Shown here in pieces: positions 1 to 64,000 of a stretch of 64,000 nucleotides of DNA (positions are counted from its first letter, which is position 1; every line of letters begins with the position of its first letter). The stretch covers positions 3,952,001-4,016,000 of the forward strand of contig NZ_CP022985.1 of assembly GCF_003425985.1 (NCBI RefSeq). The letters run 5' to 3'. The notes below the pieces were generated by a model that saw only the letters and a list, made by a program, of their open reading frames with translations, did no database searches and had not been told where the DNA came from. Both the position numbers and the translations under genes were made by a program. Origin of the DNA: Mariniflexile sp. TRM1-10. GTDB taxonomy: Bacteria > Bacteroidota > Bacteroidia > Flavobacteriales > Flavobacteriaceae.

Positions 1-882
1 AAAAAAGGTAAGATTGCTGATGGTTTGCCAGTTACCGATGATAAAGATTATTATTCTATTGATTCCAGATTAAGTTATGATTTGAATAAAATTATTGGAG
101 AAACGGGTTGGTTTGATCCATATATTGGTGTAGGAGCTGGTTATACACATTCTAATGACATTTCTAGAGGAACCTATAATGCTGTATTAGGATTTAGAAC
201 ATGGTTTTCAGATAGATGGGGATTGGATATAAACACATCAGGTAAATGGACTATGAATCGTAATTATACAGACCATTTACAACACGCTGTTGGTGTTGTA
301 TACAGATTTAATATTAAAAAAGATTTAACAGAAGAAGGAAAAGCTAAGTTAGAATTAATTAATGAAGAAAATGAAAAAAATCGAGTTAGCGATTCTATCA
401 TGTTAGCCAATAAACAAGCCGAAGAAGCTAGATTATTAAGTGAAAGATTAGAAAAGGAGAAAGAAGCAACAAGGCTTGCTGAACTTGAAAAGGAAAAGGC
501 TGAGACTAGAAATAAAATACAAAGTAAAATAGATGCTTTAGAAAAAATACATTTCCCTTTCAACTCATCAAGTTTAACAGTAGTATCTAAAAATACATTA
601 AATAAATTGTTGCAAATATTAAATGAGCACCCAAAATTGTCAATAGAAATCACCTCACATACCGATGCCAGGGGCTCTGATATTTATAACCATAAACTTT
701 CTGAGAGCAGATTAAAAAGCACACTCGATTATTTATTTGATAATGCTGTTGAAAATGATAGAGTTGTTGGTAAAGCATTTGGAGAAGAAAAGCTTACTAA
801 TGAATGTGATGATCATGTTAAATGTACTGAACTCAAGCATCAACAAAACAGGAGATCCGAAATCAAAATTATCAGTTTTTAA
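1..882 (+). CDS. OmpA-family outer-membrane protein, 5' end missing
   Basis: The frame is open from base 1, so the true start and signal peptide lie outside the window; about 293 residues are visible. The first ~100 residues look like the last strands of an outer-membrane beta-barrel (alternating aromatic/polar, for example GLDINTSGKWTMN and HAVGVVYRFNI). A charged Glu/Lys-rich linker that is probably helical follows (about residues 105-175). The C-terminal ~110 residues are an OmpA peptidoglycan-binding domain with the IHFPFNSSSL entry, the ITSHTDARGS motif and the NRRSEIKI ending. The family anchors the outer membrane to peptidoglycan. A codon sometimes taken as a start (TTG at 25) lies inside the barrel and is not the real start. 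A strong terminator follows. Confidence 0.9.
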   Translation, partial: KKGKIADGLPVTDDKDYYSIDSRLSYDLNKIIGETGWFDPYIGVGAGYTHSNDISRGTYNAVLGFRTWFSDRWGLDINTSGKWTMNRNYTDHLQHAVGVVYRFNIKKDLTEEGKAKLELINEENEKNRVSDSIMLANKQAEEARLLSERLEKEKEATRLAELEKEKAETRNKIQSKIDALEKIHFPFNSSSLTVVSKNTLNKLLQILNEHPKLSIEITSHTDARGSDIYNHKLSESRLKSTLDYLFDNAVENDRVVGKAFGEEKLTNECDDHVKCTELKHQQNRRSEIKIISF

Positions 883-907
883 TCTAAAGAATTTACTCTT
901 CAGAGGA

Positions 908-949
908 CAAAAAACGGGGATATCTTTTTATGGATTTCCCCGTTTTTTT
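908..949 (+). terminator. Rho-independent terminator of the OmpA gene
   Basis: ACGGGGA and TCCCCGT form a 7-bp stem (914-920 with 937-943), preceded by an A run and followed by seven T. It starts 26 bases after the OmpA stop. Confidence 0.85.
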
Positions 950-999
950 AGAGATATATCAAAATGGTGTAAGTAAAAAAAAGGCATAAATAAGAGACT

Positions 1000-1145
1000 C
1001 CCCAAATTTGGCTTTTGGACTATCGTAGAGTGTGTTTTTTCGTCAGGCGAAGGTGTTTTGAGATTCATAGCCATAGCTATGGACCGAAAAATAGCTGAAG
1101 TATGGCGGAAAAAGGCACATAAAAGAACCTAAGAATAAAACTTAG
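1000..1145. repeat. Probable intergenic palindromic sequence
   Basis: This non-coding stretch between the OmpA terminator and the end of the next minus-strand gene is richer in G+C than its surroundings. It contains the short palindrome ATAGCCATAGCTATGG plus a CGTCAGGCG/TATGGCGG pair. Its texture is that of an interspersed element of flavobacterial genomes, but I see only this one copy in the window, so the assignment as a repeat is inference. Confidence 0.35.
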
Positions 1146-1152
1146 ACAATCT

Positions 1153-2790
1153 CTAAATGGATTTTTTTATTTGTAAATTGGGATTTTCAATACTTATTTG
1201 AAGATCGTCAGCTATGGGGTTTATTACTAACTCATTCACTTTTGTGTTTGTAATTCCAAATTTAAAAGGTTCTGTAAAATCACCTGTTTCATTGTTATTT
1301 TTATCTAAAGATGTAACCACAAAAACTTTAGTATCTATTTGAGTTTGGGTTAATGCCAATTCATTTCCTGCTATAATGTCAAGTATTTTAGAACCATCAT
1401 TCCTGTTCAAAATGGCTTCATTAGCATTATCAAAGACATAAACAACATACTTCACAGGTAAATCACCATCTGGAGCAGCTACTGGCGTGTCCCATAAAAT
1501 CTTTAAAGGTTCAAATCTAATATTTGCAGGCTTTATAGGGCAGATGCTATCTTTACCTGTACCTAAAATGGGCGGTGCAAAAGATTTATACTTAAAGTGA
1601 GTACTGTTTAAAAGCCCATTTAATCCTTTCAAATTATATTTTATAGCATTGTAACTGTATGCTATTTGACCAAAACTAGCATCCATTATTTCCGTTTTAT
1701 TTTGATTGATTTGGTTTTGAATTTCTGTGGTTTCCCAAGCTTTTTTGCCGTCCAATTTATAAAAGCCCTGGCTTACATACAGTTGTTTACAATAAAGTTT
1801 TGCTTGATTATTCCACCACTTAGAAAGCGCTGTATAATCTTGTTTTCCATTTATATTCCAATATAATTGAGGCGCTAAATAATCTACTTTACCCGCATTT
1901 AACCAAGAAATAGGGTCGCAAAATAAATCGCTGAATGAAGAAGTGCCGCTAATGCCTGATGGTGTACCCGATTTCCAAATTCCAAAAGGACTCACACCAA
2001 ATACGATATTTTTATTATTGTTAATATTGATGGTTTGTATGGCGTCATAAACCATTCCAATCATTAGGTTTACATTATTTCTGCGCCAATCTTCTATAGT
2101 GGGAATACAGGTCGGATTATTATCTCTATATGTTTGAGCATCTTGTGGGATAGCTTCCATACCAGAATATGGATAGAAATAGTCATCAAAATGGATACCA
2201 TCAACATCATACCTATTAGCAATATCTTGAACTACACTAACTATGTAATCTCTTACGGCAGGAAGTCCTGGATTAAGCATTTTTAAAGACAATGCCTTAT
2301 CAGTGTTATTTAATTTAGCTTGAAAAGTCCATGTTGGATGTAAATTTGCCACATTATTTGGGGCTAATACCATTGCTGGTGTTTGTTTAACTCTGTACGG
2401 ATTTAACCAAGCGTGTAAATCCAGACCTCGCGCATGTGCTTCTGTAACTGCAAATTCCAAAGGATCCCATAATGGGGAGGGTGCCTTTCCTTGTGTTCCC
2501 GTAAGCCAATAAGACCAAGGGTCGATTGATGAGGCATACAAAGCATCACTTTCTGGACGTACTTGCAAGAAAACTGTATTGTAACCGTTTGCTTTAAGAT
2601 TGTCTAAAATTGTAATTAGTTCTGTTTGTTGTTCAGTGGGTGTTGCGTTGCGGTTTGTTGGCCAAGAAAGACTGGATATGGAAGGCACAAAAACACCTCT
2701 TAAATCCGCTTTTGGAGTTGTAATTCCTTTACCGGTTTGCGCTTGTATAGCAATACAAAAAAACAGAAAATAAGGGGCAAATATTTTCAT
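1153..2790 (-). CDS. Secreted glycoside-hydrolase-like protein (GHL10/DUF187, YngK-like)
   Basis: The protein has 545 residues, with an N-terminal signal peptide (MKIFAPYFLFFCIAIQAQ, cleavage near AQT). The (beta/alpha)8-type GHL10 domain occupies about residues 28-400. It shows DLRGVFVPSISSLSWPT at the start, FLQVRPESDALY, GLDLHAWLNPYR and VDGIHFDDYFYPY, all hallmark segments of the family. Asp residues in the last motif are the likely catalytic or substrate contacts. The C-terminal ~130 residues resemble a fibronectin-like or accessory domain. The family is thought to act on cell-wall or polysaccharide material outside the cytoplasm; the substrate is not known from the sequence. It stands alone, convergent with the OmpA gene. 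Confidence 0.85.
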   Translation of the reverse strand: MKIFAPYFLFFCIAIQAQTGKGITTPKADLRGVFVPSISSLSWPTNRNATPTEQQTELITILDNLKANGYNTVFLQVRPESDALYASSIDPWSYWLTGTQGKAPSPLWDPLEFAVTEAHARGLDLHAWLNPYRVKQTPAMVLAPNNVANLHPTWTFQAKLNNTDKALSLKMLNPGLPAVRDYIVSVVQDIANRYDVDGIHFDDYFYPYSGMEAIPQDAQTYRDNNPTCIPTIEDWRRNNVNLMIGMVYDAIQTININNNKNIVFGVSPFGIWKSGTPSGISGTSSFSDLFCDPISWLNAGKVDYLAPQLYWNINGKQDYTALSKWWNNQAKLYCKQLYVSQGFYKLDGKKAWETTEIQNQINQNKTEIMDASFGQIAYSYNAIKYNLKGLNGLLNSTHFKYKSFAPPILGTGKDSICPIKPANIRFEPLKILWDTPVAAPDGDLPVKYVVYVFDNANEAILNRNDGSKILDIIAGNELALTQTQIDTKVFVVTSLDKNNNETGDFTEPFKFGITNTKVNELVINPIADDLQISIENPNLQIKKSI

Positions 2791-2820
2791 TTGTTTATAT
2801 ATGTTGTTTTTTAATTGTCA

Positions 2821-2882
2821 GATGGAACACCTTTTATAATCATCTTCGCATGTGAATGCGCTTCTCATTGGGTGTTTCATAT
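2821..2882. repeat. Interspersed hairpin repeat, copy 1 (second copy near 47,094)
   Basis: A ~60-bp unit begins GGAACACC and ends GGGTGTTT, so its ends are inverted repeats. The middle has AATCATC followed by a small hairpin (CGCAT/ATGCG). The unit at 47094-47155 shares the same ends, the AATCATCnTCG block, the GAATGC core and TTCTCAT. Both copies lie immediately 5' of a minus-strand gene. Confidence 0.6.
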
Positions 2883-3314
2883 TATTATTTTTGGAATCCA
2901 ATAATTTCCAAGTTCAAGTTTTAAATGATTATATTCCTTCAACTTGTCTTCTATAGATTTATTGTAAAATAACGAGTAAATTTAAATAATTTATAGACAT
3001 GAATTAGAATTAGTGTATAAAAGCATAAATAAATTATACTTTTTTTTTAGATTAAACAAAAGTACTTATTGTATTTAGTAATTTCTAAATGCTAAAATGG
3101 ATTTCCTATCAAGTTAAAATTAAGCTTTCAAAAGGCGGTCTTTTTTATTTAAAAATGCGATATTTGTGCTGTAAATTTGCGCAAGGGATTGCAGCGGCAT
3201 CCTTTTTTATGTGGTATTATTATCGAGAGATTCTTTAAGTACATATAAAAAAGATATAGCGGAAAGCCCGACCTTGTTTTTTCAAGGGTGCGCCCTAAAA
3301 CTAAATAACTAATT
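2883..3314. other. Gene-free AT-rich stretch with the promoter of the small membrane protein/ettA operon
   Basis: No coding frame is supported here. A TAnnTTTG element (TAAATTTG, 3172-3179) matches the Bacteroidota -7 box and would give a leader of about 125 nt in front of the gene at 3315; no TTG box sits at the proper spacing. The rest is simple AT-rich sequence. Confidence 0.4.
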
Positions 3315-3497
3315 ATGGCAATGAATAAAAATACAGTATTGGCTTGGGCCACAACAATTATGATTATAGTTGGTGTCGCATTAATTTTAATGGGCGCTTT
3401 TAGATACGATGATGTAGCTGGTTGGGGTTTTGCAGCAGTAGGGATCGGTTTTTTTGCCATTGCTTGGGTGTTTAACGCTTTAAAAGGTAGAGTATAA
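3315..3497 (+). CDS. Small two-helix membrane protein (CAL67264-type family)
   Basis: This 60-residue protein has two hydrophobic helices (about residues 8-28 and 36-54) separated by the loop RYDDVAGWG, and ends in KGRV. The sequence closely resembles a small membrane family that I recall as CAL67264 (named after a Gramella locus) in Flavobacteriaceae; its function is unknown. The ATG after a non-coding leader is the natural start. Its stop overlaps the ettA start codon in a TAATG arrangement, so the two are probably translated as a coupled pair. Constant linkage to ettA would suggest a role related to translation or energy state, but that is inference. Confidence 0.8.
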   Translation: MAMNKNTVLAWATTIMIIVGVALILMGAFRYDDVAGWGFAAVGIGFFAIAWVFNALKGRV

Positions 3498-5188
3498 TGA
3501 GTGACGATAAGAAAGTTATCTTTTCAATGTCTGGTTTAACCAAGACATTCCCAGGGGCGAATACGCCTGTGTTAAAAAATATTTATTTAAGCTTTTTTTA
3601 TGGGGCTAAAATTGGAATTTTAGGTTTAAATGGTTCTGGTAAATCTACCTTGCTTAAAATAATTGCTGGTGTTGAAAAGAATTATCAGGGTGATGTTACA
3701 TTTTTGCAAGATTACTCGGTTGGATATTTAGAGCAAGAACCAAAACTAGATGAGAGTAAAACCGTTTTGGAAATTGTAAAAGAAGGTGCAGCTGAAACTG
3801 TAGCTATTCTTGATGAGTACAACAAGATAAACGATATGTTTGGTTTAGAAGAGGTTTATTCTAACCCAGATAAAATGGACAAACTCATGGCCAGACAAGC
3901 TGAGCTTCAAGATAAAATTGACGCATCAAATGCTTGGGAACTGGATACTAAGTTAGAGATTGCTATGGATGCACTTAGAACGCCTGATGGTGATAAAAAA
4001 ATAAGTGTATTGTCTGGAGGAGAGCGCCGTCGTGTCGCTTTATGTAGATTGCTTTTACAAGAACCAGATGTGTTATTGCTAGATGAGCCTACCAACCACT
4101 TAGATGCAGAATCGGTGCATTGGTTGGAACATCATTTGGCACAATACAAAGGAACTGTTATTGCCGTAACGCATGATAGATACTTTTTAGACAATGTCGC
4201 AGGTTGGATTTTAGAGTTGGATAGAGGGGAAGGTATTCCATGGAAAGGTAATTACTCATCGTGGTTAGACCAAAAATCGAAACGTTTAGCACAAGAAAGT
4301 AAAACAGCTTCTAAACGTCAAAAAACCTTAGAGCGCGAATTGGAATGGGTACGTCAAGGTGCTAAAGGACGTCAAACCAAGCAAAAGGCGCGTTTAAATA
4401 ATTATGATAAGCTAATGAGTCAAGATCAAAAGCAGCTTGACGAAAAACTGGAAATCTATATTCCTAATGGACCACGCTTAGGAACCAATGTTATTGAAGC
4501 GGTTGGTGTAAGCAAGGCGTTTGATGATAAATTGTTATACGAAAATTTAAATTTCAAACTACCACAAGCAGGAATTGTTGGTGTTATTGGACCTAACGGT
4601 GCCGGTAAAACCACCATTTTTAGAATGATTATGGGCGAAGAAACCCCAGATAAAGGTGAGTTTTTGGTAGGTGAAACAGCAAAGATTGCGTACGTAGACC
4701 AAGCACATTCTAATATAGATCCCGAAAAAACCATTTGGCAGAATTTTAGTGATGAGCAAGAGCTTATTTTAATGGGAGGTAAAGAAGTAAATTCCAGAGC
4801 TTATTTAAGCAGGTTTAACTTTTCTGGTGGTGAGCAAAACAAAAAAGTAAAATTGCTTTCAGGTGGTGAGCGTAACAGGTTACATTTAGCCATGACACTT
4901 AAAGAAGAAGGCAACGTGTTGCTTCTGGATGAGCCTACTAACGACCTTGATGTAAATACTTTACGTGCTTTAGAAGAAGGTTTGGAGAATTTTGCAGGTT
5001 GTGCGGTAGTCATATCACATGATAGATGGTTTTTAGATAGAATTTGTACCCACATTTTAGCTTTTGAGGGTGACAGCCAAGTATATTTCTTTGAAGGTAG
5101 TTTCAGTGAATATGAAGAAAACAAAAAGAAACGTTTAGGAGGCGACTTAACACCTAAGCGCATAAAGTATAAAAAATTGGTTCGTTGA
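3497..5188 (+). CDS. ettA: Energy-dependent translational throttle protein EttA (ABC-F ATPase)
   Basis: A 563-residue cytosolic ABC-F protein with two ATPase halves and no membrane segments. Half one has Walker A GLNGSGKST (about 43-51) and signature LSGGERRRVALCRLL followed by LLLDEPTNHLD. Half two has GPNGAGKTT and LSGGERNRLHLAMTL followed by LLLDEPTNDLD. The linker between halves is Lys/Arg-rich (SKTASKRQKTLERELEWVRQGAKGRQTKQKAR), as in EttA, whose arm gates the ribosomal E site according to the ATP/ADP ratio. The ending DLTPKRIKYKKL is typical of the EttA subgroup. It is co-transcribed with the small membrane protein upstream and closed by a symmetric terminator. Confidence 0.95.
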   Translation: MSDDKKVIFSMSGLTKTFPGANTPVLKNIYLSFFYGAKIGILGLNGSGKSTLLKIIAGVEKNYQGDVTFLQDYSVGYLEQEPKLDESKTVLEIVKEGAAETVAILDEYNKINDMFGLEEVYSNPDKMDKLMARQAELQDKIDASNAWELDTKLEIAMDALRTPDGDKKISVLSGGERRRVALCRLLLQEPDVLLLDEPTNHLDAESVHWLEHHLAQYKGTVIAVTHDRYFLDNVAGWILELDRGEGIPWKGNYSSWLDQKSKRLAQESKTASKRQKTLERELEWVRQGAKGRQTKQKARLNNYDKLMSQDQKQLDEKLEIYIPNGPRLGTNVIEAVGVSKAFDDKLLYENLNFKLPQAGIVGVIGPNGAGKTTIFRMIMGEETPDKGEFLVGETAKIAYVDQAHSNIDPEKTIWQNFSDEQELILMGGKEVNSRAYLSRFNFSGGEQNKKVKLLSGGERNRLHLAMTLKEEGNVLLLDEPTNDLDVNTLRALEEGLENFAGCAVVISHDRWFLDRICTHILAFEGDSQVYFFEGSFSEYEENKKKRLGGDLTPKRIKYKKLVR

Positions 5189-5211
5189 TAATGAATGACC
5201 TGTTTATAAAT

Positions 5212-5241
5212 AAAAAAAGCCTGCTATAGCAGGCTTTTTTT
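5212..5241. terminator. Bidirectional terminator between ettA and the convergent small gene
   Basis: A perfect GCCTGCTA/TAGCAGGC stem is flanked by an A run on the left and a T run on the right, so it can end transcripts from both sides. Confidence 0.9.
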
Positions 5242-5256
5242 ATTTATAAATTATGA

Positions 5257-5496
5257 TTAATTGCCACCATACATGTGGCCATCAGTAAAATCTTTATAGG
5301 TTGTTTCTTGTTTTGCCATTTCCTCGCTTATTTTATCTAAGCGTTCATTCTCTTTTTTCAGTTTATAAGACTTTCTAATACCTAAAATCAATAATACAGA
5401 AAAGAAAACAACAACTATAACTAAAATGGTTACAATATTTGATTGGCTTATTGCAAGTGTTATAGGTTGAAAGGAGGTTAAAAAATTTGATGTCAT
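5257..5496 (-). CDS. Small single-pass membrane protein, function unknown
   Basis: The 79-residue product has one strong transmembrane segment (about residues 22-43, VTILVIVVVFFSVLLILGI). A positively charged stretch RKSYKLKKENERLDKISEEM, probably a short coiled coil, follows, and the tail is acidic and Gly-rich (DGHMYGGN). It is convergent with ettA and shares its terminator. The amphipathic layout and clean non-overlapping position support a real gene, but I do not recognise a family. Confidence 0.6.
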   Translation of the reverse strand: MTSNFLTSFQPITLAISQSNIVTILVIVVVFFSVLLILGIRKSYKLKKENERLDKISEEMAKQETTYKDFTDGHMYGGN

Positions 5497-5763
5497 TATA
5501 GAAAAAAGTTAGATTTAATAGCTAGTCAAATATAATGTATTTTACTTACTAAACAACTATAAATGATGACATTAAAAACATATAATATATAATGTGTCAT
5601 ACGAATAAATAGAAGATATTCTATTTGTTTTTAAGCATTATAGGCAGAGAGTTAAATAATGAATTGGTAATAAATTTTATCAACAATAGTTAAATGTTGT
5701 AGTAATTTGATGTTTTTTTGCCGAAATTGCCTCTCATATTTTGATAAACTTATTTTACTATTA

Positions 5764-6348
5764 ATGATGTCGTCTGATAAATTAAAGAACATTAGAACAG
5801 AAGTACTTTCCAACAACTATTATACATTAAACAAATTAACATTCGATTATAGGTTAAGTAACGGAAACTGGGTAACTCAAGTACGGGAATGTTACGATAG
5901 AGGTGATGGAGCAGGTATCTTGCTCTATAATAAAGAAAAAGGTCGTGTTATTTTAACGCGTCAATTTAGAATGCCCACTTTTTTAAATGATAATAAAGAT
6001 GGCTTATTAATTGAAATTTGTGCAGGCATGTTAGATAAAGATAATCCTGAAGCTTGTATAATAAGGGAAACGGAAGAAGAGGTAGGCTATAGGTTAAAAG
6101 AAGTAAAAAAAGTATTTGAAGCCTATTCTTCGCCTGGTGTTATGACTGAAAAAATGCATTTTTTTGTTGGAGAATATACCGATGCTATGAAGGTAAGCGC
6201 TGGTGGAGGTTTGGAAAGTGAGCACGAAGATATTGAGGTTCTGGAATTACCATTTACAGAAGCGATTGCCATGCTTAACAACGGTGAGATATACGATACC
6301 AGAACCATTGTATTATTGCAGTATGCACTAATACATAAGTTAGTTTAA
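5764..6348 (+). CDS. Nudix hydrolase, GDP-mannose pyrophosphatase NudK-like
   Basis: The Nudix box is present as GMLDKDNPEACIIRETEEEVGY, with the metal-binding REtEEEvGy core intact. Spacing between the leading Gly and the RE pair is one residue shorter than the general consensus, as I recall for the NudK subgroup. The upstream segments RQFRMPTFLN and LLIEICAGMLD and the downstream SPGVMTEKMHFFVGEY also fit NudK, which hydrolyses GDP-mannose and related nucleotide sugars to the sugar phosphate and GMP. I chose the ATG pair at 5764/5767 because the more upstream in-frame ATG (5707) would add 19 residues with no family similarity. About 194 residues, monocistronic. Confidence 0.85.
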   Translation: MMSSDKLKNIRTEVLSNNYYTLNKLTFDYRLSNGNWVTQVRECYDRGDGAGILLYNKEKGRVILTRQFRMPTFLNDNKDGLLIEICAGMLDKDNPEACIIRETEEEVGYRLKEVKKVFEAYSSPGVMTEKMHFFVGEYTDAMKVSAGGGLESEHEDIEVLELPFTEAIAMLNNGEIYDTRTIVLLQYALIHKLV

Positions 6349-6502
6349 CACCTTAGAAACTGTTTAAATTTTATCTAAAAGCCATTTTTGTATCATTTAT
6401 TTTTTTATAGAGAAAATTAGCTTTGATAGCAACCTCTGCAAAATCGTATTTTTTTTTGTGAATGACATTATTTTATATATTCATTTTCAAAAGGAATCAT
6501 TT

Positions 6503-7522
6503 TCAGCAATCATACGCTTCAATAAAATCAGCAATTAAATAGGCAATGAGCTTACCAACTTGTGTTTCAGTTTTTTTAGTAGGGGCAGCTTCGCAGATAT
6601 GCAAATAACAAGCATTTACATTCTTACCAAAATAAGAAACAAAACTTCTTGCTTTATTAACACTAAAGCCACTTGGGGTCATGGCACTACTTGGTATATT
6701 TTCTATGGCATCACAATCTACTTCAACACCAAAAGGTCTGTCGGCTACATGATTTAAAGCACGTTCAAGCTCTTCCTTAAACTTCAATTCTTTGCCAACA
6801 GCTAAATCTTCAAACACATTATATTTGATTAATTTGAATTTTTTCAACGATTTAAACAATTTATCTGAAGTATAGTTTCTTTGCAATCCGAAAATAAAAT
6901 AGCTATTTAAAAACCCTTCCGCGTAAGCATAACTAAAACCATTTCCGCTATGGCGACCTTCTTCGGGTCTAAAATCGGAATGTGCATCAAAGTTGATAAC
7001 ATTTATAGGTTTCTTTAAAGCTAAACTGCAGCCTTTTATATTGCCATAAGCATTGTTATGCCCGCCACCAATAATAATAGGCTTTTTTCCTGCCGAAACA
7101 ATCAGCTGAATAATATATGTAACGTGTTTATCTATCTCGCTCACAATTTTTCTAGCTTTGGCAATGCTTTTCTTTTTATCTGGATCTAGTTCAGAAACCT
7201 TTATTAATTCTTCAGTAAAATCAAGATGCCCTAAAATTAAAACCTTGTTTGCCTTGACAAACTCATTGCTTTGTATGTTCAATAAAACTTTTAATGTAGC
7301 ACCCCAAGCCTTTGACGCACCCATTTTCCCGTAATTTGCATACACACCAACATCTTCGGGTAAACCAATAATTACATGAGTGACATCCAAATTTATAAGT
7401 TGGTCGTATATATTGGAGATGGTGGTTAATATTTGAATATGTTCACCAAATTTGGATTCACCTTGGCGTTTGTTTAATAATTCGTTTAAAGTTGTATTGT
7501 TAAATAAAACCAGTTTATCCAT
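6503..7522 (-). CDS. Arginase/agmatinase/formimidoylglutamase-family hydrolase
   Basis: A 339-residue ureohydrolase-fold protein. The binuclear Mn site is complete: GGGHNNAYGN supplies His, NFDAHSDFRPEEGRHSGNGF supplies the Asp-x-His-x-Asp cluster, and VEVDCDAI supplies the last Asp pair. The RHSGNGF segment and overall length match proteins usually annotated as formimidoylglutamase (HutG) in Flavobacteriia. No hutH, hutU or hutI gene lies nearby, so the substrate (formimidoylglutamate, arginine, agmatine or another guanidino compound) cannot be fixed from context. It is convergent with the Nudix gene. Confidence 0.8.
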   Translation of the reverse strand: MDKLVLFNNTTLNELLNKRQGESKFGEHIQILTTISNIYDQLINLDVTHVIIGLPEDVGVYANYGKMGASKAWGATLKVLLNIQSNEFVKANKVLILGHLDFTEELIKVSELDPDKKKSIAKARKIVSEIDKHVTYIIQLIVSAGKKPIIIGGGHNNAYGNIKGCSLALKKPINVINFDAHSDFRPEEGRHSGNGFSYAYAEGFLNSYFIFGLQRNYTSDKLFKSLKKFKLIKYNVFEDLAVGKELKFKEELERALNHVADRPFGVEVDCDAIENIPSSAMTPSGFSVNKARSFVSYFGKNVNACYLHICEAAPTKKTETQVGKLIAYLIADFIEAYDC

Positions 7523-7640
7523 AAAAAAGTAAATAAATTATGAAATAAAAATACATCATTATTTATTTATAGTATTAAAAAAAATAAAGTATTATATTTA
7601 AAAAACATTAGACTTTAAAAAACATTAAAAACAAGTGATT

Positions 7641-8525
7641 ATGGAAAACAACAAAAGTAGTATGGGGCTTAAGGTAGCATTGGGTATTGCATTGGTTTTA
7701 TTTTTAGGAACTGCATTTTACACAATGAATTTGTACCAAAAAAGCTCGAAAGTTCAAAAAGACTTAACCGAGCAAAAACAATTAGTAATGAACGATTTAA
7801 GTGCAATGGCAAAACAATACGATGAAGCCATTAGCGAGAATGAAGTAGCTAATAACGATTTGATTGAAGCAAGAGGACGTATTCAAGGATTAATCGATTC
7901 GTTAAAAATTTCTGAAACTAACGTTAAGAGTTTGTGGAGTTATAAACAAAAATATGCATCATTGCAAAAAGAAATGGATGTTTTGTTAGCTGAAAACGAT
8001 AAACTAAAAGTACAAAATTCTTATTTAGCAACATCTTTAGACAGTACGCGTGTTCGTTTGGAAGAACGCACTATGTTCTCAGATTCATTGTTAATCCAAA
8101 ATACAGCATTAGCTGATGTGGTTTCAAATGCCGCAGTGTTAGGTGCTGTAAACATGAAAGGTTTTGGAGTCATTGAAAGAACTTCAGGAAAATTAATACC
8201 AACAGAAAGAGCTAGTCGTACGGATAAAATTAGAGTGTGTTTTACTGTACCAAAAAACAAATTGGTTCAGTCTGGTGATCAAGAATTGTACGTTCAAGTT
8301 ATTGACCCAAAAAGCAAAACGTTAGGTCTAAACGAGCAAGTTATGTTTGGAGATAAAACTTTTAACTACAGTATTATAAGTAAATTCAATTATGAAAATT
8401 CAAGTTTAGATGTTTGTGAATTTGTTGCATCTAAAGGTAGTTCTGAATTTCAAAAAGGACGCTACATTGTAAATGTTTTTAACGAAAAAGATTTAGTAGC
8501 TACATCAGAGTTCACTTTAAAATAA
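7641..8525 (+). CDS. Membrane-anchored coiled-coil protein, function unknown
   Basis: A 294-residue protein with an N-terminal transmembrane anchor (about residues 9-29, GLKVALGIALVLFLGTAFYTM). A long helical coiled-coil region follows (about 32-150, many Glu/Lys heptads), then a C-terminal ~120-residue domain that looks beta-rich (IERTSGKLIPTERASRTDKIRVCFTVPKN...). The homologues I recall in flavobacteria are hypothetical or loosely labelled as chromosome-partitioning proteins; I see no ParA-type P-loop. The ATG at 7641 is preferred over the GTG two codons earlier. A terminator follows directly. Confidence 0.8.
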   Translation: MENNKSSMGLKVALGIALVLFLGTAFYTMNLYQKSSKVQKDLTEQKQLVMNDLSAMAKQYDEAISENEVANNDLIEARGRIQGLIDSLKISETNVKSLWSYKQKYASLQKEMDVLLAENDKLKVQNSYLATSLDSTRVRLEERTMFSDSLLIQNTALADVVSNAAVLGAVNMKGFGVIERTSGKLIPTERASRTDKIRVCFTVPKNKLVQSGDQELYVQVIDPKSKTLGLNEQVMFGDKTFNYSIISKFNYENSSLDVCEFVASKGSSEFQKGRYIVNVFNEKDLVATSEFTLK

Positions 8526-8545
8526 ACTACATATAATATTTAATG

Positions 8546-8578
8546 AAAAGCCTTGGATTAGTTCTAAGGCTTTTTTTG
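8546..8578 (+). terminator. Rho-independent terminator
   Basis: AAAAGCCTT and AAGGCTTTT pair around an 11-nt loop and lead into a T run, 20 bases after the preceding stop. Confidence 0.85.
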
Positions 8579-8747
8579 TTTAATAATGTTTAGCGTTTGC
8601 GTAATTTAATACATCTAAACAAATTTATATGCAAATTGTAGAAAAATTGAGGACATAAGTATGAGAAGATGTAATTTTAAAGTGTATAAATATTTTCGTA
8701 TTATTCTATACCTACACTAACTAAACATTTAATATAGTCTCTCTTAT

Positions 8748-9332
8748 ATGAATCAAACAGGCTCTCATGCAAACTTTTTAAATTCCTTTAGCAATATATC
8801 ACAAGACATTAGAGAAGACCTTTTAAAAATTTCTGAGCTAAAAACTGTAAAAGCAGGTAAGCAAATTGTAAAGCTGGGTGAAACGCCTTCAAAAGTATTT
8901 ATGTTGGTTTCTGGAATTGTTAGATGTTACTTAAGCACCGAATCAGGTAAAGAATATAATAAAAGTTTTTATATGCCATTAAGTTTTGTTGGGCCGTTAA
9001 CAGCTTTAATTCAAAAAACGCCATCATTGTTTGTTTTTGAAACCCTTGAAGATTCTGAAATGTATGAGGTAGATTATTATAAGCTTACAGAGTTGTGCAA
9101 AAAAAACGAATCGCTTAGAACGTTGTATTATAGGATTTTAGAAGTGACATATATGATGTATGAAAAACGACTGGTAGAATTAATTTCATTAGATGCCAAA
9201 GCACGATATATGGAATTACAAAAGCAAATACCCAACGTAGATGCTTTAATACCACAGTATCATATAGCTTCTTATTTAGGGATTACAGCAGTTCAATTAA
9301 GCAGAATTAGAAAGAAAATTTATGGTAATTAA
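8748..9332 (+). CDS. Crp/Fnr-family transcriptional regulator
   Basis: A 194-residue protein with an N-terminal cyclic-nucleotide-binding-like beta-roll (about 20-130; VKAGKQIVKLGETPSKVFMLVSGIVRCYL) and a short C-terminal helix-turn-helix (about 165-190; HIASYLGITAVQLSRIRKKI). The acidic/Arg pair expected for cAMP binding is not obvious, and no Cys cluster for an Fe-S centre is seen, so the ligand is unknown. It has its own promoter region and stands alone, so its targets cannot be inferred. Confidence 0.85.
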   Translation: MNQTGSHANFLNSFSNISQDIREDLLKISELKTVKAGKQIVKLGETPSKVFMLVSGIVRCYLSTESGKEYNKSFYMPLSFVGPLTALIQKTPSLFVFETLEDSEMYEVDYYKLTELCKKNESLRTLYYRILEVTYMMYEKRLVELISLDAKARYMELQKQIPNVDALIPQYHIASYLGITAVQLSRIRKKIYGN

Positions 9333-9420
9333 CATTTGTTAACACTTAAGAAAATGTTAAATTATATATTTGAAACGATTTCCTATTTATACTAAAAAGG
9401 ATTGATAGCTAACCAACCAA

Positions 9421-9453
9421 AAAAAACAGGTAAATTAATTTACCTGTTTTTTT
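9421..9453. terminator. Symmetric terminator between the Crp/Fnr gene and fumC
   Basis: A perfect palindrome AAACAGGTAAATT/AATTTACCTGTTT with A and T runs outside it, so it can serve both convergent genes. Confidence 0.9.
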
Positions 9454-9489
9454 ATTTACAATTTTTTTTATTTACAATGGGTGGGAATG

Positions 9490-10887
9490 TTATTTTAGAC
9501 CACCAACCATGTCTTCTGGTTTTACCCAAGCATCATAATCTTCAGCAGTAACATAGCCTAAATTAATGGCTTCTTCTTTTAAAGTCGTACCGTTAGTATG
9601 GGCTGTATTTGCAATTTCGGCAGCTTTATAATAGCCGATTTTTGTATTTAATGCAGTAACCAGCATTAATGAATTGTTTAATAATTTCTTAATTACTTCG
9701 TGGTTTGGTTCAATACCAACGGCACAATGTTCATCAAAACTAGCACAAGCATCACCAATTAATTGAGCAGATTGTATGGCATTTGCAGCCATTACGGGTT
9801 TAAATACATTCAATTCATAGTGGCCTTGTAGCCCGCCTACAGAAATAGCCACATCATTACCAATGACTTGTGCACAAACCATTGTTAAGGCCTCACATTG
9901 TGTTGGGTTTACTTTTCCAGGCATAATAGAACTACCTGGTTCGTTTGCAGGAATAATGATTTCGCCAATGCCACTCCTTGGTCCAGAAGCCATCATTCTA
10001 ACGTCGTTTGCAATTTTATTTAAAGAAACAGCTAATTGTTTTAGTGCTCCGTGTGTTTCAACTATCGCATCGTGTGCAGCAAGTGCTTCAAACTTATTAG
10101 GTGCAGTAACAAAAGGAAGTCCGGTAAATTGTGCAATATATTCTGCAACACGTTTACTGTACCCTTTTGGGGTATTTAAACCAGTTCCAACAGCAGTACC
10201 ACCCAATGCTAATTCGCTTAAATGCGGTAAGGTGTTTTCTAAGGCTTTTAAACCATGGTCTAACTGTGCAACGTAACCAGAAAGCTCTTGTCCCAACGTT
10301 AGTGGTGTAGCATCCATTAAGTGGGTACGACCAATTTTTACAACGTTTTTAAATGCTTCAGATTTTTTCTTTAGAGTGTCACGAAGTTGTTTTACACCGG
10401 GAATGGTTACTTCTATAATTTTTTTATAAATAGCGATATGCATACCTGTAGGGAAGGTATCGTTTGAAGATTGCGATTTGTTAACATCATCATTAGGTTG
10501 AATAGCTTTTTCACCCTCACCAATAACTTTACCTGCTAATTGCTGCGCTCTATTGGCAATGACTTCATTAGCGTTCATATTGCTTTGTGTTCCAGAACCT
10601 GTTTGCCAAATTACAAGCGGAAATTGATCATCATGTTTACCAGCTAAAATTTCATCACAAACCGCAGCAATTAAATCACGCTTTTCAATCGGCAAAACGC
10701 CCAATTCACAATTGGTATAAGCAGCGGCTTTTTTTAGATAGGCAAACCCGTAAATTATTTCTAGAGGCATAGACGCCGGAGCCCCTATTTTAAAATTATT
10801 TCTAGAGCGTTCTGTTTGTGCTCCCCAAAGTTTATCGGCAGGTACTTTTACCTCGCCCATGGTATCTTTTTCTATTCTAAAACTCAT
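9490..10887 (-). CDS. fumC: Class II fumarate hydratase
   Basis: A cytosolic TCA-cycle enzyme that interconverts fumarate and L-malate; 465 residues, the usual length. It has the family signature [11 protein letters not shown], the N-terminal [35 protein letters not shown] and the catalytic-loop region [16 protein letters not shown]. The start is placed at the ATG giving [12 protein letters not shown] further upstream ATG would add nine residues but sits across the probable -7 box (10912-10919), which argues against it. Oxygen-stable class II enzymes lack Fe-S clusters, consistent with the absence of conserved Cys motifs. Confidence 0.95.
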
Positions 10888-10911
10888 CGTAAAATGATTT
10901 AATTTAAGTTG

Positions 10912-10919
10912 CAAAGTTA
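10912..10919 (-). promoter_or_regulatory. -7 box of fumC (TAACTTTG)
   Basis: Read on the minus strand this is TAACTTTG, matching the Bacteroidota TAnnTTTG element. It lies about 25 bases before the chosen fumC start. No TTG box is seen at the ideal distance. Confidence 0.5.
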
Positions 10920-11071
10920 ACTGTTTTATGGTTTTTATTGGTAAGATATTTGTTAGTTTTTATAAGTTTTTTTAACAGAGATATAACGCCTTCATTTTTA
11001 ATAATTGAATAAAAAAAAGTAACTTAGCATATAGATAATACATTTATTAATTTATAATAAACATATATAAT

Positions 11072-11713
11072 ATGGCAACAATTAGATTAGGAGACGTTGC
11101 TCCAAATTTTACAGCGAAGTCTACTGAAGGAACCATTAATTTTCACGAATGGTTAGGGGATAGTTGGGGAATATTATTTTCACATCCCGCAGATTATACA
11201 CCAGTTTGTACTACCGAACTAGGTACCGTAGCAAAATATAAATCAGAGTTTGATAAGCGTAACGTGAAAGTAGTTGCATTGAGTGTAGATGGTTTAGAAT
11301 CTCATAAAGGTTGGATTAAGGATATCAATGAAACCCAAAATACCACAGTAAATTTCCCAATTATTGCAGATGAAGACAGAAAGATTTCTGAATTGTATGA
11401 TATGATCCATCCAAATGCGAGCGATAAATTTACGGTGCGTTCAGTATTTGTAATAGGTGATGATAAAAAAGTAAAACTTATTATTACCTATCCGGCATCT
11501 ACAGGTAGGAATTTTGAAGAATTATTACGTGTTATAGATAGTTTACAATTAACAGCGTACCATAAAGTAGCAACACCAGCTAACTGGAAAAACGGTGAAG
11601 ATGTTGTTATTTCTCCTGCAATTACAAATGAAGAAATACCGGCGATGTTCCCAAAAGGACATAAAGAAATAAAGCCTTATTTAAGAATGACGCCACAACC
11701 TAATTTGAATTAA
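11072..11713 (+). CDS. 1-Cys peroxiredoxin (Prx6 type)
   Basis: A 213-residue cytosolic thiol peroxidase that reduces H2O2 and organic hydroperoxides. The peroxidatic Cys46 sits in SHPADYTPVCTTELG. The C-terminal arm (about 165-213, with AMFPKGHKEIKPYLRMTPQP) is typical of the long Prx6 subgroup, which does not use a canonical resolving Cys; no second conserved Cys is present. It is a monocistronic gene divergent from fumC, and a repeat-rich gap follows. Confidence 0.93.
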   Translation: MATIRLGDVAPNFTAKSTEGTINFHEWLGDSWGILFSHPADYTPVCTTELGTVAKYKSEFDKRNVKVVALSVDGLESHKGWIKDINETQNTTVNFPIIADEDRKISELYDMIHPNASDKFTVRSVFVIGDDKKVKLIITYPASTGRNFEELLRVIDSLQLTAYHKVATPANWKNGEDVVISPAITNEEIPAMFPKGHKEIKPYLRMTPQPNLN

Positions 11714-11769
11714 AATTTTTTCAAAGAAAGATAGAGGCTATCTTTTAAAAAGTTGGGTTCTATGTTATA

Positions 11770-12060
11770 TTGAGCTTGTTTAAATATTTTAACTTACTGA
11801 TAATCAATATCGGTTTCGACAAGCTCCTTTAGATTTGTTTTTTATAAATTTAAGAAAGGAAATGGTATTAAAATAGCCTGTCATACAGAGCTTGTCGAAG
11901 TATTAGCCTGTCGAAGCTATAAAGAAGAAGTGCCAGTAATGGACTTCGACAAGCTCAGTCTGACAAACTAAACATCATTTTGTATTGCTGTTTTTAGAAT
12001 AAAAATGATACCTACCAAGGACGTTTTTTAAATAAAGGACTTCAACAAGCTCCTGGCATT
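11770..12060. repeat. Cluster of interspersed palindromic repeats (TTCGACAAGCTC family)
   Basis: At least four copies in both orientations of the word ACTTCGACAAGCTC are present, followed by a TGACA-type tail. Inverted arms lie at 11772-11779/11819-11826; the others are 11876-11904 (reverse), 11905-11968 (a longer foldback ending GGACTTCGACAAGCTCAG) and 12037-12056. The 11905-11968 copy also matches 52295-52340 in its interior (AGCCTGTCGAAGCTATA, then AGAAGTG, then GGACTTCGA), so this is one element family and not just shared arms. No gene lies in the 450-bp gap before the insertion sequence. Confidence 0.8.
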
Positions 12061-12073
12061 GGGGGTGTTTTTA

Positions 12074-12132
12074 TTATTGTTGAATTGTTGACCGCCAACT
12101 ATTGACTATTGGCTAATGGCTTTTGGCTATTA
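12074..12132. repeat. Short-word intergenic repeat, reverse copy of the 49.5-kb repeat
   Basis: Read on the minus strand it gives the word order TAGCCAAAAGCCATTAG, CAATAGTCAATAG, GGTCAACAATTCAACAA. This is the same set in the same order as 49541-49595. Confidence 0.65.
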
Positions 12133-12163
12133 GGTATTCGACAAGCTACCATTGACGTATTTG

Positions 12164-13471
12164 CTAAACCGCTGTTTTATAGCTAATTGACAAACCAAGT
12201 TCTCTTGCCATTTTCATAATGTTCTTTTGTTTATTAAACAAGATCTTCTCCTCATAATCTTTGATTCCCTTCTCTACATATGACAGTCCTTTAACAAATA
12301 GCTTCCAATAGAGCTCTGCCAGTTTTCTTGCCATTGCCTTTATTGCCGGTGATGCCCCTTTCTTTGCCCTTATCTTTCTGCCAAAAGCACCCAATGCAAT
12401 TTTCTTGCTGTTGAGCAGGCTCGTGGCCGCTTGCTTAAATATCAGGCCGGCCTTTGGTTGTCCTTTAGCCTTATAGTTTTTTTTCATCTTGCCCGAATGG
12501 TGCTGTTTTGGCGCCAGTCCCAACCAGGAAGTAAAATGCTTTTCTGTTTTCCATTTATGTAAATCAGTCCCTATTTCCGATAGGAGCTGCATCCAATTAT
12601 AATCTGTTATACCGGGTAGGACCGTAGCATCTTTGCCTTCAAATATTTGCAATAGATAACGGTCCATTCCTTCTATATTTGGTTTGTGGTGCCTCACGTT
12701 TTTTCGTGGAGTTGCCTTATTTGATACTTTAGGCCGGTTTGCCCCCATCTTTTTAAGGACTTCTTCCATTTTCAGATCACAACCGGCAATTTGTTGTTGA
12801 TAAAAATCATAGCACACCACTGCTTGGCCCAAAGCAAATAGCCCTGCTTCATTGTAGTGCCCTTTCAAGGATTTAAGGATCAGTTCCTTTTTTGTTTTCA
12901 ACACACTCCCATGGCATAGCTTTACCAAAACCCCGGGATCCCTTTCGCCCTTTAAGATCGCCCTGATTATTTTCAATCCACTTACCCCGTGAACTTGGTC
13001 CAGAACTTCTTTTAGCCGAACGTTCATCAGGGTCAGTGCTTTTTGCATATGGTTAATATGCATAGCAGCACTACGGATGTGATCTTCGCGCAGGCGTTGA
13101 TAGCTCCTTAGTTCATGTACCAGTTCATCTGCAACAAAACAACGGTTCAACAAACCATAGCTGTGCAATTGCTGTATCCATTGACAGTCCTTTACATCGG
13201 TCTTTCTGCCTGGAACTTGTTTTGTGCTCCTGCCATCCACCAACCATACATCGATGCCTCTTGCCTTCAATATATCATAGAGGATGACCCAATACACTCC
13301 CGTGGCTTCCATGGCCACTGAGGTTACATTGTTTTCCTCTAAGTAAGATACCGCCTGTTCCAGATCTGATGTGAAGGTATCAAAACTGCGAACCTCCTTA
13401 TCTTCAAGACCTATGAAGATTTTTTTGGCTCCGATATCGATCCCTCCTGCGTTTTTCCTGATTTTTTTCAT
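12164..13471 (-). CDS. IS110-family transposase/recombinase (DEDD + Ser)
   Basis: A 435-residue protein. The N-terminal RuvC-like DEDD domain shows D12 (GGIDIGAKK), E55 (AMEATGVYW) and D92/D95 (GRKTDVKDCQW). A helical middle section follows, then the C-terminal Tnp domain with the proposed catalytic Ser326 in KQHHSGKMKK. Full length and no frameshift, so the enzyme is probably intact. IS110 recombinases work with a bridge RNA that pairs with target and donor DNA. The stop codon lies only 16 bases from the element end, so nearly all non-coding sequence is upstream, as in the IS110 (not IS1111) arrangement. Confidence 0.95.
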   Translation of the reverse strand: MKKIRKNAGGIDIGAKKIFIGLEDKEVRSFDTFTSDLEQAVSYLEENNVTSVAMEATGVYWVILYDILKARGIDVWLVDGRSTKQVPGRKTDVKDCQWIQQLHSYGLLNRCFVADELVHELRSYQRLREDHIRSAAMHINHMQKALTLMNVRLKEVLDQVHGVSGLKIIRAILKGERDPGVLVKLCHGSVLKTKKELILKSLKGHYNEAGLFALGQAVVCYDFYQQQIAGCDLKMEEVLKKMGANRPKVSNKATPRKNVRHHKPNIEGMDRYLLQIFEGKDATVLPGITDYNWMQLLSEIGTDLHKWKTEKHFTSWLGLAPKQHHSGKMKKNYKAKGQPKAGLIFKQAATSLLNSKKIALGAFGRKIRAKKGASPAIKAMARKLAELYWKLFVKGLSYVEKGIKDYEEKILFNKQKNIMKMARELGLSISYKTAV

Positions 13472-13697
13472 CCTACATTATTTTTTAAAATCACACCCAG
13501 AAAATTTTTATGCTTGCTAGACTACCATTCGGGCATTATTATAAATAAGCACCATAATCGCTACCCCTATTTTCTGAAAACCATACTCAACCACAGGTAT
13601 ATAAACACTACGCTGTGCCTCGGAAATATTGTGACTTTTTGTTAAACTTGCACAAAATACGTCATCGCATTCGCTAGTTAAAAACTTTAACAAAAGT
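13472..13697 (-). ncRNA. Candidate bridge RNA region of the IS110 element
   Basis: This is the non-coding leader between the element end and the transposase start. In the RNA sense it begins with a 13-bp stem (arms 13686-13698 and 13633-13646, one bulged A). It then has GGTTGAG (13586-13592), identical to the target half-site plus core, and AATGGTAG (13522-13529), identical to the other element end plus core. The second match lies in the loop of a 6-bp stem (GTGCTT/AAGCAT). The order 5' stem, target-like loop, donor-like loop matches the IS621 bridge RNA as published. Exact RNA ends, and the guides for the opposite halves, are not resolved. Confidence 0.65.
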
Positions 13698-13754
13698 CTC
13701 AACCTGACAAATTAAATTTAAAAGGATTTTTTAGACAGCCTCTTTTTATTTCAC

Positions 13755-14732
13755 TTAATTATATGCTAAAGAAAACTTATTTCGATAATCGATAGGAGTC
13801 ATATCGGTTATTTTTTTAAATACATCCCTAAAAGCTTTAGTGTCATTATAGCCCACCTCATACATAACTTCGTTTACTGTTTTTCTACCATGTTCTAATT
13901 CTTTTTTAGCAGCTTCAATCTTAACACGTTGAATATATTCCAATACTGTATTTGCTGTAGCTTTTTTAAATCGGCGTTCAAAAGTTCTACGAGCGACGTT
14001 GCTATTCCCGCAAAGTTCATCAACTGTTATTTTGGTATTATAATTTTGTTCTATGTAGTTTTGAGCTTCAAGTATTTCTATATCCTTATGTGTTTTCTGG
14101 CCTTTAAACATCATAAAAGGTGATTGACTTTCTCTATCAATATCTATCATAAACCCTTTTGATGCCATAACAGCCACTTCACGTCCTGCATATTTTTCAA
14201 TAAGGTAAATCATTAAATTGGTAAATGAATATGCGCCACCGCTAGTGTAAATACCATTGGATTCTGTCATGATTTTATCATCCATCAATATTGCTTTAGG
14301 AAACATGGCCCTAAATTCATTGGCATATTGCCAGTGTGTAGAGCAGGGCTTCCCATTAAGTAACCCAGAAGCTGCTAAATAAAATGTTCCAATGCAAAAA
14401 CTCACCAATTCGGCACCTTGGTTGTATTGTTTAACAAGCCAAGGCAACAATTCAGCATTGGCTTTTAAATTATCTTTTAAATCACCATGAATGGCAGGAA
14501 TAATAATAAGGTCTGTGTGTTTTACGTCTTTAATCAAGCGCTGCGGATTAATAGTAAACAAGCCGTTGGTTTGAGTTGATGATTTTTCAATACCTATAAG
14601 CTCAACATTAAATATAGGACTTTTGTTAATTTGCCCATAGTAGCTGTTTACCCAATTAAACATTTGATAAGCTCCTTCAATATTAACCATGCTGTAATGT
14701 CCTTTTGGAATGTAAACCGATATATGTTTCAT
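13755..14732 (-). CDS. GlxA-family regulator: DJ-1/PfpI-like domain plus AraC DNA-binding domain
   Basis: A 325-residue protein. The N-terminal ~190 residues form a class-I glutamine-amidotransferase-like fold; the nucleophile-elbow segment is ELVSFCIGTFYLAASGLL, followed by STHWQY. The C-terminal ~100 residues are an AraC/XylS double helix-turn-helix (ITVDELCGNSNVARRTFERRFKKAT... then VNEVMYEVGYNDTKAFRDVFKKIT). The start is the ATG of MKHISVYIPKGHY; an upstream ATG would only add MIINKYII. It faces away from the VOC/SRPBCC cluster and is the obvious candidate to control it, although the effector is unknown. Confidence 0.88.
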   Translation of the reverse strand: MKHISVYIPKGHYSMVNIEGAYQMFNWVNSYYGQINKSPIFNVELIGIEKSSTQTNGLFTINPQRLIKDVKHTDLIIIPAIHGDLKDNLKANAELLPWLVKQYNQGAELVSFCIGTFYLAASGLLNGKPCSTHWQYANEFRAMFPKAILMDDKIMTESNGIYTSGGAYSFTNLMIYLIEKYAGREVAVMASKGFMIDIDRESQSPFMMFKGQKTHKDIEILEAQNYIEQNYNTKITVDELCGNSNVARRTFERRFKKATANTVLEYIQRVKIEAAKKELEHGRKTVNEVMYEVGYNDTKAFRDVFKKITDMTPIDYRNKFSLAYN

Positions 14733-14866
14733 TATAATGTATTTATTGATTATCAAAAGTAATTAATTAAAGTGTCGTAATCAACCCTTTATATTGACGT
14801 ATTTGTACATTAATGTATTGGATTTGCATTGCTAACTTTGTAAAACAGCACTAAAAAACAAAACTC

Positions 14867-15277
14867 ATGGCAAAAGAATTTTGGCTTAATCTGTCGGTAA
14901 ATGATTTAAAGTAGTCAAAACAATTTTTAATGAAATTGGATTTGATGAAAATCCACATCATATTGATAATGAACATTTAGGAAGCTTTTTTATTGGTGAT
15001 AAGAACGTTGTGATGATGTTATTTCCTATTGATACTTTTAAGGGATTTATTGCACATAACGTATCAAACCCAAATGTGGGTACAGAAGTATGATTCAACA
15101 TGGATGCCCAAAGTAAAGAAGAAGTAGATGCCATGGCTAAAACGGTAAAGAATGCAGGGGGAAATCTTTACGCAGCCCAGGTGAAAAAGATGGTTGGATG
15201 TTACTTTTGGTTTTTTAGACACTGATGGACACCGTTGGAGCGTCCTTTATAGGGACATGAGTAAAATGCCACAATAA
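14867..15277 (+). pseudogene. Decayed VOC (glyoxalase-like) gene
   Basis: Conceptual translation across frames gives MAKEFWLNLSVNDL, then SKQFFNEIGF-like sequence, then GSFFIGDKNVVMMLF, FNMDAQSKEEVDAMAKTVK, and finally FLDTDGHRWSVLYRDMSK. This is one continuous VOC-domain protein of ~135 residues. It is broken by a TAG after codon 15 with a frame change, an internal TGA near 15090, and a further frameshift near 15180. The family and size match the intact VOC genes just downstream. A TAnnTTTG box (14833-14840) still sits in front of it and may now drive the downstream genes. Confidence 0.85.
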
Positions 15278-15302
15278 ATTATAAACAGATATAACGATTA
15301 TT

Positions 15303-15737
15303 ATGACAACAACAATTAATCCTTATTTAATCTTTAATGGCAACTGTGAAGATGCATTTAATTTTTACAAATCCGTCTTTGGTGGTGAATTTGAATATAT
15401 TGGGAGATTTAAAGATATGCCCCAAGAAGATGGTTACAGCGATATACCTGAAAACTATGCTAACAAAATTATGCATGTATGTTTCCATATAGGTAAAGAA
15501 ACCTATTTAATGGGTAGCGATAACAATCCAGAATTTGGGGAAGTTACGTTTGGACAAAACATGAATATTTCAATTAATACAGACTCAAAAAATGAAGCCG
15601 ATAGATTGTTTACTGGTCTATCTGATGCAGCTACAGTAACAATGCCTATGAAAGATATGTTTTGGGGCGATTATTTTGGAATGCTTACCGATAAATTCGG
15701 AGTTATGTGGATGATAAGCTATCGTAAATCTCAATAA
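15303..15737 (+). CDS. VOC-family protein, PhnB-like
   Basis: A 144-residue protein of the PhnB/3-dmu-9 glyoxalase-like subgroup. It opens with INPYLIFNGNCEDAFNFYKSVFGG, has a central HVCFHIGKETYLMGSD and closes with MFWGDYFGMLTDKFGVMWMISY, the usual landmarks. Members are metal-dependent or metal-free small-molecule binding proteins; no specific substrate can be assigned. It is the first intact gene of a four-gene plus-strand run (gaps of 10, 10 and 6 bases). Confidence 0.88.
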   Translation: MTTTINPYLIFNGNCEDAFNFYKSVFGGEFEYIGRFKDMPQEDGYSDIPENYANKIMHVCFHIGKETYLMGSDNNPEFGEVTFGQNMNISINTDSKNEADRLFTGLSDAATVTMPMKDMFWGDYFGMLTDKFGVMWMISYRKSQ

Positions 15738-15747
15738 AATTAAGACT

Positions 15748-16194
15748 ATGTTACAAAAAATAAATTTTAAAATAACAATACATGCTCCAAAAGAGACGGT
15801 TTGGTCAGTTCTTTGGGAAGACACATCGTATCGTAAATGGACCAAAGTTTTTAGTGAAGGCTCTCATGCTGTTTCAGATTGGCAGGAGGGAAGCAAAGTA
15901 CTATTTTTAGATGGCAATGGCCACGGTATGTTTAGCAAAATATATAAAAAAGTTCCACATACATTTATGGGTTTTGAACATTTAGGAATTGTTAAAGACG
16001 CTATTGAACAGCCTTTAGATGAAAAAGCAAAAGCTTGGTCTGGAGCAAAAGAAGATTATTCATTAACTGAAAAAAATGGGATTACGCATTTAGAAGTTAG
16101 TATGGATTCTGATAAAGAATTTGAAAATTACTTTAAAAATACTTTTCCTAAAGCACTTGAAATTGTAAAACAATTATCAGAGAAATCAATTTAA
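15748..16194 (+). CDS. SRPBCC-fold protein (AHSA1/START-like)
   Basis: A 148-residue single-domain protein with the START/Bet v1-like pattern: INFKITIHAPKETVWSVLWEDTSYRKWTKVF at the start, SDWQEGSKVLFLDGNGHGMFSKIYKKVPHTFMGFEHLG in the middle and a C-terminal amphipathic helix (FENYFKNTFPKALEIVKQL). Such proteins bind hydrophobic ligands or act as co-chaperone-like modules; the role here is unknown. It lies between two VOC genes and is probably co-transcribed with them. Confidence 0.85.
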   Translation: MLQKINFKITIHAPKETVWSVLWEDTSYRKWTKVFSEGSHAVSDWQEGSKVLFLDGNGHGMFSKIYKKVPHTFMGFEHLGIVKDAIEQPLDEKAKAWSGAKEDYSLTEKNGITHLEVSMDSDKEFENYFKNTFPKALEIVKQLSEKSI

Positions 16195-16204
16195 AATTTT
16201 AATT

Positions 16205-16612
16205 ATGGTACAACAACTTTTTGTTAATCTGGCAGTAGAAAATCTAACTAAATCCATGGATTTTTTCAAAGCTTTGGGATTTACGTTCAATTCTAAATTT
16301 ACTGATGAAACCGCAGCATGTTTAGTGTTGGGCGACAAGTTATACGCTATGTTACTTACTAAAGCAAAATTTAAAGAGTTTACTAAAAAGCCCATTTCAA
16401 ACGCAAAAAAGCAAACCGAGGTATTAGTGGCTTTACAGTTAAATACTCGGAAAGAAGTAGATAGTTTGATGAAAAAAGCAGTTAAAGCAGGTGCGTCTAT
16501 TTATATGGAACCTCAAGATTATGGGTTTATGTATCAACATAGTTTTGAAGATTTGGATGGCCATCAATGGGAAGTGTTTTTTATGGATGAAAGTCAGTTT
16601 CCAGAGCAATAA
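16205..16612 (+). CDS. VOC-family protein (glyoxalase/bleomycin-resistance-like)
   Basis: A 135-residue protein with the beta-alpha-beta-beta-beta VOC repeats. Landmarks are VNLAVENLTKSMDFFKALGFTFN at the N-terminus and the closing DLDGHQWEVFFMDESQFP. The Glu in HQWEVFF is the usual metal-ligand position of the second repeat. Length and wording match the lactoylglutathione-lyase-like paralogues of flavobacteria, which are not genuine GlxI in most cases. It is the third intact gene of the run. Confidence 0.88.
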   Translation: MVQQLFVNLAVENLTKSMDFFKALGFTFNSKFTDETAACLVLGDKLYAMLLTKAKFKEFTKKPISNAKKQTEVLVALQLNTRKEVDSLMKKAVKAGASIYMEPQDYGFMYQHSFEDLDGHQWEVFFMDESQFPEQ

Positions 16613-16618
16613 ATAATT

Positions 16619-16828
16619 ATGATTGAGGTTTTTAAAACAAATATTGTTGACGAAAATACAGCTAAAAGGGTGTTGAATGATTTAGCTACTCATTTACCAA
16701 ATTCTTATATCAATTTTGATTTAGAAGATTGTGATAAAATTTTAAGAATTGAAAATTGCAGTATTCGCCTAGACTTAGTAGTTGATATTTTAAATAAAAA
16801 CGGTTTTTTTTGTGAACCTTTACAATGA
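16619..16828 (+). CDS. Small conserved protein, HMA/ferredoxin-like fold
   Basis: A 69-residue protein of beta-alpha-beta-beta-alpha-beta pattern (MIEVFKTNIVDENTAKRVLNDL, then INFDLEDCDKILRIE, then VVDILNKNGFFCEPL). The layout resembles small heavy-metal-associated-like domains, but the CxxC motif is absent, so metal transfer is unlikely. It closes the VOC cluster, six bases after the previous stop. Its last codons (C-E-P-L-Q-stop) are repeated 274 bases downstream, indicating a duplication remnant. Confidence 0.65.
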   Translation: MIEVFKTNIVDENTAKRVLNDLATHLPNSYINFDLEDCDKILRIENCSIRLDLVVDILNKNGFFCEPLQ

Positions 16829-17127
16829 ACTCATCTTGAAAAGTCTGTTAATCTAAAGAATTCCTCGGTGCTTGTCCAATGTTATTAAGTTAAGGGGGAA
16901 ATTGTCATTCCGACGAAGGAGGAAATCGAAGATTCAGCGTAGCTAATCTCACCAAACTCCTTATCGAGTATGAGTTTGCTTCGCCAGTTCGCTGAAGCTC
17001 GTGTCCTCGTGCCTCGGAAGGACAAAAAACAACCTAAATATCTTAACTTAATGAGATTGGGCTTAGCGGTAGCGGAGGTTTTATTGCGAACCTTTACAAT
17101 GAAATTAATCTTGAAAACTCTGTTAAT
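16811..17127. repeat. 42-bp direct repeat bracketing a foldback element
   Basis: The sequences at 16811-16852 and 17085-17127 are ~88% identical (TGNGAACCTTTACAATGAA, then ATCTTGAAAANTCTGTTAAT). The first copy holds the end of the small gene. The second still encodes F-Y-C-E-P-L-Q-stop, so it is the tail of a lost paralogue or of a tandem duplication. Confidence 0.75.
16876..17060. repeat. Foldback (MITE-like) intergenic element
   Basis: The outer arms CCAATGTTATTAAGTTAAG (16876-16894) and its near-complement at 17042-17060 match at 17 of 19 positions. The inner arms GTCATTCCGACGAAGGAGG (16904-16922) and 17005-17023 match at 15 of 19. The centre (16976-17006) reappears in reverse orientation at 39773-39803. 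No protein is encoded. Confidence 0.75.
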
Positions 17128-17143
17128 AAATTTTAATTTGATA

Positions 17144-17174
17144 TTGTATAACAAGTAGCTTTGCATTATCTTTG
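17144..17174 (+). promoter_or_regulatory. Promoter of the 58-residue membrane protein gene
   Basis: TTG (17144-17146), 20 bases, then TATCTTTG (17167-17174): a good match to the Bacteroidota -33/-7 consensus. The coding start is 29 bases after the -7 box. Confidence 0.7.
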
Positions 17175-17203
17175 CGTTAGATTTTAAAAAGATACTTACA
17201 ATT

Positions 17204-17380
17204 ATGTTTGATTTTGACCAATATTTAGGATTTTTAGCTTTTTTAACCATTTTAACAATAGGCTTTTGGTTAATGATTTTCTTATTGACTTTTGTAATCC
17301 CTTATTGGATAGGAGGTTCTTTAATTGAAAGATTAAAAGAAATTAGAGAAGAGAAGAAGGCTAAGCGTCAAAATTCTTAA
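17204..17380 (+). CDS. Small membrane protein of 58 residues, function unknown
   Basis: The product is MFDFDQYLGFLAFLTILTIG followed by FWLMIFLLTFVIPYWIGGS and the charged tail LIERLKEIREEKKAKRQNS. Two thirds of it is hydrophobic, enough for one long or two short transmembrane helices, with a basic cytoplasmic tail. It is supported by a well-formed promoter just upstream and a perfect terminator 20 bases after the stop, so it is a free-standing gene despite its size. I do not recognise a named family. Confidence 0.75.
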   Translation: MFDFDQYLGFLAFLTILTIGFWLMIFLLTFVIPYWIGGSLIERLKEIREEKKAKRQNS

Positions 17381-17400
17381 CATAACTTATTGATATTCAC

Positions 17401-17435
17401 AAAAAAGGGAAGCTAATTTTAGCTTCCCTTTTTTG
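17401..17435. terminator. Strong symmetric terminator
   Basis: AAAAAAGGGAAGCTAA/TTAGCTTCCCTTTTTT is a perfect palindrome between the small membrane gene and the end of the convergent outer-membrane protein gene. Confidence 0.92.
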
Positions 17436-17453
17436 TTTTTATGCAATTCTATT

Positions 17454-19997
17454 TTAGAATTCCATTTCATCATCAACCCCTCCGTTAGAATTGTTTTTTT
17501 CATTACGTTGTTTCTGTTGGTTAAAGCGGTAAATTACCGATAAGTTAATCTGGCGCTGTCTCCATTGCGATTCGTTTTCTCTTTCAAAGAATTCTGTTAC
17601 CGTTAATGTGTTTCGTTTTCTTGAGTTTAATAAATCCCTAACGTTTAAAGAAATTGTGGCGCTCTTATTAAAAATTTCTTTACTTAGCGCTAAGTCAATA
17701 GAGAAAATACCTTTGGTTTCACTTTGGGCATTGGCATTTGGCCCAAAGTAGTTCATATTCGTTTGCCAATCGATACTTGATGGGAATGATATTTTGCTGC
17801 TAAAACGTCCAAACCAGCTAGTATTTTTAGTGCCATAATCTACACCGTTAAATTCACCTTCTTTTTCAAATTGAAAAAAGTTGAAGCTGGAATTAAGCCT
17901 TAACCACTTTTCAGGGTTGTACATGATTCCTAATTCACCTCCGGCTCTTTTGTTTGTAGAAAGGTTTACGGGAATAGTTCTAATAATATCTATACCATCT
18001 GAAGTTTGTTGTCCTGTGTTTTCTTCAACACGCTCGAAGGAATCTGTTTCATGTTGGTAATAAACCGATGTAGTTAATGTTAATTTATCCCAACGTTTTA
18101 GGTACCCTATATCAAAGGCACTAGCAAATGCTGGATTTAAATTTGGATTTCCTTGGAATATATTAGTACGGCTAGAACGTGAAGGAAATGGATTGATGAA
18201 CCAATTTCTTGGTCTGTTAATTCTTCGGTTATAACCAATCGATATGTTTTCTTCCGAGTCTTCACTATCGCCTGCTAAATTGTATATTAGATTAACGGTT
18301 GGGAAAAGGCCTAAGTAATTATTGTTAAATTGTGTGTCAATAGGAAATCCAAATGCTGCTTCTAATTCTTCATTTGTCAACCTAGAATCAATATTTCCTT
18401 TTAATTGGGTGTTTTCTAAACGCAGTCCAAGTAGGAATGAGAATTGACCAAATTTTGTTCCATATTGGGTGTAAAGAGCATTTACATTTTCGGTATAATC
18501 AAAAACATTTGTTATGGTGTCGTTAACGAAAAAATTGCCTGTATTAATATCTTCTTGTTGAAGTAGATAATCGTTTTTGTCATTATTAAAATTTCCTCTA
18601 TAACCAGCTTCAAAACGCGAATCTTCACCCATAGGTAAAACGTAATCTACCTGAAATAAATATTCATTTTCATCTTCAACAGAAAATACATTTTCTTTTT
18701 GAAATGGCTCTGGGTCGGTTTCATTAGTTATTACGTAATTTTCGTTTATATAAGTTGATTGGTCTTCTGATCCTTTTTCATATTGAAAATCTGCAGTTAA
18801 CTCATGACCTTCGTCGTTAAATTTACTAATATAATTTAATGCCAATTGGTAATTGTCTCCACTTTCATCTTGTTTTTCACTTCTTAAAGTTTTCTCAACA
18901 ATACTACCTCCATTAAAACGCTCGCTATTATTGAGCGATAAATCGGCATCTTCTCCGTAGCGATAAAAAACACTACCAGTTAATGAAGTTTTTTTAGATA
19001 AAAAATATTCAATGCCTGCACTGGCATTATAATTTCTATTTAAACGAGTAACTTTTTGGTCTTCTTTAATTCTTTCGTACTCTGGGGCGGTTAGCACACC
19101 ATCAACAACTTTATCAAAGTATTTAGTATTGTTAAAACTATTTCTTGGTGCGTTAAAATATCTGAAGCCAATATTAGAAAACAAATTGAATTTTTCAGTC
19201 CGATAATTTAAGTTTGCAGACACCCCAACATTATCTGGATTACCAAGAGTTAGGTTAATGGAACCATTAAAACCTAAGGTTTCTTTTTGCCTTAATATAA
19301 TGTTTAATATACCTGCCGTACCTTCGGCATCGTACCTTGCAGAAGGGGAAGTGATAACCTCAACGCGTTCAATAGCTTCAGCGGGGAGTTGACTTAAAAC
19401 ATTTGAATCCCCAAAACCAGCCATAGCTGAAGGTTTTCCATTTATTAAGATTTTCACGTTTTCATTTCCCCTTAAACTGATAGATCCTTCTACATCTACA
19501 GATACAGATGGCACATTGTTCAAGGCATCGCTTACTGTTCCTCCAGCTGTAGTGAGGTCTTTGCCTATGTTGTATATTTTTTTGTCTAGCTTTATTTCAA
19601 CGGTTGTTTTTTCGGCTATAATTTCAACTTCTCCTAAAGAAGCATAATCAATTTCTAAAGCAATCGTACCTAAATTTATATTAGAATCTATTTTTTTATT
19701 AGAAAGGGTTATTTTTTTATAAGATATATATTCTATAGTAATATTATAAAGGTCTTTAGAAACTTTAATGCTAAATTCTCCATTAACATCTGTGACGCAA
19801 CCATCAACTATTTTGTTTTCTTTTTTGCTAAAAAAAGTCACGGTAGCATATTCCAAAGGGGCTTTGGTGTCTTTGTCTATAACTTTTCCTGTAATGGTTA
19901 TGTCTTTGTCAGAAACGGAGTTTATATTTTCTGGTAACGTATGGGCGTGCAGTATAAAAGAAAAAAAGGTAAAAAGGGGGATGAAAATTTTGGTCAT
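17454..19997 (-). CDS. Outer-membrane beta-barrel protein, TonB-receptor-like with carboxypeptidase-regulatory N-domain
   Basis: About 847 residues. A signal peptide (MTKIFIPLFTFFSFILHAHT) is followed by a CarboxypepD_reg-like Ig-type domain (about 30-115; ITGKVIDKDTKAPLEYATVTFF). A plug-like domain comes next (about 120-230; GGTVSDALNNVPSVSVDVEGSISLRG, VLINGKPSAM, AIERVEVITSPSARYDAEGTAGILNIIL). The large C-terminal barrel ends in an aromatic-rich strand before a Gln/Asn-rich tail. This is the OMP_b-brl_3 subgroup, which often lacks a clear TonB box; the cargo is unknown. A second ATG five codons upstream is possible. No SusD partner is adjacent, so it is not a standard polysaccharide-utilisation pair. 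Confidence 0.88.
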   Translation of the reverse strand: MTKIFIPLFTFFSFILHAHTLPENINSVSDKDITITGKVIDKDTKAPLEYATVTFFSKKENKIVDGCVTDVNGEFSIKVSKDLYNITIEYISYKKITLSNKKIDSNINLGTIALEIDYASLGEVEIIAEKTTVEIKLDKKIYNIGKDLTTAGGTVSDALNNVPSVSVDVEGSISLRGNENVKILINGKPSAMAGFGDSNVLSQLPAEAIERVEVITSPSARYDAEGTAGILNIILRQKETLGFNGSINLTLGNPDNVGVSANLNYRTEKFNLFSNIGFRYFNAPRNSFNNTKYFDKVVDGVLTAPEYERIKEDQKVTRLNRNYNASAGIEYFLSKKTSLTGSVFYRYGEDADLSLNNSERFNGGSIVEKTLRSEKQDESGDNYQLALNYISKFNDEGHELTADFQYEKGSEDQSTYINENYVITNETDPEPFQKENVFSVEDENEYLFQVDYVLPMGEDSRFEAGYRGNFNNDKNDYLLQQEDINTGNFFVNDTITNVFDYTENVNALYTQYGTKFGQFSFLLGLRLENTQLKGNIDSRLTNEELEAAFGFPIDTQFNNNYLGLFPTVNLIYNLAGDSEDSEENISIGYNRRINRPRNWFINPFPSRSSRTNIFQGNPNLNPAFASAFDIGYLKRWDKLTLTTSVYYQHETDSFERVEENTGQQTSDGIDIIRTIPVNLSTNKRAGGELGIMYNPEKWLRLNSSFNFFQFEKEGEFNGVDYGTKNTSWFGRFSSKISFPSSIDWQTNMNYFGPNANAQSETKGIFSIDLALSKEIFNKSATISLNVRDLLNSRKRNTLTVTEFFERENESQWRQRQINLSVIYRFNQQKQRNEKNNSNGGVDDEMEF

Positions 19998-20095
19998 GTT
20001 TAATTTTTCCAAGTTAGACTTGCAAAAATACCCATGGTTTAACGTGTTTCTGTTAAATAAAAGTTAATTAACTTACCTTGATTTACCCCAGTGTT

Positions 20096-20437
20096 TTAGA
20101 TGATTTCAGAGATTTTCTCGGTAGGTCTTCCTATGATGGCTTTGTAACCATTAACAACTATGGGGCGCTCAATTAATTTGGGGTTTTTAACCATGGCTTC
20201 AATTATTTGGTCATCGGTTAAGGTTTTATCTTTAAATTCCGTTTTCCAAATAGCCTCATTTTTTCTAACTAGATCTATTGGTTTTATGCCTAAAAGCTTT
20301 ATTAAGTCTTTCAGTTCTTTAGCAGATAAAGTATCTTCAAGATATTTTATAACTTCGAATGGCTTTCCAGATTGTTCTAAAAGTTCTAATCCGCAACGCG
20401 ATTTGCTGCATCTACTATTGTGAAGTATTTTTATCAT
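20096..20437 (-). CDS. arsC: ArsC-family arsenate reductase-like protein
   Basis: A 113-residue thioredoxin-fold protein. The catalytic Cys10 lies in HNSRCSKSR, and the later motifs LIERPIVVNG and IGRPTEKI match the glutaredoxin-linked ArsC/YffB family. Arg in ERPIVV is the usual substrate contact. Members reduce arsenate to arsenite, but many chromosomal copies without ars neighbours have other or unknown redox roles, and no arsenite pump or ArsR is visible here. It overlaps the preceding HAD gene by one base (TAATG) and is the last gene of the prfB operon. Confidence 0.85.
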   Translation of the reverse strand: MIKILHNSRCSKSRCGLELLEQSGKPFEVIKYLEDTLSAKELKDLIKLLGIKPIDLVRKNEAIWKTEFKDKTLTDDQIIEAMVKNPKLIERPIVVNGYKAIIGRPTEKISEII

Positions 20438-21054
20438 TATAGTTGAATATTATATTCTTTTAGTTGTTGAATGAGTTTTTCTGGAGTTTCGAAATGAATC
20501 CCGTTGATGCCTAATGCATTGGCTGCTTCAATATTTCTTAAATTGTCATCAATAAACAATGATTTTTCTGGAGTAATATTAAATCTGCTAAGTGTTATAT
20601 CATAAATAGCCTTAAAGGGCTTTCTTGTTTTTTCATCACCAGAAACCACAATACCTTCAAACCATTTTAAAAATTCAAAACGTTTTTGGGCAATAGGGAA
20701 CGTTTCATGGCTCCAATTTGTTAAAGCTACCAATTTATATTTTTCAGATTTAATTAGGTTTTCAAGAACTTTCACAGTGCCATCAATAGGGCCACCTAGC
20801 ATATTTTCCCATTTTCCGTAAAACATTTTAATATGATGTTCATGCTCCGGAAATTTTTCAACCAAATCTTTAGTTGCTTGTGCTAAAGGATAGCCAGCAT
20901 CTTGGTTTTCGTTCCAATCGCTGGTACAAATGTTATTAAAAAACCATTGCATTTTTTCTCTGTCTCCATTAAATGCGTTCAAAAATACGTATTCAGGATT
21001 CCAATCTATTAAAACACCTCCTAGATCGAAAATTATGGTATTTATTTGATTCAT
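20437..21054 (-). CDS. HAD-superfamily hydrolase (YihX-like)
   Basis: A 205-residue cytosolic phosphatase-like protein. Motif I is [13 protein letters not shown], with the nucleophile Asp10 followed by a Gly where many HADs have the second Asp, as in YihX-type enzymes. Motif II is LVALTNWS, and motif III/IV is the Lys of GDEKTRKP plus [19 protein letters not shown]. The relatives I recall dephosphorylate sugar phosphates such as alpha-glucose-1-phosphate, but the substrate cannot be read from the sequence. It overlaps prfB upstream by four bases (ATGA), so the two are translationally coupled. Confidence 0.88.
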
Positions 21055-22161
21055 AATGTGTTATTGTCTTCAACTTTTTGTCCCATCATCATTAAATAGG
21101 CTTTTAAAAACGGACCGATATTTCCATCCATAACAGCATCTACATTGCTGGTTTCATGGCCGGTTCTTACGTCTTTAACCAATTTGTAGGGTTGCATAAC
21201 GTAGTTACGGATTTGACTTCCCCATTCAATCTTCATTTTACCGGCTTCAATATCATCACGTTGTGCCATTTGTTTTTGCAGCTCAATTTCATACAATTGC
21301 GATTTAAGCATTTGTAAGGCTCTGGAGCGGTTATCGTGTTGCGAGCGTGTTTCGGAACATTGTATTTGAATACCTGTTGGTTTATGGGTTAATTGCACCT
21401 TAGTTTCAACCTTATTTACATTTTGTCCTCCTGCACCACTTGAACGTGCTGTGGTAATTTCAATATCGGCAGGATTTATTTCAATCTCAATGGTATCATC
21501 AACTAACGGGTATACATAAACCGAAGCAAAACTTGTATGGCGTTTAGCGTTACTATCAAATGGCGAAATACGCACCAAGCGATGGACCCCATTCTCACCT
21601 TTTAGCCAACCAAAAGCAAAATCGCCTTCAATTTCTAAAGTAACTGTTTTAATACCTGCTACATCACCTTCTTGAAAGTTGAGTTCTTTTACTTTAAATC
21701 CGCTTTTTTCGGCATACATTAGGTACATACGCATAAGCATACTTGCCCAATCGCAACTTTCGGTACCACCGGCACCTGCAGTTATTTGTAAAACAGCGCT
21801 CAAGCTATCACCTTCATCGGAAAGCATATTTTTAAACTCAATATCTTCAAGCAATGTAAAGGCTTTTTGATAGTGTTCTTCAACATCTTCGGCAGTAGAT
21901 TCGCCTTCTTTATAAAATTCATAAAGAACCTCTAAATCTTCGGTAAGTGTTTTGGCTTTATTATAATCTTCAACCCATTTTTTAGTCACACGAAGCGATT
22001 TCATAATGGCTTCAGCAGCTTTGGCATCATTCCAAAAATTAGGATCAAAGGTTTTTTCTTCCTCGTTTTGTATTTCAATAAGTTTTTTATCTACGTCAAA
22101 GATAGTGCCTAAGTTTGTCTAGGCGGATGTTAAGATTTTTTATCTGATCAGAAGTTATCAT
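21051..22161 (-). CDS. prfB: Peptide chain release factor 2 with programmed +1 frameshift
   Basis: RF2 ends translation at UGA and UAA. The full product is 369 residues: 21 codons from the ATG at 22161 ([21 protein letters not shown]), then CTT TGA C, where one base is skipped to continue [17 protein letters not shown]... into the main frame. The anticodon-like SPF tripeptide (about 199-201) and catalytic GGQ (about 244-246) are intact. Starting at the ATG at 22004 would lose the N-terminal domain. An in-frame UGA that only RF2 reads makes the gene autoregulated. It heads an operon with the HAD and arsC genes. Confidence 0.96.
22095..22110 (-). promoter_or_regulatory. prfB +1 frameshift site
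   Basis: Read on the minus strand the site is AGGCACTATCTTTGAC. It combines the slippery CTT codon, the UGA stop, the following C that weakens termination, and an AGG upstream in the position of the internal Shine-Dalgarno-like stimulator known from Escherichia coli (AGGGGGTATCTTTGAC). Confidence 0.95.
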
Positions 22162-22179
22162 AGTTCATTTTATTTTAAA

Positions 22180-22213
22180 CAAAAATATGATTTATAGCAA
22201 GAGCAGAAAACAA
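22180..22213 (-). promoter_or_regulatory. prfB promoter
   Basis: On the minus strand there is TTG (22211-22213), 23 bases, then TATTTTTG (22180-22187). The -7 box is only 18 bases before the ATG at 22161, which supports that start and not the one at 22004. Confidence 0.6.
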
Positions 22214-22254
22214 TTATTAATATAATTTTATAGCTTTACCTATATTTTTATAAC

Positions 22255-23298
22255 ATGACCATAGACCTAAGAAGTGATACCGTTACAAAGCCATCAAAAG
22301 CCATGTTGGATGCCATGATGCAAGCGAAAGTGGGTGACGATGTTTTTAGAGAAGACGAAACCGTTAACCAATTAGAAACACGTGTGGCAAAGATGTTTGG
22401 CAAACCAAGTGCACTGTTTTTCCCGAGTGGTACGATGGCAAACCAAACAGCAATAAAATTGCATACAAGTCCGGGAGATCAAATTATATGTGACAAATTT
22501 GCTCATATATATAATTATGAGTCGGGCGGTGCCTCATTTAATAGTGGCGTGTCTTGTAAATTGATAGAGGGGCATAGAGGAATGTTTACAGCAGAACAAG
22601 TTATAGAAGCCATAAATCCCGATGCTTACTATTACAGTCCGACGCGATTGGTTGAAATAGAAAACACGGCCAACAGGGGCGGTGGTTCTTGTTGGGATTT
22701 TAATGATATTTTAAAAATTAGAAAGGTTTGCGGTGACAATAGTTTAGGATTTCATTTAGACGGTGCAAGATTATGGAATGCTTTAGTCGTTAAAAACGAA
22801 ACGCCAAAACAATATGGAGAGGTATTTGATACCATTTCGATATGTTTAAGCAAGGGTTTAGGCTGCCCTGTGGGGTCGCTTTTGGTTGGTGATGAAGCTA
22901 TTATGAAAAACGCCATTAGAATTCGTAAAGTTTTTGGAGGCAATATGCGGCAAGCGGGTTTTTTAGCAGCAGCAGGACTTTATGCTTTAGACAATAACAT
23001 TGAAAGATTAGCTGAAGACCACAAAAAAGCCAAAGAAATAGGAGAGGCGTTGGCAAAATTAGCAATCATTAAAGCTGTGGAGCCTATTGAAACCAATATT
23101 GTTATTTTTGAACTAAATAACGATGTCAATGAAAAAGCGTTTATTCAAAAACTAAAGGATAAAAATATTCATATTATTGGTATGGGTACCAACAAGCTTC
23201 GGATAGTAACCCATTTAGATTACAGCGATGCTATGCATGAAAAATTCCTAGGAATTTTAAAAAAATCTCAATTTAAGTCTAATGGTCTAAAAATCTAA
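22255..23298 (+). CDS. ltaE: Threonine aldolase-family PLP enzyme
   Basis: A 347-residue fold-type I PLP enzyme. It opens with the family signature IDLRSDTVTKPSKAMLDAM and GDDVFREDETVNQLE, has FPSGTMANQTAIKLH for cofactor binding, the Asp of FHLDGARLWNA, and the Schiff-base Lys in SICLSKGLGCPVGS. Such enzymes cleave L-threonine or L-allo-threonine to glycine and acetaldehyde, and some act on beta-hydroxy amino acids more widely. Length and motifs are complete. It is divergent from prfB and convergent with the YbaB gene. Confidence 0.9.
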   Translation: MTIDLRSDTVTKPSKAMLDAMMQAKVGDDVFREDETVNQLETRVAKMFGKPSALFFPSGTMANQTAIKLHTSPGDQIICDKFAHIYNYESGGASFNSGVSCKLIEGHRGMFTAEQVIEAINPDAYYYSPTRLVEIENTANRGGGSCWDFNDILKIRKVCGDNSLGFHLDGARLWNALVVKNETPKQYGEVFDTISICLSKGLGCPVGSLLVGDEAIMKNAIRIRKVFGGNMRQAGFLAAAGLYALDNNIERLAEDHKKAKEIGEALAKLAIIKAVEPIETNIVIFELNNDVNEKAFIQKLKDKNIHIIGMGTNKLRIVTHLDYSDAMHEKFLGILKKSQFKSNGLKI

Positions 23299-23312
23299 TC
23301 AGTCTAAAAAAT

Positions 23313-23636
23313 CTACTTAAACAAATCCATCCCCGGAATATTTGGCATCCCTTCTTTAGCAACAGCAGCAAGTTCTGCTTCGTTTACGCTAGTCGCTTTT
23401 TCAATAGCTTTATTTAATGTAAGAATTAAATAATCTTCAAGTTGTTCCTTGTCTTCAAGTAAACTTTCATCAATGGCAATAGATTTTATTGTTCTATTTG
23501 CTGTTAAAGTAACTTTAAGTTTGTTGTCGCTGCTTTTTTCATCAACTAAAACAGTATCCAGGCGTTTTTTAGTTTCTTCAACTTTACGTTGGGTTTCTTT
23601 AAGTTTACCCATCATATTCATCATATCTCCAAACAT
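23313..23636 (-). CDS. YbaB/EbfC-family nucleoid-associated protein
   Basis: A 107-residue protein with the N-terminal Met/Lys-rich helix ([26 protein letters not shown]), a central three-strand sheet ([21 protein letters not shown]) and a C-terminal helix ending near [11 protein letters not shown]. This is the tweezer-like dimer fold that binds DNA. It is usually next to dnaX and recR in other phyla but not here. A TAnnTTTG box on the minus strand (23661-23668, TAGCTTTG) lies 25 bases before the start. Confidence 0.9.
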
Positions 23637-23679
23637 AATTTTATAATTTATTATTAGCTACAAAGCTATTTAATTTTTA

Positions 23680-23687
23680 TATTTTTG
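23680..23687 (+). promoter_or_regulatory. -7 box of the oligopeptidase gene (TATTTTTG)
   Basis: This matches TAnnTTTG and lies 21 bases before the ATG at 23709. It overlaps the in-frame TTG at 23685, so that codon cannot be the translation start. Confidence 0.6.
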
Positions 23688-23708
23688 CCCCTTAATTTTA
23701 AGAATAAA

Positions 23709-25775
23709 ATGCCGTTGAAAACAATACTCCAAGTGCCTCGAGCCACTAAAAAACCAAAAAAAATAGTTAAACATAACGATATAAGAATTGATAATTACTA
23801 TTGGCTAAACGATAGAGAAAACCCAGAAGTGATTGATTATTTGAATGCTGAAAACGCTTACACAAAAGAGGTCATGCAGCATACCGAAGCATTTCAAAAG
23901 GATTTGTTTGAAGAAATGAAAGGTAGAATTAAAGAAGATGACACTTCGGTTCCTTATAAATTTAACGGTTACTGGTATATAACACGTTATGAAAAAGGGC
24001 AAGATTACCCTGTTTATCTTCGTAAAAAGGAATCTTTAGAGGCGCCTGAAGAAATACTTTTTGATTGTAACGAAATGGCCAAAGGTTTTGCTTTTTTCAA
24101 CTTAGGGAGTATGTCTATTAGTCCAGATAATACTTTAGCAAGTTTTTCAACCGATACCGTTGGAAGAAGGCAATATACCATTCAAATCAAAAACTTAGTA
24201 ACAGGTGAAATTTATTCAGATAAAATTTTAAATACCACAAGTAGTTCTATCTGGGCGAATGATAATAAAACCTTGTTCTATTGCATGAAGGACGAAGTGA
24301 CTTTGCGTTCACATAAAGTTTTCAAACATAAATTACATACAGACACAAAGGAGGATATCGAGGTTTTTCATGAAGCCGATGAAACGTTTAATACATTTGT
24401 GTATAAATCAAAATCAAAAAAATATATCATTATTGGGTCGTCAAGTACCGTATCGTCAGAATACCGCTTTGTAAATGCCGATACGCCCGATGGAGAATTT
24501 AAAATATTTCAAAAGCGTAAACGTGATTTTGAATACAGTATAGCACATTATAATGATAGTTTTTATATTATTTCAAATTGTGACGGCGCTACAAACTTCA
24601 AACTTTTAAAAACGAGTGCGCTTAAAACAGAAAAGCGTTATTGGAAAGACGTTATTCCGCATAGAAAAGATGTTTTATTAGAAGATATTGAGATTTTTAA
24701 AGACTATTTGGTCGTTAACGAACGAGAAAATGGCCTTAATAATCTAAGAATTATGAGTTGGGATGGGAAAGAAGATTATTATCTTCCTTTTGAAAGCGAA
24801 ACCTATACAGCTTATATAAGCAATAATCCCGATTTTGATAGTGATGTGCTGCGTTATTCATATAATTCGCTAACGTCTCCAAGTTCGGTTATTGATTATA
24901 ATTTCAAAACAAAACGAAGCGAGATTAAAAAAGAACAAGAGGTTTTGGGCGGTAAATTTAAGAAAGAAAATTATGAATCCAAACGAATTTGGGCACCTGC
25001 CCGTGATGGTGTAAAAGTACCTATATCGTTGGTTTATAAAAAAGGAACGAAGTTAGATGGTTCAAGTCCGTTATTGCAATATGCTTATGGTTCGTATGGC
25101 TCAACTATCGACCCTTCATTTTCAACGGTACGTCTGAGTTTGTTAGATCGCGGATTTATTTATGCCATAGCGCATATTCGTGGTGGAGAATATTTAGGTA
25201 GGGATTGGTACGAAAATGGCAAATTACTTCATAAATTAAACACCTTTTACGATTTTATTGATTGCTCAAAATATTTGATAGAGCAAAAATATACATCACC
25301 AAAGCATTTGTATGCATATGGTGGGTCTGCAGGAGGGATGCTAATGGGTGCTATTATAAATATGAACCCGGAATTATATAACGGTATTTTGGCAGCAGTA
25401 CCTTTTGTTGATGTCGTTACAACCATGCTAGATGATACCATTCCTTTAACTACAGGTGAGTATGACGAATGGGGAAATCCTAATAAATTGGAGTATTATA
25501 ATTATATGAAATCATATTCACCATACGACAACGTTGAAGCAAAACAATACCCTAATATACTGGTTACAACAGGGTTGCACGATTCGCAGGTACAATATTG
25601 GGAACCAGCCAAATGGGTGGCCAAACTAAGAGAGCTAAAAACCGATACTAATAAATTATTACTTCATACCGACATGGATGCTGGTCACGGCGGGGCTTCA
25701 GGACGATTTGAAAGCTTAAAAGAAGTGGCTTTAGAATATGCCTTTTTGTTAGATTTAGAAGGAATTCATGGTTAA
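23709..25775 (+). CDS. ptrB: S9A serine peptidase, oligopeptidase B-like
   Basis: A 688-residue prolyl-oligopeptidase-family enzyme with no signal peptide, so cytosolic. The N-terminal part is the seven-bladed propeller (about 70-400; starts PKKIVKHNDIRIDNYYWLNDRENPEVIDYL). The C-terminal alpha/beta-hydrolase carries the triad Ser540 in AYGGSAGGML, Asp625 in TGLHDSQVQYWEP and His660 in DAGHGGASGR. The ERGGG-like AHIRGGEYLGRDWYENGK segment is typical of oligopeptidase B, which cuts short peptides after basic residues. The real start is the ATG giving MPLKTILQVPRA. Confidence 0.92.
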   Translation: MPLKTILQVPRATKKPKKIVKHNDIRIDNYYWLNDRENPEVIDYLNAENAYTKEVMQHTEAFQKDLFEEMKGRIKEDDTSVPYKFNGYWYITRYEKGQDYPVYLRKKESLEAPEEILFDCNEMAKGFAFFNLGSMSISPDNTLASFSTDTVGRRQYTIQIKNLVTGEIYSDKILNTTSSSIWANDNKTLFYCMKDEVTLRSHKVFKHKLHTDTKEDIEVFHEADETFNTFVYKSKSKKYIIIGSSSTVSSEYRFVNADTPDGEFKIFQKRKRDFEYSIAHYNDSFYIISNCDGATNFKLLKTSALKTEKRYWKDVIPHRKDVLLEDIEIFKDYLVVNERENGLNNLRIMSWDGKEDYYLPFESETYTAYISNNPDFDSDVLRYSYNSLTSPSSVIDYNFKTKRSEIKKEQEVLGGKFKKENYESKRIWAPARDGVKVPISLVYKKGTKLDGSSPLLQYAYGSYGSTIDPSFSTVRLSLLDRGFIYAIAHIRGGEYLGRDWYENGKLLHKLNTFYDFIDCSKYLIEQKYTSPKHLYAYGGSAGGMLMGAIINMNPELYNGILAAVPFVDVVTTMLDDTIPLTTGEYDEWGNPNKLEYYNYMKSYSPYDNVEAKQYPNILVTTGLHDSQVQYWEPAKWVAKLRELKTDTNKLLLHTDMDAGHGGASGRFESLKEVALEYAFLLDLEGIHG

Positions 25776-25858
25776 TAAAAAAAAAAGTTTTACTTTTGTC
25801 AGGTTTTAAGTTACAAATATTTTCATTAATATTACAGTAGCTTCCCTAAAAGGCATTT

Positions 25859-26899
25859 ATGAAACACAGAAATCAAGTTTTTGATAATGTATTAGACTTA
25901 GTAGGCAATACACCGCTTATTAAACTTAATAAAGTAGCTTCAAAATTCAAAGGTAACTTTTACGCAAAAGTAGAATCTTTTAACCCAGGTCAATCTTCAA
26001 AAGATAGAATAGCAACATACATTATAGAAGAAGCAGAGCGAAAAGGAATTTTAACTCCAGGTTCAACTATAATAGAAACCACCTCTGGTAACACAGGGTT
26101 TAGTATTGCTATGGTAAGTATTATTAAAGGGTACGATTGCGTTTTAGCTGTAAGTTCAAAATCTTCTGCCGATAAAATCGATATGCTAAAAACGATGGGC
26201 GCTAAGGTGTATGTGTGTCCAGCTCATGTAAGTGCAGACGACCCTAGGTCTTATTATGAAGTAGCAAAAAGATTGCATAGTGAAATAAAGAGTTCAGTAT
26301 ATATCAATCAGTATTTCAACCAATTAAACATAGATGCACATTATGCTTCTACAGGACCAGAAATATGGAAACAAACCGAAGGTAAAATTACGCATCTTAT
26401 AGCTTGTAGTGGTACAGGTGGTACTATTTCTGGAACAGCAAAATACCTAAAAGAACAAAACCCAAATATAAAAGTTATTGGTGTTGATGCTTTTGGTTCG
26501 GTAATTAAAAAATACCACGAAACTAAAGAATTCGACGAAAAAGAAATTTATCCCTATAGAATTGAAGGCTTAGGAAAAAATTTAATCCCTACTGCTACCG
26601 ATTTTGATATTATTGATGAATTTGTAAAAGTAACCGATGAAGAAAGCGCCCACACAGCAAGAGAATTGGCAAGAACCGAAGGGCTTTTTGTAGGCTATAC
26701 ATCGGGTGCAGCAACCCAAGCACTTAAACAACTTGGTGAGCAAGGTTTATTTAAAAAAGATGATTATGTAGTGGTTATTTTTCCAGATCACGGTTCGCGT
26801 TACATGAGTAAGGTCTATAGTGATAAATGGATGCAAGAACAAGGCTTTTTTGATAGTATGAATGAAGCCACGGTACAAAATATAGAATATATAAAATAA
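25859..26899 (+). CDS. Cysteine-synthase-like PLP enzyme, candidate cysteate synthase
   Basis: A 346-residue fold-type II PLP enzyme of the CysK/CBS family without C-terminal CBS domains. It has the PLP Lys in [11 protein letters not shown], the substrate loop [10 protein letters not shown] and the phosphate-binding [14 protein letters not shown]. The chemistry is beta-replacement on an activated serine. The next gene is an acyltransferase related to cysteate-fatty acyltransferases, which suggests the nucleophile may be sulfite (giving L-cysteate for sulfonolipids) and not sulfide; that is inference from context. A -7 box TACTTTTG (25791-25798) precedes it and a terminator follows. Confidence 0.85.
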
Positions 26900-26919
26900 T
26901 GTAAACAGTACATAATTAA

Positions 26920-26961
26920 GAGGTAGCATTTGTTTTAGCAGCAAAAAGCTGTCTCTTTTTT
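26920..26961 (+). terminator. Probable terminator
   Basis: GAGGTAGC pairs with GCTGTCTC (two G-U pairs in RNA) and is followed by T6. It starts 20 bases after the preceding stop. Confidence 0.65.
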
Positions 26962-27064
26962 ATTTTATAAATAATTGAACGCCAAAAATTATGTACAAAG
27001 GATATAAATATTTAATTTTGCACGAACTAACTAAGAACTAAAAAAGCTTATAATTAATTTGATC

Positions 27065-27089
27065 AAGCACTTAGCAAAGTGTTTTTTTT
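27065..27089 (+). promoter_or_regulatory. Terminator-like hairpin inside the leader of the acyltransferase gene
   Basis: AAGCACTT and AAGTGTTT form an 8-bp stem with a 4-nt loop and run into eight T. It lies between a TAATTTTG -7 box (27013-27020) and the coding start at 27159, so transcription must pass it; an attenuator is possible. Confidence 0.4.
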
Positions 27090-27158
27090 AATTTTTAATA
27101 AGCCACTTCAAGTTGATGGTTAAGTCTTAATTTTTAATAGCAATAAGATTTATAATAA

Positions 27159-28418
27159 ATGAAAGATTTATTCGAAAAGATTTATAAAGACAAAGGTCCG
27201 TTAGGAAAATGGGCGTCTCAAGCTGAAGGATATTTTGTGTTTCCAAAATTAGAAGGACAGATATCAAACAGAATGAAGTTTCAAGGAAAAGACGTTATTA
27301 CTTGGAGTATAAACGATTATTTAGGGTTAGCTAATCATCCCGAAATCCGTAAAGTTGATGGAGAAGCGGGTGTGGCGTATGGTTCTGCATATCCCATGGG
27401 AGCTCGTATGATGTCTGGTCATACAGATCTTCATGAAACACTTCAAAATGAGTTAGCTGAGTTTGTTGGAAAAGAAGCAGCTTATTTATTGAATTTTGGA
27501 TATCAAGGTATGGTATCTACCATTGATGCCTTGGTGTCTAAAGATGATATTATTGTGTATGATGTAGATGCACATGCTTGCATTATTGATGGTGTGCGTT
27601 TGCATATGGGTAAACGTTTCACTTACAAACACAATGATATTGTAAGTTTAGAAAAGAATCTTGAAAGAGCTACTAAAATGGCTGAACAAACTGGAGGTGG
27701 TATCTTAGTTATTTCCGAAGGTGTTTTTGGTATGCGTGGTGAACAAGGAAAACTTAAGGAAATTGCAGCCCTTAAGCAGAAATATAATTTTAGATTTTTA
27801 GTTGATGATGCACACGGTTTTGGTACGCAAGGTGCTACGGGTGCAGGTACAGGTGAAGAACAAGGCGTTCAAGGCGATATCGATGTATATTTTGCTACGT
27901 TTGCAAAATCCATGGCAGGAACGGGTGCGTTTATTGCTGCCGATAAAGAGATTATAGATTATTTAAAATACAATCTCCGTTCTCAAATGTTTGCTAAATC
28001 GTTACAAATGCAATTGGTTGTTGGAGCAAGAAAGCGTTTAGAAATGCTTAAAACCATGCCTGAGCTAAAAAACAAGCTTTGGGAAAACACCAATGCCTTA
28101 CAATCTGGACTTAAAGAAAGAGGTTTTGATATTGGAACAACGCAAAGTTGTGTCACACCAGTATATTTAAAAGGAAGCATTCCAGAAGCCATGGCTTTAG
28201 TAAAAGATTTACGTGAGAATTTTGGAGTTTTCTGTTCTATAGTGGTTTATCCCGTAATACCTAAAGGATTAATTTTATTAAGATTAATACCAACAGCAAC
28301 ACATACATTAGAAGATATTCAAATAACTTTAGATGCTTTTGATGCTATTAGAGCACGTTTAGAAAACGGTACTTACCAACGCTTATCTGCTGCTGTAATG
28401 GCTGCTATGGAGGAATAG
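27159..28418 (+). CDS. Alpha-oxoamine-synthase-type acyltransferase, candidate cysteate/serine acyltransferase (capnine pathway)
   Basis: A 419-residue fold-type I PLP enzyme of the KBL/BioF/SPT group. Landmarks are WSINDYLGLANHPEIRK, YPMGARMMSGHTDLHETLQNELAEF, the DDAHGFGTQG Asp/His pair and the Schiff-base Lys in FATFAKSMAGTGAF. The sequence matches a family very widely conserved in Flavobacteriaceae. The Flavobacterium johnsoniae member has, to my knowledge, been shown to be the cysteate-C-fatty-acyltransferase needed for capnine synthesis and efficient gliding. Next to a cysteine-synthase-like gene, the reading acyl donor + L-cysteate to 3-keto-capnine is the best fit; a serine-using enzyme is the alternative. 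Confidence 0.85.
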   Translation: MKDLFEKIYKDKGPLGKWASQAEGYFVFPKLEGQISNRMKFQGKDVITWSINDYLGLANHPEIRKVDGEAGVAYGSAYPMGARMMSGHTDLHETLQNELAEFVGKEAAYLLNFGYQGMVSTIDALVSKDDIIVYDVDAHACIIDGVRLHMGKRFTYKHNDIVSLEKNLERATKMAEQTGGGILVISEGVFGMRGEQGKLKEIAALKQKYNFRFLVDDAHGFGTQGATGAGTGEEQGVQGDIDVYFATFAKSMAGTGAFIAADKEIIDYLKYNLRSQMFAKSLQMQLVVGARKRLEMLKTMPELKNKLWENTNALQSGLKERGFDIGTTQSCVTPVYLKGSIPEAMALVKDLRENFGVFCSIVVYPVIPKGLILLRLIPTATHTLEDIQITLDAFDAIRARLENGTYQRLSAAVMAAMEE

Positions 28419-28444
28419 TAAGTATATTATAATTATATCATATC

Positions 28445-28474
28445 AAAAAGAGCTTCAATTTGAAGCTCTTTTTT
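28445..28474 (+). terminator. Rho-independent terminator
   Basis: AAAGAGCTTCAA/TTGAAGCTCTTT is a perfect stem followed by T6, 27 bases after the acyltransferase stop. Confidence 0.9.
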
Positions 28475-28743
28475 AGTTATAAACGTGAGTTCGATGTAAT
28501 GTGTCCTGATATCCAGGTGTTTAAATAGTTAAAAAATCAAAAAACGATATCATTACAAAACTATAGTTAAGGTTGGCAAATATACCCTAACTTTTAACTG
28601 TTTAAGCGTGTAATCGTATATCACAAACTTCATCGGTACAAACTTTGAACGCTGAACACTGAACTTTCTTCTAATATTGCACTTCTAATATCTAACTTAT
28701 ATTGTACTTCTAACATCTAATTTAGTCAAAATTTATATCAAGT
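28475..28743. repeat. Gene-free gap with a short tandem repeat
   Basis: No gene is seen in this AT-rich gap. A ~27-bp unit ATATTGNACTTCTAANATCTAA occurs twice in tandem (28674-28695 and 28701-28722), directly before the end of the next minus-strand gene. Confidence 0.5.
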
Positions 28744-29862
28744 TTATAAGTCTTTTTTGAACGTTTTTCTACGTCTATAAACTTCAGGATTAAAATGTTT
28801 CCATATTTGGTGTATGGCATAATTATCTTCTAACTCGGGAGTTCTAATGCAGGTTTTAATGCCTTTTTCTTTAAACGTATCATAATATTCATTAAAAATT
28901 ACTGCATGAACACCTTTGTTTTGATAATCGGGATGGATGCCTATTAAATAAAAAATAACCTCTTTACTGTGCTTTTTTGCATGCAAAATATGCCTAAAAC
29001 CAAAAGGAAAAAGTTTTCCATTCATTTTTTGTAATGCCTTTGAAAATGCAGGCATTACAATAGCAAAAGCTACTAAGTTGTCATCTTTATCAACAACAAA
29101 CTTGATGTATTCCGGATTTATAAAACTGATGAATTTCTTTTTAAAATATTCCTTTTGAATATCAGTAATCGCAACAAAGGATGATAACGATGCATAACTT
29201 TCGTTAAATAAATCAAACATTTTATCGGCATAAGGCATAACCTCTTCTGTTTTTGTGAATTTTAATGCCTTAATTTGGTATCGCTTTTTTATCAGTTCCT
29301 GTGCTTTAAGGAAGAATTCCGGTTTTACATTTTCAAAAGGAAATCTACTTTCAGAATATGATTTTTCTACGATATAACCCGCTTGTTCATAATGTTTTGC
29401 GTAATATGGGTGGTTATACCAAGTTACCATAGGTGCTATGGCATCAAATCCTTCTGTAACAACACCTACTTTATCTAAATTTGAAAACCCAACGGGGCCT
29501 TCGGTAAATGTAAAGTTGTGGGATCTCCCTATGGTTTCAACTTGATTTAAAAGTGCTTTTGAAACTTCTAAATCATCAATAAAATCAAACCAACCAAATC
29601 GCATTTTTTTTAGCGTTTGGTTATTAACCTCAAGCCAATTTATAATGGCGGCAACACGACCAACAAGTTCACCATTTTTGTATGCTAAAAACAATCTAGA
29701 TTCGGCATCGTTAAACACTGGGTTTTCTTTTTTGTTGAAGGTTTTTAGCTCTTCGCTAATAATAGGAGGTACCCAATATTTTGAATCTTTATATAGTTTG
29801 AATGGAAATTTTACAAAAGCTTTTAAGTCGCTTTTTGTTGTTACTTCTTTTATGGAAATCAT
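28744..29862 (-). CDS. GNAT-like acyltransferase, possible lipid N-acyltransferase
   Basis: A 372-residue protein with a GNAT-type fold. It has the N-terminal FVKFPFKLYKDSKYWVPPI motif, the central GPVGFSNLDKVGVVTEGFD and WYNHPYYAKHYEQAGY blocks, and a C-terminal acyl-CoA-type GIHPDYQNKGVHAVIFNEYY signature. This long GNAT architecture, to my recollection, is shared with bacterial ceramide-synthase-type N-acyltransferases. Given the two sulfonolipid-like genes just before it, N-acylation of capnine to a sulfobacin-type lipid is an attractive but unproven role; a peptide or amine acetyltransferase remains possible. It is minus-strand and 25 bases from the porin-like gene that precedes it in transcription. 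Confidence 0.65.
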   Translation of the reverse strand: MISIKEVTTKSDLKAFVKFPFKLYKDSKYWVPPIISEELKTFNKKENPVFNDAESRLFLAYKNGELVGRVAAIINWLEVNNQTLKKMRFGWFDFIDDLEVSKALLNQVETIGRSHNFTFTEGPVGFSNLDKVGVVTEGFDAIAPMVTWYNHPYYAKHYEQAGYIVEKSYSESRFPFENVKPEFFLKAQELIKKRYQIKALKFTKTEEVMPYADKMFDLFNESYASLSSFVAITDIQKEYFKKKFISFINPEYIKFVVDKDDNLVAFAIVMPAFSKALQKMNGKLFPFGFRHILHAKKHSKEVIFYLIGIHPDYQNKGVHAVIFNEYYDTFKEKGIKTCIRTPELEDNYAIHQIWKHFNPEVYRRRKTFKKDL

Positions 29863-29887
29863 GTATTGGTGGCGTAAATTTTTTTAA

Positions 29888-30892
29888 TTAATTGAAACTT
29901 TGATCTTTTCTTTTTTGCTTTTTGTTGTATTCCTCTATGACATCTGTGGTTTTCTTCGATTTGTTTTTTCTAGACCTTCTATCTCCTTCGTCTTTTGCTG
30001 AAGTACCATTGTCTATTTCTTTATCCTTATGGAAATCCAAGCGGTAGGACATGCCCAAATTAATACCCAAAACAGACGGCGTGTCTTTTGTATTGAAAAC
30101 GACGGAAGTATCTAATTGAAAATTTTTGCTCCATAAATAACCTCCACCAAATCTAAACAAGTTATCGGCATAAAAATCGCTTTGTATACCTTGGGTTTCT
30201 CCAAACACGACCCATTTTGGGCTGAATGAATGGGTTAATGTTACTATATATTGAAAATCAGACTGATCTGTCCCAATTCTATCTTTAATAAAATTCATCA
30301 CAAATACCCAACCGCCCGAAAAATTGTGTTGAGTCGCAATCATCACCTTTGGGCTAAATCCTTCAATACCTGGAGCAGTATATGGGTTGTTTTTAGTATC
30401 ATAATTAGCTCCTGCGTAAACTGATACTGCGGGTATTAACGACTTCCATTTAAAGCGATTGTTTGCTTTCCAACTGTATAAGTTTGGCTTTTCATTTTCA
30501 GAATTTTTATATGGATCATATACTAAATACTTAGCGCCAATGGTTAGAAATTTAAAATTGGCACGGTCGTCTTCAGCAGAAATATTAGAGGCGTAAGTTT
30601 TGGTGTCACTTTGAAAAGTCCCTTCAATATTAAGTTCTAATTCTTCCCATATTAAGCCATAACGAGCTGCAAAATCCACACCGAAACCATCAACTTCATA
30701 ACTGGCTGCAGGTGTTCTTTTTTCCTTAATCATATAAGGCCCAACTTCAAATTGTACAACATTGGTACCAACAGAAAAGGCACTTCTAGAGACGCCTGGA
30801 CGGTTGGAATTTATAACATCGGTATATTGTGAAAAGGCTTGTAAGGTAATTAGACTTAGTAAAAGGCATAAGGTAGATTTGATTTGGATCAT
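29888..30892 (-). CDS. Outer-membrane transporter-like beta-barrel protein
   Basis: A 334-residue protein with a signal peptide (MIQIKSTLCLLLSLITLQAFSQ). The barrel has amphipathic strands throughout (VVQFEVGPYMIK, LNIEGTFQSDT, WVFVMNFIKDRIG, LGINLGMSYRLDF), as in the phenol_MetA_deg/transporter family of outer-membrane proteins. It ends in a highly charged Lys/Arg/Asp tail of ~45 residues that would be periplasmic or disordered. A TATATTTG box on the minus strand (30949-30956) is the likely promoter. It is upstream of the GNAT-like gene with a 25-base gap, so the two are probably co-transcribed. Confidence 0.8.
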   Translation of the reverse strand: MIQIKSTLCLLLSLITLQAFSQYTDVINSNRPGVSRSAFSVGTNVVQFEVGPYMIKEKRTPAASYEVDGFGVDFAARYGLIWEELELNIEGTFQSDTKTYASNISAEDDRANFKFLTIGAKYLVYDPYKNSENEKPNLYSWKANNRFKWKSLIPAVSVYAGANYDTKNNPYTAPGIEGFSPKVMIATQHNFSGGWVFVMNFIKDRIGTDQSDFQYIVTLTHSFSPKWVVFGETQGIQSDFYADNLFRFGGGYLWSKNFQLDTSVVFNTKDTPSVLGINLGMSYRLDFHKDKEIDNGTSAKDEGDRRSRKNKSKKTTDVIEEYNKKQKRKDQSFN

Positions 30893-31034
30893 AAGTTTTT
30901 ATTTTAGTTATCGTGAATAGATACTTAAAAATTCCTGTTAAGGCTTTTCAAATATAGATATTTTATACTTTTTTTATCATTTTTGAACGCTTTTTAAGTA
31001 GATAGAATTGTATTTTTGTAAAAAAAATATTTTT

Positions 31035-31319
31035 ATGTTACAACAAGCATCTGTAACGGGTTTTGTGAGAACTCTACTAATTATCCTGCTTATTTATTAT
31101 GGAATAAAGATTCTTTCAAGACTTTTTGCACCTTTATTACTTAAATATATAGCCAAAAAAGCCGAACAAAAGTTTGGAGATCAATTTGGTCAATTTCAAC
31201 AAAGATCCCAACAACAACAGCAAAAAAAGGAAGGTGAAGTAACTATTGATAAAATGCCGAATGCAAAATCTTCAAATAAAGATGTTGGTGAATATGTGGA
31301 TTACGAAGAAATTGACTAA
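31035..31319 (+). CDS. DUF4834-family small membrane protein
   Basis: A 94-residue protein with one N-terminal transmembrane segment (about 8-28, VTGFVRTLLIILLIYYGIKIL), a Gln-rich linker (FGQFQQRSQQQQQKK) and an acidic tail ending VGEYVDYEEID. That layout and ending are typical of DUF4834 in Bacteroidota, whose function is unknown. The ATG is chosen because the upstream TTG at 31008 overlaps the -7 box TATTTTTG (31011-31018). It precedes yfhO by 31 bases, as commonly seen. Confidence 0.85.
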   Translation: MLQQASVTGFVRTLLIILLIYYGIKILSRLFAPLLLKYIAKKAEQKFGDQFGQFQQRSQQQQQKKEGEVTIDKMPNAKSSNKDVGEYVDYEEID

Positions 31320-31350
31320 TTTCACATCCATTCTTTTTTAAAATATTTTC

Positions 31351-33792
31351 ATGCAGTTTTCAATAAAAAAGCTTCTTCCGCACGTTCTAGTTGTTCTAGG
31401 GTTTATTATTATATCATTAGCATATTTTAATCCGGTTTTAAAAGGAAAACAAATCTTTCAAAGCGACATCATGCAATATATTGGCATGAGCAAGCAGCAA
31501 AATGATTTTAGAGCAGAAACCGGTGAAGAAACCTATTGGACAAATAGTGCCTTTGCAGGGATGCCAACATATCAATTAGGGGCAAAATATCCACATAACT
31601 ATATTAAAAAACTAGACTTAACACTTCGGTTTTTACCACGTCCCGCCGATTATTTATTTTTATATTTGTTAGGGTTTTACATCCTTTTGTTGGTATTGAA
31701 AGTCGATTTTAAACTGGCAACCATTGGCGCGCTTGCGTTTGGTTTTTCCACATATTTAATAATAATCTTAGGAGTTGGACACAACAGTAAAGCACATGCC
31801 ATTGCTTATATGCCATTGGTTTTAAGTGGTATTTTGCTAACATTTCAAAAACGCTATATTGCAGGGTTTTTGCTTACAACCATAGCGATGGGGCTGGAAC
31901 TGGTGGCAAACCATTTTCAAATGACTTATTATTTGATGCTCTTGGTTCTTGTTTTAGGTGTTGCATATTTAATCGACGCTTATAAAAAGAAAGAGCTGCC
32001 TCATTATTTTAAAACTATTGGCCTTTTAACGGTTGCCGTTATTTTATCTATTGCTTTAAACGCTACCAATGTATTGGCAACCCAAGAATACGTTAAAGAG
32101 AGTACGCGTGGTAAAAGTGAGTTAACCATCAATCCTGATGGCTCACCAAAAGAAGCTACTTCTGGTTTAGATAAAGATTATATTACACAGTTTAGCTATG
32201 GATTTGCGGAAACATTTAATCTGTTTATCCCTAGATTTATGGGAGGTGGTAATGGAGAAGATGTTGGTAAAGATTCAGCTACCTACGAAGCTTTTAGAAA
32301 ATTAGGAGCTACCACAACCCAAGCGGCGCAAGAAGCGAAACGGGCGCCTATGTATTGGGGCGATCAGCCTATTGTAGAAGCACCTGCATATATTGGAGCA
32401 GTGGTGCTATTCTTATTTGTTTTTGCATTGTTTTTGGTGAAAGGACGCTTAAAGTGGTGGCTTGTTGGTGGTTCAGTAATGTCGTTATTGCTGTCTTACG
32501 GGAAAAATTTAGGGTTTCTAACGGATTTCTTTATCGATTATGTGCCCATGTACAATAAATTTAGAGCAGTCACTTCTATCCAGGTTATTTTAGAATTATG
32601 TATACCCGTATTGGCTATTTTTGGATTGGTAAGGTTGTTTAACGATTTTGAGAAAAAAGAAGAAAAACTGAAAGCTTTGAAATATTCAGCCATTATAACA
32701 GGTGGTTTGGCACTTGTGTTTTTGCTATTCAAATCGTCATTATTTGATTTTGTTGGAGCGAATGATGGTTTTTATCGTCAAAGTTACGGCGAAGCATTTG
32801 TTGATGCCTTAAGGGAGGACAGACGAACCATTTTCACTAACGATACTATTAGAACATTAATCTTGGTATTGCTTTCAGCAGGTGCTATTTATATGTATTT
32901 GCAAAACAAGCTTAAAGAGAAATGGGTTGTTGTCGCCTTTGGAGCGCTTATTTTGTTTGATTTGGTTGGCGTAGATAGACGCTATGTAAACAACGACGAC
33001 TTTGTGTCGGCTATTCAAGTTAACAAACCTTTTGAAGCGACCGAGGTTGATAATTATATTTTAAAGGACACCGGTTATTATCGCGTATTTGATTTGGTTG
33101 GTGGTGCAGCTAAGCCATCGTATTTTCACAATTCACTTAATGGGTATAACGCTGCCGAATTAAAACGTTACAGCGAGTTATTCGATTTTTATATAGTCAA
33201 GAACAATATCAATGTGCTTAACATGCTTAACACCAAGTACATTATTGCGCAAGATAAAGATGGAAACCTATTTCCTTATAAAAACGATGAAGCCAACGGA
33301 CATGCATGGTTTGTTAAGGAGCTAAAGCGTGTTGATTCTGCCAATGAAGAAATAAAAGTATTGGATAGTTTGGACAACAAGAACGTTGCTGTATTTGATA
33401 ATTCCGATTTTGGATCTTATTATAAATCTTCAGAAATCCCTAAATTCAAAGTGGATTCTCTAGCCTCCATAAAATTAATTGAGCATAAACCAAACTATCT
33501 TAAATACCAATCAAACAACTCAAATAAGGGATTTGCAGTGTTTTCTGAAATTTATTATGGTAACGGTTGGAAAACATTTATTGATGGCAAGGAAACGACC
33601 CATATCCGTGTAAATTATACCTTAAGAGGTATGGAGATTCCAGCAGGAAAGCATACCATTGAATTTAAGTTCGACCCCGATGTAGTAAAAACAGGCAGTA
33701 GTATTGCATTGGCAAGTTCTATTTTGGTTGGCTTGTTGTTGCTAGGAGGTTTGTTCTACGAGTTTAAAAAGAAATCAGGAAAAGGTGCGTAA
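31351..33792 (+). CDS. YfhO-family multi-pass membrane protein
   Basis: An 813-residue inner-membrane protein of about 12 helices. It has a large extracytoplasmic N-terminal loop (GKQIFQSDIMQYIGMSKQQNDF...), the conserved GHNSKAHAIAYMP and ANHFQMTYY segments, and a C-terminal periplasmic domain (ENGW-like YGNGWKTFIDGKETTHIRVNYTLRGMEIPAGKHTIEFKF). The YfhO family is related to GT-C glycosyltransferases and takes part in glycosylation of teichoic acids in firmicutes; the acceptor here is unknown. The gene overlaps the next one by eight bases, placing it in a glycan operon with GT4 and a flippase. Confidence 0.88.
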   Translation: MQFSIKKLLPHVLVVLGFIIISLAYFNPVLKGKQIFQSDIMQYIGMSKQQNDFRAETGEETYWTNSAFAGMPTYQLGAKYPHNYIKKLDLTLRFLPRPADYLFLYLLGFYILLLVLKVDFKLATIGALAFGFSTYLIIILGVGHNSKAHAIAYMPLVLSGILLTFQKRYIAGFLLTTIAMGLELVANHFQMTYYLMLLVLVLGVAYLIDAYKKKELPHYFKTIGLLTVAVILSIALNATNVLATQEYVKESTRGKSELTINPDGSPKEATSGLDKDYITQFSYGFAETFNLFIPRFMGGGNGEDVGKDSATYEAFRKLGATTTQAAQEAKRAPMYWGDQPIVEAPAYIGAVVLFLFVFALFLVKGRLKWWLVGGSVMSLLLSYGKNLGFLTDFFIDYVPMYNKFRAVTSIQVILELCIPVLAIFGLVRLFNDFEKKEEKLKALKYSAIITGGLALVFLLFKSSLFDFVGANDGFYRQSYGEAFVDALREDRRTIFTNDTIRTLILVLLSAGAIYMYLQNKLKEKWVVVAFGALILFDLVGVDRRYVNNDDFVSAIQVNKPFEATEVDNYILKDTGYYRVFDLVGGAAKPSYFHNSLNGYNAAELKRYSELFDFYIVKNNINVLNMLNTKYIIAQDKDGNLFPYKNDEANGHAWFVKELKRVDSANEEIKVLDSLDNKNVAVFDNSDFGSYYKSSEIPKFKVDSLASIKLIEHKPNYLKYQSNNSNKGFAVFSEIYYGNGWKTFIDGKETTHIRVNYTLRGMEIPAGKHTIEFKFDPDVVKTGSSIALASSILVGLLLLGGLFYEFKKKSGKGA

Positions 33793-35062
33793 AAAAGCAC
33801 TCATAATAACTTATTATTGGCCGCCTGCAGGTGGTCCAGGAGTGCAACGTTGGTTAAAATTCGTAAAGTATTTGCCAGATTTTAATATTGAGCCGATTGT
33901 TTATATTCCTGAAAATCCAAGATATCCTTTAAGGGATAATAGTTTAAGTTCTGAAGTTTCTAGTGCGCTTACTATCATTAAGCAACCTATTAATGAGCCA
34001 TATAAATTGGCGGATTTGTTTTCGGAAAAAACATCAAAAACCATTAGTAAAGGGGTGATTTCCGAAAAGAAAACCCAAAGCTTCGTTGAAAAATTACTGC
34101 TATATATAAGAGGGAATTTTTTTATACCTGATGCTCGTAAAGGTTGGATAAAACCTTCGGTAGTATTTCTTTCAGAATATATTTCAAAAGAAAACATAGA
34201 AACCATAATCACTACGGGGCCACCGCATAGTCTGCATTTAATAGGTTTAAAATTAAAAGAACAACTAGGCGTGAAGTGGGTGGCAGATTTTAGGGATCCA
34301 TGGACGACCATCGGGTATCACAAGCAGTTAAAACTGACGGAATCTTCAAAAGCAAAGCACAAAGAATTAGAAAAACAGGTTTTAATTACTGCCGACCAAA
34401 TAATTGTTACGAGTTTCAAGACGAAAAAAGAGTTTCAGCAAATAACGAATCAGTCTATTGAGGTCATAACCAATGGTTACGATAAAGAATCGGTTGTGGA
34501 TTTTAAAATGGATTCTAAGTTCACATTGGCACATATTGGGTCGTTATTATCCAAGCGTAATCCCGAAATTTTATGGAGGGTTTTAAGTGATTTAATTGCA
34601 GAAAACGATTCCTTTTTAAAAGATCTTCAGCTTAATTTTATAGGCTTTGTTAGTGGTGATGTGCTTTATTCCATTGAAAAGTATCATTTAAGTGATTATA
34701 TAAATAATATAGGTTATGTGTCGCATAAAGAAGCTATTAAATATCAAAAAAAATCACAGATTCTATTGTTGATTGAAATAGATTCAGATGAAACGAAATG
34801 TATTATTCCTGGGAAATTATTTGAGTATATGGTTTCTAACAGACCTATTGTAGCTATTGGACCAAAAGATTCCGATGTTGAAAAAATCATTCAAGAAACC
34901 AATACTGGCAACTACTTTAATTATACAGATTATGATTTGTTAAAAACAACTATCTTAGAGCATTATAAAGCATATAAAAACAAGTCATTGCAAGTACACC
35001 CCATAGGTTTGCAAAAATACAGCCGAAAATCGCTAACAGAGGCATTATCGAAATTACTATAA
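33785..35062 (+). CDS. Family 4-type glycosyltransferase
   Basis: A 425-residue GT-B enzyme. The N-terminal half opens with ALIITYYWPPAGGPGVQRWLKFVKYLPDF and has the ITTGPPHSLHLIGLKL and VADFRDPWT motifs. The C-terminal half carries the nucleotide-sugar binding region (LAHIGSLLSKRNPEIL, then IPGKLFEYMVSNRPIVAIGP). The start is a GTG overlapping the end of yfhO by eight bases; family members begin at the same point (M-[RK]-K-x-x-I-I-T-Y-Y), which supports it. It is cytosolic or membrane-associated and probably builds a surface glycan; donor and acceptor are unknown. Confidence 0.9.
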   Translation: MRKKALIITYYWPPAGGPGVQRWLKFVKYLPDFNIEPIVYIPENPRYPLRDNSLSSEVSSALTIIKQPINEPYKLADLFSEKTSKTISKGVISEKKTQSFVEKLLLYIRGNFFIPDARKGWIKPSVVFLSEYISKENIETIITTGPPHSLHLIGLKLKEQLGVKWVADFRDPWTTIGYHKQLKLTESSKAKHKELEKQVLITADQIIVTSFKTKKEFQQITNQSIEVITNGYDKESVVDFKMDSKFTLAHIGSLLSKRNPEILWRVLSDLIAENDSFLKDLQLNFIGFVSGDVLYSIEKYHLSDYINNIGYVSHKEAIKYQKKSQILLLIEIDSDETKCIIPGKLFEYMVSNRPIVAIGPKDSDVEKIIQETNTGNYFNYTDYDLLKTTILEHYKAYKNKSLQVHPIGLQKYSRKSLTEALSKLL

Positions 35063-36520
35063 ATGGGCATTGTAACATCACAATCTTTTAAAAACACCAT
35101 TTCAACCTATATTGGTTTTGGTATTGGTGCACTCAATACCTTATTTTTATATACCTATTTTATTTCTGATGTGTATTATGGTTTGGTAGCATTTATGCTG
35201 AGTACCGCTAACATTATCATGCCTTTAATGGCGTTTGGTGCCCATAACACTATAATAAAATTCTATTCTGCATTTAAAACCAAGAATTCGTTAAACAGTT
35301 TTTTAACACTCATGCTCCTTTTGCCTTTAGCGCTTATTATCCCAATTGGTTTAATAGGATGTTTTACTTACGAAGCTATTGGCGAATTGTTATCACAAAA
35401 AAATCCCATTGTTAAAGATTATGTATGGTACATTTTTGTATCAGCTATTGCTATGGCGTATTTCGAGGTGTTTTTTGCTTGGTCTAAAACGCAATTGCAA
35501 ACCGTTTTTGGTAATTTCATGAAAGAAGTGTTTCACAGGGTAGGTGTGATGCTCCTTTTGTTTGCGGTATATTTTAAATGGCTGGATGTTGAACAATTCA
35601 TTGTAGGCATAGTAGGCGTTTATATTTTACGCATGCTTATTATGAAGCTGTATGCCTTCACAGTAAGATTTCCTGTTATAAAGTTTTATAGAATCGAAGG
35701 CTTGCGTGCTATTTTAAAATATTCTGCGTTAATAATTGTTGCAGGGTCTATTGCAACGATTATTTTAGACATCGATTCGTTTATGTTGGGTATGTACATT
35801 CCTATTCAGGAAGTAGCATATTATGGTGTGGGCATCTATATTGCTACGGTTATTGTTGTGCCATCTCGCTCTATGCAACAAATTCTTCAACCATTAACGG
35901 CACAGTATTTAAATGATAAAAATAAGGTAGCCCTTAAAGATTTGTACATACGAAGTTCGCAAACCTTATTTATTATTGGCGGATTTATATTTCTAATCAT
36001 CATTATAAATATAAACACCCTGTATCTTCTTATACCAGAAGAGTTTAGTGGTGGGCTTGTTGTGGTGTTTATGGTAGGAATAGCAAAACTTTACGATTGC
36101 TTAATGGGCTGTAATAATGTGGTACTATTTAATAGCGATTATTATCGAGTAGTTTTGTTGTTTGGAGTTATTTTAACGGTTTTGACGGTGTTTCTTAATA
36201 TACTATTTATACCCATGTTTGGTATTAATGGGGCGGCATTTGCTACGTTTTTGGCGGTTTCGGTATATAATTCCATTAAAATTTACTTTGTAAAGATTAA
36301 GTTTGATATGATGCCTTTTAATAAAGATACCGCTAAAGTTTTATTATTGATTATGCTAAGTGTTTTGTTTTTCTATTTTTGGGAATTTCCATTTCACCCC
36401 ATTATTAACATTGGTTTGAAAACACTGCTAGCAAGCGTTTTTTATGTTCTAACTATTTTAAAGCTGGATGTTTCCGAAGATATTTCGTTGGTTATAAAGA
36501 AGTATTTGAAGATTAAATAG
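35063..36520 (+). CDS. Polysaccharide flippase/MATE-like exporter (Wzx type)
   Basis: A 485-residue inner-membrane protein with about 13-14 hydrophobic helices and almost no soluble loops. It opens TSQSFKNTISTYIGFGIGALNTLFLYTYF, the usual N-terminal helix of the polysaccharide_synt family, and contains the paired-helix symmetry of MOP flippases (DIDSFMLGMYIPIQEVAYYGVGIYIATVI). It starts one base after the glycosyltransferase stop, so it is translated from the same message and probably flips the lipid-linked product of the operon. No terminator is evident; repeats follow. Confidence 0.85.
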   Translation: MGIVTSQSFKNTISTYIGFGIGALNTLFLYTYFISDVYYGLVAFMLSTANIIMPLMAFGAHNTIIKFYSAFKTKNSLNSFLTLMLLLPLALIIPIGLIGCFTYEAIGELLSQKNPIVKDYVWYIFVSAIAMAYFEVFFAWSKTQLQTVFGNFMKEVFHRVGVMLLLFAVYFKWLDVEQFIVGIVGVYILRMLIMKLYAFTVRFPVIKFYRIEGLRAILKYSALIIVAGSIATIILDIDSFMLGMYIPIQEVAYYGVGIYIATVIVVPSRSMQQILQPLTAQYLNDKNKVALKDLYIRSSQTLFIIGGFIFLIIIININTLYLLIPEEFSGGLVVVFMVGIAKLYDCLMGCNNVVLFNSDYYRVVLLFGVILTVLTVFLNILFIPMFGINGAAFATFLAVSVYNSIKIYFVKIKFDMMPFNKDTAKVLLLIMLSVLFFYFWEFPFHPIINIGLKTLLASVFYVLTILKLDVSEDISLVIKKYLKIK

Positions 36521-36577
36521 ACTTTAATTAAAGAGAGTTCGATTTATTCTTGTCTGATAATCAATTATTTGCATTAA

Positions 36578-36660
36578 CACTGTCTGGTCGAGCGCAGTCG
36601 AGACCTCATTTAAAGGTGTCAAAGTCTAAAAACCTCTCGACTGCGCTCGAGGTGACAGAA
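36578..36660. repeat. Foldback repeat (GTCGAGCGCAGTCGAGA family)
   Basis: The left arm TGTCTGGTCGAGCGCAGTCG and the right arm CTCGACTGCGCTCGAGGTGACA are near-perfect inverted repeats around a ~35-bp centre. The arm word CGACTGCGCTCG is also present in the repeat at 52333-52350, linking it to the TTCGACAAGCTC family. It occupies most of the 300-bp gap before the truncated transposase. Confidence 0.75.
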
Positions 36661-36744
36661 ATACTATTCTTTAATCATATAACAATCAATAATTTGCATA
36701 TCGTTTTATATCGAGTTTGTATGTTTAAACCGTGAGACTAAAAC

Positions 36745-36818
36745 CTGAAGGCATTATTAACTTGTCAAGTATAAATATTAACTTGTTAAGTATAAAATTA
36801 ACCAAATAATACCTTCAG
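36745..36818 (+). repeat. Inverted repeat with internal direct repeats upstream of the IS110 fragment
   Basis: CTGAAGGCATTATT and AATAATACCTTCAG (13 of 14 complementary) enclose two copies of ATTAACTTGTNAAGTATAAA. It ends two bases before the transposase ATG and is probably the preserved left end of that element. Confidence 0.55.
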
Positions 36819-36820
36819 AT

Positions 36821-37300
36821 ATGAAAGAGCTACAATTTACAAAAAAAGTAGACTACTCCAATGAGAGTATTTACATTGGGATAGATGTGCACAAGAAAAG
36901 TTGGGGAATATGTATTTTAACGGATTGTTATGAGCATAAAGTTTTTAGCCAACCGCCGCAACCTATAGTTTTAGTAAATTATTTACACCGAAATTTTCCT
37001 AATGGCAATTATTATAGTGCCTATGAAGCAGGGTTTTGTGGGTTTTGGATAGCACACGATTTAGAAAAGCTAGGAGTTTGTAATCTAGTGGTCAATCCTT
37101 CGGATATCCCTACTACCAATAAAGAGAAAAAACAGAAAAGTGATAAGCGTGACGCCCGTAAGATAGCAAGGTCACTAAGAAATAAGGCATTAAAAGGGAT
37201 TTATGTGCCTAATCAGAAACTGCTGGAGGAACGGCTTTTAGTTCGTACAAGGCAAAAGTTATTATCTGATATTAAACTCACGTTAATTAAAGAGATTCCC
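36821..37300 (+). pseudogene. Truncated IS110-family transposase (N-terminal DEDD domain only)
   Basis: About 160 residues are similar to IS110 transposases: YIGIDVHKKSW carries the first Asp, YEAGFCGFW the Glu, and NPSDIPTTNKEKKQKSDKRDARKIA the last Asp pair. Similarity stops near VRTRQKLLSDIK; the helical linker and the C-terminal Ser domain are missing. The frame runs on into a palindromic repeat (37302-37324) and stops at 37343. It is not closely related to the intact element at 12.1-13.7 kb, so it is a remnant of a second IS110 type and cannot be active. Confidence 0.85.
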
Positions 37301-37301
37301 G

Positions 37302-37324
37302 CCTGCGCGGGAATAGAAACAGAA
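37302..37324. repeat. Short palindromic repeat at the transposase breakpoint
   Basis: GATTCCCGCCTGCGCGGGAATA is a perfect hairpin of a type scattered through flavobacterial genomes. It marks where the IS110 fragment loses homology. Confidence 0.7.
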
Positions 37325-37389
37325 AACCCCACGATGTTGCTTTGAGGCAAACTTATCGCAGGGATTTCCAAACTAACCAACCAAAATTG

Positions 37390-38649
37390 TTACGATCGTC
37401 TTCTTGTTGGGGCTTCCGATCTTGTATTTTTATTACCAGAGTTACCTCTACTTTGCGTAGCCATTGGTTTGCTTTGTGTAGACCTGGTAACAGTTCTTTG
37501 TTCTGCTGCTCTTGGTTTACTTTGCGAGGTACGTTGTTTTACTTGCGGCATACTTCTGGTATTTGTATTGCTTTTAGTATATGTACGAGAATTATTGTTA
37601 TTTGGTTTTTGAACAACCATATTTTTTCTTGTACGGCTTACATCATTTGTTCTAGAATTATTTTGTATTACAGTTCTATTAACGTTTTCTCTGGTTCTTT
37701 TGGTGTCATTGTTTTGATAATTATTATCTCTAGAAACTCTATTGTTATTAGAAATTCTATTGTTATTTGAGTTGTCATATCTATTATCAATTCTATTTAC
37801 TGTTTTAGAACTTCTATTGGTATTACTATCATAACGTCTAGAATTGTTAGTATCTGAAAGCTCTCTTCTAGAAATTGCATTTCTGTTAATTTGGGTGACG
37901 TTTCTATCGCTTCTGTACGCAGTCGCATAACTTCTGTTTCTTTCAATCGTTTCACCACGTCTGCTGTAAATAGCAGTTCTTGGTCTGTAATTGTTGTGAA
38001 ACGGTCTGTTGTACACGTAGCGTACCGGTTGGTAATACTGTCTGTATGGTCTGTTGTAAACGACACAATAATCGTATGCAGGAACACTGTAGTAACGATG
38101 CCAAGGTCTGTACACATAATGTCTATTATAAACATTTATATAACCTGTACAATGTGAAAAAACATTATAATTGTTATAGTGGACATATAAACCACCCACA
38201 CGGGTAACATACCCACGGTTATTGTAGTTTATATTTACGTTTCCTACTTGGGAAACACGCCCGTAATAATCGTAATAAATAGGTGTGTTTTCTATTTGAA
38301 TAATAGCACCATATTCGTCATATTGTACATAGGCATTATAATCGTATCCAGAGTTAAAACTGATATTTACATTTGGTGATCCAACAGAAACGTTTAAACG
38401 CGAATTGCCACGTAAAATATTAAAATCGAATTGCCCATCGGGGAACACTGAAAATTCGATACCATCCTCAACAAAAATGAAAGAGTTACCGTAACCTCTG
38501 TTGTAGATAGCATTTGTGTTTTCTGTATGAGTTGTGGTTGCATTAACGGTAAATCCCGTAAGGATTAAACCTGCTAACAAAAATATAAACCTTTTACTCA
38601 CGACATTTAATCTGATTACGTGTTCGTGAAATTTATTTGAAATTTTCAT
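37390..38649 (-). CDS. Secreted repeat protein with long Asn/Arg-rich tail
   Basis: 419 residues. A hydrophobic signal segment (about 19-37, RFIFLLAGLILTGFTVNA) is followed by an N-terminal ~140-residue domain with FVEDGIEFSVFPDGQFDFN. Short beta units of the type VGNVNINYNNRGYVTRVGGLYVHYN come next, then a Tyr/Arg/Pro-rich stretch (RPWHRYYSVPAYDYCVVYNRPY). The final ~190 residues are extremely rich in Asn, Arg, Ser and Thr with few hydrophobics, so probably disordered and strongly basic. The FPDG and VG.v.Y units are shared with the gene at 39092-39739. Function unknown; a role at the cell surface or in binding polyanions is inference. Confidence 0.75.
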   Translation of the reverse strand: MKISNKFHEHVIRLNVVSKRFIFLLAGLILTGFTVNATTTHTENTNAIYNRGYGNSFIFVEDGIEFSVFPDGQFDFNILRGNSRLNVSVGSPNVNISFNSGYDYNAYVQYDEYGAIIQIENTPIYYDYYGRVSQVGNVNINYNNRGYVTRVGGLYVHYNNYNVFSHCTGYINVYNRHYVYRPWHRYYSVPAYDYCVVYNRPYRQYYQPVRYVYNRPFHNNYRPRTAIYSRRGETIERNRSYATAYRSDRNVTQINRNAISRRELSDTNNSRRYDSNTNRSSKTVNRIDNRYDNSNNNRISNNNRVSRDNNYQNNDTKRTRENVNRTVIQNNSRTNDVSRTRKNMVVQKPNNNNSRTYTKSNTNTRSMPQVKQRTSQSKPRAAEQRTVTRSTQSKPMATQSRGNSGNKNTRSEAPTRRRS

Positions 38650-38803
38650 AATTGTGAGTATTAATTGTGATACGTTTATGTAATTACAAACAGCGTGCCA
38701 AAAAACAACGTGTATATATAACTACCTGTAATTGAATATTATATTTTGAAATTTTAACAATCTATATAGAACCTCTAATCAAACGATCTTACTTATAAAA
38801 ACA

Positions 38804-38840
38804 AAAATCCTGAACTTTAAAACTTTAAGTTCAGGATTTT
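38804..38840 (-). terminator. Terminator hairpin between the two related secreted-protein genes
   Basis: AAAATCCTGAACTT and AAGTTCAGGATTTT form a 14-bp stem. In the minus-strand direction it lies downstream of the gene at 39092-39739. Confidence 0.75.
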
Positions 38841-38880
38841 CAACTAACTAAATGCCATTTAAGCTTTTAATCTAAATAAT

Positions 38881-39075
38881 TCCCCGACGGCCCTGCCTCG
38901 GGGTGTCCAATTCACCTCTCCTTTGGAGGAGAGGTCAGAACTGCCCGAAAAGGCAGTTCTGGGTGAGGTAAAATACAAAATTTCGGTTTTTGACCCTGAG
39001 GTCAAAATGAAACAGGCGAAACCTGTACTGAGCCTAGTCGAAGTATACCTCTATGGCTCTGCCTCGAGGATAGTC
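38881..39075. repeat. Cluster of intergenic palindromes
   Basis: Several separate hairpins follow one another: CCCCGACGG/CCTCGGGG, CCTCTCCTTTGGAGGAGAGG, CAGAACTGCC/GGCAGTTCTG, GACCCTGAGGTC, and a TAGTCGAAGTA copy of the palindromic family. The stretch is much richer in G+C than its surroundings. No gene is supported. Confidence 0.7.
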
Positions 39076-39091
39076 TGTTTCAAGAAATTTT

Positions 39092-39739
39092 TTATTGCCA
39101 TTTATTCTTTTTTTTTATTTTACCATGTTGCTTGTAATAGTAGAAATCGTCATCGTTATCACAATGTTGGTTGTTATGTGTCCAAGTATTATGGGTATCA
39201 ATATGGTAATCATTAAAACGATTGTGTTGGTTTACAACCCCTCGAACTGAAACAATTTCTCCCCAATGGTTGTAGTTAACTCTTAAGCCACCAACTTGTG
39301 ATAGGGTAGCGTTTCTCCCTCGGCTATAATCTATAAACACAGAGCCAACTCGGGTAATTTTTCCATATCTATCGTAGTTTAAATATACATTACCGATACT
39401 TCGTATGTTACCACTTCTATCACGGGAAATATAGGTGTTTCTTGGTGTCGATGACGTATAGTTAATGCTTACTCGTGGGTCATTGTAGGATGCATTAATT
39501 GTGTTTCGTCTAGAGTTAGAATTATAATAGTCATCATGATAATTGGCATTAAAATCGAAACTACCATCAGGAAATATTAAAAATTCTACGCCACGTTCTA
39601 CAAACACTATAGGTTGCGCGTAGCGGTAGCGTTTTGTAACATCGATATCGTTTTCTTTGCTGTTTTTGCTTAAATCTGTTGCTGATGCAGTTGTTAATAC
39701 CATTAATAAACCTGCAATTAAAAATACTGTTCTTTTCAT
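39092..39739 (-). CDS. Secreted repeat protein, paralogue of the 37.4-kb gene
   Basis: A 215-residue protein with a signal peptide (MKRTVFLIAGLLMVLTTASA). It has the shared block VFVERGVEFLIFPDGSFDFN and three copies of a ~25-residue unit (SIGNVYLNYDRYGKITRVGS, then VFIDYSRGRNATLSQVGG, then LRVNYNHWGEIVSVRG). The C-terminus is short, His/Asp/Lys-rich (NTWTHNNQHCDNDDDFYYYKQHGK) and may bind metal. It lacks the long Asn/Arg tail of its neighbour. The two genes are same-strand but separated by a terminator and repeats, so they are probably separate transcription units. Function unknown. Confidence 0.78.
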   Translation of the reverse strand: MKRTVFLIAGLLMVLTTASATDLSKNSKENDIDVTKRYRYAQPIVFVERGVEFLIFPDGSFDFNANYHDDYYNSNSRRNTINASYNDPRVSINYTSSTPRNTYISRDRSGNIRSIGNVYLNYDRYGKITRVGSVFIDYSRGRNATLSQVGGLRVNYNHWGEIVSVRGVVNQHNRFNDYHIDTHNTWTHNNQHCDNDDDFYYYKQHGKIKKKNKWQ

Positions 39740-39772
39740 ATGTAAATATTTATTGTTTTTTATAGGTCATAT

Positions 39773-39803
39773 GGACACGAGCGATAGCGAACTGGAGAAG
39801 CAA
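39773..39803. repeat. Reverse copy of the foldback centre from 16,976-17,006
   Basis: GGACACGAGCGATAGCGAAC, then TGGAGAAGCAA, is nearly identical to the reverse complement of the other copy (differences in a 3-base block and one further base). The rest of the 345-bp gap between the divergent genes is AT-rich and holds nothing else I recognise. Confidence 0.65.
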
Positions 39804-40085
39804 TCGCTTTATTTTCATTGGAGTTTGGGTTTCCAAATGATGGCGATTTCATAATTCAAATATTTAATATTCTGCCTACTTTTAAGCGTTTCGGCTTTCG
39901 CAATTACTGTTCAAATTTTCAACATGTGTGCCAAAAAAAAAGTTTGAGCTTATTTAACAATTTTTTGTGCAAAAACGTAAATAATTTTAATTTTTAAAAA
40001 ACTGAATAATAGATAGTTATGAAAATATTGAAGATTTGCATTTTTATTGAAAAAATATTTAATTTTATACAAACCAACTTTTTCA

Positions 40086-41105
40086 ATGAGAAAAAAATAT
40101 ATCATTTGCGATAATTGTGAACAAAAATTTGAAGATAGATTTCAATTTTGCCCGCATTGTGGACAAAAATCGAACGAAAACCTAACCTTAAAGGTGCTGT
40201 TTTACAACACTATAAGTAATTATTTTTCGGTAGATGCCCGTTTTTTTAAAAGTTTTATACCACTCATGGTGAAACCTGGTTATTTGGCACAGCGTTTTAT
40301 AGAGGGAAAGCGATTGCTGTATTTGCATCCCGCACAAATGTATTTGTTTATTTCAGTGGTATTTTTCTTTTTATTCTCTTTTATCAGTCGCAATCAAGTA
40401 GAAGAAATTGATAAAAATTTACAAAAATCAAACCCTGTTATGACCAACTCTGCTAACTATGATAACATATTGGACTCTTTAAAGATAAATGGAATAGACC
40501 AAAATATAAAAGACAAAAGTATTGCAGCAGATTTGAGTAGTAATGATTTAAAAGCGGGTTTGAGTTTTGATTTTAGTCAAAAGAAAGTAGATTCATTAAT
40601 TAAAATTAATGCTCCAGACAAGGACATATACAGGGCTATGGGTATGAAAGATGATGCTGGAGCATTTAGCCGAAAAGTGTATTCACAAATGCTTAAATTT
40701 TATAAACAAAGAAATGGCGGCTCGATTTATCAAGCTTTTTTAGATACTATCCCAATTGCTATGTTTGTTTTGTTGCCAATCTTTGCATTTATTTTGAAAT
40801 TATTATACTTTAAAACAGGAAGTTTTTCACATCATTTAGTATTTAGTTTTTATTTCTTTGCATTTATTTTTATGGTTTTTAGTTTAATGGTTTTAGTAGG
40901 TTTGGTGTGGAAAGCACCTTTTTGGTTAACTCTATTAATTTTGCTTACTACTTTTTTCTATTTAGTTTTAGCTGTAAAGCGTTTTTATAATCAAGGATAC
41001 TTAGTTAGTTTGTTGAAAAGTGGAATTGCATCCTTAACTTTTTTAATGATTGTAATGCCATTGGCAGCTAGTATCTTGTTTGTTTTTGCATTTTTGTTTT
41101 ATTGA
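40086..41105 (+). CDS. DUF3667-family membrane protein with zinc-ribbon N-terminus
   Basis: A 339-residue protein. The N-terminus has a four-Cys zinc-ribbon-like motif (CDNCEQKFEDRFQFCPHCGQK), followed by TLKVLFYNTISNYFSVDARFFKSFIPLMVKPGYLAQRFIEGKR, the DUF3667 signature. There is one transmembrane helix (about 88-105), a ~130-residue soluble insert, and four C-terminal helices (about 225-338). The function of the family is unknown. The ATG is preferred over an in-frame TTG 13 codons upstream because it begins directly at the conserved MRKKYIICDNC. Confidence 0.82.
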   Translation: MRKKYIICDNCEQKFEDRFQFCPHCGQKSNENLTLKVLFYNTISNYFSVDARFFKSFIPLMVKPGYLAQRFIEGKRLLYLHPAQMYLFISVVFFFLFSFISRNQVEEIDKNLQKSNPVMTNSANYDNILDSLKINGIDQNIKDKSIAADLSSNDLKAGLSFDFSQKKVDSLIKINAPDKDIYRAMGMKDDAGAFSRKVYSQMLKFYKQRNGGSIYQAFLDTIPIAMFVLLPIFAFILKLLYFKTGSFSHHLVFSFYFFAFIFMVFSLMVLVGLVWKAPFWLTLLILLTTFFYLVLAVKRFYNQGYLVSLLKSGIASLTFLMIVMPLAASILFVFAFLFY

Positions 41106-41287
41106 TTCTAATGAAAGTTTTTAAATCTAGACTATTAAATATTTTTCGTTTGTAGACGCTTTAATTTTACTAATTTGTTCTGGACTGCCCATTTAACTTC
41201 CTACTAGTTCTTATTTAGGTGCAATAATAAGGACCAAATTGGGTATACCAGCTAAAATGAATTTATTTCTTTTCAATTTTCACAAAA

Positions 41288-41326
41288 AAAAAGAAGTCGT
41301 CTAAAAAGTAATTTTAGACGACTTCT
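41288..41326 (-). terminator. Terminator of the T9SS cargo gene
   Basis: GAAGTCGTCTAAAA pairs perfectly with TTTTAGACGACTTC around a 5-nt loop. On the minus strand the stem is followed by a T run, 26 bases after the stop. Confidence 0.88.
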
Positions 41327-41351
41327 ATCATTAATTGTATTTAAAAACGAA

Positions 41352-43982
41352 TTATCTCGTCAATAATTTTACTGCTTTAGCACCTTCAAAGGTTTTAACA
41401 GTAGCAATCCAAATACCCGTTTTGAAATTAAAATCAGTATCCTCGTTTGTTTTAATTGTTTTAACCAAAGCACCAGTAATACTATAAATATTAACTTCGG
41501 TAGCAGATTTTACATTAGACACATAAATTCTATTTCCAATAGCTTTAACGTTAGAAGAAACAGCAGACGTTTCACCAACTTTGTCTATGCTTAAAGTAAC
41601 ATAATCAGGATTTACATATAAATTTGGCGGAACAGATTGCCCTGTTAATATGTAAGCAGCATTTCTCCAAAGGGTTAGCGCTTCAGAAGTAATATTGGCA
41701 CCATCTCCTTTTATAATCGCTCCATAATTAAAAGAAAAAGCAATCATTCGAGAAGTAAGTGGAAGAATATCATCTGTGCCTGTTCCAAATTTGGTGCCTC
41801 CAGGAATATCATTAACTACAATGGCTTTATCAACAACGGTAACATTAGGGTTTGTACCTAATAAAGTTCCTGTTACTGAAAGATCTAATTCATTCAAAAC
41901 ATCAATGGAATTAGTACCTGTGCCACCATTATTGTCTGATGTTTCATTATAAAGCATAAAGTCATTTCCTATGTATGAGATTCCACTGAACAATGGATTG
42001 GCTTGATTTGCAGGATTTACTGTAAGCGTAGTTGCAGGTGAAATAGCCATAGTAGCATCAGCATCTGTAACAGCTCTACCACTTCTTAAAGCCCAAGATT
42101 TATTATAAATTACAGGGATTGAAAGATTTTTAATACCTAATGGTCCTGTGGGCTTATATATATTTGCGGTAGAAGTAAAAGTTTCTTGTGCAATAACCAT
42201 GTCATACCCGGTAAGGTCAAGTCCTGTTCCGTCGTTATCTACTGTAAGCACAGTAATATTAAAATTAGGATCTGCATTAAACATTCTAACTATAGGGTCA
42301 TTGGTATATGAAGATGCACCTTCCGCTTCTGTCCCAGCATAAGCCGAAGCCTGTACATAAGCTATCTCTTGTGGTATTTTCTGTAATAAATTAAAGTCTA
42401 CTTGTATATAAGGTAAGTACATATCTGTACCTGCCCCATCGGCAATCACTTTAAAATTAAAATCTATACCACCAGCATTTCCATAATATTCAAAAGTAAA
42501 ATCATCAGCACGTGCCCCATCAATATCTTGATTATATGTTACTGTGCTAGGTCCAGTAAGGCTTGTACCATCTACAACGCCAGCACGAGCACCATTATTA
42601 AAGTTTGGTGCGCTTACATTGTAGTCAAGAGTAGATTCGGGCATTAAAGGAACTGTAACTTTTCCTCCGCTAAGGGTTTTAATATGCACTTCACTTCCTA
42701 CTTTTAATTGAAGCCCTAAAGTGGCATCATAAAAATTATCGCCACTATCTTCAATATAACGAACACTAACATAGTCTATTGAAGGACTTAAAATGTTGTC
42801 TCCATCACTTTTGAATCTTGACTGTGCTGAAGTGGTAGCATTTACAACATTTAACTCAGTAAAGCCATCAACATTTGATATACGAGATATACTTGCTAAA
42901 GGAGTGCCAGGGGTAGTAACATTGCCAAGGAATGAAGAAGCGTCCCCTCCTCTAAAATCATGATAATATGTAGCAGTAACCATTTCGTAAGCAGAAGCGC
43001 TAGGGTTAGCAACTAAACCACCTGGGTTTGCTAAGCCAGTAAGCATATAAGCGGCATTTCTCCAAATAGTTAAATATTGAGAGGTTATATTACCACCATC
43101 TTGTTTTACACTAGCGCCCCAAGAAAATGGTAATGCAATAGCATCATGGGCCAAAACACCAGTAGCATCGGTACCAAGATGTGTATTTGCAGGAAAATAA
43201 TTAATACCAATAGCTTGGTCTGGGGTTGTAATTTCAGGAACTGTTGCCAACAAGGTGTTTGTAATTGGAGTAGCACCGTCGCTAGTTATTTCAACGCTGT
43301 TAGCAACATCTATTGATCTATTCCCGCCGGCTTGTCCATAATCATCTGAAGTCGTTAGGAACAATGGTATATCATCACCATTAGAAAGACCTAAACCTGT
43401 AAATAATGGGCTAGAAGCATCGACAACACTCATAGATAAATTTAATGTTTTTGTAACTGCGGCAGAAGCTGATGCAATTGTATTATTATTTCTAAAATGA
43501 AGCATTTTACTATAAATAATTGGTGCTTGAATATTTGCAGGTGTCAATGCTCCTCCTTCACTTGCCTTCATAAAATTATAAGTAGCTACGTTTTCTGTTA
43601 CAATAATTAAATCAAAGCCAGTTTGGTCAATACCTGTCGCAACTGCCATTGAATTTCCAGCAGGAACTGTACCATTAAGTGCAACAACATATGAAGCTGG
43701 AGAACCAGCACCATTTTGTGCTATGATAGTAACCACATTAAAATTTGGATCAGCTTTTAGCATCCTTGAAACAGGATCATTGTAAAGCAGGGAAGATTTG
43801 GTAACAATACCATAACTAGTATCGGGAGCATTGGTGCCATAACCTGCACCGGCAACTTGGTTATCATTGTATATTTTAACACCTTCTGCTAAAATATATA
43901 AGACATTTTTTTGCGCCATCACCTGACTGGACGTCAATGCAAAAAGCAACGTAAATAGTAAATAAGTAATTTGTTTTTTCAT
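41352..43982 (-). CDS. Large secreted protein with two homologous halves and a T9SS sorting tail
   Basis: 876 residues with a signal peptide (MKKQITYLLFTLLFALTSSQVMAQ). Two homologous Rossmann-like/ThuA-like modules occur at about 25-320 and 550-790. They share DPxxRMxxADPNFN, TGxDxxIxxE, PxIYxKxxxxRxxxxxxxA, NPLFxG and the closing LTxWRNAAYxLTG. A ~200-residue beta-rich domain separates them (starting YEMVTATYYHDFRGGDASSF). The last ~75 residues are a type A T9SS C-terminal domain (VNIYSITGALVKTIK, ending AKAVKLLTR). So it is exported to the surface or medium. The start is set at MKKQ because the upstream extension carries no signal features. Confidence 0.85.
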   Translation of the reverse strand: MKKQITYLLFTLLFALTSSQVMAQKNVLYILAEGVKIYNDNQVAGAGYGTNAPDTSYGIVTKSSLLYNDPVSRMLKADPNFNVVTIIAQNGAGSPASYVVALNGTVPAGNSMAVATGIDQTGFDLIIVTENVATYNFMKASEGGALTPANIQAPIIYSKMLHFRNNNTIASASAAVTKTLNLSMSVVDASSPLFTGLGLSNGDDIPLFLTTSDDYGQAGGNRSIDVANSVEITSDGATPITNTLLATVPEITTPDQAIGINYFPANTHLGTDATGVLAHDAIALPFSWGASVKQDGGNITSQYLTIWRNAAYMLTGLANPGGLVANPSASAYEMVTATYYHDFRGGDASSFLGNVTTPGTPLASISRISNVDGFTELNVVNATTSAQSRFKSDGDNILSPSIDYVSVRYIEDSGDNFYDATLGLQLKVGSEVHIKTLSGGKVTVPLMPESTLDYNVSAPNFNNGARAGVVDGTSLTGPSTVTYNQDIDGARADDFTFEYYGNAGGIDFNFKVIADGAGTDMYLPYIQVDFNLLQKIPQEIAYVQASAYAGTEAEGASSYTNDPIVRMFNADPNFNITVLTVDNDGTGLDLTGYDMVIAQETFTSTANIYKPTGPLGIKNLSIPVIYNKSWALRSGRAVTDADATMAISPATTLTVNPANQANPLFSGISYIGNDFMLYNETSDNNGGTGTNSIDVLNELDLSVTGTLLGTNPNVTVVDKAIVVNDIPGGTKFGTGTDDILPLTSRMIAFSFNYGAIIKGDGANITSEALTLWRNAAYILTGQSVPPNLYVNPDYVTLSIDKVGETSAVSSNVKAIGNRIYVSNVKSATEVNIYSITGALVKTIKTNEDTDFNFKTGIWIATVKTFEGAKAVKLLTR

Positions 43983-44201
43983 AATTAATAGTTTAGTTAT
44001 TTGAATTAAATTAACATAAAACCACACAGCATCGTGTGATATTGAGTGTAATATAGGGCAGTTATTAATAAATCAATAGCACTTTTGAACGGCGGTCGAT
44101 TTTGTAAATGTTTTTCATTGTATAATATACAAAATCTATTAGTAAAAATTATGTATTTTATAAATAAAGTGGTGTAGAATGAATATTAAGAAAAAACAAA
44201 G

Positions 44202-46991
44202 TTATTTATGAAGTTTATCCTTTAAATACTTGGCAGTTTCAGAGGTTTTAACTACTATAATCTCTTCAGGAGTTCCTGCCGCAACTAAGCTTCCACCAGT
44301 TTCACCGCCTTTTGGACCTAAATCTATGATATAGTCGGCGCATTTAATAAGATCTATATTGTGTTCTACAACAATGATAGAATGTCCGTTTTCAATTAAA
44401 GCATTAAACGATTTTAATAATTTTTGAATATCATGAAAATGCAAACCCGTAGTTGGTTCGTCAAAAATAAAAAGCGCTTTGTCTTTATTATTGCCTTTTC
44501 CCAAAAAGGAAGCCAATTTAATACGCTGTGCTTCACCGCCAGAAAGGGTAGAAGAGCTTTGACCCAAAGTTACGTAACCTAAGCCAACATCTTGCAAGGG
44601 TTGTAATTTGGTTTTTATTTTAGGCTGCTTGTTGGTTTCAAAAAAAGCAATGGCGTCATCGATGGTTAAGTTTAAAACATCGTCAATGTTTTTATTGGCA
44701 AAAGTAACTTCCAATACTTCTTTTTTAAAGCGCTTGCCTTTGCAAGTTTCACATTCTAAATGCACATCTGCCATAAATTGCATTTCAATGGTTACTTCAC
44801 CTTCTCCTTTACATGTCTCACAGCGTCCACCATCTACGTTAAATGAAAAATGCTTTGCTTGGTAGTTTCTTATGTTGCTTAGTTTTTGATTTGAGAACAG
44901 TGCTCGAATATCATCGTAAGCTTTAATATAAGTTACAGGGTTTGAACGTGACGACCTTCCAATGGGGTTTTGGTCTACAAATTCAATGTGTTTTATATTG
45001 CTGAAATTACCTTCCAATGAAGTAAACTGACCTGCTTTATCACTAAAATCGGTTAGTTTTTTTTGAAGTGCAGGAAACAATATTTTTTTAACCAAAGTAC
45101 TTTTTCCACTTCCTGAAACACCCGTAATAACAGTAAGCATTCCTAAAGGAAAACGGACATCGATATTTTTTAAATTGTTTTCGCGGGCTCCAATAATGTC
45201 TATAAAGTATTTTGAAGTTCTACGTGTTTTAGGTACTTCAATCTTTAATGTTTCATTTAAATACTGCGCAGTTAACGAATTTGAAGCTAGTATTTCATCA
45301 TAAGTACCGCAAGCTACCACATGGCCACCAAAAGTTCCTGCTTCGGGACCAATATCTATAATGTTATCGGCAGCTTTCATAATATCTTCATCATGCTCAA
45401 CCACAATAACAGTGTTTCCTAAATCACGTAGTTGTTTTAAAACGACTATTAAACGCTCGGTGTCTTTGGGGTGTAAGCCAATACTAGGTTCATCCAAAAT
45501 ATACATAGAACCCACCAAACTACTGCCTAAAGAGGTTGAAAGATTAATACGCTGACTTTCACCACCGGAAAGTGTATTGGACTTTCTATTCAATGTTAAA
45601 TAATCCAATCCTACATTGGCTAGAAAAGACAAACGACTATTAATTTCTTTTAATAGCCTATTTGCTATTTGTGTATCGTAATCGTTTAGTTCTAATTGTT
45701 TAAAGAAATTCGCTAATTTATCTAAGGGCATTTCAACTAAATCGGTAATCGTTGCACCTCCAACTTTAATATAATTAGCTTCAACCCGCAAGCGTTTCCC
45801 GTTGCACACTTTACATTTGGTTTTTCCGCGGTAGCGTGATAACATAACACGGTTTTGAATTTTATAGGCTTTGGCTTCCAATTCTGCAAAAAACGAATGT
45901 AATCCTTCAAAATATTGATTGCCATCCCAAATAAGTTGCTTTTGTGCATCACTTAATTGAAAATAGGGTTTGTGAATGGGAAAATCGAATTTATGGGAGT
46001 TATTAACCAATTGGTCTCTATACCAGCTCATACTTTCACCTCTCCACGGAAAAATAGCGTTTTCATAAACGGAAAGCCCCGTATTGGGAATCACCAAATC
46101 ATCATCAATACCAATAATGTCACCGTAACCTTCACATTTTGGACAAGCTCCATATGGGTTATTGAAGCTGAACAAATGGATGTTTGGCTCTAAAAAGGTC
46201 ATGCCGTCCATTTCAAATTTGTTACTGAACGAACGTTGTTTGTCGTTGCTTAAGGTTTCAATAAAGCATTCGCCTTTGCCCTCAAAAAAAGCTGTTTGAA
46301 TGGCATCTGCTAGTCTATTTTGAAAATCTTCCTCATCTTTAATAATAACCCTATCAACAACTAATAAAATAGTATCTTTTTTGTTTAAGGAATTAGTTTC
46401 GTCAATTCTAACAACATGGCCATTTACTTTAATTCTGGCGTAACCTTGCTGTTGCAGCGCTTTTAATTTATCTTCCAGGCTGCGTCCTTTTTCTAAATGA
46501 ATAGGAGCGAGGAGCAGTAGTTTTTCGCCTTCAGGAAATGTTTTTAAATAATTTAAAACATCTGAAACAGTATCTTTTTTTACTTCCAAACCTGAAACCG
46601 GTGAATAGGTTTTTCCAATTCTGGCGAATAGTAATTTTAGATAATCGTAAATTTCGGTAGAGGTTCCAACCGTTGAACGCGGATTGGTGGCGTTTACTTT
46701 TTGCTCTATAGCAATAGCAGGAGCAATGCCTTTAATATAATCGACTTTAGGCTTGTTCAATCGACCTAAAAATTGGCGTGCATAACTCGATAAGCTTTCA
46801 ACATAGCGTCTTTGCCCTTCGGCATAAAGTGTGTCGAAGGCTAAACTCGATTTTCCTGAGCCCGACAATCCTGTAATGACCACTAATTTATTTCTAGGTA
46901 TTACCACATCAATATTCTTTAAATTGTGCAGTTTGGCACCTTTTATAATGATGTTTTCTTTGGGGTTTACTTCAGAAATATTAGTAATCAT
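44202..46991 (-). CDS. uvrA: UvrABC excinuclease subunit A
   Basis: A 929-residue DNA-damage-recognition ATPase of nucleotide-excision repair. It has two ABC ATPase units: Walker A GLSGSGKSSLAF and GVSGSGKSTLVKKI, with signatures LSGGESQRINLSTSLGSSL and LSGGEAQRIKLASFLGKG. Zinc motifs are CPKCEGYGD, CKVCNGKRL and the UvrB/DNA-proximal pair CETCKGEGE...CETCKGKRF. Length is typical. On the minus strand a TATCTTTG box (47177-47184) is the likely promoter; between it and the start lies a ~130-bp interspersed repeat, giving an unusually long leader. Confidence 0.96.
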   Translation of the reverse strand: MITNISEVNPKENIIIKGAKLHNLKNIDVVIPRNKLVVITGLSGSGKSSLAFDTLYAEGQRRYVESLSSYARQFLGRLNKPKVDYIKGIAPAIAIEQKVNATNPRSTVGTSTEIYDYLKLLFARIGKTYSPVSGLEVKKDTVSDVLNYLKTFPEGEKLLLLAPIHLEKGRSLEDKLKALQQQGYARIKVNGHVVRIDETNSLNKKDTILLVVDRVIIKDEEDFQNRLADAIQTAFFEGKGECFIETLSNDKQRSFSNKFEMDGMTFLEPNIHLFSFNNPYGACPKCEGYGDIIGIDDDLVIPNTGLSVYENAIFPWRGESMSWYRDQLVNNSHKFDFPIHKPYFQLSDAQKQLIWDGNQYFEGLHSFFAELEAKAYKIQNRVMLSRYRGKTKCKVCNGKRLRVEANYIKVGGATITDLVEMPLDKLANFFKQLELNDYDTQIANRLLKEINSRLSFLANVGLDYLTLNRKSNTLSGGESQRINLSTSLGSSLVGSMYILDEPSIGLHPKDTERLIVVLKQLRDLGNTVIVVEHDEDIMKAADNIIDIGPEAGTFGGHVVACGTYDEILASNSLTAQYLNETLKIEVPKTRRTSKYFIDIIGARENNLKNIDVRFPLGMLTVITGVSGSGKSTLVKKILFPALQKKLTDFSDKAGQFTSLEGNFSNIKHIEFVDQNPIGRSSRSNPVTYIKAYDDIRALFSNQKLSNIRNYQAKHFSFNVDGGRCETCKGEGEVTIEMQFMADVHLECETCKGKRFKKEVLEVTFANKNIDDVLNLTIDDAIAFFETNKQPKIKTKLQPLQDVGLGYVTLGQSSSTLSGGEAQRIKLASFLGKGNNKDKALFIFDEPTTGLHFHDIQKLLKSFNALIENGHSIIVVEHNIDLIKCADYIIDLGPKGGETGGSLVAAGTPEEIIVVKTSETAKYLKDKLHK

Positions 46992-47022
46992 CTGTTTATA
47001 TTTATTGTTTTAATTTGGTCAT

Positions 47023-47155
47023 GCTTCGACAAGCTTCACTTACTAACTTCGCTGCAAAATATATTTTGCATCTCGTTAATGCTCAGCACAGGCTTGGAAC
47101 ACCCTAAATAATCATCCTCGTGCGTGGGAATGCTATTCTCATAGGTGTTTTATAT
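47023..47155. repeat. Composite interspersed repeat in the uvrA leader
   Basis: It begins with ATGCTTCGACAAGCTTCAC (the palindromic family) and an inverted GCAAAATATATTTTGC hairpin. It ends with the second copy of the GGAACACC...GGTGTTT unit (47094-47155), which matches 2821-2882. It separates the uvrA promoter from the gene. Confidence 0.65.
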
Positions 47156-47250
47156 ACTTTTACGGGAACAATTTTGCAAAGATACTACAAGTATAGCAAG
47201 CTAAGAAATACATAATACTTTAAATAAAAGTTAAAAAAATGCAATAAATT

Positions 47251-47282
47251 TTGTTTTTTTGGAATGATTATTGGTATATTTG
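47251..47282 (+). promoter_or_regulatory. Promoter of the sigma-factor gene
   Basis: TTG (47251-47253), 21 bases, then TATATTTG (47275-47282): a good -33/-7 pair. The coding start is 100 bases downstream. Confidence 0.65.
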
Positions 47283-47382
47283 ACTCTATTAATCAATACT
47301 TTAATTAACTCTCGCCTATAGCTGAACATTACTTTTAAACTAATAACCCCAAGCAGAGAAGCCATTCTATGCCCAAAAAGTA

Positions 47383-47973
47383 ATGATTATGCAACACGAA
47401 CTTATACAAGATTCTACCTTAGTTAGTAATTATATTAAAGGAGACGAAAGTGCTTTAGAAATTCTTATTAATAGGCACAAACAAAAAATTTATAGTTTTA
47501 TTTATTCAAAAGTTTATGATAGAGATGTCGCTGAAGATATTTTTCAGGACACTTTTATTAAAGTGATTCGTACCTTAAAAAAAGGTGCTTATAACGAAGA
47601 AGGTAAATTTTTACCTTGGGTCATGCGTATTTCGCATAATTTGGTGATTGATTTTTTTAGAAAGAGCAGCAGGATGCCCAAATTTGACAATACAGATGAA
47701 TTTAATATCTTTTCCGTATTAAGCGATAACAGCTTAAATGCTGAAAACAGTATTATTAAGGAACAAGTTGAAACAGATGTGAGACGTTTGGTTGAAGAGC
47801 TTCCGGGGGACCAAAAAGAAGTTTTATTGATGCGTATTTATGAAGATTTAAGCTTTAAGGAAATTTCAGATAAAACAGGTGTTAGTATTAATACCGCTTT
47901 GGGACGCATGCGTTATGCGTTAATTAACTTGAGAAAAATTATAGATAAGCATAATATAATTTTAACAAATTAG
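47383..47973 (+). CDS. ECF-type RNA polymerase sigma factor
   Basis: A 196-residue sigma-70 family protein of the extracytoplasmic-function class, with only region 2 (about 25-95; HKQKIYSFIYSKVYDRDVAEDIFQDTFIKVIRTL, then FLPWVMRISHNLVIDFFRK) and region 4 (about 130-185; LPGDQKEVLLMRIYEDLSFKEISDKTGVSINTALGRMRYAL). ATG codons at 47383 and 47389 are both possible. No transmembrane anti-sigma gene follows. Instead there is a 48-residue reading frame 57 bases downstream, before a strong terminator, so the pair forms one short operon. Confidence 0.9.
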   Translation: MIMQHELIQDSTLVSNYIKGDESALEILINRHKQKIYSFIYSKVYDRDVAEDIFQDTFIKVIRTLKKGAYNEEGKFLPWVMRISHNLVIDFFRKSSRMPKFDNTDEFNIFSVLSDNSLNAENSIIKEQVETDVRRLVEELPGDQKEVLLMRIYEDLSFKEISDKTGVSINTALGRMRYALINLRKIIDKHNIILTN

Positions 47974-48030
47974 TACAATAAAGTAAATTTAGCTGCGTTA
48001 ATAAGTTAAAATCAACCTTAAATTATTAAA

Positions 48031-48177
48031 ATGGCAAAACTTTACTCTGATAATTCTATTAAAAAAGTGAATGAACTTGAACCGAAAAACGAAACGGTTA
48101 ATTTTATTTTAAATTATTCTAAGGCTTTAAGTGTTATAAAATATAACAAAATAAAGTTTGAAGCGCTTTTAAACTAG
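48031..48177 (+). CDS. 48-residue protein downstream of the sigma factor
   Basis: The product begins MAKLYSDNSIKKVNELEPK and continues NETVNFILNYSKALSVIKYN to the end KIKFEALLN. It is soluble and probably helical, and closes the sigma-factor transcript just before the terminator. I recall similar tiny proteins with a core like ETVNFILNYSKAL after this sigma factor in other flavobacteria, which supports a real gene. A regulatory role toward the sigma factor is only a guess. Confidence 0.7.
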   Translation: MAKLYSDNSIKKVNELEPKNETVNFILNYSKALSVIKYNKIKFEALLN

Positions 48178-48182
48178 TGGTG

Positions 48183-48220
48183 AAAAGCCCTAGCATTTAA
48201 TTTAAATGCTAGGGCTTTTT
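48183..48220 (+). terminator. Strong terminator of the sigma-factor operon
   Basis: AAAAGCCCTAGCATTTAA and its exact complement form an 18-bp stem followed by T5, six bases after the small gene. Confidence 0.92.
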
Positions 48221-48225
48221 AATGA

Positions 48226-48266
48226 GGCTTGTCCTGACTTTTTTGCTTCAATCAAAAGCTAAGACG
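48226..48266. repeat. Interspersed repeat at the 3' end of nth (second copy near 61,820)
   Basis: TCCTGACTTTTTTGCTTCAA, then TCAAAA, is ~86% identical to 61826-61850. Both copies lie immediately after the stop of a minus-strand gene. Confidence 0.6.
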
Positions 48267-48269
48267 GGT

Positions 48270-48917
48270 TTATTTATAATAAGCATCAATTACTGACTGT
48301 CTCCCAATAGTTTTGGTTATGATGTCTTTTTCTAAATCCCATCCACGAGCAGGAGAATATTGTCTGCCATACCAAATAATTTGAAGGTGTAAGTCGTTCC
48401 ATAATTCTTTAGGGAATAATCTTTTTGCGTCTTTTTCGGTTTGCACTACATTTTTCCCATTGCTTAAATTCCACCGATACATAAGTCTATGGATATGTGT
48501 ATCTACAGGAAAAGCTGGTACGCCAAAGGCTTGCGACATGACAACGCTTGCTGTTTTGTGCCCCACCGCTGGTAACGCTTCTAAAGCTTCAAAATCTTGA
48601 GGTACTTTGCCGTTGTGTTTTTCAATTAAAATTTTAGAAAGCCCATATATACCTTTGCTTTTCATGGGTGATAACCCTACAGGCTTTATGATTTCCCTGA
48701 TTTCTTCAACCGAAAGTTTGACCATGTCATACGGGTTATCTGCTTTTTCAAATAATAAAGGCGTTATCTGGTTTACACGAACATCTGTACTTTGTGCCGA
48801 CATTAGAACCGCTATTAATAAGGTGTACGGGTCTTTATGGTCTAATGGAATGGGTATGGTTGGGTATAATTCCTTGAGTGTTTTTATTACGAATTCTACC
48901 TTTTTATCCTTTGTCAT
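48270..48917 (-). CDS. nth: Endonuclease III-family DNA glycosylase lacking the Fe-S cysteines
   Basis: A 215-residue base-excision-repair enzyme that removes oxidised pyrimidines. The helix-hairpin-helix is LEALPAVGHKTASVVMSQAFG with catalytic Lys121, and Asp139 lies in FPVDTHIHRLMYRW. The early LLIAVLMSAQSTDVRVNQ is typical. In Escherichia coli Nth the C-terminus carries C-x6-C-x2-C-x5-C binding a [4Fe-4S] cluster; here the same region reads RQYSPARGWDLEKDIITKTIG with no Cys at all, so the cluster is absent. Divergent from bcp. Confidence 0.92.
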   Translation of the reverse strand: MTKDKKVEFVIKTLKELYPTIPIPLDHKDPYTLLIAVLMSAQSTDVRVNQITPLLFEKADNPYDMVKLSVEEIREIIKPVGLSPMKSKGIYGLSKILIEKHNGKVPQDFEALEALPAVGHKTASVVMSQAFGVPAFPVDTHIHRLMYRWNLSNGKNVVQTEKDAKRLFPKELWNDLHLQIIWYGRQYSPARGWDLEKDIITKTIGRQSVIDAYYK

Positions 48918-48921
48918 GTTG

Positions 48922-48929
48922 TATTTTTG
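48922..48929 (+). promoter_or_regulatory. -7 box of bcp (TATTTTTG)
   Basis: It matches TAnnTTTG and lies 20 bases before the ATG of bcp. It overlaps the upstream side of the divergent nth gene. Confidence 0.55.
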
Positions 48930-48949
48930 TAAAAACCAAAGTTACTATT

Positions 48950-49414
48950 ATGAACACATTAAAACAAGGGGACAAAGTGCCAAATTTTGAAGTATTTGAT
49001 GAACAAGGAAACATTATAAAATTATCTGATTACAAAGGAAAAAAATTAGTTATTTTCTTTTATCCAGCTGCCAATACACCAACTTGTACTGTTGAAGCTT
49101 GCAACCTAAGGGATCATTATAAAGAATTAGCAGATGCTGGTTATAACATATTAGGTGTTAGTGCCGATACTCAAAAAAAGCAATCAAATTTTAAAAAGAA
49201 ACATGATTTCCAATACCCTTTAATTGCTGATGTAGATAAGGTTATGATACAGGCTTTTGGAGTTTGGGGATCGAAAAAGTTTATGGGACGTACCTTTGAT
49301 GGCATTCACCGCAAAACATTTGTAATTGATGAAACAGGCGTTGTGGAACGTGTTATTGATAATGTAAAGGCAAAAATACACGCTTCCCAAATATTAGAAC
49401 CAATTGACAATTAA
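48950..49414 (+). CDS. bcp: Thioredoxin-dependent thiol peroxidase (Bcp/PrxQ)
   Basis: A 154-residue atypical 2-Cys peroxiredoxin. Peroxidatic Cys46 and resolving Cys51 lie in NTPTCTVEACNLRDHY, the PrxQ spacing. The rest follows the family (GVSADTQKKQSNFKKKHDFQYPLIADVDK, then WGSKKFMGRTFDGIHRKTFVID). It reduces hydroperoxides with thioredoxin in the cytosol. The start is the ATG of MNTLKQGDKVPNFEV; an upstream in-frame start would cross the promoter and nth. The last codons merge into an intergenic repeat. Confidence 0.93.
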   Translation: MNTLKQGDKVPNFEVFDEQGNIIKLSDYKGKKLVIFFYPAANTPTCTVEACNLRDHYKELADAGYNILGVSADTQKKQSNFKKKHDFQYPLIADVDKVMIQAFGVWGSKKFMGRTFDGIHRKTFVIDETGVVERVIDNVKAKIHASQILEPIDN

Positions 49415-49622
49415 TAATTCTACTAGTAAATAGCCAAAAGCCAATAGTCAATAGTCAATAGTCATTAGTCATTAGTCATTAGTCAATGGTTGGTGGTTAA
49501 CGATTAAACGGTTGAACGAATAAACAATACAAAATAGTCACTAGTAAATAGCCAAAAGCCAATAGCTGGTGGTCAACAATCAATTCAACAATTCAACGGT
49601 TAAACGAATCAACAATAACAGA
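49402..49622. repeat. Word-repeat region (CAATAGT/CATTAGT heptamers)
   Basis: It holds two identical 25-bp copies of CTAGTAAATAGCCAAAAGCC plus AATAG (49423-49447 and 49541-49565). Tandem heptamers CAATAGT and CATTAGT (49442-49485) and two versions of CGGTTGAACGAATAAACAAT are also present. The same words recur in reverse at 12074-12132 and forward at 52131-52208. No gene is present. Confidence 0.8.
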
Positions 49623-49634
49623 TAATCATCTTAT

Positions 49635-51107
49635 TTACCTGGTATACTTTTTTCTTTTAGGTAATACTAAGGGTTTTCTCGTATAGCCGAACATGCGATA
49701 ATCTTTAATTAAATCAGGAATGCCTTCAGGTAATTTATCTTCCCAGCCACTTTTTCCATTGGCAATTTGTTGTAAAATTTCTCTTGAGAATATGGTTAAG
49801 CATTTTTCGTCGTAATCTTTAATATCAATCACTTTTCCGTTGTATTTAAAGAACTTATATAACTCTTTCATACGTGGGTAAACTTTTAAGTTTTCGCTAG
49901 TAATTAATTCACCAGTTACCACATCAATCATTGGATATAAGTACACTTTTAAGTCTTTAAAAAATAATTTACCAAACGCTTCCAAAATACCTCCGCTTAA
50001 GTGACGGTAATACTTTTCATCAAAAATATCTACTAAATTATTAACGCCCATTGCGAGCCCCATTCTCGCTTTAGTATAGTTTGAAAAATATTCAACTACT
50101 TTGTAGTATTCTTGAAAATTGGATATCATAACCGATTGCCCTAAAGAGCATAATAAATCGGCTCTATCCATAAAATCTTGCTCGTCAATTTCACCTTCTG
50201 CACGTAAATTTGAAAGTGTTATTTCGAATACGACCTCCGTATTGTCTTTATCAACCTTTTTTTCATCAACAAACATTTTATACGCATTTTCGTACATATC
50301 TATATTTACTTGCGTAACAGGTCGAAAGCTTCCTCTAAAGGCTAAAATATTTTTTTTGTAAAATACACGAGCTGGAAGTACGTTTTTCCCGTCTGGACCA
50401 AACATTACGGCATCAGTCATACCATTTTTAACAAGCTGAAGACTCATTAATCGGTTGTCTACATTTTTAAATAAAGGCCCGGAAAAATTAACCGTATCAA
50501 TTTCCAATTGATCTTTGTCTAAATGGTCATACAGGTAACGAAGCAGTTTTTTTGGTTCATTATATTTATAAAAAGCACCGTAGATTAAATTGGTGCCAAT
50601 GACACCAAGGGTTTCTTGTTGAAGTCTGGCATCGGTTTCTTTAAAACGTATATGTAAAATAATGTCGTTATACTCTTGGTTTGGTTCTATTTGGTATTTA
50701 ATACCAATCCAACCATGGCCTTTAAATTGTTTTGCGAAATCGATGGTAGTTACTGTATTTGCAAAAGAGAAGAATATTTTATTAGGATAATCTTTTCTTG
50801 AAAGGCGCTTTTCAATAAGATCAATCTCATGGTTTAGCATTTTTCGTAAGCGACCTTCAGTAACATAGCGTCCATCATCTTCGGCTCCATAAATAGCATC
50901 ACTAAATGCCTTGTCGTAAGCAGACATTGCTTTTGCAATCGTTCCAGAAGCGCCACCAGCTCTAAAAAAATGGCGACTTGTTTCTTGTCCCGCTCCAATC
51001 TCTGCAAAAGTACCATAAATATTCTCGTTAAGGTTAATGCGGAGCGCTTTGGTTTTTAATGAAGGAATTTCTTCAAACTCCTTATCTCCCTTTAAGGTAA
51101 TTTCCAT
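49635..51107 (-). CDS. Conserved protein of unknown function, widespread in Bacteroidota
   Basis: A 490-residue soluble protein, strongly conserved in this phylum as far as I recall. It starts MEITLKGDKEFEEIPSLKTKALRINL and contains GAGQETSRHFFRAGGASGTIAKAMSAYDK, HIRFKETDARLQQETLGVIGTNLIYGAFY and NFSGPLFKNVDNRLMSLQLVKNGMTDAVMFGPDG. I have seen it labelled nicotinate-nucleotide adenylyltransferase, but the nucleotidyltransferase motifs (HxGH, ISSTxxR) are not visible, so I do not accept that name. No membrane segment or signal peptide. It is monocistronic between two repeats. Confidence 0.75.
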   Translation of the reverse strand: MEITLKGDKEFEEIPSLKTKALRINLNENIYGTFAEIGAGQETSRHFFRAGGASGTIAKAMSAYDKAFSDAIYGAEDDGRYVTEGRLRKMLNHEIDLIEKRLSRKDYPNKIFFSFANTVTTIDFAKQFKGHGWIGIKYQIEPNQEYNDIILHIRFKETDARLQQETLGVIGTNLIYGAFYKYNEPKKLLRYLYDHLDKDQLEIDTVNFSGPLFKNVDNRLMSLQLVKNGMTDAVMFGPDGKNVLPARVFYKKNILAFRGSFRPVTQVNIDMYENAYKMFVDEKKVDKDNTEVVFEITLSNLRAEGEIDEQDFMDRADLLCSLGQSVMISNFQEYYKVVEYFSNYTKARMGLAMGVNNLVDIFDEKYYRHLSGGILEAFGKLFFKDLKVYLYPMIDVVTGELITSENLKVYPRMKELYKFFKYNGKVIDIKDYDEKCLTIFSREILQQIANGKSGWEDKLPEGIPDLIKDYRMFGYTRKPLVLPKRKKYTR

Positions 51108-51360
51108 GTTACTGTTTGGGTTACTAAATTATGTTAACAAAGGTATCAAATAATAGAAGCAAATAAAAAAATAACTCTAATTTTGTCGGTAAATACGATT
51201 CTTTTTAGTGAACATGTAAAATGACTCAGCCATTTTAATATTTCAACAAAAAGTAGATGCTGAATTATCGATTTTTTCAAATATAGCTATTTTGAGCAAT
51301 AATTATTTTGAAAAAGCAGCGATTAATTAAAAATAAATTAAAAAAGTAAATATTCATTTT

Positions 51361-52149
51361 TTGAAAGTAACATTTTTAGGAACCGGAACTTCACAAGGCA
51401 TTCCCATAATAGGGAGTACGCACCCCGTGTGTTTAAGTGACAACAAAAAGGACAAACGCTTGCGTGTTTCTGTTTTGGTAGAATGGGATACTTTTACCTA
51501 TGTTATTGATTGCGGTCCAGATTTTAGATACCAAATGTTGCGTGCAGCGTGTACTAAGATAGACGGGGTTTTGTTTACGCATGAACATTCAGATCATGTA
51601 ATGGGCTTAGATGATATTAGGCCTTTTTATTTCAGACAAGGTGATATCCCTATTTACGCGCACAAACGGGTTTTAAAATCACTTAAGACGCGATTCGATT
51701 ATATATTTGCTACAAAAAATAAATACCCTGGTGCACCTTCCGTGGTCCCAAATCGGATAAAAAACAAACCTTTTCTTTTAAATAATTTAGAGGTTGTTCC
51801 TATAAATGGGAAGCATGATGCTTTACAGGTTTTTGGGTTTAAATTTGGGGATTTTGCCTATTTAACTGATATGAAAACAGTTGAAGAGAAGGAAATGGAG
51901 AAAATAAAAAACATTAAGGTGTTGGTAGTTAATGCTTTGAGGATTGAGCCCCATCAATCGCATTTTAACTTGGAAGAAGCGCTTCAGTTTATTGATAAGG
52001 TAAAACCAGAAAAAGCCTATTTAACGCACATTAGCCATATGTTAGGGTTTCATGATGATGTTGAGAAAACATTACCTAAAAATGTGTTTTTGGCTTATGA
52101 TGGCTTACAAATAACAATTAACAATTATCAATTTGCAATTAATAATTAG
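51361..52149 (+). CDS. MBL-fold metallo-hydrolase (PhnP/RNase Z-like)
   Basis: A 262-residue cytosolic hydrolase. It has the strand-loop VTFLGTGTSQGIP, the metal motif THEHSDHVMGLDDIRPF, the later Asp in AYLTDMKTV and the C-terminal His of LTHISHMLGFHDD. These match PhnP-like cyclic phosphodiesterases and lipoate-associated relatives; the substrate is unknown. The start is a TTG coding directly for the conserved MKVTFLGTGTSQG; no ATG fits. The last ~14 residues (LQITINNYQFAINN) come from an intergenic repeat that has extended the reading frame; relatives are expected to end near the AYDG motif. Confidence 0.88.
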   Translation: MKVTFLGTGTSQGIPIIGSTHPVCLSDNKKDKRLRVSVLVEWDTFTYVIDCGPDFRYQMLRAACTKIDGVLFTHEHSDHVMGLDDIRPFYFRQGDIPIYAHKRVLKSLKTRFDYIFATKNKYPGAPSVVPNRIKNKPFLLNNLEVVPINGKHDALQVFGFKFGDFAYLTDMKTVEEKEMEKIKNIKVLVVNALRIEPHQSHFNLEEALQFIDKVKPEKAYLTHISHMLGFHDDVEKTLPKNVFLAYDGLQITINNYQFAINN

Positions 52150-52362
52150 TAATACAAATAGCTACTAGTAAATAGGCAAATCAACGAATAAACAATAACA
52201 GATAATCGATAATGTTGGTAATTAGGACTTCGACAAGCTCAGTCTGACAGGGGAATATATAAAAAGTAAGTGTATAAATAAGTTTGTCAAGCTGAGCCTG
52301 TCGAAGCTATATAAAAGAAGTGTCGGTAACAGGACTTCGACTGCGCTCGGACTGACATTTGT
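52131..52362. repeat. Mixed repeat region: word repeat plus palindromic family
   Basis: The first part (52131-52208) repeats the CAATTAATAATT, CTACTAGTAAATAG and CGAATAAACAATAACAGATAATC words seen after bcp. The second part has the intact site GGACTTCGACAAGCTCAGTC (52225-52250), a reverse copy TTTGTCAAGCTGAGCCTGTC (52283-52307), and GACTTCGACTGCGCTCGGAC (52333-52352). The 52295-52340 interior matches 11905-11950. Confidence 0.8.
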
Positions 52363-52415
52363 ATATATTTGGAGTTTTGTCAAGTACTAACAAATAACAA
52401 TTTAAATTTTAAAAA

Positions 52416-52916
52416 ATGAAACAGAAAATTTTTATGTATTTATTCGTTTTTTCCATATTACTGGTGTTGTTTCAGTATGTGAATTCCAAACGGGTTTTTG
52501 AAGACATGAACCATAAATTGGATGGGTATAAAGGGCAATTAGAGCGGTATAAAGACTCTGTAGCTGTTTTGCAAGATGAGAATTTAGATTTGTCGCATTT
52601 CAATTTAGAAAGAAACGAAGATGCTATCAGTTACTTCGAAAATCAAGGTTATAATGTGGCCGAGCTAATTCCTTTAATAAAAGATGAGCTTTATAAGTTA
52701 AATGAAGAAAAAGGCGAGCATCCCATAATTCCCTATGCTGCTGAGGAAGGGAAGCGCATGATGATTAATACCGTAAAATTATTGAACCATAAATGGATTG
52801 TGGCGGATTTTTCGGACGGTCACTATTGGGGCGAGTTGTTTTTGACTTATGAAATAACGGAAGATAAACAGCTTAAATTTAATTTGGTTGAATCGTTTTT
52901 GTACCCGTTTAATTAG
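52416..52916 (+). CDS. Membrane-anchored coiled-coil protein, function unknown
   Basis: A 166-residue protein with an N-terminal membrane anchor (about 4-24, KIFMYLFVFSILLVLFQYVNS) and a short coiled coil (about 28-62, VFEDMNHKLDGYKGQLERYKDSVAVLQDENLDL). The ~90-residue C-terminal globular domain contains KWIVADFSDGHYWGELFLTYEI. It is probably exposed to the periplasm. Relatives in flavobacteria are hypothetical. Its stop overlaps the end of the convergent lipoprotein gene by eight bases, with no terminator visible between them. Confidence 0.75.
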   Translation: MKQKIFMYLFVFSILLVLFQYVNSKRVFEDMNHKLDGYKGQLERYKDSVAVLQDENLDLSHFNLERNEDAISYFENQGYNVAELIPLIKDELYKLNEEKGEHPIIPYAAEEGKRMMINTVKLLNHKWIVADFSDGHYWGELFLTYEITEDKQLKFNLVESFLYPFN

Positions 52917-53283
52917 TATCCATTTTATAGGCAATCCCTTTTTGCTTTTTTGTTTCGCCTACATACGAATATTCAAAGGTGTATGACGAATCGGTTGTTG
53001 TTAAAATTTTTAAGTGGATATCTTTTTTTTCTGCCATATTTTTAGGGTTTATGGTTTTAAAAACAACCTCACAATCATTAATCCAACGTAATTGAGACGA
53101 ATCCGTCTTGTTATTGTATACTTCAATTTGTAATGTTTCGGTGCGTTTAAAATTCGATTTAAACAACGCGCCATTGATAGTTACTTCGCTATAGTAGTTG
53201 CCCGTTTTATAGTCGGTACAATTTCTGCTTGTTTCATAGCAACTAAAAAGGCTTAATAAGAGTAAAAAGTAGATAAGTTTCAT
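52909..53283 (-). CDS. Small lipoprotein, function unknown
   Basis: A 124-residue protein with a lipobox signal peptide (MKLIYFLLLLSLFSC, lipidated Cys15). The mature part is beta-rich and polar (YYSEVTINGALFKSNFKRTETLQIEVYNNKTDSSQLRWINDCEVVFKTINPKN...). The start is the ATG of MKLIYFLL. A longer frame open to 53508 is not used, because it would overlap the XRE repressor in another frame and bury the lipobox. It follows the repressor gene on the same strand by 52 bases, so the two may be co-transcribed. Confidence 0.75.
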   Translation of the reverse strand: MKLIYFLLLLSLFSCYETSRNCTDYKTGNYYSEVTINGALFKSNFKRTETLQIEVYNNKTDSSQLRWINDCEVVFKTINPKNMAEKKDIHLKILTTTDSSYTFEYSYVGETKKQKGIAYKMDTN

Positions 53284-53335
53284 AGTAAAAAATTTCAGTA
53301 CAAAACTACTAAACTTAAATAGAACTTGTTTAAAG

Positions 53336-53710
53336 TTAATTCTGGAAACTTTTAAAACTTCCGTCAGAATAGAAAATAACGATTCGTTCAATGGAATGAT
53401 CCTTTTTAATTTCAGATGCCATTTTATCATCAATAATAGGAGAAGGTGGTGCGGTAATGGTATTGGATTCCATCGTTTCTTTTGTTGAAGGAAATTCGCC
53501 TTTGCCATTTAGCAACCAATACAATTCAACTTCCGGATAAGCAGAAAGTATTTTTAAAACAAACTCTAAACTTGGCTTGTTCCTGCCAGATAAAATATGT
53601 GAAATACTTGAACGTTGAACACCAATTTTTTCAGCAAAAGAAGAAGCGGTTTCGCCGTAATAATCTATGACTTGTTGCAGTCTTTTAGTAAAAGCTTCAG
53701 TGTTTATCAT
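53336..53710 (-). CDS. XRE-family transcriptional regulator
   Basis: A 124-residue protein. The helix-turn-helix (about 8-65) reads FTKRLQQVIDYYGETASSFAEKIGVQRSSISHILSGRNKPSLEFVLKILSAYPEVELYWLLNGKGEF, typical of Cro/C1-type repressors. The C-terminal ~50 residues form a polar linker and a short beta-hairpin (IERIVIFYSDGSFKSF), perhaps for dimerisation. It faces the M14 carboxypeptidase gene across a 288-bp gap with two pairs of TTACAnnTGTAA-type palindromes, so autoregulation and control of the divergent gene are likely. Confidence 0.87.
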   Translation of the reverse strand: MINTEAFTKRLQQVIDYYGETASSFAEKIGVQRSSISHILSGRNKPSLEFVLKILSAYPEVELYWLLNGKGEFPSTKETMESNTITAPPSPIIDDKMASEIKKDHSIERIVIFYSDGSFKSFQN

Positions 53711-53718
53711 TGTAACGG

Positions 53719-53749
53719 TTACAAATGTATATTGTTTTTACAAATGTAA
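53719..53749. promoter_or_regulatory. Paired palindromic operator candidates next to the XRE gene
   Basis: Two copies of TTACAAATGTA (53719-53729 and 53738-53749), centres about 20 bases apart, begin nine bases upstream of the XRE start. Dyad arms are TTACA/TGTAA around AA. Confidence 0.65.
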
Positions 53750-53950
53750 TATTTTACAGTTAAAATTCACCCTAAAACAATGTTAAATATATTATTTGTT
53801 GAAACTATAACTTCACATAATCATATATAATATACTGAAATAATGTATTTTATAGTTATAATTATTTAGTCAGATTTAGTGGTTTATATAGTTTAACAAA
53901 AAACATTGTTTTATTGTATAACATTGTAAACAAAAGCATTCTTTTTATTG

Positions 53951-53986
53951 TTTACAAATGTAAATTCGTAATTGTTTACATTTGTA
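53951..53986. promoter_or_regulatory. Paired palindromic operator candidates next to the M14 gene
   Basis: TTTACAAATGTAAA (53951-53964, full dyad) and TTTACATTTGTA (53975-53986) lie 13-48 bases upstream of the carboxypeptidase start, with centres about 23 bases apart. They are the same sequence as the pair on the XRE side. Confidence 0.65.
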
Positions 53987-53998
53987 TCCTAAAATTTA

Positions 53999-55159
53999 AT
54001 GATGAAAACAACACATATAAAATCCTTGTTTTTAAAGTATAAAGAATCCGGTTTAAAACACCGTTATATTACCAATAATCACATAGCTCCTTTGCTGGAA
54101 AAGATGGCTCATAAATTACATGTAGAGACTCTTGGAAGGTCTGTTTTAAACAACCCTATTTTCGGAATTAAAATCGGTAATGGCAACAAACGCATCCTTA
54201 TGTGGTCTCAAATGCACGGTAATGAATCTACCACTACAAAGGCCTTATTCGATCTTTTAAATACGCTATTAAGTGATGATTTGTCTGTAAACCACATATT
54301 AAATTCCTGTACGTTATATATCATCCCTATTTTAAGTCCAGATGGTGCCCAGGCGTACACAAGGGTGAACGCAAACCAGGTGGATTTAAACAGGGATGCA
54401 CAAGATTTGACCCAACCAGAGAGCCGAGTGTTGCGTGAAATTTTTAAAATGTTTAAGCCACATTTTTGCTATAATTTACATGGACAACGTACTATTTTTA
54501 GTGCTGGAAAAACAAATAAACCTGCAACGGTGTCGTTTTTGGCACCTGCTCAAGATAAAGACTGTACTATAACGCCAAATAGAAAGATAGCTATGGAAGT
54601 TATTGGTGTTATGAATAAGGTTTTGCAAGAGGTTATTCCAAATCAAGTTGGGGTTTATGATGATGCCTTTAATTTAAACTGTGTAGGGGACACGTTTCAA
54701 AGTGAAAACGTTCCAACGATACTATTTGAAGCTGGACATTATCCTAATGACTATGGTAGGGAAGAGACTAGAGCTTTTATTTTTATGTCTTATATGGCTT
54801 CGTTAGATTATATCTCAAAAAATGATGTTTCGGGAGCTAATTATGAGCCTTATTTAAAGATCCCTGAAAACGAAAAGTGTTTTTTAGATATTATCATAAA
54901 ACACGCTAAAATAGCGAGTCATGATAGTGAAGTTATAACAGATATTGGCATTTTATATCAAGAAAAATTAATTGACGGAAAAATTAATTTCATTCCAAAA
55001 GTGGAGTATATAGAAAACTTAGATGCTTATTTTGGACATAAAGTAATTCAGGCTAATAAGTTAGAGGTTTTTAATCCGGATGGTAAATTATTGAAAGTTG
55101 ATAGCGAAAACGTTTTCGTAATGATAGATAATGAAAAAATCTCATTATTACCGAAATAA
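53999..55159 (+). CDS. M14-family zinc carboxypeptidase
   Basis: A 386-residue protein without signal peptide or membrane segment. The zinc ligands are visible as His and Glu in MWSQMHGNESTTTKA and the third His in CYNLHGQRTIF. The substrate Arg/Asn region is QVDLNRDAQDLTQPESR, and the general-base Glu lies in LFEAGHYPNDYGREETR. A C-terminal ~110-residue beta domain follows the peptidase domain. Its likely job is to trim C-terminal residues from peptides or peptidoglycan-derived peptides, in the cytoplasm. It is probably controlled by the divergent XRE repressor. Lrp follows 70 bases downstream. Confidence 0.9.
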   Translation: MMKTTHIKSLFLKYKESGLKHRYITNNHIAPLLEKMAHKLHVETLGRSVLNNPIFGIKIGNGNKRILMWSQMHGNESTTTKALFDLLNTLLSDDLSVNHILNSCTLYIIPILSPDGAQAYTRVNANQVDLNRDAQDLTQPESRVLREIFKMFKPHFCYNLHGQRTIFSAGKTNKPATVSFLAPAQDKDCTITPNRKIAMEVIGVMNKVLQEVIPNQVGVYDDAFNLNCVGDTFQSENVPTILFEAGHYPNDYGREETRAFIFMSYMASLDYISKNDVSGANYEPYLKIPENEKCFLDIIIKHAKIASHDSEVITDIGILYQEKLIDGKINFIPKVEYIENLDAYFGHKVIQANKLEVFNPDGKLLKVDSENVFVMIDNEKISLLPK

Positions 55160-55229
55160 AGTGTATGGATTATGCGTAATTATTAGTAAAAATGTATTAA
55201 TTTTGCTTAATATTTAAGAATAATTAATT

Positions 55230-55709
55230 ATGGGGAAAATTAAATTAGACGAGATTGATCATCAAATCCTTGACATGTTAATCGATAACACAAGGATTCC
55301 GTTTACAGACATTGCAAAGAAATTATTAATATCAGCAGGTACAGTTCACGTACGTGTTAAAAAAATGGAGGAGCAAGGCATTATAAGGGGCTCATCCTTG
55401 ATGTTGGATTACAAAAAACTTGGATATTCATTTATAGCATACGTAGGTGTTTATTTAAATAATACTTCGCAAACAAAATTTGTTCTTGAACGTATAAATG
55501 AAATTGCTTTTGTAACTGTAGCACATATCACTACCGGAAAGTTTAATATTTTCTGTAAAATTAGAGCAAGAAGCACTGAGCATGCTAAAGAAATTATATT
55601 TAAATTAGATGATATTGATGGAGTTTACAGAACTGAAACCATGATTTCTTTAGAAGAAAGCATCAATGATAAAAAACGACTAATGCATTCTATTTTTAAT
55701 GAGATGTAG
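55230..55709 (+). CDS. Lrp/AsnC-family transcriptional regulator
   Basis: A 159-residue protein with an N-terminal winged helix-turn-helix (LDEIDHQILDMLIDNTRIPFTDIAKKLLISAGTVHVRVKKMEEQGII) and a C-terminal RAM/AsnC ligand-binding domain (YSFIAYVGVYL..., then VTVAHITTGKFNIFCKIRAR, then VYRTETMISLEESI). It is full length and expected to form dimers and octamers sensing amino acids. A TAATTTTG box (55198-55205) gives it its own promoter, and a terminator closes the unit. Confidence 0.93.
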   Translation: MGKIKLDEIDHQILDMLIDNTRIPFTDIAKKLLISAGTVHVRVKKMEEQGIIRGSSLMLDYKKLGYSFIAYVGVYLNNTSQTKFVLERINEIAFVTVAHITTGKFNIFCKIRARSTEHAKEIIFKLDDIDGVYRTETMISLEESINDKKRLMHSIFNEM

Positions 55710-55726
55710 TTTGTATAAAAAATCTT

Positions 55727-55762
55727 AAAAAGCCAGTTCAATTTTGAACTGGCTTTTTTTTT
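55727..55762 (+). terminator. Rho-independent terminator after the Lrp gene
   Basis: AAAAGCCAGTTCA/TGAACTGGCTTTT is a 13-bp stem followed by T9. Confidence 0.92.
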
Positions 55763-55883
55763 GTTATTTGTAGATTAAAGATTTAATTAGTTTTTCGAAG
55801 AGTATTTTTGCTATATTTTCATTAAATATAGATGTTTGTATATGTAAATTTGCTGGTTTATTTTATATTTATAATCATTCTAT

Positions 55884-57335
55884 ATGGTATTTAATTCCTT
55901 GGAGTTTTTCATATTTCTTCCTATTGTTTTTTTTCTTTATTGGTTTGTTTTTAAAAAACATTTAAAAGCCCAAAATATCTTAATTTTAGTTGCCAGTTAT
56001 GTCTTTTATGGGCTTTGGGATTGGAGATTTCTCTCGTTAATTTTACTAAGCACTGTAGTTGATTACTTTGTAGCTTTAAAAATAGATGGTTTAGAGGATA
56101 AATCTAAACGTAAATCGTGGCTTTGGGTTAGTGTTCTTTTTAATGTTGGCCTTTTAGGTTTTTTTAAATATTATAACTTTTTTGTTGATTCTTGGGTAGA
56201 TATGGTTTCTCTATTTGGGTATGAAATTAAAAGCACATGGACCTTACGTGTTATTTTGCCAGTTGGGATCTCTTTTTATACGTTCCAAACCATGTCGTAT
56301 TCGTTTGATGTATATTATAAAAAAATAAAACCATCCAACGATTTTTTATCGTTTGCAGCATTTGTTAGTTTTTTTCCACAGTTAGTAGCTGGACCAATTG
56401 AAAGGGCCTCCAATTTACTCTCTCAAATATTGAATAAGCGTACATTTAATTACGATCAAGTAGTAAGTGGGCTTAAATTGATTTTATGGGGTTTATTTAA
56501 AAAAGTAGCCATAGCTGATGCATTGGCTCCTATGGTAGATGATATATTCTCGAATTATTCAAATTATCCGGCATCTACACTTATTTTAGGAGTAACTATG
56601 TTCAGCTTTCAAGTATATGGTGATTTTAGTGGTTATTCTGATATAGCTATAGGAACTTCGAAACTTTTTGGAGTTGAATTAATGTCGAATTTTAAATTTC
56701 CGAATTTTTCTAGAAATGTTGCAGAGTACTGGCAAAGGTGGCACGTATCGTTATCTACTTGGTTTAGGCACTATGTTTATATCCCGCTAGGAGGTTCAAA
56801 GGTAAGTAAGTTAAAATCGGTAAGAAATATTTGCATTGTATTTTTGGTGAGTGGTTTTTGGCATGGAGCAAACTGGACGTTTATTTTTTGGGGTGCTTTT
56901 CATGCGTTAGCTTTTATTCCTGTCTTTTTAATGGGAAGAAATACTATTTACAAAGATTCGGTAATTGGAGAACATACTTTTTTTCCAACATTCACAGAAA
57001 TAGGGCAGGTATTGCTAACGTTTTCGATAGTAACATTTTCAAGGATATTTTTCAGATCAACGTCTATAACGGATGCTTTTGGCTTTATAAATAAGATTTT
57101 TACTGATTTTTCGTATGGAACTTATAGCCATCCGATGGGATATCGTATGATTGATTATTATGTGCTTATTATAATTTTTGTTCTCTATGAATATAGAATG
57201 CGTAAAGATGAGCGTTCTCCATTTAAATTTAAATCTAAAGTGGTTAGGTTTGTTGCTTACACGTTTGTTATTCTGTTAATGATGCTGTTTTATGATGATG
57301 GGGTTGATAGGTCGTTTATTTACTTCCAATTCTAA
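55884..57335 (+). CDS. MBOAT O-acyltransferase (AlgI/DltB-like)
   Basis: A 483-residue inner-membrane protein with about 11 helices. MBOAT landmarks include ILPVGISFYTFQTMSYSFDVYY, FFPQLVAGPIERASNLLSQI, EYWQRWHVSLSTWFRHYVYIPLGG (His287) and the catalytic His327 in SGFWHGANWTFIFWGAFHAL. It transfers an acyl (usually acetyl) group across the membrane to an extracytoplasmic acceptor such as a surface polysaccharide. The SGNH-type gene 12 bases downstream is the likely periplasmic partner, as in AlgI/AlgX-type systems. The acceptor is not identifiable here. Confidence 0.92.
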   Translation: MVFNSLEFFIFLPIVFFLYWFVFKKHLKAQNILILVASYVFYGLWDWRFLSLILLSTVVDYFVALKIDGLEDKSKRKSWLWVSVLFNVGLLGFFKYYNFFVDSWVDMVSLFGYEIKSTWTLRVILPVGISFYTFQTMSYSFDVYYKKIKPSNDFLSFAAFVSFFPQLVAGPIERASNLLSQILNKRTFNYDQVVSGLKLILWGLFKKVAIADALAPMVDDIFSNYSNYPASTLILGVTMFSFQVYGDFSGYSDIAIGTSKLFGVELMSNFKFPNFSRNVAEYWQRWHVSLSTWFRHYVYIPLGGSKVSKLKSVRNICIVFLVSGFWHGANWTFIFWGAFHALAFIPVFLMGRNTIYKDSVIGEHTFFPTFTEIGQVLLTFSIVTFSRIFFRSTSITDAFGFINKIFTDFSYGTYSHPMGYRMIDYYVLIIIFVLYEYRMRKDERSPFKFKSKVVRFVAYTFVILLMMLFYDDGVDRSFIYFQF

Positions 57336-57347
57336 GTTTTAAAGATA

Positions 57348-58280
57348 ATGAAGAAGTTAATTTTTAATATTTGCTTGTATATTGTTCTTATACTTTTTTC
57401 ATTAGAAGGTCTTGTGCGTTTTTTTCATTTGTATGACGATGTTCCTTTACTGTATATTGATGCATGTGGGGTGCAAAAAACGGTGCCAGGTCAAGCAGGC
57501 TTCTCGGTTACTGGAAATAGAAGGCAAAACTATGCTGAGTATAAAATAAATAGTTTTGGTTATAATTCATATAGGGAGTTTAAGCCCACTAAAGAGCGGA
57601 TAGAGATTGCGTTAATTGGTGATTCTTTTATAGAAGGGTTTAACCAGCATTATTACGATTCTACCGGCAAAAAAGTGGAAGATAGATTGGAAGGTGTAGA
57701 GGTTTATGAGTATGGGCGTGGCGGCTATGATATGGCTGATCAGCTACACTTAATCAATGCTTATAAAAAAGACTTTGACCTTATTGACTATATTTTCATA
57801 TACATGAAGTTTGAAAATGATTTCAAGAGAAGTTCATATGCGCCTGAATATGATTATATTGATTTAAAACACACGCTTAAATTTAAAGTTAAAAGAAACA
57901 TTAAACTTTTTATGTATGCTGATAGAATCGGACTTTTTGATGGTTTTAGGAAAATTATTTATAGACAAAATAGCCCCGTAAAACAGCATACAATTGCAGA
58001 AGACACTCTACATAAGAAATATATAGAAAATTTCAAGGCTCTAGTAAAAACATATGGTTTTAATAAAGAAAAAATAATCTTCTTACTTGATGAAAGGAAG
58101 ACAAGTCCGTTGTTCTTAGAACATTGCGATGACATGGGGTATACGTACCTAGACTTTGGTGCAGAGTTTGCAAAATCAAAGAAGCCAGCGACTTTAATTT
58201 ATGATAGGCATTGGAATAACAACGGAAGAACCATGGTGGCATCAGTCATAGCGGATTATGTAAGAACACATTTAAAGTAA
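57348..58280 (+). CDS. Membrane-anchored SGNH-type acyl-esterase/transferase, MBOAT partner
   Basis: A 310-residue protein with one N-terminal helix (about 4-24) and an extracytoplasmic SGNH domain. The nucleophile Ser93 is in ALIGDSFIEGF (block I), and Asp286/His288 in IYDRHWNNNGR form block V. The middle contains YEYGRGGYDMADQLHLINAY (block II Gly) and FIYMKFENDF (block III region). Together with the upstream MBOAT gene it probably passes acetyl groups to a glycan. It is ~45% similar by eye to the convergent gene at 58309-59259, a local inverted duplication. Confidence 0.82.
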   Translation: MKKLIFNICLYIVLILFSLEGLVRFFHLYDDVPLLYIDACGVQKTVPGQAGFSVTGNRRQNYAEYKINSFGYNSYREFKPTKERIEIALIGDSFIEGFNQHYYDSTGKKVEDRLEGVEVYEYGRGGYDMADQLHLINAYKKDFDLIDYIFIYMKFENDFKRSSYAPEYDYIDLKHTLKFKVKRNIKLFMYADRIGLFDGFRKIIYRQNSPVKQHTIAEDTLHKKYIENFKALVKTYGFNKEKIIFLLDERKTSPLFLEHCDDMGYTYLDFGAEFAKSKKPATLIYDRHWNNNGRTMVASVIADYVRTHLK

Positions 58281-58308
58281 GAACCATAATATAACGCGGT
58301 ATTTGTGA

Positions 58309-59259
58309 TTATTTCATGTCTTCTTTAATATAATTGGCAATAAGTGAAGCGATTATATTTCTGCCATTATTGTTCCAGTGTTGGTCGTATATAAGTGTTG
58401 TAGGCTTTTTTGACTTTTCTAGTGCAGGGCCAAAATCCAAATATTTATATCCAGATTTGTTACAGTACTCTAAGAATAACGGACTTGTTTTTTTAGTGTC
58501 GAGTAGAAACACTGTTTTGCTTTTATCAATTTTATAGTTGCTTACCAGTGTTTTAAAGTTTTCTAAATACTTTTTCGTGTTTTCTTCAGAAGCATCATTA
58601 TCTATATACTCTTTTTCATTATCATCATATCCCAATAACTTATTTCTTAATTTTATTATAGGGTCTAATAGTCCTATATTTTGAGCGTAAGTAAGTAACT
58701 TAATATTGTCTTTTAATTTAAAACTCAGTGAGTTTTGTAAATTGACTCTGTAAAAATTTGGCTCGTAAGTGTCCCGTTCCAAATCAGTATAAAATTTAAT
58801 GTATATAAAAACATAATCTATGTTTTCAAAAGGTTTTTTATAGGCATCAATAAGATGTAACTCATCTGCTAAATCATAACCAGAATATCCGTATTCAAAC
58901 ACCTTAACTCTGTCTTTTAAAAGTGTTTCAATTTTTTTACCGGTAGAGTCGTAGTAATCTTGATGAAATCCCTCAATAAAAGAATCACCGATTAAAGCCA
59001 CATCTATATCTTTTTCATTCGGTGTAAACTCTCTATACGAGTTAAAACCTGTTTTGTTTATTCGATACTGGGCAAAATTCATTCTTCTGTTACCCGTTAC
59101 ATAATAGCCTTCTTGATTGGGTGCATTTACTTCAACATTTAAATCGTTTATGATATATGGGGGGTATTGTTGGTATAGATGCAGTAATCTTACCAATCCT
59201 TCTAAGCAAATAACAATCAATATGCTATATAATATCGATTTTAAAAAAAGCAATTTCAT
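58309..59259 (-). CDS. Membrane-anchored SGNH-type protein, paralogue of the preceding gene
   Basis: A 316-residue protein with the same layout: N-terminal helix, VTGNRRMNFAQYRINKTGFNSYREF, ALIGDSFIEGFHQDYYDSTGKK, YEYGYSGYDLADELHLIDAYKK-like block, and a C-terminal DQHWNNNGRNIIASLI with the Asp-x-His pair. It differs from its twin mainly in a ~15-residue acidic insert (DDNEKEYIDNDASEEN). It is the last gene of the minus-strand operon, 12 bases after the HTTM-like gene, and has no MBOAT gene of its own on this strand. Confidence 0.8.
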   Translation of the reverse strand: MKLLFLKSILYSILIVICLEGLVRLLHLYQQYPPYIINDLNVEVNAPNQEGYYVTGNRRMNFAQYRINKTGFNSYREFTPNEKDIDVALIGDSFIEGFHQDYYDSTGKKIETLLKDRVKVFEYGYSGYDLADELHLIDAYKKPFENIDYVFIYIKFYTDLERDTYEPNFYRVNLQNSLSFKLKDNIKLLTYAQNIGLLDPIIKLRNKLLGYDDNEKEYIDNDASEENTKKYLENFKTLVSNYKIDKSKTVFLLDTKKTSPLFLEYCNKSGYKYLDFGPALEKSKKPTTLIYDQHWNNNGRNIIASLIANYIKEDMK

Positions 59260-59271
59260 AATTAAAACAAC

Positions 59272-60327
59272 TTATATGGTTTGTAGTTTACTATATATTA
59301 AATATTTAACTTGTTTTAGTTTACTTATAATATAATCAAAAATAAGATTCCAGTCAAGTAGGCAAAAACATATTAACTGGTATTGCCTAAACGAAATGCC
59401 CATTAGAGTCCCTATTGATATATGAAACAAGATGGCTGAAATAAGGTAGATATTTCTATATTTAGAATTGATGAATATTATAAAAGCCAATAGTTCAAAC
59501 ATTACTGAGCCTATAGCAAGCAGCATTAAAAGTGATTTACTATTAGCTATATATCCAGAAATTGCAATAAATTTTGGCGCCGTCTGGTAGTTAGCATACG
59601 TGTGACCAATAAAACCGAATTTGTCTTTCCATTTTTCTTCTTCAGTAATTTCACTGTCTCCTATAATCAATTGTATATCACCTTGTTTATACAAACTGGT
59701 TCTTTCATTTAAATAAAATCCTAAAGTAGCGCCATCCATCCAATGTATACCATGTCCGTATCTAAGTTTCGAAAGCCCTGCAGAGAAGTAAGTTAGAGCT
59801 ACTAACATTAATATAAGGTTTAATCCCCATTTCGGTTTTTTTCCAAAACCAATATTATTGTTTTTATAAAAATATTTAAGTAATATGTAATCTATAGATA
59901 GTTTCATAGAACCTGGCACTAAAGCTAATGCCAATAAAACTTGTGTAGGTAATGATACATGGTGGTCGAAAATGCCAATGCCTTCACCTATTCCGTACAG
60001 AAAAAAACTAAAAAACGCTAATATCACCATATTTAACCTTCCCAATAACCCTATTGAAGCACCTATAGTGGCCATAATGATTAGGCTGTGATATGTGGCT
60101 GTTGTACTGGCATCAAAAATAAATAGGGAATCTGGCAACATGCTAGTGAACCATGTTTTTGCAAGCTGGTAATCTGGAGCCCCTATTAGTTCGGAAACAA
60201 ATCTTAGTTCACTAATAAGCTTTTTTCCTATTAAAATTGGTAGTAAAAGCCTTAAGATGCTTAGGGGCTGGTTTATAACAAACCGGATGGCGGAGACAAT
60301 GTTACTTGAAAACTTCATTTTAATCAA
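59272..60327 (-). CDS. HTTM-like multi-pass membrane protein
   Basis: A 351-residue protein with about 8 hydrophobic helices. The segment YFSAGLSKLRYGHGIHWMDGATLGFYLNERT, with the later MFELLAFIIF and ILFHISIGTLMGISFRQY, resembles the HTTM/vitamin K-dependent gamma-carboxylase-like membrane domain, where a Lys after the A-G-x-x-K turn and a His in the last helices are conserved. HTTM proteins are scattered by horizontal transfer and mostly unassigned. It overlaps the preceding gene by four bases (ATGA), so the two are coupled and probably form a complex. Confidence 0.68.
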   Translation of the reverse strand: MIKMKFSSNIVSAIRFVINQPLSILRLLLPILIGKKLISELRFVSELIGAPDYQLAKTWFTSMLPDSLFIFDASTTATYHSLIIMATIGASIGLLGRLNMVILAFFSFFLYGIGEGIGIFDHHVSLPTQVLLALALVPGSMKLSIDYILLKYFYKNNNIGFGKKPKWGLNLILMLVALTYFSAGLSKLRYGHGIHWMDGATLGFYLNERTSLYKQGDIQLIIGDSEITEEEKWKDKFGFIGHTYANYQTAPKFIAISGYIANSKSLLMLLAIGSVMFELLAFIIFINSKYRNIYLISAILFHISIGTLMGISFRQYQLICFCLLDWNLIFDYIISKLKQVKYLIYSKLQTI

Positions 60328-60848
60328 TCATCTTTTGAAATTTTGTCTATCGCTTGGTTTTTATATAGCGAAACATAGTGTTGTTTTTCAGAATCATAAT
60401 ATGCAATAATTTCTGGTTTGGTTTGAGGCTCTCGTTTTTGGTTGACCTCCACGATTTTTAAATTGATTTTATCAAATGAACGCTTGTATTTATCCATCAG
60501 CAGGTTAGAATAGTTCTTGAAAAATAAATCCATTCGTTCTTGGAAATCACTTTTACTTTCCGAAAATTTGTTTGTAAAAGGGGATATGGCATCTGTAGAT
60601 CCATATACTTTGCTAAAAAAATGCCTCATAAACAAATCGTCAGATTTCCCCAAATATTTTGTTAGATCTATTGATTTTGAGTCTTTAACGCCTTCTAATT
60701 TAAATAGATAAAATTTGGTATCCTTGTTTATATAATGCCCAAACATAGGCGCACAAGTATAAGGAAAACTTTCAATTCCAAATATAATAACCAATAGGTT
60801 TGGGATAAGGAAACAGGCACATATTAAGGGTTTGTAAACTCTTTTCAT
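60324..60848 (-). CDS. Membrane-anchored companion of the HTTM-like protein
   Basis: About 174 residues: one N-terminal helix (about 6-27, PLICACFLIPNLLVIIFGIESF), then SFPYTCAPMFGHYINKDTKFYLFKLEG and a ~110-residue extracytoplasmic domain rich in Lys/Asp. The TCAPMFGHY motif next to the membrane is striking and may be a functional site. The start is the ATG of MKRVYKP; five extra residues upstream are possible. It is translationally coupled to the HTTM-like gene. I do not recognise an independent family. Confidence 0.65.
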   Translation of the reverse strand: MKRVYKPLICACFLIPNLLVIIFGIESFPYTCAPMFGHYINKDTKFYLFKLEGVKDSKSIDLTKYLGKSDDLFMRHFFSKVYGSTDAISPFTNKFSESKSDFQERMDLFFKNYSNLLMDKYKRSFDKINLKIVEVNQKREPQTKPEIIAYYDSEKQHYVSLYKNQAIDKISKDD

Positions 60849-60885
60849 TATACTTAATAGCATACTTAAAGTTGTTAATTATGTA

Positions 60886-61707
60886 TTAGTTACAGCAAAA
60901 ACAGTTTTTAGGTTTGTAATACCCGCGTCTGTGAATATAATCCAATGCTTTTATGCCAAACATTTCCAATTTGGAAAAGCCAAAATTACTAACACTTATA
61001 GATGTGTCTAAGGATTGTACATAATGCCACCATTTTGCAGGTACATGTAACACGTCACCTGGTTCCAATATGACGTGTAAAAATTTTACTTCTTTAAATT
61101 TTGGGAATTTTTCTGGTGTAAAGTTGTTTATATCGACTTTGCTTGCTCTTCCGCCATTGATGTATTTTGGGCTCGGATACATTTTTTTGTTATACTTGGG
61201 TGCCGCAATAATGAACATTTTTCTTCCTTTTATTTGCGAATACATGTTTTTGCCCGTATCGTTATGAAATCCAGAGATAGTGCCCGATGGCCCTATCCAA
61301 GCGGTGATGTCGTTAATTTGGGTGTGGTCTTCAAAAATAGAAAAATCAACGTCATTTTTTAGACTTGGAAAATAGTTAAAGATATCTAAGGTTGTTAAAT
61401 AATCTTTTATTTCCTCCTTATTGGTTTCGGCATCTATTAATTTTTTGATGAAGGATTTAAAAGACGATTTTTTATACCGGTTATCATCTTGAATAAAGTT
61501 TCCTTCCAATAAATCGACATCTTTATCTTCTTTGAGATTCAGGAAAAAATCGAGATCCCAATTTTTGGTTGCATTCCATTCTTTAGCAAGCCCTCTTATA
61601 ACAATAGGTTTTTTGTTGAAATATCTTTTTTTAAACGTACTGGAATCCAAAGTTGGAACTTCTTCAACAGGCGAGCTGAGGGCTATTATTTCGTTTAAAA
61701 TGTTCAT
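60886..61707 (-). CDS. Cupin-like/JmjC-type Fe(II)/2-oxoglutarate oxygenase
   Basis: A 273-residue protein of the cupin_8/FIH-JmjC group. The facial triad His148-x-Asp150 and His228 is visible in SGFHNDTGKN and EPGDVLHVPAKWWHYVQSL. FKKRYFNKKPIVIRGLAKEW at the N-terminus is the usual opening. Such enzymes hydroxylate protein side chains or small metabolites. The C-terminus ends in an unusual Cys cluster (residues 267-273, KNCFCCN). It lies upstream of the HTTM pair by 37 bases and is probably co-transcribed, suggesting a shared modification pathway. Confidence 0.8.
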   Translation of the reverse strand: MNILNEIIALSSPVEEVPTLDSSTFKKRYFNKKPIVIRGLAKEWNATKNWDLDFFLNLKEDKDVDLLEGNFIQDDNRYKKSSFKSFIKKLIDAETNKEEIKDYLTTLDIFNYFPSLKNDVDFSIFEDHTQINDITAWIGPSGTISGFHNDTGKNMYSQIKGRKMFIIAAPKYNKKMYPSPKYINGGRASKVDINNFTPEKFPKFKEVKFLHVILEPGDVLHVPAKWWHYVQSLDTSISVSNFGFSKLEMFGIKALDYIHRRGYYKPKNCFCCN

Positions 61708-61817
61708 TGTTGGCTGGTATTAAATTAAGAACGAATGAATTTATTGCTAAAAATTTTTAAAATATATTAAACTCGACAAGTCGTAATATAATTTAGATTA
61801 ATGATTTGTTTGTATGG

Positions 61818-61858
61818 AACTCATCTTGACTTTTTCGCTTTAATCAAAAAAATCAAGA
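61818..61858. repeat. Interspersed repeat at the 3' end of the GNAT-like gene
   Basis: TCTTGACTTTTTCGCTTTAA, then TCAAAA, matches 48233-48257. It overlaps the last codons/stop of the gene at 61853. Confidence 0.6.
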
Positions 61859-63022
61859 AGCGTCGTTTATGGAAAGCAGCTCACTATTTGACTTGCCAAC
61901 AATCGTTATATGGCCATTTAGCGTGCTTTTATATACTTTAATGTTATCTACATGTTCTTTGTGTTTGTACAAAAAATCAAAGACCTGCTTTTTTAAAAAA
62001 CCATCATTGCTGTTGTTGTAATCAATCTCAATTAGTTGGGTATAATCTATAGTTGGGTTTTCTGTTACATTGAAAATAGGCTCTAGATTTGTCGTACTCT
62101 TTTTTAAGTTAAAAGCCTTAACTTTTTTAACCCACGTATCTATGTTGTACTTTTTTAAAACGTTTTTTGCTTTAATGATTCCTATTTCTAAAAAAGCCAA
62201 TGATTGGGACTTGAGGTTTTCTTTATTATAGATAATATGATGATCAAAATGATAAATTAGGGTACACCATCTTCGTTTGTATTCTAAGTCTCCATAGGCC
62301 ATATCTAACATGTCGTAACCATTATTGATACTCCATTCCAACAGTTTAAAGAGGGATATATTGCCCAATGCAAACTTTGCATAATCAATGTTATAAGAAG
62401 GTATAGACACAAAGAATATATTATTGTAGTGGTGGTTTATACAAATATGTACTGGCACATTATTACTATATATCACAAAAAGGGAAGCGTCTTTATTGTT
62501 AATTAATTGGCGTGTGGTTTTTAAGTAGAAATCCCAATGGGTTAAAATATCATTTTTATCGTTTCTTTGATTAAATCGATTGACTAGCATAACATGTAAA
62601 GCACCCATGTAATACTGGTAGTCTTCTTCAGAAATATGACCATAATACATTTTGTAGGTTGCTGTAAAACAGGTTTCGAACCTATTTGTTAAACGCTTTA
62701 TGTTGGCTCTAAAACTTTTACTGTATTGGTTATTAAGAAACTCGTTTATTTCTTGGTTTTTGTTTAAAACAATCGCGTACCCATTGATTTTTTTTTGAGG
62801 TATTACTTTAACTATGTAGTTGGAAGATGTTAAAAATGAAGGCATTAAATAATTAGGAAATAATTTTATGGAAATAGGAGTGTTGATTTCGTTTGTGTCA
62901 TTTTCCATGGCACTGTAGACCAAGGTATTGTTAGGTTTAAAAGCTAAATTTTTATAGTGTTTTAAGACCTTGTGATGCTCGGTTAAAGTATTGTAGAAAT
63001 CTTTTTTAATTACTAATGTCAT
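61853..63022 (-). CDS. GNAT-like acyltransferase (acetyltransf_6/BioF2-like)
   Basis: A 389-residue soluble protein. The central ~170 residues carry the GNAT_6 pattern: NQYSKSFRANIKRLTNRF, YQYYMGALHVMLVNRFNQR, DASLFVIYSNNVPVHICINHHYNNIFFVSIPSYN and KLLEWSINNGYDMLDMAYGDLEYKRRW, the last block being the FemAB/CelD-like ending. The C-terminal ~120 residues are a variable tail. Enzymes of this group acylate amino sugars or peptides of surface polymers, but the substrate here is unknown. It overlaps its upstream paralogue by four bases (ATGA). Confidence 0.75.
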   Translation of the reverse strand: MTLVIKKDFYNTLTEHHKVLKHYKNLAFKPNNTLVYSAMENDTNEINTPISIKLFPNYLMPSFLTSSNYIVKVIPQKKINGYAIVLNKNQEINEFLNNQYSKSFRANIKRLTNRFETCFTATYKMYYGHISEEDYQYYMGALHVMLVNRFNQRNDKNDILTHWDFYLKTTRQLINNKDASLFVIYSNNVPVHICINHHYNNIFFVSIPSYNIDYAKFALGNISLFKLLEWSINNGYDMLDMAYGDLEYKRRWCTLIYHFDHHIIYNKENLKSQSLAFLEIGIIKAKNVLKKYNIDTWVKKVKAFNLKKSTTNLEPIFNVTENPTIDYTQLIEIDYNNSNDGFLKKQVFDFLYKHKEHVDNIKVYKSTLNGHITIVGKSNSELLSINDAS

Positions 63023-64000
63023 AGGTCAAATGTAACTTTTTTAACTTTCTTGGTTCCTTTTAAAATGTAATTATTTTCATTTATTAAAAAGACTTCTAAA
63101 TTGTCAATATGCTCTTGCTCCATATATAAAAAATCGTTTATGGGCTTTTTTATATTAAGGTGTGGGCTTTTATTAAAGTCTATTTTTGTAGCTTCCAGTT
63201 GGTTTATGCTCTCAGGATTAATGGGTTCTATTGTGTAATTAAAAAAAGGATTGGCAGAAGGCATTATTGTGTTTCCTAGCTTCTTTTTTATGTAAGTATA
63301 TGCTTTGTCTATTTTATAATGTTTAAGGGTGTTCTTAATTTTAATTTTTAAAATTTCTGAATGGGCTAAGATAAAGCCCAGAATTGATTTTTTCTTGTAT
63401 ATAAAATGGTATTCGTAGCTATATGTTAAATTACACCAAATTTGTTTGTATTCAAGGTCGCCATTTCCCATATCAAGCATGCTGTATTTATTTTCAAAAC
63501 ACCATTCCAAGAGCTTATAAACCATCGTATTTCCTAAACTGAACTTTGAAAAATTAATATCATAACAAAATATGTGTCCAATAAAAATATCTTTTATATG
63601 GTAGTTTATAGAGATGCCAATAATTTCATTATTTGCGTAGACTATAAATAAAGAGGCTGTTTTGTTTTTAATAGCTTCAAACGTTGTTTTTTCGTAGTGT
63701 TCCCATTTATCCAAAATTTCGGTACTGTCCTTTTTTTGCGCAAATCTACTTAAAAGCATTTCTTTTAATTTAGAAAGTGCCGTATCATATAATTCTTTAG
63801 AGATGTTGCCATAATATAATTTGTATTCTATGTTAAAACAGCTTTCTAAGCGTTTGATTCTTCTTAGGATAGGGCCTCTTGTTTTTGGTTTTAAGTGGTT
63901 TTGCAGGTATTCGTTTATGTTGCTGTATCCATTGGTTAAAACAGCGAAGCCATCTAAGTTTTTTTGAAGTGTTTTCTTTATGTTGTAGGAGCTCTTTAAT
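63019..64000 (-). CDS. GNAT-like acyltransferase paralogue, 5' end outside the window
   Basis: The frame remains open to the window edge, giving ~326 residues; an ATG at 63759 lies inside the domain and is not the start. Upstream of it one reads NLDGFAVLTNGYSNINEYLQNH and PILRRIKRLESCFNIEYKLYYGNISKELYD, which align with the neighbouring protein (INGYAIVLNKNQEINEFLNNQ; YKMYYGHISEEDY). The shared KLLEWCFENKYSMLDMGNGDLEYKQIW confirms a tandem duplication. Divergence is high, so the duplication is old and the two probably act on different substrates. Confidence 0.75.
   Translation of the reverse strand, partial: LKSSYNIKKTLQKNLDGFAVLTNGYSNINEYLQNHLKPKTRGPILRRIKRLESCFNIEYKLYYGNISKELYDTALSKLKEMLLSRFAQKKDSTEILDKWEHYEKTTFEAIKNKTASLFIVYANNEIIGISINYHIKDIFIGHIFCYDINFSKFSLGNTMVYKLLEWCFENKYSMLDMGNGDLEYKQIWCNLTYSYEYHFIYKKKSILGFILAHSEILKIKIKNTLKHYKIDKAYTYIKKKLGNTIMPSANPFFNYTIEPINPESINQLEATKIDFNKSPHLNIKKPINDFLYMEQEHIDNLEVFLINENNYILKGTKKVKKVTFDL

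Follow-up and report, generated by a model that had tools for sequence, protein, structure and literature searches.

A predicted bridge RNA with a swapped guide layout and a displaced donor guide in an IS110-family element of Mariniflexile sp. TRM1-10

Bridge RNAs mark a recent class of RNA-guided DNA enzyme. In a 64,000-nt stretch of the Mariniflexile sp. TRM1-10 genome (the whole of which we call the window), two short words in the leader of an IS110-family element had been picked out from the letters alone as guides of such an RNA, one matching the target and the other the element end. This raises the question whether the words are guides, and which DNA they would read. We put the probability that a bridge RNA encoded in the leader guides the recombinase of this element at about 85%; a folded donor is the most speculative part of this explanation.

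The element, its enzyme and its predicted RNA

Both words were found exactly where the original prediction had placed them: CTCAACC at 13586-13592 recurs at 13698-13704, and CTACCATT at 13522-13529 recurs at 12146-12153. The chances assigned to these matches (about 1% and 0.3%) are correct for single words by our own arithmetic, but they ignore the choice of words. The element ends that had been proposed along with them are borne out by the host genome, in which all 13 copies share the left and the right end with 0 mismatches across 1,552 nt, and in which the rejoined site TGTCAGGTTGAGCTTGTCGAA is present intact 19 times. AG is the sole sequence common to both junctions of the 13 copies, which means that there is no target duplication beyond the core dinucleotide. 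On the minus strand, the order at the insertion is left target TTTGTCAGGTTG, core AG, left end (ACTTTTG...), right end (...CGTCAATGGT) and right target CTTGTCGAA; the right end extends 18 nt beyond the recombinase stop codon (Table 1).

The window recombinase is matched by NCBIfam NF033542 (E 7.1e-61). Residues D11, E54, D91, D94 and S325, which align to the IS621 catalytic residues, are invariant in 25 aligned relatives. A single-sequence phmmer search with the window protein found no IS110 structure, whereas a profile of the 25 relatives matched the IS621 structure 8wt6 (E 3e-14). Judged by its enzyme (a predicted DEDD RuvC-like domain with a C-terminal Tnp domain that carries the catalytic serine) and by the predicted RNA upstream of it, the element is a member of the IS110 family.

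For the RNA we aligned 34 leaders (the alignment set), namely that of the window copy and those of 33 of 80 loci, the closer ones with a readable leader. The 32 pairs of the predicted structure are standard in 92.0% of 1,082 cells, compared with 78.4% after shuffling, and cells changed on both sides number 185 against a shuffled mean of 58.6. Double changes occur in 21 pairs (shuffled mean 17.6; 9 of 500 shuffles reach 21), and the structure score drops in all slid registers. A GTGCTT/AAGCAT stem that had been drawn around the donor guide is not supported. The conserved GGUGC is instead partnered by GCCC (13553-13549 with 13534-13531), the varying pair being A-U in 22 and G-C in 12 of the 34 leaders, and this pairing places the donor guide on the 3' side of the internal loop.

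A covariance model built from homologous elements had been suggested as a check. Our model of this type, made from the 34-leader alignment, gave 13 matches in the host genome, one per copy and upstream of the gene (150 of 2,531 candidates scored), as well as a full-length match in each of the 48 further loci supplied to it (E 2.8e-31 to 1.7e-5). According to the sequence records, these loci come from Bacteroidota, Chlorobiaceae, Verrucomicrobia, Proteobacteria, a Leptospiraceae, a Eubacterium and others. They are 48 of 57 further loci; the RNA-model tests were done without L041, L057, L070, L077-L080, L091 and L092. The leader has no matching family in Rfam. Elsewhere in the window, a Flavo-1 RNA at 3174-3277 (+; 59.6 bits) is the only Rfam match at gathering score. 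At G428:C1:401200-401337, a bridge RNA match has no recombinase match listed nearby, and a partial recombinase at 688417-689538 has no RNA match listed; the two are possibly halves of one element split by rearrangement.

Table 1. Features of the element, its predicted RNA and its target in the window
Feature	Position	Strand	Basis
IS110-family element, including one core dinucleotide (AG, minus strand)	12146..13697	-	13 identical genome copies
Recombinase, 435 aa, DEDD_Tnp_IS110 and Transposase_20	12164..13471	-	Pfam PF01548, PF02371
Left target GTCAGGTTG and core AG	13698..13708	-	GTCA at the same spacing in 30/31 targets
Right target CTTGTCGAA	12137..12145	-	flanks of 12 of the 13 copies
Structured core of the predicted bridge RNA, with a closing stem and one arm each for target and donor binding	13493..13634	-	compensatory changes in 34 elements
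Target-arm apical hairpin, TAGTG ... CCTG	13594..13610	-	invariant in 34 leaders
Donor-arm apical hairpin, GGUGC...GCCC	13531..13553	-	34-leader alignment
Donor-arm stem, 3' strand	13497..13504	-	pairs with 13578-13570
Left target guide (LTG) GGTTGAG, target loop 3' side; matches left target and core	13586..13592	-	covariation
Left donor guide (LDG) AATGGTAG, donor loop 3' side; matches right element end and core, 12153-12146	13522..13529	-	covariation
X, donor loop 5' side (GTAGCGATT); same-sense copy of left-end site 13677-13669, 7/9 here	13556..13564	-	covariation
X site in left end (CTAGCGAAT)	13669..13677	-	best match to X
Y, variable target loop 5' side; candidate right target guide (RTG) for the top strand of core and right target	13611..13619	-	pooled register test
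Inverted repeat in the left end, GTTAAA...TTTAAC, separating core from X site	13677..13691	-	inverted-repeat search
Left subterminal inverted repeat TGACGTATTT, matching the right end over 10 bp	13655..13664	-	end comparison
Right subterminal inverted repeat AAATACGTCA	12153..12162	-	end comparison

Target and donor guides

When all RNA columns were compared with the left-flank columns, the four best pairs lay on one same-sense diagonal through 13592-13589, in the LTG. The identities along this diagonal were 29/31, 28/31, 29/31 and 23/31 (expected: 11.5, 14.5, 14.0 and 12.7), counts that depend on left-end boundaries placed by eye in the alignment set, partly with the guide in view. Two other tests covered wider regions, of 40 nt and 142 nt. 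In a sliding 9-mer test, each element's own DNA was compared with the DNA of other elements. The main peaks in the alignment set were LTG with the left flank (z 10.7, n=31), X at 13564 with the left end (z 10.6, n=33) and LDG with the right end (z 7.4, n=29); the subsets of 31, 33 or 29 of the 34 arise because some elements are without a flank or a right end. The same three peaks were obtained in the further elements after extraction with the RNA model (LTG z 11.5, 48 elements; X z 9.1, 48; LDG z 9.9, 45). These further elements lie outside the alignment, but some of them closely resemble its members, L128 stands in tandem with L031 of the alignment set, and many of their leaders had been inspected before the permutation test of X.

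Permutations leave relatedness in, and a nearest-relative control removes part of it. Here, the element's own guide was preferred to the different guide of its nearest relative by 27:2 with 2 ties for LTG (31 elements), by 21:6 with 2 ties for LDG (29) and by 24:2 with 7 ties for X (33). The matches are exact over 7 nt in 18/31 elements for LTG and in 16/29 for LDG; in L032 a relative's donor guide fits the end better than the element's own does. Within the matched windows, transversions make up the majority of the mismatches (121, compared with 32 and 14 for the two kinds of transition), and among the transitions the wobble-compatible direction is the commoner (32 vs 14, p 0.0057).

Taking the two words as guides is thus borne out by covariation of both with their DNA partners (LTG in 31 elements and LDG in 29; 48 and 45 in the further elements). 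Leader words that stay fixed while targets and ends differ had been named as the result that would speak against guides; the opposite was seen, in that the guides change with their partners. Weak complementarity of the LTG region, 13596-13586 (-), to the upstream region was also seen in the 48 further elements (z 4.4), perhaps because the targets are palindromic repeats.

The targets of IS621 are of the REP type, and so are those of the element described here. All 13 copies are inserted in a REP-like repeat, 12 of them in the common site and 1 in TGTCAAGCTG-AG-CCTGTCG. The genome contains 126 intact occurrences of the repeat TGTCANNNNGAGCNTGTCGAA, 19 of them with GGTT, the bases of the RNA guide. 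Among the occupied repeat sites, 12 have GGTT and 1 has AGCT, and the occupancy is 12/31 for GGTT sites compared with 1/108 for other sites (Fisher p 2.4e-8). The sole occupied site without GGTT, at locus L013, is a diverged repeat (AAGCTGAG, CCTGTCG) whose left target differs from the guide in 2 bases, both wobble-compatible. However, repeats with GGTT may have a wider context in common, and therefore the occupancy in the host alone is no proof of guidance. Members of the TGTCANNNNGAGCNTGTCGAA family are also present in the window at 11879-11899, 11945-11965, 52229-52249 and 52285-52305, and among 100 listed of the 126 intact copies, two in opposite orientation are often separated by a few tens of bases.

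The guides for the opposite halves had not been found with confidence in the single sequence. The relatives reveal a weak candidate for the right target (Y) and a predicted donor guide that is not of the published type (X). Strict 9-mer and 7-mer matching in the alignment set found no right-target guide, and neither did the sliding test (best p 0.24). Pooling 62 elements, with the tandem elements L031 and L034 left out and 13/48 further elements not anchored, made one antiparallel register stand out, in which the base before TAGTG faces the first core base (z 4.6; 1/2000 permutations over all registers). A wobble-tolerant register test of 29 elements had preferred another register (28/1000 permutations), which we do not favour now. 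The 27 elements from the alignment set place that other register first (z 3.5) and the favoured one behind it (z 3.1), whereas in 35 further elements the canonical register adjoining the core is best (z 4.1) and nothing is seen at the register of the alignment set. Contiguous pairing in the window copy is limited to AGC/GCT (3 pairs). On these results, we rate Y as a plausible but weak candidate for the right-target guide.

A proposed second donor guide and a predicted fold of the joined ends

The covariation of X with a segment of the left end is of about the same strength as that between target guide and target. The best-matching site for X lies at a median of 20 nt (range 3-24) from the core and a median of 5 nt before TGAC (33 elements); the match is no better than 5/9 in L016 and L021 and 7/9 in the window copy. 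The match of X to its left-end site was not equalled in any of 20000 permutations among 36 further elements whose X sequences are distinct. For this test, 57 further loci gave 54 that were parsed and 51 that were kept, including several automatic parses that are clearly wrong (e.g. L053, L164). When the windows were shifted by 20-60 nt as a control, z ranged from -0.1 to 2.6; the one exception, 30 nt upstream (z 5.6), coincides with the LTG region. Among the transition mismatches of X, those of the wobble-compatible kind are the more frequent (21 vs 10, p 0.035), X matches of at least 6/9 (31/33) or at least 7/10 (21/36) being counted.

A canonical right-donor guide for the top strand was not found, as there was no RNA diagonal in the first 14 nt of the left end. 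The best complementary 9-mers to the left end in the alignment set were at 13511 and 13521 (z 4.6 and 4.0), and both were outside the six best complementary 9-mers in the further elements. This signal at 13521-13503 (-) may come from pairing of X with this 3' side of the donor arm in some elements, or from a remnant of a right donor guide.

Two other roles of X were rejected. As a right-target guide, X has no match to the right flanks. An arrangement with X and its left-end copy on one transcript fails on two counts: the two are of the same sense and hence unable to pair with each other, and a TAnnTTTG box stands between them in 7/34 leaders (0.7 expected). This box, of the Bacteroidota type, lies just upstream of the RNA (in L027, L028, L034, L037, L040, L087 and L090). 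It starts 19-23 nt before the end of the tested segment and would put the RNA start past the X site.

The inverted repeat between the core and the X site differs in sequence between elements (e.g. CCCATT/AATGGG, CCACG/CGTGG, AGATAAAA/TTTTATCT). The longest stem in the left end has a mean of 4.94, compared with 3.90 in shuffled sequences (p 1.6e-5, 33 elements), and in several elements the inverted repeat is no longer than in shuffles; the left flank has no stem excess over shuffles (31 elements). The subterminal repeat consists of TGACR as its left half and YGTCA as its right half, which ends 5 nt before the right core. Across 29 elements its length is 1-10 bp, most commonly 6 (10 bp in the window copy). 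Bases 5 and 6 of this repeat covary between the ends (29/29, expected 15.0, and 23/29, expected 10.6), whereas the corresponding bases of the target arm follow the element unclearly (15/27, expected 11.1, p 0.065, and 5/27, expected 6.8), which argues against protein specificity as the cause of the covariation.

With the subterminal repeats and the left-end inverted repeat, the joined ends can fold into a subterminal stem, an internal loop and a left-end hairpin. The subterminal stem is part of the minimum-energy DNA fold of 27/28 junctions (mean z -2.0). An element's own pair of ends folds better than chimeric pairs (0/5000 permutations in 28 elements of the alignment set), and this was likewise the case in 31 further elements, 17/48 being unused. 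The two sides of the internal loop are X' and LD' with the core. Their mean unpaired probabilities are 0.65 and 0.66, compared with 0.47 for the rest, and X' is more unpaired than the junction mean in 26/28 and LD' in 25/28 elements. X and LDG match both sides of the loop on one strand. Tandem copies of related elements (L031/L128 and L170/L171) bring a right-end/left-end junction into the chromosome.

We propose the following model. The leader would be produced as a bridge RNA whose matches form as RNA-DNA pairs, and the recombinase would cut at the core. At the donor, the subterminal TGACR/YGTCA repeats would pair the two ends, and the left-end hairpin would close the fold. The donor loop of the RNA would then bind a single strand on either side of the internal loop, contacting X' through X and LD' through LDG. 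The folded strand would replace the duplex as the donor; we infer its formation in the cell and its role as substrate. The target would be read as a normal double strand, with Y pairing weakly with the top strand of the core and right target. That this branch of IS110 recognizes its donor as a folded single strand or cruciform, and not as a linear double strand, is suggested by the sequence comparisons, and we hold it tentatively, at somewhat below even odds.

A bridge RNA of the ordinary kind might act on a linear double-stranded donor with LTG and LDG as its sole guides, in which case X would resemble the left end through a protein-binding word or an old duplication. LTG and LDG do suffice for ends and targets, and according to the text of PMC11208158, IS621 reads a double-stranded donor adjoining the core. 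We nevertheless consider this unlikely: X varies among relatives yet matches its own left end in the nearest-relative control and in the permutation test, its transition mismatches lean towards wobble, the guides stand in the opposite order to those of IS621, and the top-strand right-donor guide was not found. A double-stranded donor with X as an extra contact may be an alternative to the folded one.

Still less probable, and in our judgement quite remote, is an action of the left-end X copy as RNA, an antisense transcript of which would pair with X and regulate the transposase or the bridge RNA, as with Asr9 of ISPpu9. Pairing with an antisense RNA would lead to the same covariation and the same bias towards wobble, and ISPpu9 of Pseudomonas putida, which also resides in REPs, is described with an antisense RNA to its leader (PMC8450116). 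However, regulation of this kind leaves unexplained both the position of the X site between the hairpin and the subterminal repeat and the folding of the joined ends. Chance or inherited similarity can practically be dismissed, even though single 7-8 nt words are expected in about 1% or fewer of such leaders and the relatives share ancestry, because the same three peaks occur in two sets of elements, the target flanks are host DNA that is not inherited with the element, the occupancy test lies within one genome, and for LTG the column scan, the nearest-relative control and the further elements refute it.

Comparison with known systems and significance

We compared the element with the text of the reports on IS621 (PMC11208160, PMC11208158) and IS1111 (PMC11187229), figures and supplements aside. 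Like IS621, it has a DEDD and Tnp recombinase with the catalytic residues D, E, D, D and S; the left end, which precedes the recombinase gene, likewise encodes the predicted RNA, with two arms that carry target and donor internal loops, and a bottom-strand guide would serve the left target and the left donor with the core included (PMC11208160, PMC11208158). Unlike the arrangement described for IS621, LTG and LDG occupy the 3' and not the 5' sides of their loops, and the candidate RTG is on the 5' side (PMC11208160, PMC11208158). The two donor guides of IS621 are described as reading the two strands of a linear duplex (PMC11208158). Here, no top-strand right-donor guide by the core was found, and in its place there is X, in the same sense as a left-end site past the inverted repeat. 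The core on the guide strand is AG here and CT in IS621, and the subterminal repeats exceed the 2-3 bp described for the IS110 group (PMC11208160, PMC11208158).

If the weak Y is a guide, a top-strand target match lies 5' of the bottom-strand one, as described for the IS1111 seekRNA systems ISEc11, ISPa11 and ISKpn4 (PMC11187229). As in IS1111, there are subterminal inverted repeats, and one terminal extension comprises 7 nt outside the repeat, the core counted (PMC11187229). The repeats are mostly 6 bp here (10 in the window copy), compared with the 7-17 bp given for IS1111 (PMC11187229). Unlike IS1111, in which the RNA-bearing non-coding region is described as downstream, the predicted RNA is upstream of the recombinase, and the other extension is 30-38 nt long and contains an inverted repeat and the X site, whereas 3 nt are described there (PMC11187229). 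By description, the element also resembles ISPpu9 of P. putida, which is likewise an insertion sequence within REPs and has a leader that is long and structured; unlike the leader here, that of ISPpu9 is tied to antisense regulation of the transposase and not to guides (PMC8450116). On the texts compared, the predicted donor arrangement fits neither the IS621 nor the IS1111 description. No displaced donor guide was described in the titles and abstracts of the open-access literature that we searched, which leaves subscription papers and preprints largely outside.

The bridge-RNA mechanism has been described mainly from IS621. Our results add well-sampled relatives with a swapped guide layout, in which one donor guide matches a displaced, hairpin-flanked site. 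Because a single genome contains 13 identical copies and 126 repeat sites that are intact, target choice is directly testable in this host. If the folded donor holds, it would represent RNA-guided recognition of DNA secondary structure and explain what the subterminal repeats are for; the shape of the DNA would then contribute to donor specificity in addition to its sequence, and donor loops could be designed differently.
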